Source of the DNA: Candidatus Woesearchaeota archaeon
GTDB taxonomy: Archaea; Nanobdellota; Nanobdellia; Woesearchaeales; UBA11576
Assembly (NCBI GenBank): GCA_016219765.1
Contig: JACRKM010000026.1
Location: 1-10,492, forward strand
Reading direction: 5' to 3'
DNA: 10,492 bases
Shown here: one piece after another, positions 1-10,492 of the stretch
Layout of the letters: every line of letters starts with the position of its first letter
How positions within the stretch are numbered: position 1 is the first letter of the stretch
Notes under the pieces: model-generated
What the model was told of the DNA's origin: nothing
Database searches by the model: none
The model's input: only the letters and a program-made list of their open reading frames with translations
Position numbers and translations under genes: made by a program

Positions 1-199
1 AAGTGCCGGCACAATCACCGCCACCGCCTTTCTGCGAGAGATGGAACTTTTACAAGAGCGCCGACAGGGGGGACGCCCCATCGGGGGATGTCGGCCATCA
101 TGGAATACAGTACACATCACGAGCCTGGCGTGGCGGTGATTGAGCCAAGCGTAGCGAGGCGATGCCGGCACGACTAGTCGGTAGGTTTTCAATAACGCC
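1..199. repeat. Structured repeat element, copy 1 (left end outside the window)
   Basis: This is one of two related copies of a palindromic element; the other is at 7010-7556 in the same orientation. Its right end, GTTTTCAATAACGCC (185-199), is the exact reverse complement of the left end of copy 2 (7010-7024), so the family has terminal inverted repeats. A long helix is visible: CAATCACCGCCAC (12-24) pairs with GTGGCGGTGATTG (130-142), then GCC/GGC (26-28/127-129) after one bulge. GCCGACA (60-66) pairs with TGTCGGC (89-95), and a C-run/G-run stem (75-79/83-87) closes a tiny loop. No credible protein is encoded. It could be a MITE-like mobile element or a structured RNA. Its right end contains the stop codon of the neighbouring minus-strand gene. 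Confidence 0.75.
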
Positions 200-473
200 A
201 CTTATCAATGAAATATATAAAGAGTTCGCCTGCGATGCATCCAGAGTATGCCGATGCTACGTGCTTGATTCCATCTTTCGTGTTGTCGGCAACTTCAGAA
301 AGCATCCCGATAGGGAGGGCCGCGATAAGCCCTGTGAGCAGCATCGCTGGATAGTCGTGGCTTAGATCGTAGTGTGTAACCAGCTCTGCGATATTTCCAA
401 CGATGAATCCTGCAGTGAATGCCTGCACGAGGCTGTTGTCTCCAGTTAATTTCTGCGACAGTTTGTCCATCAT
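189..473 (-). CDS. Small membrane protein, tandem paralog D
   Basis: This is the last of four paralogous genes read leftwards. The 94-aa product has three hydrophobic, glycine- and alanine-rich segments at roughly residues 17-36, 42-60 and 70-88. It shares the family pattern: G-x3-G in the first segment, a short polar stretch ending in D-x-P or similar, then a Y-x-G-x3-G segment near the C terminus (here YSGCIAGELF). It is the most diverged of the set. Two adjacent ATG codons (473 and 470) are possible starts. The final codons and the stop lie in the terminal repeat of the structured element at 1-199, yet the protein is about the same length as its paralogs, so it does not look truncated. The 37-nt gap to the preceding gene suggests one operon. 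I do not recognise the family; glycine-zipper-like segments suggest helix packing or oligomerisation in the membrane. Confidence 0.65.
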   Translation of the reverse strand: MMDKLSQKLTGDNSLVQAFTAGFIVGNIAELVTHYDLSHDYPAMLLTGLIAALPIGMLSEVADNTKDGIKHVASAYSGCIAGELFIYFIDKWRY

Positions 474-510
474 TTCACTATTTGGTTTGCGAACTTCCTA
501 TCGTGCAGGG

Positions 511-825
511 TTAGCTGTACATCTGTAGCGCGCGAATAAACATCTGGCCAACAAACGATCCTGCATACATTGCAGTAAACGCGCGAATCCCTTCTTTTTT
601 GTTAATGTAATATCCACGCATTACGCCATAAGGTAGGCTGACTGGTAGCCCGATTAATATTCCATCGAGAAGCATATTTTCAACCGACTCACGATCATTG
701 TAGGGGAGTACAAGATCGAATACCGCACCGATAGCCGCACCAGCAAGAAAGTCAGTCAGGTTACGCTTATGAAATACTTCTTGTTTCTTCATTTTTTGCG
801 GCTTGTCTTCAGCCACGCCGTTCAT
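511..825 (-). CDS. Small membrane protein, tandem paralog C
   Basis: This 104-aa protein has a charged N terminus of about 22 residues followed by three hydrophobic segments (about 25-42, 52-70 and 82-100). Signature stretches are FLAGAAIGAVFDLVLPY in segment one and YAGSFVGQMF in segment three, both with small-xxx-small spacing typical of tightly packed helices. It closely resembles the gene at 1140-1442 (shared GA-x2-GA-x-FDLV-x-PY core). The start at 825 is preferred over an internal ATG at 792. It overlaps the stop of the upstream paralog as ATGA, which indicates translational coupling, and it gives an N-terminal length matching the first paralog. Function is unknown. Confidence 0.7.
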   Translation of the reverse strand: MNGVAEDKPQKMKKQEVFHKRNLTDFLAGAAIGAVFDLVLPYNDRESVENMLLDGILIGLPVSLPYGVMRGYYINKKEGIRAFTAMYAGSFVGQMFIRALQMYS

Positions 826-1118
826 CCATACATCTTGAGGACATGCACAAACAGCTGGCCCGCAATCGATCCTGCTGCCGAAGCGACGCCGGAATGGATT
901 CCAACTTCCTTACCAAAACGGCGTCATCGGAGAATGCCAACTGTGCCTCCGAAAATAGCTGCATTGAAGAATGTTAGTGCCGCAGTATCATATTCAGGTC
1001 TGTACAGCACATAGTTGATGACGCCGGAAGCTAGTGCGCCCACGACAAAATCAGCGATGTTGCTAGGCCTAGGTACTGGACCCGAAGGTTGTTCTTGTTG
1101 TTGCTGTTCTTCGTTCAT
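822..1118 (-). pseudogene. Small membrane protein, tandem paralog B, interrupted by in-frame TGA
   Basis: The reading frame starts at ATG 1118 (a GTG at 1130 is an alternative) and runs 64 codons to a TGA at 924-926. It then continues in the same frame for 33 codons to a TGA at 822-824 that overlaps the next gene's ATG. The part after the stop is plainly homologous to the other paralogs: it contains AAGSIAGQLFVHVLKMYG, matching YAGSFVGQMF and YVGSVAGQTL. There is therefore one substitution-type stop and no frameshift. The preceding codon is CGA (Arg) and CGA to TGA is a single transition. The N terminus has a Gln-rich patch (EEQQQQEQ). It may be a recent nonsense pseudogene, a sequencing error or, less likely, a recoded UGA; TGA is the normal terminator of several other genes here. 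Confidence 0.7.
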
Positions 1119-1139
1119 GACGATCAGCACGCACGCCTG

Positions 1140-1442
1140 CTAGAGATATAGCTTAATGACGTTCATTAATGTTTGGCCTGCAACTGAGCCCACATACCCG
1201 GCGGCGCTTGCTCGCAAGCCTCCTTTAAGGCCTTCGTACCTTTTCGCCATCGCCCAAAATGGCATGGCAACGTACAATCCATCCCAAAAAGTATTTTTCA
1301 AAGTCTCCTGGTCGTCATATGGAACAACAAGATCAAAAGCTGCACCTACAACCGCACCTAGAACAAGATCTTGCAATGTCTTTTCCAATGTGAGTGGTCC
1401 CTTTGATTCGTTGCTGAGTGGTTCGTTGCGTGTAGGATTCAT
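1140..1442 (-). CDS. Small membrane protein, tandem paralog A (first gene of the cluster)
   Basis: This 100-aa protein begins with about 23 polar residues. Three hydrophobic segments follow at roughly 27-43, 53-66 and 76-97, carrying LVLGAVVGAAFDLVVPY and YVGSVAGQTL, the two hallmark stretches of the local family. It is the promoter-proximal member of four genes read leftwards. A TATA-like ATTAAAAA lies about 28 bp upstream of the ATG (around 1467-1474), which would give a leaderless transcript. The gene diverges from the cupredoxin gene across about 195 bp. The conserved D at the end of segment one followed by PYDD or PYND suggests a short conserved loop on one face of the membrane. I do not recognise the family. 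Confidence 0.7.
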   Translation of the reverse strand: MNPTRNEPLSNESKGPLTLEKTLQDLVLGAVVGAAFDLVVPYDDQETLKNTFWDGLYVAMPFWAMAKRYEGLKGGLRASAAGYVGSVAGQTLMNVIKLYL

Positions 1443-1576
1443 AATACTGGCATTGACTTTGGTGGTTTTTAATCATTGCGTCTCTAATTTACGGCAACAA
1501 GAAAAGAACTGTCCTTTTTGGGCTCTTTTAGGTAGAAGAAGAAGATTTTACGAATTTGCTGTTTGCTTCAGAAAAT

Positions 1577-1599
1577 TATATACTTTCGAAAAGTATATA
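1577..1599. promoter_or_regulatory. Inverted repeat upstream of the cupredoxin promoter
   Basis: Two 9-bp arms, TATATACTT (1577-1585) and AAGTATATA (1591-1599), flank a 5-nt centre. The site lies just upstream of the putative TATA box of the cupredoxin gene, between two divergent transcription units, as expected for a transcription factor site. The AT-rich composition means a chance palindrome cannot be excluded. Confidence 0.4.
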
Positions 1600-1610
1600 T
1601 TACTAGAAGA

Positions 1611-1617
1611 ATATATA
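1611..1617 (+). promoter_or_regulatory. TATA box for the cupredoxin-DoxX-VKOR cassette
   Basis: ATATATA is centred about 24 bp before the ATG at 1638. This is the spacing expected if transcription starts at or next to the start codon. It supports the 1638 start over upstream alternatives in the same frame, which would run through the promoter. Confidence 0.55.
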
Positions 1618-1637
1618 GAAACTATAGAAACGCTATC

Positions 1638-2147
1638 ATGAAATACTCAATGAAAAAAGAATCGGTGTCAACTTCTTTTATTGCCCTTGTTGGTTTGTTG
1701 TTTCTTTTAACTGGTTGCGCATCAAAACAACAGCCCATTTCTGTTGCAAGTGAGCAAGCAAGTGCGCAGCATTTGCCCACCACAGTCAGCAGTCCTGCGG
1801 TGCAATCTTCGCCGCCAATGGAACGCGAATCGTCAACCATTCTTGTGGAATTGACTGATTCAGGATTTAGTCCTGCCTTAATCACGATCAAGGCGGGACA
1901 GACAGTTAAGTTTGAGAACAATGGTGCGACAAAGCGCTGGCCAGCATCAGACGTCCATCCCGTTCACGCATCGTATCCAGGTTCCGGCATCCAAAAATGT
2001 AAAAGTGCAGCACCCGGCTCTATCTTTGATGCGTGCCACGGCCTTGATGCCGGCGAAACCTTTACATTTACATTCAATGAGAGAGGTGCTTGGCATTATC
2101 ATGACCATTTAGATCCTGGTAGCAAGGGCACCATCGTTGTGGAGTGA
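1638..2147 (+). CDS. Cupredoxin-domain lipoprotein
   Basis: The 169-aa protein has a lipoprotein signal: a hydrophobic stretch at 13-25 followed by lipobox LLTGC with Cys27. A Ser/Gln/Pro-rich linker (28-66) leads to a cupredoxin-type domain (about 67-169) with the usual ITIKAGQTVKFENN strand pair and a C-terminal GTIVV strand. Candidate copper ligands are H107, H110, H153, H155 and H157. The classical type I Cys in the last loop is absent: the segment reads WHYHDHLDPGSKG where plastocyanins have a Cys. C121 and C133 are nearby and could form a disulfide. It is probably an outward-facing, lipid-anchored copper or redox protein, with type 2-like rather than blue copper. The start at 1638 is set by the TATA box. 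It leads a three-gene unit with a DoxX-like protein and VKOR. Confidence 0.85.
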   Translation: MKYSMKKESVSTSFIALVGLLFLLTGCASKQQPISVASEQASAQHLPTTVSSPAVQSSPPMERESSTILVELTDSGFSPALITIKAGQTVKFENNGATKRWPASDVHPVHASYPGSGIQKCKSAAPGSIFDACHGLDAGETFTFTFNERGAWHYHDHLDPGSKGTIVVE

Positions 2148-2152
2148 TCATC

Positions 2153-2539
2153 ATGAAACCAACATCTTCAGCTCAACTGCAGAATAGTCTGCTTTCATCG
2201 TTTCTCTTGCGCACAGGTTTGGGAATTGTGTTTTTGTATGCTGCAGTGTCTGCATTTTTGCAGCCAGAGTCGTGGATCGGCTTTTTTCCTGCATGGCTTC
2301 GCGCAATTATTCCTGGTGAAACGTTGCTTCTCTTATTCGGATTATACCAATTGCTTTTGGCATTATGGCTCTTTTCAGGATGGAGGACGTTCTACGCCGC
2401 AAGCCTCACAAGCCTCACACTCCTCGCGATCATTATCGTCAACATAACTACGCTCGACATCGTGTTTCGCGATATTGCGATCCTCTTCTGTGCAGCGGCA
2501 CTCGCCATTCTAAGCAGGAATGAGAAGCATGGCAAGTGA
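2153..2539 (+). CDS. DoxX/MauE-like four-helix membrane protein
   Basis: This 128-aa hydrophobic protein has four predicted membrane helices at roughly 18-36, 56-76, 80-98 and 104-121. An LLRTGLGIVFLYAAVSAF opening is typical of DoxX-like proteins, a superfamily linked to quinone-dependent and thiol redox chemistry at the membrane. The ATG at 2153 has a GGAG motif 8 nt upstream, which overlaps the end of the cupredoxin gene. A GTG at 2144 is possible but less likely. The gene sits between cupredoxin and VKOR and overlaps the VKOR start, so the three are probably co-transcribed. The family assignment rests on topology and the N-terminal motif, and substrate and electron partner are unknown. 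Confidence 0.7.
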   Translation: MKPTSSAQLQNSLLSSFLLRTGLGIVFLYAAVSAFLQPESWIGFFPAWLRAIIPGETLLLLFGLYQLLLALWLFSGWRTFYAASLTSLTLLAIIIVNITTLDIVFRDIAILFCAAALAILSRNEKHGK

Positions 2540-2960
2540 TCTTCCGCCACAGTTCGTCGCAACTTTCATCGTGCTGGCGATCTGCGGCATCTCGATCTGT
2601 GCTTTTCTAACTTGGAAACATCATCAGAAGAAAAAAACACCGCTCGTGTGCCCCCTGCATCACGATTGCAGCATCGTGACTGAGAGCGCGTGGTCCCATC
2701 TCTTCTACTTTCGCAACGAGACCCTCGGTCTGTTCTATTATGTGTCGATGCTTGTAGGGATCACCGGGACGCTTTTCTTTTCAGTGCCAGGCCCGCGCTT
2801 TCTTATGCTGCTTCCATACATTACAGGCTTTGGCGTGTTGTTCTCAGCATTCCTTGTCGGCGTGCAGATATTCAAGATTAAGGATTATTGTTTCTACTGC
2901 CTGATCTCCGCACTCGTGACGATCCTCCTTTTCCTGAACAGTCTTGCGCTGACATTCTAG
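2529..2960 (+). CDS. VKOR-family protein-disulfide oxidoreductase
   Basis: This 143-aa membrane protein has the vitamin K epoxide reductase layout. It has an N-terminal helix (9-28) and a loop with the cysteine pair C41 and C47 in CPLHHDCSIVTES. An amphipathic segment with the LG-x-FYY motif follows, then helices at about 67-86, 91-114 and 120-143. The active-site CxxC (C121, C124, in DYCFYC) starts the last helix. Prokaryotic VKORs reoxidise thiol oxidases of the DsbA type using membrane quinone, so this enzyme probably drives disulfide formation outside the cell membrane. No fused or adjacent thioredoxin/DsbA-like partner is visible. The ATG at 2529 is preferred because an AGGAA lies 8 nt upstream; an in-frame ATG at 2520 is also possible. 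It overlaps the DoxX-like gene by 11 nt. Confidence 0.88.
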   Translation: MASDLPPQFVATFIVLAICGISICAFLTWKHHQKKKTPLVCPLHHDCSIVTESAWSHLFYFRNETLGLFYYVSMLVGITGTLFFSVPGPRFLMLLPYITGFGVLFSAFLVGVQIFKIKDYCFYCLISALVTILLFLNSLALTF

Positions 2961-3007
2961 AAATAAAAGATAAGCGCGATGGAGCGTGCACCCTCTCTTC
3001 AACAACA

Positions 3008-3016
3008 TTTATATAA
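3008..3016 (+). promoter_or_regulatory. Archaeal TATA box in the 2961-3254 intergenic region
   Basis: TTTATATAA is a strong archaeal box. Transcription would start near 3035-3040, giving a leader of roughly 215 nt before the CDGSH gene, or a separate small structured RNA covering 3046-3214. Confidence 0.55.
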
Positions 3017-3045
3017 CTCTATGTTCATTGCTACACTTAATGAAT

Positions 3046-3059
3046 TGATAGTACTATCA
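3046..3059. promoter_or_regulatory. Perfect 14-bp palindrome, probable operator
   Basis: TGATAGTACTATCA is perfectly self-complementary. It lies about 34 bp downstream of the TATA box centre, just past the predicted transcription start, a usual location for a repressor site in archaea. It directly abuts the first of two large hairpins. Confidence 0.5.
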
Positions 3060-3139
3060 TAAAAATCGGTCACAGGCGTCCTACTCCGCACTAAAGTGCG
3101 GAGTTTGAACGGACGCCGGCATGTATAGACCGATTTTTA
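3060..3139. repeat. Three-tier nested hairpin (first leader hairpin)
   Basis: Three perfect stems are nested with small internal loops. The outer stem is 12 bp (3060-3071 with 3128-3139, arm TAAAAATCGGTC). The middle stem is 7 bp (GGCGTCC 3075-3081 with GGACGCC 3111-3117). The apical stem is 10 bp (ACTCCGCACT 3083-3092 with AGTGCGGAGT 3095-3104). The right outer arm ends in a T run. It could act in the RNA as a leader structure or attenuator, or be a remnant of a palindromic mobile element. Its apical part resembles that of the next hairpin. Confidence 0.75.
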
Positions 3140-3141
3140 GG

Positions 3142-3214
3142 ATGCCAAAAATGTCGCCCTAAAGGGCGGGGTTTTAAACCCCACACAAAAATGTTTGGCG
3201 ACATTTTTGTGCAT
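3142..3214. repeat. Second leader hairpin with competing pairings
   Basis: A 12-bp stem pairs AAAAATGTCGCC (3147-3158) with GGCGACATTTTT (3197-3208) and extends outward with ATGC/GCAT. Inside it, GGGGTTT (3168-3174) pairs with AAACCCC (3176-3182). A second left arm, CACAAAAATGT (3184-3194), can instead pair perfectly over 11 bp with 3201-3211, while CGCCCT (3155-3160) pairs with AGGGCG (3163-3168). The two folds exclude each other. The apical CTAAAG plus GGGGTTTTAAAC is similar to the apex of the preceding hairpin (CTAAAG then GGAGTTTGAAC), so the two are probably related units. Confidence 0.7.
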
Positions 3215-3254
3215 AAAAGAATTAGCATTGGAATTATTATTGGAGGCGGGAGGA

Positions 3255-3459
3255 ATGGCAAGAGTCGTCGTATATGAAGAAAAAAAAACCGAAGGAAGTG
3301 AAAGTCGGCCAAGACAGCAAATGGATGTGCATGTGCGGCCTCAGCAAAAACCTGCCTTTCTGCGACGGATCGCACAAGCAATGCAGCGGTGAGGAAGACG
3401 GCAAATTGTACAAATATGAAAATGGGAAACGTATGGAGGTTAAAAAACCTATATTTTAA
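3255..3459 (+). CDS. Small CDGSH iron-sulfur protein with an apparent frameshift at an A9 run
   Basis: The product is a single-domain CDGSH (mitoNEET-type) protein. It has the full 2Fe-2S motif CMCGLSKNLPFCDGSH, i.e. CxC-x2-S-x3-P-x-CDGSH with three Cys and one His. The CDGSH frame is open from ATG 3274, giving 61 aa. However, the only good ribosome binding sequence, GGAGG/GGGAGG at 3242-3253, precedes ATG 3255, whose frame reads MARVVVYEEKK and then enters nine A residues (3280-3288). Removing one A joins this to the CDGSH frame as EEKKPKEVKVG, a normal-looking N terminus for the family. This is therefore either a homopolymer sequencing error, a real mutation or slippage-dependent expression; otherwise a shorter protein starts at 3274. 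The role is likely electron transfer or Fe-S handling in the cytoplasm. Confidence 0.8.
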
Positions 3460-3575
3460 CTTATATTTTGAGCCGTCAGCTAATGGCTTAATCAGTTCTT
3501 CAGCTATTGACAAAGAATTGTCTTGTTGAAATTGCCTTGTTGATAGAAAAGCCGGCCGTAACAACGCGCGTCACA

Positions 3576-4181
3576 TTATCTTAGTGTATCATCTTTCTGG
3601 TACGTCCCTACAAGGGCGGTCTTCGCAAGCACGTGTCCCTTCATCGCTTCTTCTACATCGCGCTGCTGGGAGTTGTGATCGAGATCAAGTGTTGTGTCGA
3701 GTGCGTAGAGCTTGAAGGCATACTGATGTGTTCCCGAAGGCGGGCATGGACCAAAATAATCGTGTTTTGTTCCGTCGTTCAATCCTTGTGTTGCACCCTT
3801 GGGATATTTTCCCTCTTCAAGTGTGGCGTTGACTGGGATGTTCCACAATATCCAGTGCGAGAATTCGCCAAGTGGCGCGTCTGGATCCGACATGATGAGC
3901 ACAAGACTTTGTGCTTTTTGCGGGACACTCTCGACTGTCAGCGGCGGGCTCACAGCGGGTCCCTGACAGGAATATTTTTTGGGAATGGGTTTGCCATCTT
4001 CAAACGCCGGGCTTGAAAGCGTTAATGCAGAAGGCACTTCGATGCTTGCTACTTCCCGCCACTGTGGCTTTTGCACAGTGAGTTCATCAGGCGAGGCTTT
4101 CTTGGAGCAGCCCATGAAAAGGAAAGCCATTAAGATGAGAAACACGAGGAAAACTGCAGGCGCGCGTGATTTTTTGTGCAT
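3576..4181 (-). CDS. PEBP (YbhB/RKIP-like) family lipoprotein
   Basis: The 201-aa protein has a lipoprotein signal (hydrophobic 8-24, lipobox LFMGC, Cys25), a short linker and a phosphatidylethanolamine-binding-protein fold. Hallmarks are DPDAP (99-103) followed by SHWILWNIP (108-116) with the ligand-pocket His109, and GPCPPSGTHQY (144-154) with a following LYALD. Members bind anionic groups such as phosphates; the ligand here is unknown, and the lipid anchor places it outside the membrane. The ATG at 4181 is preferred over in-frame upstream codons. It fits the signal peptide, and a TATA box (TATTTTATA on the minus strand, 4206-4214) lies about 29 bp upstream. The gene lies downstream of fic on the same strand but seems to have its own promoter. 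Confidence 0.9.
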   Translation of the reverse strand: MHKKSRAPAVFLVFLILMAFLFMGCSKKASPDELTVQKPQWREVASIEVPSALTLSSPAFEDGKPIPKKYSCQGPAVSPPLTVESVPQKAQSLVLIMSDPDAPLGEFSHWILWNIPVNATLEEGKYPKGATQGLNDGTKHDYFGPCPPSGTHQYAFKLYALDTTLDLDHNSQQRDVEEAMKGHVLAKTALVGTYQKDDTLR

Positions 4182-4205
4182 CGTAAAAAAGAGGAGAGCA
4201 ATCAG

Positions 4206-4214
4206 TATAAAATA
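4206..4214 (-). promoter_or_regulatory. TATA box for the PEBP gene
   Basis: TATTTTATA on the minus strand is centred about 29 bp before the ATG at 4181. It sits in the 106-bp gap after the fic stop codon and supports an independent, leaderless transcript. Confidence 0.5.
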
Positions 4215-4287
4215 TTTTGGTATTTGTTTAGCTTCTGATTCCTGCAGCGCCGCAAAATAAATACATTTTGCACTGATCTGACTGTGG

Positions 4288-5271
4288 TTATTTGCCGCCA
4301 ATTCGCATCGGGTGACCACGCCCGCGCTTCTTGTGGTCACCTGCCTGTCTTGCGTAGCGACGGTATTCGTTGACGATCAGCTCGACCGTCGGCCGTATGT
4401 TGCCAGTGTTCTGGTAGGCGCGAAGCGATTCGTAATATGCCTGCCTCTTCGAGAAACTTATGTTCACAGGAGGCAGGCGGTGCCGCAGCAGGATGTTGTT
4501 CAGGAGCAATCGTCCAACCCGCCCGTTGCCGTCCTGGAATGGGTGGATGTTCTCGAACTGGTTATGTACGACTGCAGCAAGGAGTATCGGCGGGTATTTG
4601 TGCTTGTGTTCGTTGTACCAGCGTGTCAGTTCGGTTAGGAGGGTTCGTATCTTTGCAGATGGGGCGCCAAGATGGACGATGTTCCCTTCTTTGTCTTTTA
4701 TCGCTACTTCAATCCCCTTGCTACGGAACTGGCCCGCGAACGGTTTTGTCTTCTTGAACACGATCCGATGCACGCCTTTGATCAGTGCGACCGAGACGTG
4801 GTTCTTTGCCCGTCGGATATATTCGATCGCTTCAACGACACCTTTCGCTTCTTCGATGTCTGCCTCGCTCTTGTCCGGCATCTTGTGCCTTTCGATGATG
4901 TTCCTGACGTCCCTGAGTGTGAGTGTCGACCCTTCGATCGCGTTGGTGTTGTAGGAGAATACCTGTGAGAAGCGGAACCATTGCCGTTCGTCAAGATGGA
5001 TGATGCGCACGTCTGCTCTTGCTTCGATATCCAAAAGCTGCTTGATCTCGGTGCCTGACAGTTGGGTCGTTAGCGGGTCGCGGATCTCTTTGTAGTTCTT
5101 GACCTGCTCCTTCATGAATGATGCTGCCTGCTTTTTTCGTTTGGCTAGCTCGGTTGCCGAGAGGTCTTTTCCCAAATAACGCCGCAGTTTGACGACCTTG
5201 CCGCCCTCCCTCAGCGAGTACACGGCATAGAACTTCTTGCTCTTTCCTGCCTTTCGCACTTCGAGGAACAT
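4288..5271 (-). CDS. Fic-domain protein (predicted AMP-transferase, class II self-inhibited)
   Basis: This 327-aa protein has a basic N-terminal region (1-65; a KKFYAVYSLREGGKVVKLRRYLG stretch predicts a small beta domain followed by a charged helix) and a Fic core at about 100-305. The catalytic motif HPFQDGNGRVGR (243-254) is complete with His243. The inhibitory motif [S/T]xxxE[G/N] is present as TNAIEG (109-114) upstream of the core, as in class II Fic proteins, so its Glu113 should restrain activity until relieved. GQFR (180-183) matches the conserved pre-core loop. Fic enzymes usually transfer AMP onto Ser, Thr or Tyr hydroxyls; the target here is unknown and no antitoxin gene is adjacent. 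The C terminus (309-327) is basic. Start 5271 is set by a TATA box about 27 bp upstream. Matching inverted repeats lie at the promoter and inside the 3' end. Confidence 0.9.
   Translation of the reverse strand: MFLEVRKAGKSKKFYAVYSLREGGKVVKLRRYLGKDLSATELAKRKKQAASFMKEQVKNYKEIRDPLTTQLSGTEIKQLLDIEARADVRIIHLDERQWFRFSQVFSYNTNAIEGSTLTLRDVRNIIERHKMPDKSEADIEEAKGVVEAIEYIRRAKNHVSVALIKGVHRIVFKKTKPFAGQFRSKGIEVAIKDKEGNIVHLGAPSAKIRTLLTELTRWYNEHKHKYPPILLAAVVHNQFENIHPFQDGNGRVGRLLLNNILLRHRLPPVNISFSKRQAYYESLRAYQNTGNIRPTVELIVNEYRRYARQAGDHKKRGRGHPMRIGGK
4311..4341. repeat. Inverted repeat in the 3' end of fic (arms GGTGACCAC)
   Basis: GGTGACCAC (4311-4319) and GTGGTCACC (4333-4341) form perfect 9-bp arms with a 13-nt spacer. 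The site lies within the coding sequence for the basic C terminus. The same half-site sequence flanks the fic TATA box at 5283-5323. Confidence 0.65.
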
Positions 5272-5282
5272 AGGATATAAGA

Positions 5283-5323
5283 GGTGACCACAATATTTAA
5301 ATATTTCTCTTTTTGTGGTCACC
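5283..5323. promoter_or_regulatory. Inverted repeat enclosing the fic TATA box
   Basis: GGTGACCACA (5283-5292) and TGTGGTCACC (5314-5323) are perfect 10-bp arms. The 21-nt spacer holds an AATATTTAAATATT TATA box for fic (minus strand, centred about 5298, 27 bp before ATG 5271). A dimeric regulator bound here would block TBP/TFB access. The identical half-sites at the gene's 3' end suggest the same factor can bind both places. The rightward arm also lies about 40 bp from the TATA box of the divergent radical SAM gene. Confidence 0.65.
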
Positions 5324-5363
5324 CGAACTGCCTGCGGAGGCAGCAGCATCCAGCACGAAAACA

Positions 5364-5370
5364 TTTATAA
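5364..5370 (+). promoter_or_regulatory. TATA box for the radical SAM gene
   Basis: TTTATAA is centred about 27 bp before ATG 5394, fitting a leaderless archaeal transcript and arguing against the longer in-frame N terminus from 5313. Confidence 0.6.
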
Positions 5371-5393
5371 ACGAACCAGGGCGGACAGGCGCC

Positions 5394-6554
5394 ATGACAA
5401 TGAGTACCAGCGATACGATCACAAAGACTCCCTATCATTCATGGTGCACAGGTTCCCTGCCCGAAGGCTGCGCAAGGTGCGTGCAGGGAAGAAAGATGGT
5501 TTTGTTCATCACCGGTTTATGCTCGCAACGTTGCTTTTACTGCCCTGTGAGCGAACACAAGTTCGGCCACGATGTTGTGTATGCGAACGAGTGGAAGATC
5601 AAAAACCCTGATGATCCTGTTGAGCTATTTGAAGAAGCACGGCTGACGGAAGCGACTGGCGCAGGCATCACTGGCGGCGATCCACTCGCAAAGGTGGATC
5701 GCTGCATTGACTATATCAAACAACTTAAGAGAAGATTTGGCAAGAATTTTCATATCCATTTGTACACGCCGCTCAAGCTAGTGACAGAAGAAAAGCTGCA
5801 GAAGCTGTACGCTGCAGGGCTCGATGAGATCCGCTTCCATCCCGATCTTGATGATAATGCTCTGTGGCCTCGCTTGAAATTGGCGCGCAAGTTTGGTTGG
5901 AATGTTGGGGTGGAGATTCCAGCTATTCCCGGCTATGAGGAGAAAACAAAGAGGCTGATCGATTACATAGCAGACAAGGTTGATTTTCTCAACATAAACG
6001 AGCTGGAGCGCTCGGATACCAAAACAGCACATTTCAAGCTGGATGCGATGCGTTTTGTGCAAAAGGACGATATCAGTTACGGCATTAGAGGAAGCCAAGA
6101 GATGGCGCTTGAGATGCTCGCGTATGCAAAAAGTAAAGGCTTACGAATGCATTTTTGCACGGCAAAACTCAAGGATGCAGTACAGATGACGAGCAGATTG
6201 CAGCGACGGTCAAAGCATATAGCTCTTCCATGCGACGAACATACTGACGAGGGATTGCTGGTGCGTGGTTGCATCTATCTTGAGCGACTTAGTCCGGGTG
6301 AGGGATATAGAGAAAAGCTCAAGGCTGCCGATAATGATTCTGTGCTCAAAGAGCTGCGGGAGGCAAAGCAGAAGATCCAAGCGCTTGCTAAGACAGATGT
6401 ATTCGTTGACGAGTCAAAGCTGCGCCTGCTGCTGCCTCCGAAGGTTGTGAAAAAGAATGCGTTGCTTTTCAGGAAACGGCTTAGGCTAGTTCCTGCGATC
6501 GTCGAGGAGTATCCGACAGTAGACGCGTTTGAAGTAGAAATTGATTTTCTTTGA
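5394..6554 (+). CDS. Radical SAM protein, COG2108-like
   Basis: This 386-aa protein carries the radical SAM cluster motif CxxxCxxC as CSQRCFYC (C43, C47, C50), followed by a TGGDP-type SAM-contact segment (GITGGDPL) and a TIM-barrel-like central region. Upstream is a second conserved cysteine set, WCTGSLPEGCARC (C18, C26, C29), which could bind a metal or help an auxiliary cluster. The GSLPEGC-x2-C-x2-G-x4-LFITGLC block is what I recall of COG2108, archaeal proteins described as related to pyruvate formate-lyase activating enzyme; the reaction is not known. The C-terminal 120 residues are charged and outside the radical SAM core. Start 5394 is chosen from the TATA box. It diverges from fic, with 122 bp between the start codons. 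Confidence 0.88.
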   Translation: MTMSTSDTITKTPYHSWCTGSLPEGCARCVQGRKMVLFITGLCSQRCFYCPVSEHKFGHDVVYANEWKIKNPDDPVELFEEARLTEATGAGITGGDPLAKVDRCIDYIKQLKRRFGKNFHIHLYTPLKLVTEEKLQKLYAAGLDEIRFHPDLDDNALWPRLKLARKFGWNVGVEIPAIPGYEEKTKRLIDYIADKVDFLNINELERSDTKTAHFKLDAMRFVQKDDISYGIRGSQEMALEMLAYAKSKGLRMHFCTAKLKDAVQMTSRLQRRSKHIALPCDEHTDEGLLVRGCIYLERLSPGEGYREKLKAADNDSVLKELREAKQKIQALAKTDVFVDESKLRLLLPPKVVKKNALLFRKRLRLVPAIVEEYPTVDAFEVEIDFL

Positions 6555-6628
6555 ATAGAATCATATTGAGCGCAATTCGCTTTGATTGATCTGACTGGTT
6601 CTGTTCTTCGAGGCAGAACTGCTAGTTC

Positions 6629-6964
6629 TTATCCGTACATCACTGCCCCTGAGATGACGCCCGCATATACGATCAGCCATAAGATGTACATGATGACTAA
6701 CGGCTTCTCTTTGTGCACGATACCGTAGATCAAGAGCGGTATCGTCATTAGAAAATACAGGCTCCACGTGATAAGCGATACACCGCTTGCATTATGATAA
6801 TACCATACCGTGAATATCTGCGGTAAGGTGCTGAGCGGAAACACAACTGCGACTGCCAGGATGAGTTTGTCCAGAAACCGGACTCGCGGGTCAGGATGCG
6901 GATAGGGATCTTTTGCAGACCGCGACTGCTTTCGATGATGCAAGTGGATAGCGGCAAGTTTCAC
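6629..6964 (-). CDS. SemiSWEET/PQ-loop family membrane protein
   Basis: This 111-aa protein has a basic, polar N terminus (1-29) and three membrane helices at about 31-54, 62-82 and 88-109. The PQ motif (P48-Q49 in STLPQIFTVWYYHNASGVSLITW) is the signature of the three-helix half-transporter unit that dimerises in SemiSWEET sugar transporters. The substrate cannot be read from sequence. The start is a GTG at 6964; no in-frame ATG lies before the first helix. A TTTTTAA about 30 bp upstream is a weak TATA candidate. It converges on the radical SAM gene with a 74-bp gap. The upstream region abuts the left end of structured element copy 2. Confidence 0.8.
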   Translation of the reverse strand: MKLAAIHLHHRKQSRSAKDPYPHPDPRVRFLDKLILAVAVVFPLSTLPQIFTVWYYHNASGVSLITWSLYFLMTIPLLIYGIVHKEKPLVIMYILWLIVYAGVISGAVMYG

Positions 6965-7009
6965 GAAAGGAATAAACCACCTGCACAGTTAAAAATGTTT
7001 CGTCTTATA

Positions 7010-7556
7010 GGCGTTATTGAAAACTTCTGAAGTCCGGCACAATCACTGCCACCGCCTTTCCGCGAGAGATTGAGCAATCCTGATTACAGCCGACAAGTTG
7101 GACGCCCCAGCGGCTGTCGATCCCAACGGCTCACTCCGTTGACACGTGCCCTAAGGTGGGTTTCACTGCGTTCAACCCACCGAGGAACACTTGTGGTCAG
7201 CAAAACTTCCCGTGAAGGGAATTTCGCGAAAGCAAAATCGCCTGAAAGCATCAACCGATTTTTCGGTTGTGGCACTCGAACTCCAGTCCGATTTTCGCTT
7301 CGCTCCAATCTGAAGACGAAAGGGGACAGAGTTCGTCGGTATTCGGCAGGCTTCATGCCCGTCTTGAGATGGGTTGCATCCAGATAGTCTGGATGTTCCG
7401 AAAATCTTTGATTTTCGATAATAAGGGAAGCATTCCCTTATGGGGATGTCGGCAATGAAAAATGACTGCGATATCACGAGCTTGGCGTCGCAGTGATTGA
7501 GCCGAGCGTGGCGAGGCGATGCCGGCACGACCCGCCGGTAGGTTTTCAATAATGCC
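7010..7556. repeat. Structured repeat element, copy 2 (complete, with a hairpin-array insertion)
   Basis: The ends are inverted repeats: GGCGTTATTGAAAAC (7010-7024) and GTTTTCAATAATGCC (7542-7556), matching over 14 of 15 positions. Left part 7033-7109 and right part 7441-7556 align with copy 1. The helix CAATCACTGC (7040-7049) with GCAGTGATTG (7490-7499) carries a compensatory change relative to copy 1 (C19:G135 becomes T7047:A7492). Between the inner stem arms CCCCA (7105-7109) and TGGGG (7441-7445) lie about 330 extra nt packed with hairpins. No gene is credible inside. The element fills the space between the SemiSWEET start and the stop of endonuclease III. Confidence 0.8.
7124..7440. repeat. 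Array of consecutive short hairpins inside copy 2
   Basis: Perfect stems follow one another. They are CAACGG/CCGTTG (7124-7141), GGTGGGTT/AACCCACC (7155-7181), TTCCC/GGGAA (7207-7221), CAACCGA/TCGGTTG (7252-7269) and CGAACTC/GAGTTCG (7277-7335, with inner GTCC/GGAC). The last three are CATCCAGA/TCTGGATG (7377-7395), CGAAAATC/GATTTTCG (7399-7417) and TAAGGGAA/TTCCCTTA (7422-7440). Several loops are only 3-4 nt. This density is not seen elsewhere in the window. Confidence 0.75.
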
Positions 7557-7559
7557 GTC

Positions 7560-8219
7560 CTATAATCTCTTTGTCACGCCTGTCTTCGGGCACAGCTCTT
7601 CTATAGGGCACTTGCTGCAGTAAGGCAGCGGAGCTTGACAGACTGCTCGGCCGTGCGCTTTAAGTAACCACTGCACTTCCTTCCAGTGTCGTTGTGGAAT
7701 AAGCTTGTTGAGATCCTCTTCGATTTTTTCCGGATTCTTCTGCTTGGTCCAGCCGAGGCGGCAGCTCACACGGATCACGTGTGTATCGACTACGATCCCG
7801 GGAACGATTTCAAATGCATTTGTAAGAATGACAATCGCAGTCTTTCTGCCGATCCCTGGAAGTTCGACGAGGTGATCGAGCTCTTTAGGAACCTGTCCAC
7901 GATGCTTCTCTGCAAGAATCTTGCATGCTGCAATGATATTCTTTGCCTTGTTGCCAGCAAATGAGACTTTACTGACATGCTTCATGAGATCGTCGACGCT
8001 CGCTTTTGCATAATCCTCTGCTTTCTTGTACTCTTTGAATAATCCGTTCGTCGCTTCGTTAACTACTTCGTCGCTCACTTGCGCAGAAAGGATTGCAGCT
8101 ACGAGAAGATCGAGCGGAGTTTTGAAGTTAAGATAATATTTTGCATTAGGATATATTTTTTTGAGCGCCTTAAGAACTTCTAGTGCCTTATCTTGGTTGT
8201 TGCTAACATCTTTTTCCAT
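7560..8219 (-). CDS. nth: Endonuclease III (DNA glycosylase/AP lyase)
   Basis: This 219-aa protein has the complete endonuclease III signature. It has an ILSAQVSD segment (43-50), helix-hairpin-helix LPGIGRKTA (120-128) with catalytic Lys126, and VDTH with catalytic Asp145. The C-terminal 4Fe-4S loop is C-x6-C-x2-C-x5-C (C194, C201, C204, C210). It removes oxidised pyrimidines and cleaves the resulting abasic site in base excision repair. Length and residues are standard, with no sign of damage. The ATG at 8219 is preceded by GGTG 8 nt upstream, and a TATA box lies about 35 bp upstream, just past the stop of the preceding gene. The stop codon is 3 nt from the right end of structured element copy 2. 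Confidence 0.97.
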   Translation of the reverse strand: MEKDVSNNQDKALEVLKALKKIYPNAKYYLNFKTPLDLLVAAILSAQVSDEVVNEATNGLFKEYKKAEDYAKASVDDLMKHVSKVSFAGNKAKNIIAACKILAEKHRGQVPKELDHLVELPGIGRKTAIVILTNAFEIVPGIVVDTHVIRVSCRLGWTKQKNPEKIEEDLNKLIPQRHWKEVQWLLKAHGRAVCQAPLPYCSKCPIEELCPKTGVTKRL

Positions 8220-8250
8220 AGTTGATACACCAACAATTGAACCACAGAAC

Positions 8251-8258
8251 TATATAAA
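8251..8258 (-). promoter_or_regulatory. TATA box for nth
   Basis: TTTATATA on the minus strand lies about 35 bp before ATG 8219. It would give a short leader of about 8-10 nt holding the GGTG ribosome binding sequence. It sits only a few bases after the stop codon of the deacylase gene. Confidence 0.6.
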
Positions 8259-8264
8259 GTTAGC

Positions 8265-8750
8265 TCAGTCAAGGTCAGCAATTCTTGGATGCGCGCTAAA
8301 TGACGTGATCAGTTTACGGAATGCCGTGTTTGATAGCGCTATGGACTCCGTGTTTAAGTTGGGATGAAAACTGAGCTCGTCAGCATTCCAGACTTTCGAA
8401 TCAACGACTGTCTGTGTCATTTTGTTCATATCATTGACGAGTCCAAGCGGCGACACTGCTCCCGGCGTTAGCTTGAGAATATAGAACAATTCTTCTTCTT
8501 TGGCAAACGCCAGCTTTTTGATTCCAAGGATCTTCTCAAGCTTCTTCATAGCGAGCCGTTCAGATGCCGGCATGATAACAAGAAAGAATTTGCCGGTGTC
8601 TTTTTCTCGCAAAAAGAGATTCTTGCACGCCATGCCCGGAACATCCTTGCAATGAATCTCGGCTTCTTCACACGTGAATACTGCAGGATGCCCATATAAT
8701 CTGTATTCGATACCGTTCTTTTTAAGATACTCTTCAACGTACTTTTCCAT
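8265..8750 (-). CDS. YbaK/ProX-type aminoacyl-tRNA deacylase
   Basis: This 161-aa stand-alone protein has the INS/YbaK editing-domain fold. KNLFLREK (43-50) contains the conserved Lys43, and FAKEEELFYILKLTPGAVSPLGLVND (82-107) carries the GxxxP loop as PGAVSPLG. HPNLNTESI (129-137) matches the conserved strand near the C terminus. Features match the ProXp-ala/PrdX group, which hydrolyses Ala mischarged on tRNA(Pro); the exact substrate could also be another small amino acid. ATG 8750 is supported by a TATA box about 25 bp upstream (leaderless). It is co-oriented with the PafA/Dop-like gene and nth but seems to be transcribed from its own promoter. Confidence 0.9.
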   Translation of the reverse strand: MEKYVEEYLKKNGIEYRLYGHPAVFTCEEAEIHCKDVPGMACKNLFLREKDTGKFFLVIMPASERLAMKKLEKILGIKKLAFAKEEELFYILKLTPGAVSPLGLVNDMNKMTQTVVDSKVWNADELSFHPNLNTESIALSNTAFRKLITSFSAHPRIADLD

Positions 8751-8770
8751 GGAGAACGATCACCCAAGTT

Positions 8771-8780
8771 CATATTTATA
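8771..8780 (-). promoter_or_regulatory. TATA box for the YbaK/ProX gene
   Basis: TATAAATATG on the minus strand is centred about 25 bp before ATG 8750, predicting a leaderless transcript. It lies in the 53-bp gap after the stop of the PafA/Dop-like gene. Confidence 0.6.
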
Positions 8781-8803
8781 GTTTTTGCAGGCAGCATTGG
8801 ACA

Positions 8804-10387
8804 TTAGCGATTTCGCTGTGCTAAAAATGATAGAATAGGTGAAATAAATGGTCGCATTCGTGAAACAACTTGTTCGATGACAGAACCCGTGTGGTACACT
8901 TGCACAGAATTGACGAATTCATCTACTTCATCAACGGCTTTCTTGGTGGTATCGTAGGGAGTTGGGAGGGACATGTTGTGCATTGCTTTGATGCCGAATT
9001 TGTCTACTGTGTACCAAATCGCATCCCAGGACACATGTGTGATCTTTATTACCTTCCCTCTTCTTTTCCAGTACTCAAGCCGATTTAGCACCGCGTTACG
9101 TGTCAATGCCCTGCTGCCTTCTGGCGGTCTTAATGCTGCAACGCGGATAGCTTCCTCGCACAAAAGTGTGTCCATCATTCCGTTCTTCACAAGAAGGTTG
9201 TACAATCCTTTATCAGGATCGATGTCGTGGTATTGAAGATTGATCTGTTCAAGTGTTCCGCTTGTGGTGTCTGGTTTTGCTGCGCGGCTATCTAGAAGTG
9301 TTTTTTTTGCCACCCAATCAAGCCGCCGCTCAAGGCAGGGATCATTGTCGGCAAGTCCTGCGAGTGTTTCTTCCCAGATACTGATGGTGTTGCACAGTTC
9401 GTTGTCTTGTCGTGCACGCGCCCATTGTTGCGCACTTTGCAGATAAGCTTTTTGCACGTCAAGGGCGCTCAGCCATTGTCCTCCTACCAATTGATGTTGC
9501 GCTTTAAAATCCATCGTTTTATTGAGTGCGCGCAATACTCCCAACCCGTCGATGAAGTTAAGGTGACCGAATAGATACCCGTCTTCTATCATGCCGAGCA
9601 CGATGCCCGTGGAGCCATACTTGAGATATGTTTGGTATTCACTCATGTTGGCATCGCCGCACACGACATGCAGCCGTCCAAGCGCACGCGCGTGGGGCTC
9701 GTCGCGCCAATTGAACAGTCCCTTGTCTCCGGTCGTTCTCATCCTGCTAAGCATTTTTATGTACGGAATGCGCTGCGAGAGCTGAAACACAGGTTTTTCA
9801 TCTTCGCGCACGAGGCTGCCTGAGCCAGACCACATAAAACGCGTGATGAGAAATGGGAGGATGTGCTGATAGATGGTGTACAATGCCCCGGTGTTTTTTT
9901 TCGATGATTCAGTAGATAAACTGGCTTCATTGATAGCTTGTAAGCGAATGTCCAAGGGTGCTGAAGATCGGTGGAGCTTGTGAGAATCAAAACTGTAGTT
10001 CTCATGGCAGCCAAACGTGATTGATGGCAGGCCACAGGCAGGTTCCTGCGAAGTTGCTGTATTGTGCCGAAAGAAGCGAAGCCGCCCTTTCACGATTGAA
10101 TTTGTATTATCATCAACGTGTCTAGTAAATTGCTTTGCAAGATTATTTAGTATGTGTTCACCTGCTTTGCTGTAAGCGACAACATCGTGCGCGCTTAGGC
10201 ATTCAGGTGTCGCATATTCAATATGACCAGTATCTTTGTATACGCGAGCTTGATTACGCGCGAATTCAAGATGGCATTGTGCACCTATCAGTATGTCATC
10301 ATAATTTACCTTGCTATGTGCCTGTCCATCATCGCTGATGAATGCGCAGCCGTACTCTGTTTCTTCGCCGAACACTCTTTGTTTCAT
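8804..10387 (-). CDS. PafA/Dop-family carboxylate-amine ligase (Pup ligase-like)
   Basis: This 527-aa protein has the glutamine-synthetase-like fold of Pup ligase PafA and depupylase/deamidase Dop. Motifs in order are GEETEYG (7-13, metal/ATP-binding Glu9), ARVYKDTGHIEYATPEC (47-63, candidate catalytic Asp52) and GCHENY (126-131). Then come LSQR (203-206), RDEPHA (228-233), RLHVVCGDANMSE (238-250), GGQWLSALDVQ (302-312), DWVAKK (357-362) and YHDID (386-390). Glu9 to Asp52 spans 43 residues, so the long Dop-loop of Dop enzymes is absent, favouring a PafA-like ligase. Other details (KAGEH, FQLSQR, GDAN) recall Dop. A roughly 10-residue insertion precedes GCHENY, and the C-terminal tail (about 490-527) has no counterpart I recall. 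PafA ligates the C-terminal Glu of Pup to substrate lysines. ATG 10387 has GGAG 7 nt upstream; an in-frame TTG at 10405 is less likely. Confidence 0.9.
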   Translation of the reverse strand: MKQRVFGEETEYGCAFISDDGQAHSKVNYDDILIGAQCHLEFARNQARVYKDTGHIEYATPECLSAHDVVAYSKAGEHILNNLAKQFTRHVDDNTNSIVKGRLRFFRHNTATSQEPACGLPSITFGCHENYSFDSHKLHRSSAPLDIRLQAINEASLSTESSKKNTGALYTIYQHILPFLITRFMWSGSGSLVREDEKPVFQLSQRIPYIKMLSRMRTTGDKGLFNWRDEPHARALGRLHVVCGDANMSEYQTYLKYGSTGIVLGMIEDGYLFGHLNFIDGLGVLRALNKTMDFKAQHQLVGGQWLSALDVQKAYLQSAQQWARARQDNELCNTISIWEETLAGLADNDPCLERRLDWVAKKTLLDSRAAKPDTTSGTLEQINLQYHDIDPDKGLYNLLVKNGMMDTLLCEEAIRVAALRPPEGSRALTRNAVLNRLEYWKRRGKVIKITHVSWDAIWYTVDKFGIKAMHNMSLPTPYDTTKKAVDEVDEFVNSVQVYHTGSVIEQVVSRMRPFISPILSFLAQRNR

Positions 10388-10430
10388 AGTTTTGCTCCAC
10401 TTCAATATACGCCGCCCAGTATAATCTCCA

Positions 10431-10459
10431 TTATTATAGTTATCTTTTATTATAGTTAT
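10431..10459 (-). promoter_or_regulatory. Tandem 13-nt repeats upstream of the PafA/Dop-like gene
   Basis: TTATTATAGTTAT occurs at 10431-10443 and again at 10447-10459, one exact direct repeat with a 16-nt period. On the coding strand each reads ATAACTATAATAA, so each contains a TATA-like core. The nearer copy lies about 50 bp before ATG 10387, which would give a leader of about 24 nt containing the GGAG ribosome binding sequence. They may be tandem promoters or a paired operator site. Confidence 0.45.
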
Positions 10460-10492
10460 TTTCTGACATTTAAGCCGTACGCTCGCAGTAAG

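Follow-up and report, generated by a model that had tools for sequence, protein, structure and literature searches.

A PafA-like protein without a Dop loop in a Woesearchaeota genome: a candidate archaeal Pup-ligase paralog

The stretch of DNA analysed here (the window, 10,492 nucleotides of contig JACRKM010000026.1, Candidatus Woesearchaeota archaeon assembly GCA_016219765.1) encodes a protein of the PafA/Dop family. The open reading frame is genuine, confirming the original observation, and the contig ends 105 bases upstream of its start codon. The window's own assembly (G000) is 81% complete; G001 is the sole same-genus genome listed. The locus holds the following genes and features:

5313..6554, plus strand: radical SAM protein, syntenic with G001:C80 (79% amino acid identity)
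6629..6964, minus strand: 111-amino-acid protein with no Pfam match, syntenic with G001:C80 (81% amino acid identity)
7560..8219, minus strand: HhH-GPD DNA glycosylase of the endonuclease III type, syntenic with G001:C80 (75% amino acid identity)
8265..8750, minus strand: aminoacyl-tRNA editing domain protein (PF04073), absent among the open reading frames of at least 80 amino acids between the matching genes of G001:C80
8804..10387, minus strand: PafA-like protein of the PafA/Dop (PF03136) family, without a Dop loop, 527 amino acids, candidate archaeal Pup-ligase paralog
10349..10369, minus strand: GEETEYG, residues 7-13, nucleotide-binding motif of the GhExE type, with E9 and E11 invariant in a 53-row alignment
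10202..10237, minus strand: KDTGHIEYATPE, residues 51-62, containing D52, H55 and E57, and Ala at the position that is Ser in Dop and Ala in PafA
9995..10012, minus strand: GCHENY, residues 126-131, H128 corresponding to Dop His155
9722..9763, minus strand: alpha-loop region, residues 209-222, fitting neither the PafA nor the Dop consensus, with K222 for the conserved Arg
9689..9706, minus strand: RDEPHA, residues 228-233, R228 corresponding to Dop Arg227 and H232 to Dop His231
8810..8887, minus strand: predicted extra C-terminal helix, residues 501-526, extending further than most clade members do (pLDDT 61-75)

Membership of the PafA/Dop family, as claimed in the sequence-only reading, is borne out by a PF03136 profile match of 313.2 bits (cut-off 25) and by the retention of active-site residues E9, E11, R48, Y50, D52, H55, E57, H128, R206, R228, H232, R238 and H240. 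D52 aligns with the catalytic Asp94 of Acidothermus Dop. The role of the GhExE-type motif is described in section 6 of PMC7947786, and Asp94 and the Dop-Ser/PafA-Ala position in PMC8599861 and Table 1 of PMC7947786 (excerpts of both). At 25 of the 28 active-site and neighbouring columns compared, the window protein is identical to Acidothermus Dop, the differences being a PafA-like Ala at 101, Lys for the alpha-loop Arg at 221 and Val at 243. It agrees at 52 of 71 columns in which at least 98% of 111 bacterial rows share one residue, and overall identity to bacterial PafA/Dop rows is 30-36%. The predicted model has the glutamine-synthetase-type fold of solved PafA and Dop.

Several features that discriminate PafA from Dop were compared. 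The interval corresponding to the Dop loop, measured between two flanking columns, is 23 residues long in the window protein, 26-28 in five bacterial PafA, 50-58 in five bacterial Dop and 53-98 in four archaeal copies adjoining Mpa, rows being assigned to PafA or Dop by name or place in the tree; a copy from G214, with 46, is close to Dop. The Dop-Ser101 column holds Ala in all nine rows of the clade to which the window protein belongs and Ser in all four archaeal copies adjoining Mpa; the Dop-Trp453 column holds Trp in all nine and Val in the five bacterial PafA rows. Among the columns of Table 1 of PMC7947786 (excerpt), from which the diagnostic alpha-loop positions were also taken, the window protein is PafA-like at 101 (Ala), 84 (Phe) and 96 (Gly) and fits neither type at 80, 81, 93, 95 and 210-220 of the alpha-loop. 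The PafA equivalog TIGR03686 gives 255.7 bits (cut-off 551.3) and the Dop equivalog TIGR03688 248.0 (cut-off 492.3), both far below threshold; the two NCBIfam scores are almost tied. The solved structures closest to the predicted model are Dop entries, followed by PafA, and the model aligns with Pup-bound entries of both across 433-437 residues. A loop-like alpha-loop in the model was discarded as a Dop-type sign because a bacterial PafA, modelled alike, also shows no helix there.

The sequence-only reading had proposed a PafA/Dop tree, in which the window protein forms with eight other rows a PafA-like clade of its own (support 100/100), apart from bacterial PafA and Dop. This clade has a long stem and comprises five rows from archaeal genomes and four from metagenome contigs. 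In the best tree it lies outside a 97/98 clade of bacterial Dop and three archaeal copies adjoining Mpa. Neither placing the window clade with Dop (p 0.183) nor placing it with bacterial PafA (p 0.174) is rejected by the AU test. An earlier 39-row tree, in which the window clade had no settled place, also contained the long rows G397 and G010_preMpa, the two G510 pieces and some further bacterial rows, all of them omitted from the main tree. The long-stem clade, together with a neighbourhood common with the same-genus ortholog, does not support a recent transfer of the window gene from bacteria, one of the options raised at the outset. That ortholog, on G001:C80, is stand-alone as in G000. The window gene is under purifying selection (dN/dS 0.23 against its G001 ortholog), and three neighbours have lower values (0.12, 0.12 and 0.04).

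The window's genome is archaeal, of Woesearchaeota kin. The archaeal setting claimed from the sequence holds, and in relatives archaeal-type genes share contigs with PF03136 genes: TFIIB and a type II methionyl aminopeptidase on G207:C109, an archaeal-type AdoMet synthetase on G001:C222, an RNA polymerase B best matched by archaeal models on G510:C1 and a Dph2 domain on G001:C80. The idea that these contigs are bacterial DNA misbinned with archaea draws on a family that is otherwise bacterial in the literature available as excerpts, and on the window's assembly, in which no SSU rRNA was found, so that 16S typing gave no result. It is nevertheless highly improbable given those genes, the synteny of the two assemblies on the MetE side, and a 4-mer profile that places the window close to five other contigs of its own genome (0.84-0.89) and at a distance from a pair of much GC-richer PafA loci of bacteria (0.03 and 0.06).

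G001 carries five PF03136 genes, four of them in one cluster on G001:C222. Here a Mpa-type ATPase is followed by Dop, a Gln-ending small open reading frame (Pup), PrcB, PrcA and three genes of the window clade, which repeats the bacterial order mpa-dop-pup-prcB-prcA-pafA (PMC3511204, excerpt). G207 and G010 carry variants, so that clusters with a Mpa-type ATPase, Dop, a Pup-like frame and bacterial-type PrcB/PrcA occur in three genomes of the order; G510, a fourth genome from the same class, combines Mpa and Pup with two PF03136 genes, one of them Dop-type, PrcBA being absent from the stretch read. The Dop of the G001 cluster scores 489.1 bits with TIGR03688 (cut-off 492.3) versus 380.3 with the PafA model and falls in the Dop clade, with Met rather than His at column 95. 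Its Mpa/ARC ATPase matches TIGR03689 with 349.7 bits over residues 2-506 of 512 (below the cut-off of 504.75) and the PAN model with 163.9 bits. The 20S beta subunit scores 168.7 bits with the bacterial and 102.4 with the archaeal model, and the alpha subunit 82.7 versus 20.2. Both PrcB and PrcA stay below the equivalog cut-offs, though the bacterial models win. Archaea with the cluster also hold strong native-kind PF00227 genes and a PAN-sized ATPase. Since the second core particle is bacterial-type, the entire kit was probably acquired by a more ancient transfer.

The small open reading frames of these genomes are candidate Pups, which may be disordered and conjugated. The G001 frame matches PF05639 with an E-value of 4.6e-4 (21.5 bits, below the cut-off of 27) and ends in Q. 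With a bacterial-Pup HMM run over 1,436 open reading frames, the candidates of G001, G207 and G510 took ranks 1, 2 and 3 (E 0.001, 0.1 and 0.74); the G010 candidate had an E-value of 24, and the G033 and G214 candidates were not among the matches up to E 50. Profile-profile comparison with bacterial Pup gave a probability of 93.4, with the C-termini aligned to each other. All six candidates end in Q or E (34 of 273 background frames), with the tails ...TSAQ (G001), ...KSGQ, ...GSAE, ...GDGE and two ...GGQ; all six, against one of the 273, fit [GSAD][GA][QE], a pattern written post hoc from these tails. Pup-Q is accompanied by a Dop-type gene in four of four genomes, and in each of the two Pup-E genomes the only PF03136 gene is not Dop-type.

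A protein-tagging system in archaea, one of the possibilities raised from the sequence, thus gains strong support from the clusters of relatives; against this, no Pup, Dop, Mpa or Pup-type core particle was found in the 81%-complete G000. The small E/Q-ending partner suggested for the gene did not appear in the window, where seven of 90 open reading frames of at least 40 amino acids are 40-150 amino acids long and E/Q-ending and none of the seven has a Pup-like tail; two such small frames near the G001:C80 ortholog likewise have none. Searching with the G001 Pup gave no match in G000, G033, G214, G397 or G151, a search of little power because the candidate Pups of G033 and G214 themselves escaped it. 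Of the proteasome and ATPase genes that the sequence-only reading had proposed to seek, no Pup-type core particle, Mpa, psmB or PAN-level match was found in G000; a proteasome-like locus, C78, is present. This third such locus was rejected as a Pup partner because its ATPase resembles the G001 Mpa in the AAA core alone (27% over 128 residues). Toward MetE, G000:C137 matches G001:C222 at 88.8% identity as far as base 7958; the final 790 bp of G000:C137 show no relationship to it. Identity stops about 510 bp short of the G001 Mpa start position; with the spacing of G001, that start would fall on G000:C137, and therefore G000 does not carry the cluster there. On the opposite side of the locus the G000 contig breaks within AdoMet synthetase.

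We consider the window protein, on balance, to be probably an orphan archaeal Pup-ligase paralog acting in trans with Pup. By analogy with bacterial PafA, its GEETE cradle would bind Mg-ATP, and the protein would phosphorylate the gamma-carboxylate of the C-terminal Glu of a short Pup and pass the acyl group to a lysine of the target protein, with D52 as the base. Since the G001 Pup ends in Gln (...TSAQ), Dop would have to deamidate it first. The Mpa-type ATPase may next feed the tagged target, for degradation, into the second, bacterial-type 20S proteasome that exists beside the native archaeal one. The G001 ortholog would be a stand-alone fourth ligase-type paralog beside the three clustered ones, acting in trans on Pup made elsewhere and probably with its own target set. 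This supposes ligase, not hydrolase, activity for the window paralog, the presence of Pup in the window's strain and degradation after tagging. The broader proposal, that some Woesearchaeota and related DPANN possess a complete Pup-proteasome pathway parallel to the native proteasome, one genus having four ligase paralogs (the window protein included) that divide the targets among them like eukaryotic E3 enzymes, is tentative, somewhat short of an even chance.

That the window protein is instead a second hydrolase, a depupylase or deamidase minus the Dop loop that edits or recycles Pup conjugates, seems unlikely. The Trp at the Dop-Trp453 column in all nine clade rows, an alpha-loop that is not PafA-like, the proximity of Dop structures to the model and the AU value for grouping with Dop (p 0.183) fit a hydrolase, and the Dop loop is dispensable for Dop activity (PMC7947786, excerpt). 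However, the Dop position in G001, G010 and G207 is already occupied by a Dop-type gene, and all three genomes need some ligase, for which the non-Dop copies are the sole remaining candidates. Ala at the Ser101 column, the missing Dop loop and the three G001 clade members after PrcA, the bacterial pafA position, also count against a hydrolase. The argument that those other copies must be working ligases is weakened by lost residues, the His97 column being Tyr in G207 and Gly in G010, and the Arg90 or His231 column being altered in some window-clade rows.

A peptide ligase shifted to another small substrate, such as a C-terminal Glu peptide or a glutamate-bearing metabolite, and no longer serving Pup, was likewise put forward from the sequence; it keeps some probability, though a low one, because G000 yielded no Pup in a search of little power. 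It is consistent with a gene that is stand-alone in G000 and G001, with E/Q-ending small frames of the window and near G001:C80 that lack Pup-like tails, and with a protein that changes faster than its neighbours. Three paralogs with most residues the same nevertheless lie in the G001 Pup cluster, the predicted model can be aligned along 433-437 residues with PafA and Dop structures that contain Pup, and Pup may be missing from an 81% assembly in which no psmB or PAN-level match turned up. Very unlikely, finally, is a decaying leftover of a Pup system lost in the window's species, an explanation suggested by G000, where no other Pup-pathway gene was found, and by G000-G001 synteny that ends between MetE and the Mpa place; the full-length frame, the kept active-site residues and a dN/dS of 0.23 against the G001 ortholog argue otherwise.

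The preferred reading, a Pup-ligase paralog, can be set against known systems. Bacterial PafA (TIGR03686; C. glutamicum 4b0t and 4bjr) and the window protein share the nucleotide motif, the catalytic Asp, His and Arg residues, the lack of a Dop loop and Ala at the Ser101 column; the predicted fold agrees along almost the entire protein, and three G001 paralogs hold the pafA position after PrcA. The window protein differs in that it is 30-36% identical to the bacterial PafA/Dop rows, scores below the equivalog cut-off, forms its own well-supported clade and has a different alpha-loop and Trp rather than Val at 453; G001, moreover, holds four ligase-type copies. With Dop (TIGR03688; Acidothermus 4b0r and 7oxy) it shares the fold, active-site residues and Trp453 column, but it lacks the Dop loop, has Ala rather than Ser at 101 and falls outside the Dop clade. 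G001:C222 has the parts, order and bacterial-type PrcB/PrcA of the actinobacterial Pup-proteasome cluster, yet the hosts are archaea with native-kind PF00227 genes and a PAN-sized ATPase, G001 has several ligase-type paralogs, and the tails ...TSAQ, ...KSGQ, ...GSAE and ...GDGE occur beside two ...GGQ. The UBact systems of Gram-negative bacterial phyla also pair, in groups other than Actinobacteria, a PafA-type enzyme with a Pup-like modifier whose C-terminal residue is Gln or Glu; these are described in bacteria, whereas the hosts of the present clusters are archaea. The SAMP modifiers represent proteasome-linked protein tagging in archaea (PMC7226565, excerpt). Beta-grasp modifiers and E1-type chemistry set that system apart, as do its unrelated enzymes. 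Pupylation is treated as bacterial in the excerpts of PMC2588565, PMC3511204 and PMC12288473, and an open-literature search gave no publication on pupylation in archaea among the matches listed.

Should the Pup pathway be functional in archaea, some organisms would have a pair of different 20S proteasomes and two ATPases to feed them, and a new data point would be available on the origin of bacterial proteasomes and Pup. In Actinobacteria, a single Pup ligase is described as serving hundreds of targets (PMC6476560, excerpt). A lineage with several ligase-type paralogs would permit a direct test of how Pup ligases choose their targets.

The ORF at 8804-10387(-) begins with ATG and encodes a 527-aa protein in which all six motifs quoted by the sequence-only reading are present. 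Under the Pfam model PF03136 (Pup_ligase), whose cut-off is 25 bits, this protein scores 313.2, and we regard its membership of the PafA/Dop superfamily as firm. The NCBIfam models for PafA, the bacterial Pup ligase, and Dop, the depupylase/deamidase, give 255.7 and 248.0 bits, both far below their equivalog cut-offs; since the cut-off is missed and the alpha-loop is different, the protein is not classed as a PafA equivalog. Among the best 120 of 2,812 database matches (7,998 candidates scored), the nearest is a protein named as woesearchaeotal (P0002, 67% identity), with P0003-P0009 next at 44-51%; Pup ligases and Dops of bacterial type come after these, at 28-34%. P0002 and P0005-P0007 are already annotated by their source as “proteasome accessory factor PafA2 family protein”.

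The window is one entire contig of a 1.09 Mb assembly (G000; 178 contigs, 81% complete). An archaeal proteasome alpha gene and SBDS lie together on another contig (C88), and the assembly matches PF01941, which among the controls only archaeal ones match; no 16S was found in this 81% complete assembly. The window gene and its ortholog in G001, the only same-genus genome listed, have as common neighbours a radical SAM protein (79% identity), a 111-aa protein (81%) and an endonuclease III type protein (75%), the PafA-like protein itself being 67% identical. Its dN/dS against G001 is 0.23, and the gene is therefore under purifying selection, laxer than on the three neighbours (0.12, 0.04 and 0.12). 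The same archaeal contig encodes a Fic-domain protein at 4288-5364(-) (PF02661, 72.5 bits) and three consecutive small proteins, similar by eye, at 1140-1442, 511-825 and 189-473 on the minus strand (100, 104 and 94 aa; a Pfam scan of the protein at 189-473 gave no match). Two repeats are dispersed in it with about 7 kb between copies, one of 84 nt at 89% (116-199 and 7473-7556) and one of 40 nt at 93% (6-45 and 7034-7073), the second copies falling between the 111-aa and endonuclease genes.

PF03136 is rare and patchy in these archaea: it was found in 5 of 193 relatives, in 7 of 352 genomes at order level and in 6 of 371 at phylum level, overlapping sets that yield nine distinct genomes (G000, G001, G010, G033, G151, G207, G214, G397 and G510), the G151 copy being a fragment with a stop. 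Six of the relatives have a candidate Pup gene near such a copy.

Loci with candidate Pup ORFs in relatives of the window genome
G001, contig C222: Mpa-type (proteasome) ATPase, Dop-type gene, small ORF ending ...TSAQ, PrcB, PrcA (bacterial-type 20S beta and alpha), three window-clade genes
G207, contig C109: short-loop PafA-like gene, Mpa, Dop, 87-aa ORF ending ...SGGQ, PrcB, PrcA
G010, contig C21: PafA-like gene divergent from Mpa; then Dop, 83-aa ORF ending ...KSGQ, PrcB, PrcA
G510, contig C6: Mpa, Dop-type gene, 62-aa ORF ending ...TGGQ, second PF03136 gene
G033, contig C7 (L018 8388-9918): one PafA-like gene and an adjacent small Pup-like ORF ending ...GSAE
G214, contig C92 (L031 2466-4246): one PafA-like gene and an adjacent small Pup-like ORF ending ...GDGE

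TIGR03689 is the first match of the four cluster ATPases (349.7, 272.5, 288.0 and 355.4 bits in G001, G207, G010 and G510; cut-off 504.75). In each of the three genomes with PrcB and PrcA, both subunits are of bacterial type, all scoring below equivalog cut-offs: for PrcB the bacterial model scores 168.7, 158.9 and 171.2 bits against 102.4, 64.9 and 97.5 for the archaeal beta model (G001, G207, G010), and for PrcA 82.7, 48.1 and 62.6 against 20.2, none and 36.5. The G207 cluster shares its contig with a TFIIB gene. The Dop-type gene of G510 is split across two overlapping frames and its second PF03136 gene runs past the contig end; a C-terminal PF03136 piece ends contig C1 of that genome, which carries an archaeal-type RNA polymerase B gene. 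The third tandem paralog of G001 (L014 10226-11722) reads RNVPLA in the RDEPHA stretch, differing at the Glu229 and His231 columns, and may be impaired or specialised. The G033 and G214 loci are minimal pairs without a second PF03136 gene. Two further copies stand alone with no Pup-like ORF seen nearby: a very divergent one in G397 (C15, L032 6112-7707), adjoining genes that look TldD/TldE-like by eye, and one in Nanoarchaeota archaeon UBA10106 (L108 10001-11293), adjoining an IF-5A gene.

The independent line among the tests of the small ORFs is an HMM ranking. We built the model on 15 Pup ORFs from actinobacterial loci and searched it against 1,436 ORFs (40 aa or longer) from 17 archaeal-genome loci, mostly chosen for holding these genes. 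The G001 (E 0.001), G207 (0.1) and G510 (0.74) candidates took the first three ranks, the next ORF having E 2.7; the G010 candidate had E 24, and neither the G033 nor the G214 candidate appeared up to E 50. The Pfam Pup model matched the G001 candidate at E 4.6e-4 (below cut-off) and that of G207 at 0.16, with no match for the other four. Profile against profile, the four archaeal tails ending in Gln matched bacterial Pup end on end (probability 93.4). All six candidates end in Gln or Glu, versus 34 of 273 background ORFs, and all six fit [GSAD][GA][QE], versus 1 of 273; these counts are no blind test, since the endings helped to pick the candidates and the pattern was drawn up once the tails were known.

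Whether the window protein is a ligase or a hydrolase can be approached through trees and residues. A careful 32-row tree places bacterial Dop and three archaeal Mpa-adjacent copies in one clade (97/98), the nine PafA-like rows around the window protein in another (100/100) that joins the remaining G207, G033 and G214 copies in a 98/98 group, and bacterial PafA in a third lineage (61/86). Four of the nine window-clade rows are from metagenome contigs, so their “archaeal” status rests on the tree. AU tests rejected neither joining the window clade with bacterial PafA (p 0.174) nor joining it with Dop (p 0.183), and so do not decide which known lineage is the closer. Excerpts of two papers (PMC7947786, PMC8599861) distinguish PafA from Dop by the Dop loop and by certain alignment columns. 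The window clade lacks this loop: the interval across it is 23-25 residues in the window clade, 26-28 in five PafA rows, 50-58 in five Dop rows and 53-98 in four archaeal Mpa-adjacent copies, and the clade has Ala at column 101 (9/9) and Phe at column 84 (8/9; Acidothermus Dop numbering). Against a plain PafA reading, its alpha-loop is like neither family and column 453 is Trp in 9/9. The window protein most likely works like a PafA, the odds being slightly lowered by altered active-site columns in some non-Dop copies. Genomes that pair a Dop-type gene with a Pup ending in Gln need a ligase, and by elimination only their non-Dop copies qualify; the argument is not strict, since the His97 column is occupied by Tyr in the G207 copy and by Gly in the G010 copy. 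In G033 (100% complete) and G214 (76% complete), where Pup ends in Glu, the one copy present is not of the Dop type (intervals 25 and 46, respectively). This would be expected if deamidation requires Dop, bearing in mind that Dop also removes tags and that the typing of the G214 copy is unsure (NCBIfam PafA 174.3 v Dop 166.8 bits).

The window genome itself yielded one PF03136 gene and no full-length Mpa-type ATPase, bacterial-type PrcBA or Pup in its 81% complete assembly. Neither psmB nor a match at the PAN level of the relatives (222-237 bits) was found there either, and assembly gaps therefore matter; a 411-aa match on C2 has a score (146 bits) like that of a second G001 protein. Contig C137 tracks the G001 cluster contig at 88.8% nucleotide identity until about 510 bp before the Mpa start and diverges over the last 790 bp to its end, and on the other flank the sequence stops within the AdoMet synthetase gene. 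In this species the cluster may have been lost, relocated or missed by the assembly.

Outside the clusters, strong PF00227 genes in G001 (175-182 bits), G010 (164-177) and G207 (179), presumably the native proteasome, lie on other contigs, and a PAN-sized ATPase is also present in each. In G033, a PAN-sized ATPase accompanies two strong PF00227 genes, with no full-length Mpa match in this 100% complete genome. G510 has Mpa and two strong PF00227 genes, with no dedicated PrcBA or PAN-sized match found (C6, C16), and its Mpa may therefore feed the native archaeal 20S particle. Contig C78 of the window genome carries a third set of proteasome-like genes, a divergent one, with orthologs in G001 (C197) at 77-85% identity and no NCBIfam match for the first proteasome-type subunit:

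L012 1390-2304, + strand: proteasome-type ORF with a Thr1-like start, HTSLLALLYNKG
L012 2289-3260, + strand: second proteasome-type ORF
L021 3547-5982, + strand: 811-aa AAA protein

Excerpts of Iyer 2008 report Pup outside actinobacteria in bacterial groups (PMC2588565), those of a 2012 review treat gene order and GGQ/GGE tails (PMC3511204), and those of a 2025 review name archaea as having proteasomes (PMC12288473). Among the open-access matches listed, we found no paper on archaeal pupylation. The archaeal Pup-proteasome cluster of the relatives is the larger finding, and the window gene is a paralogous outlier to it.
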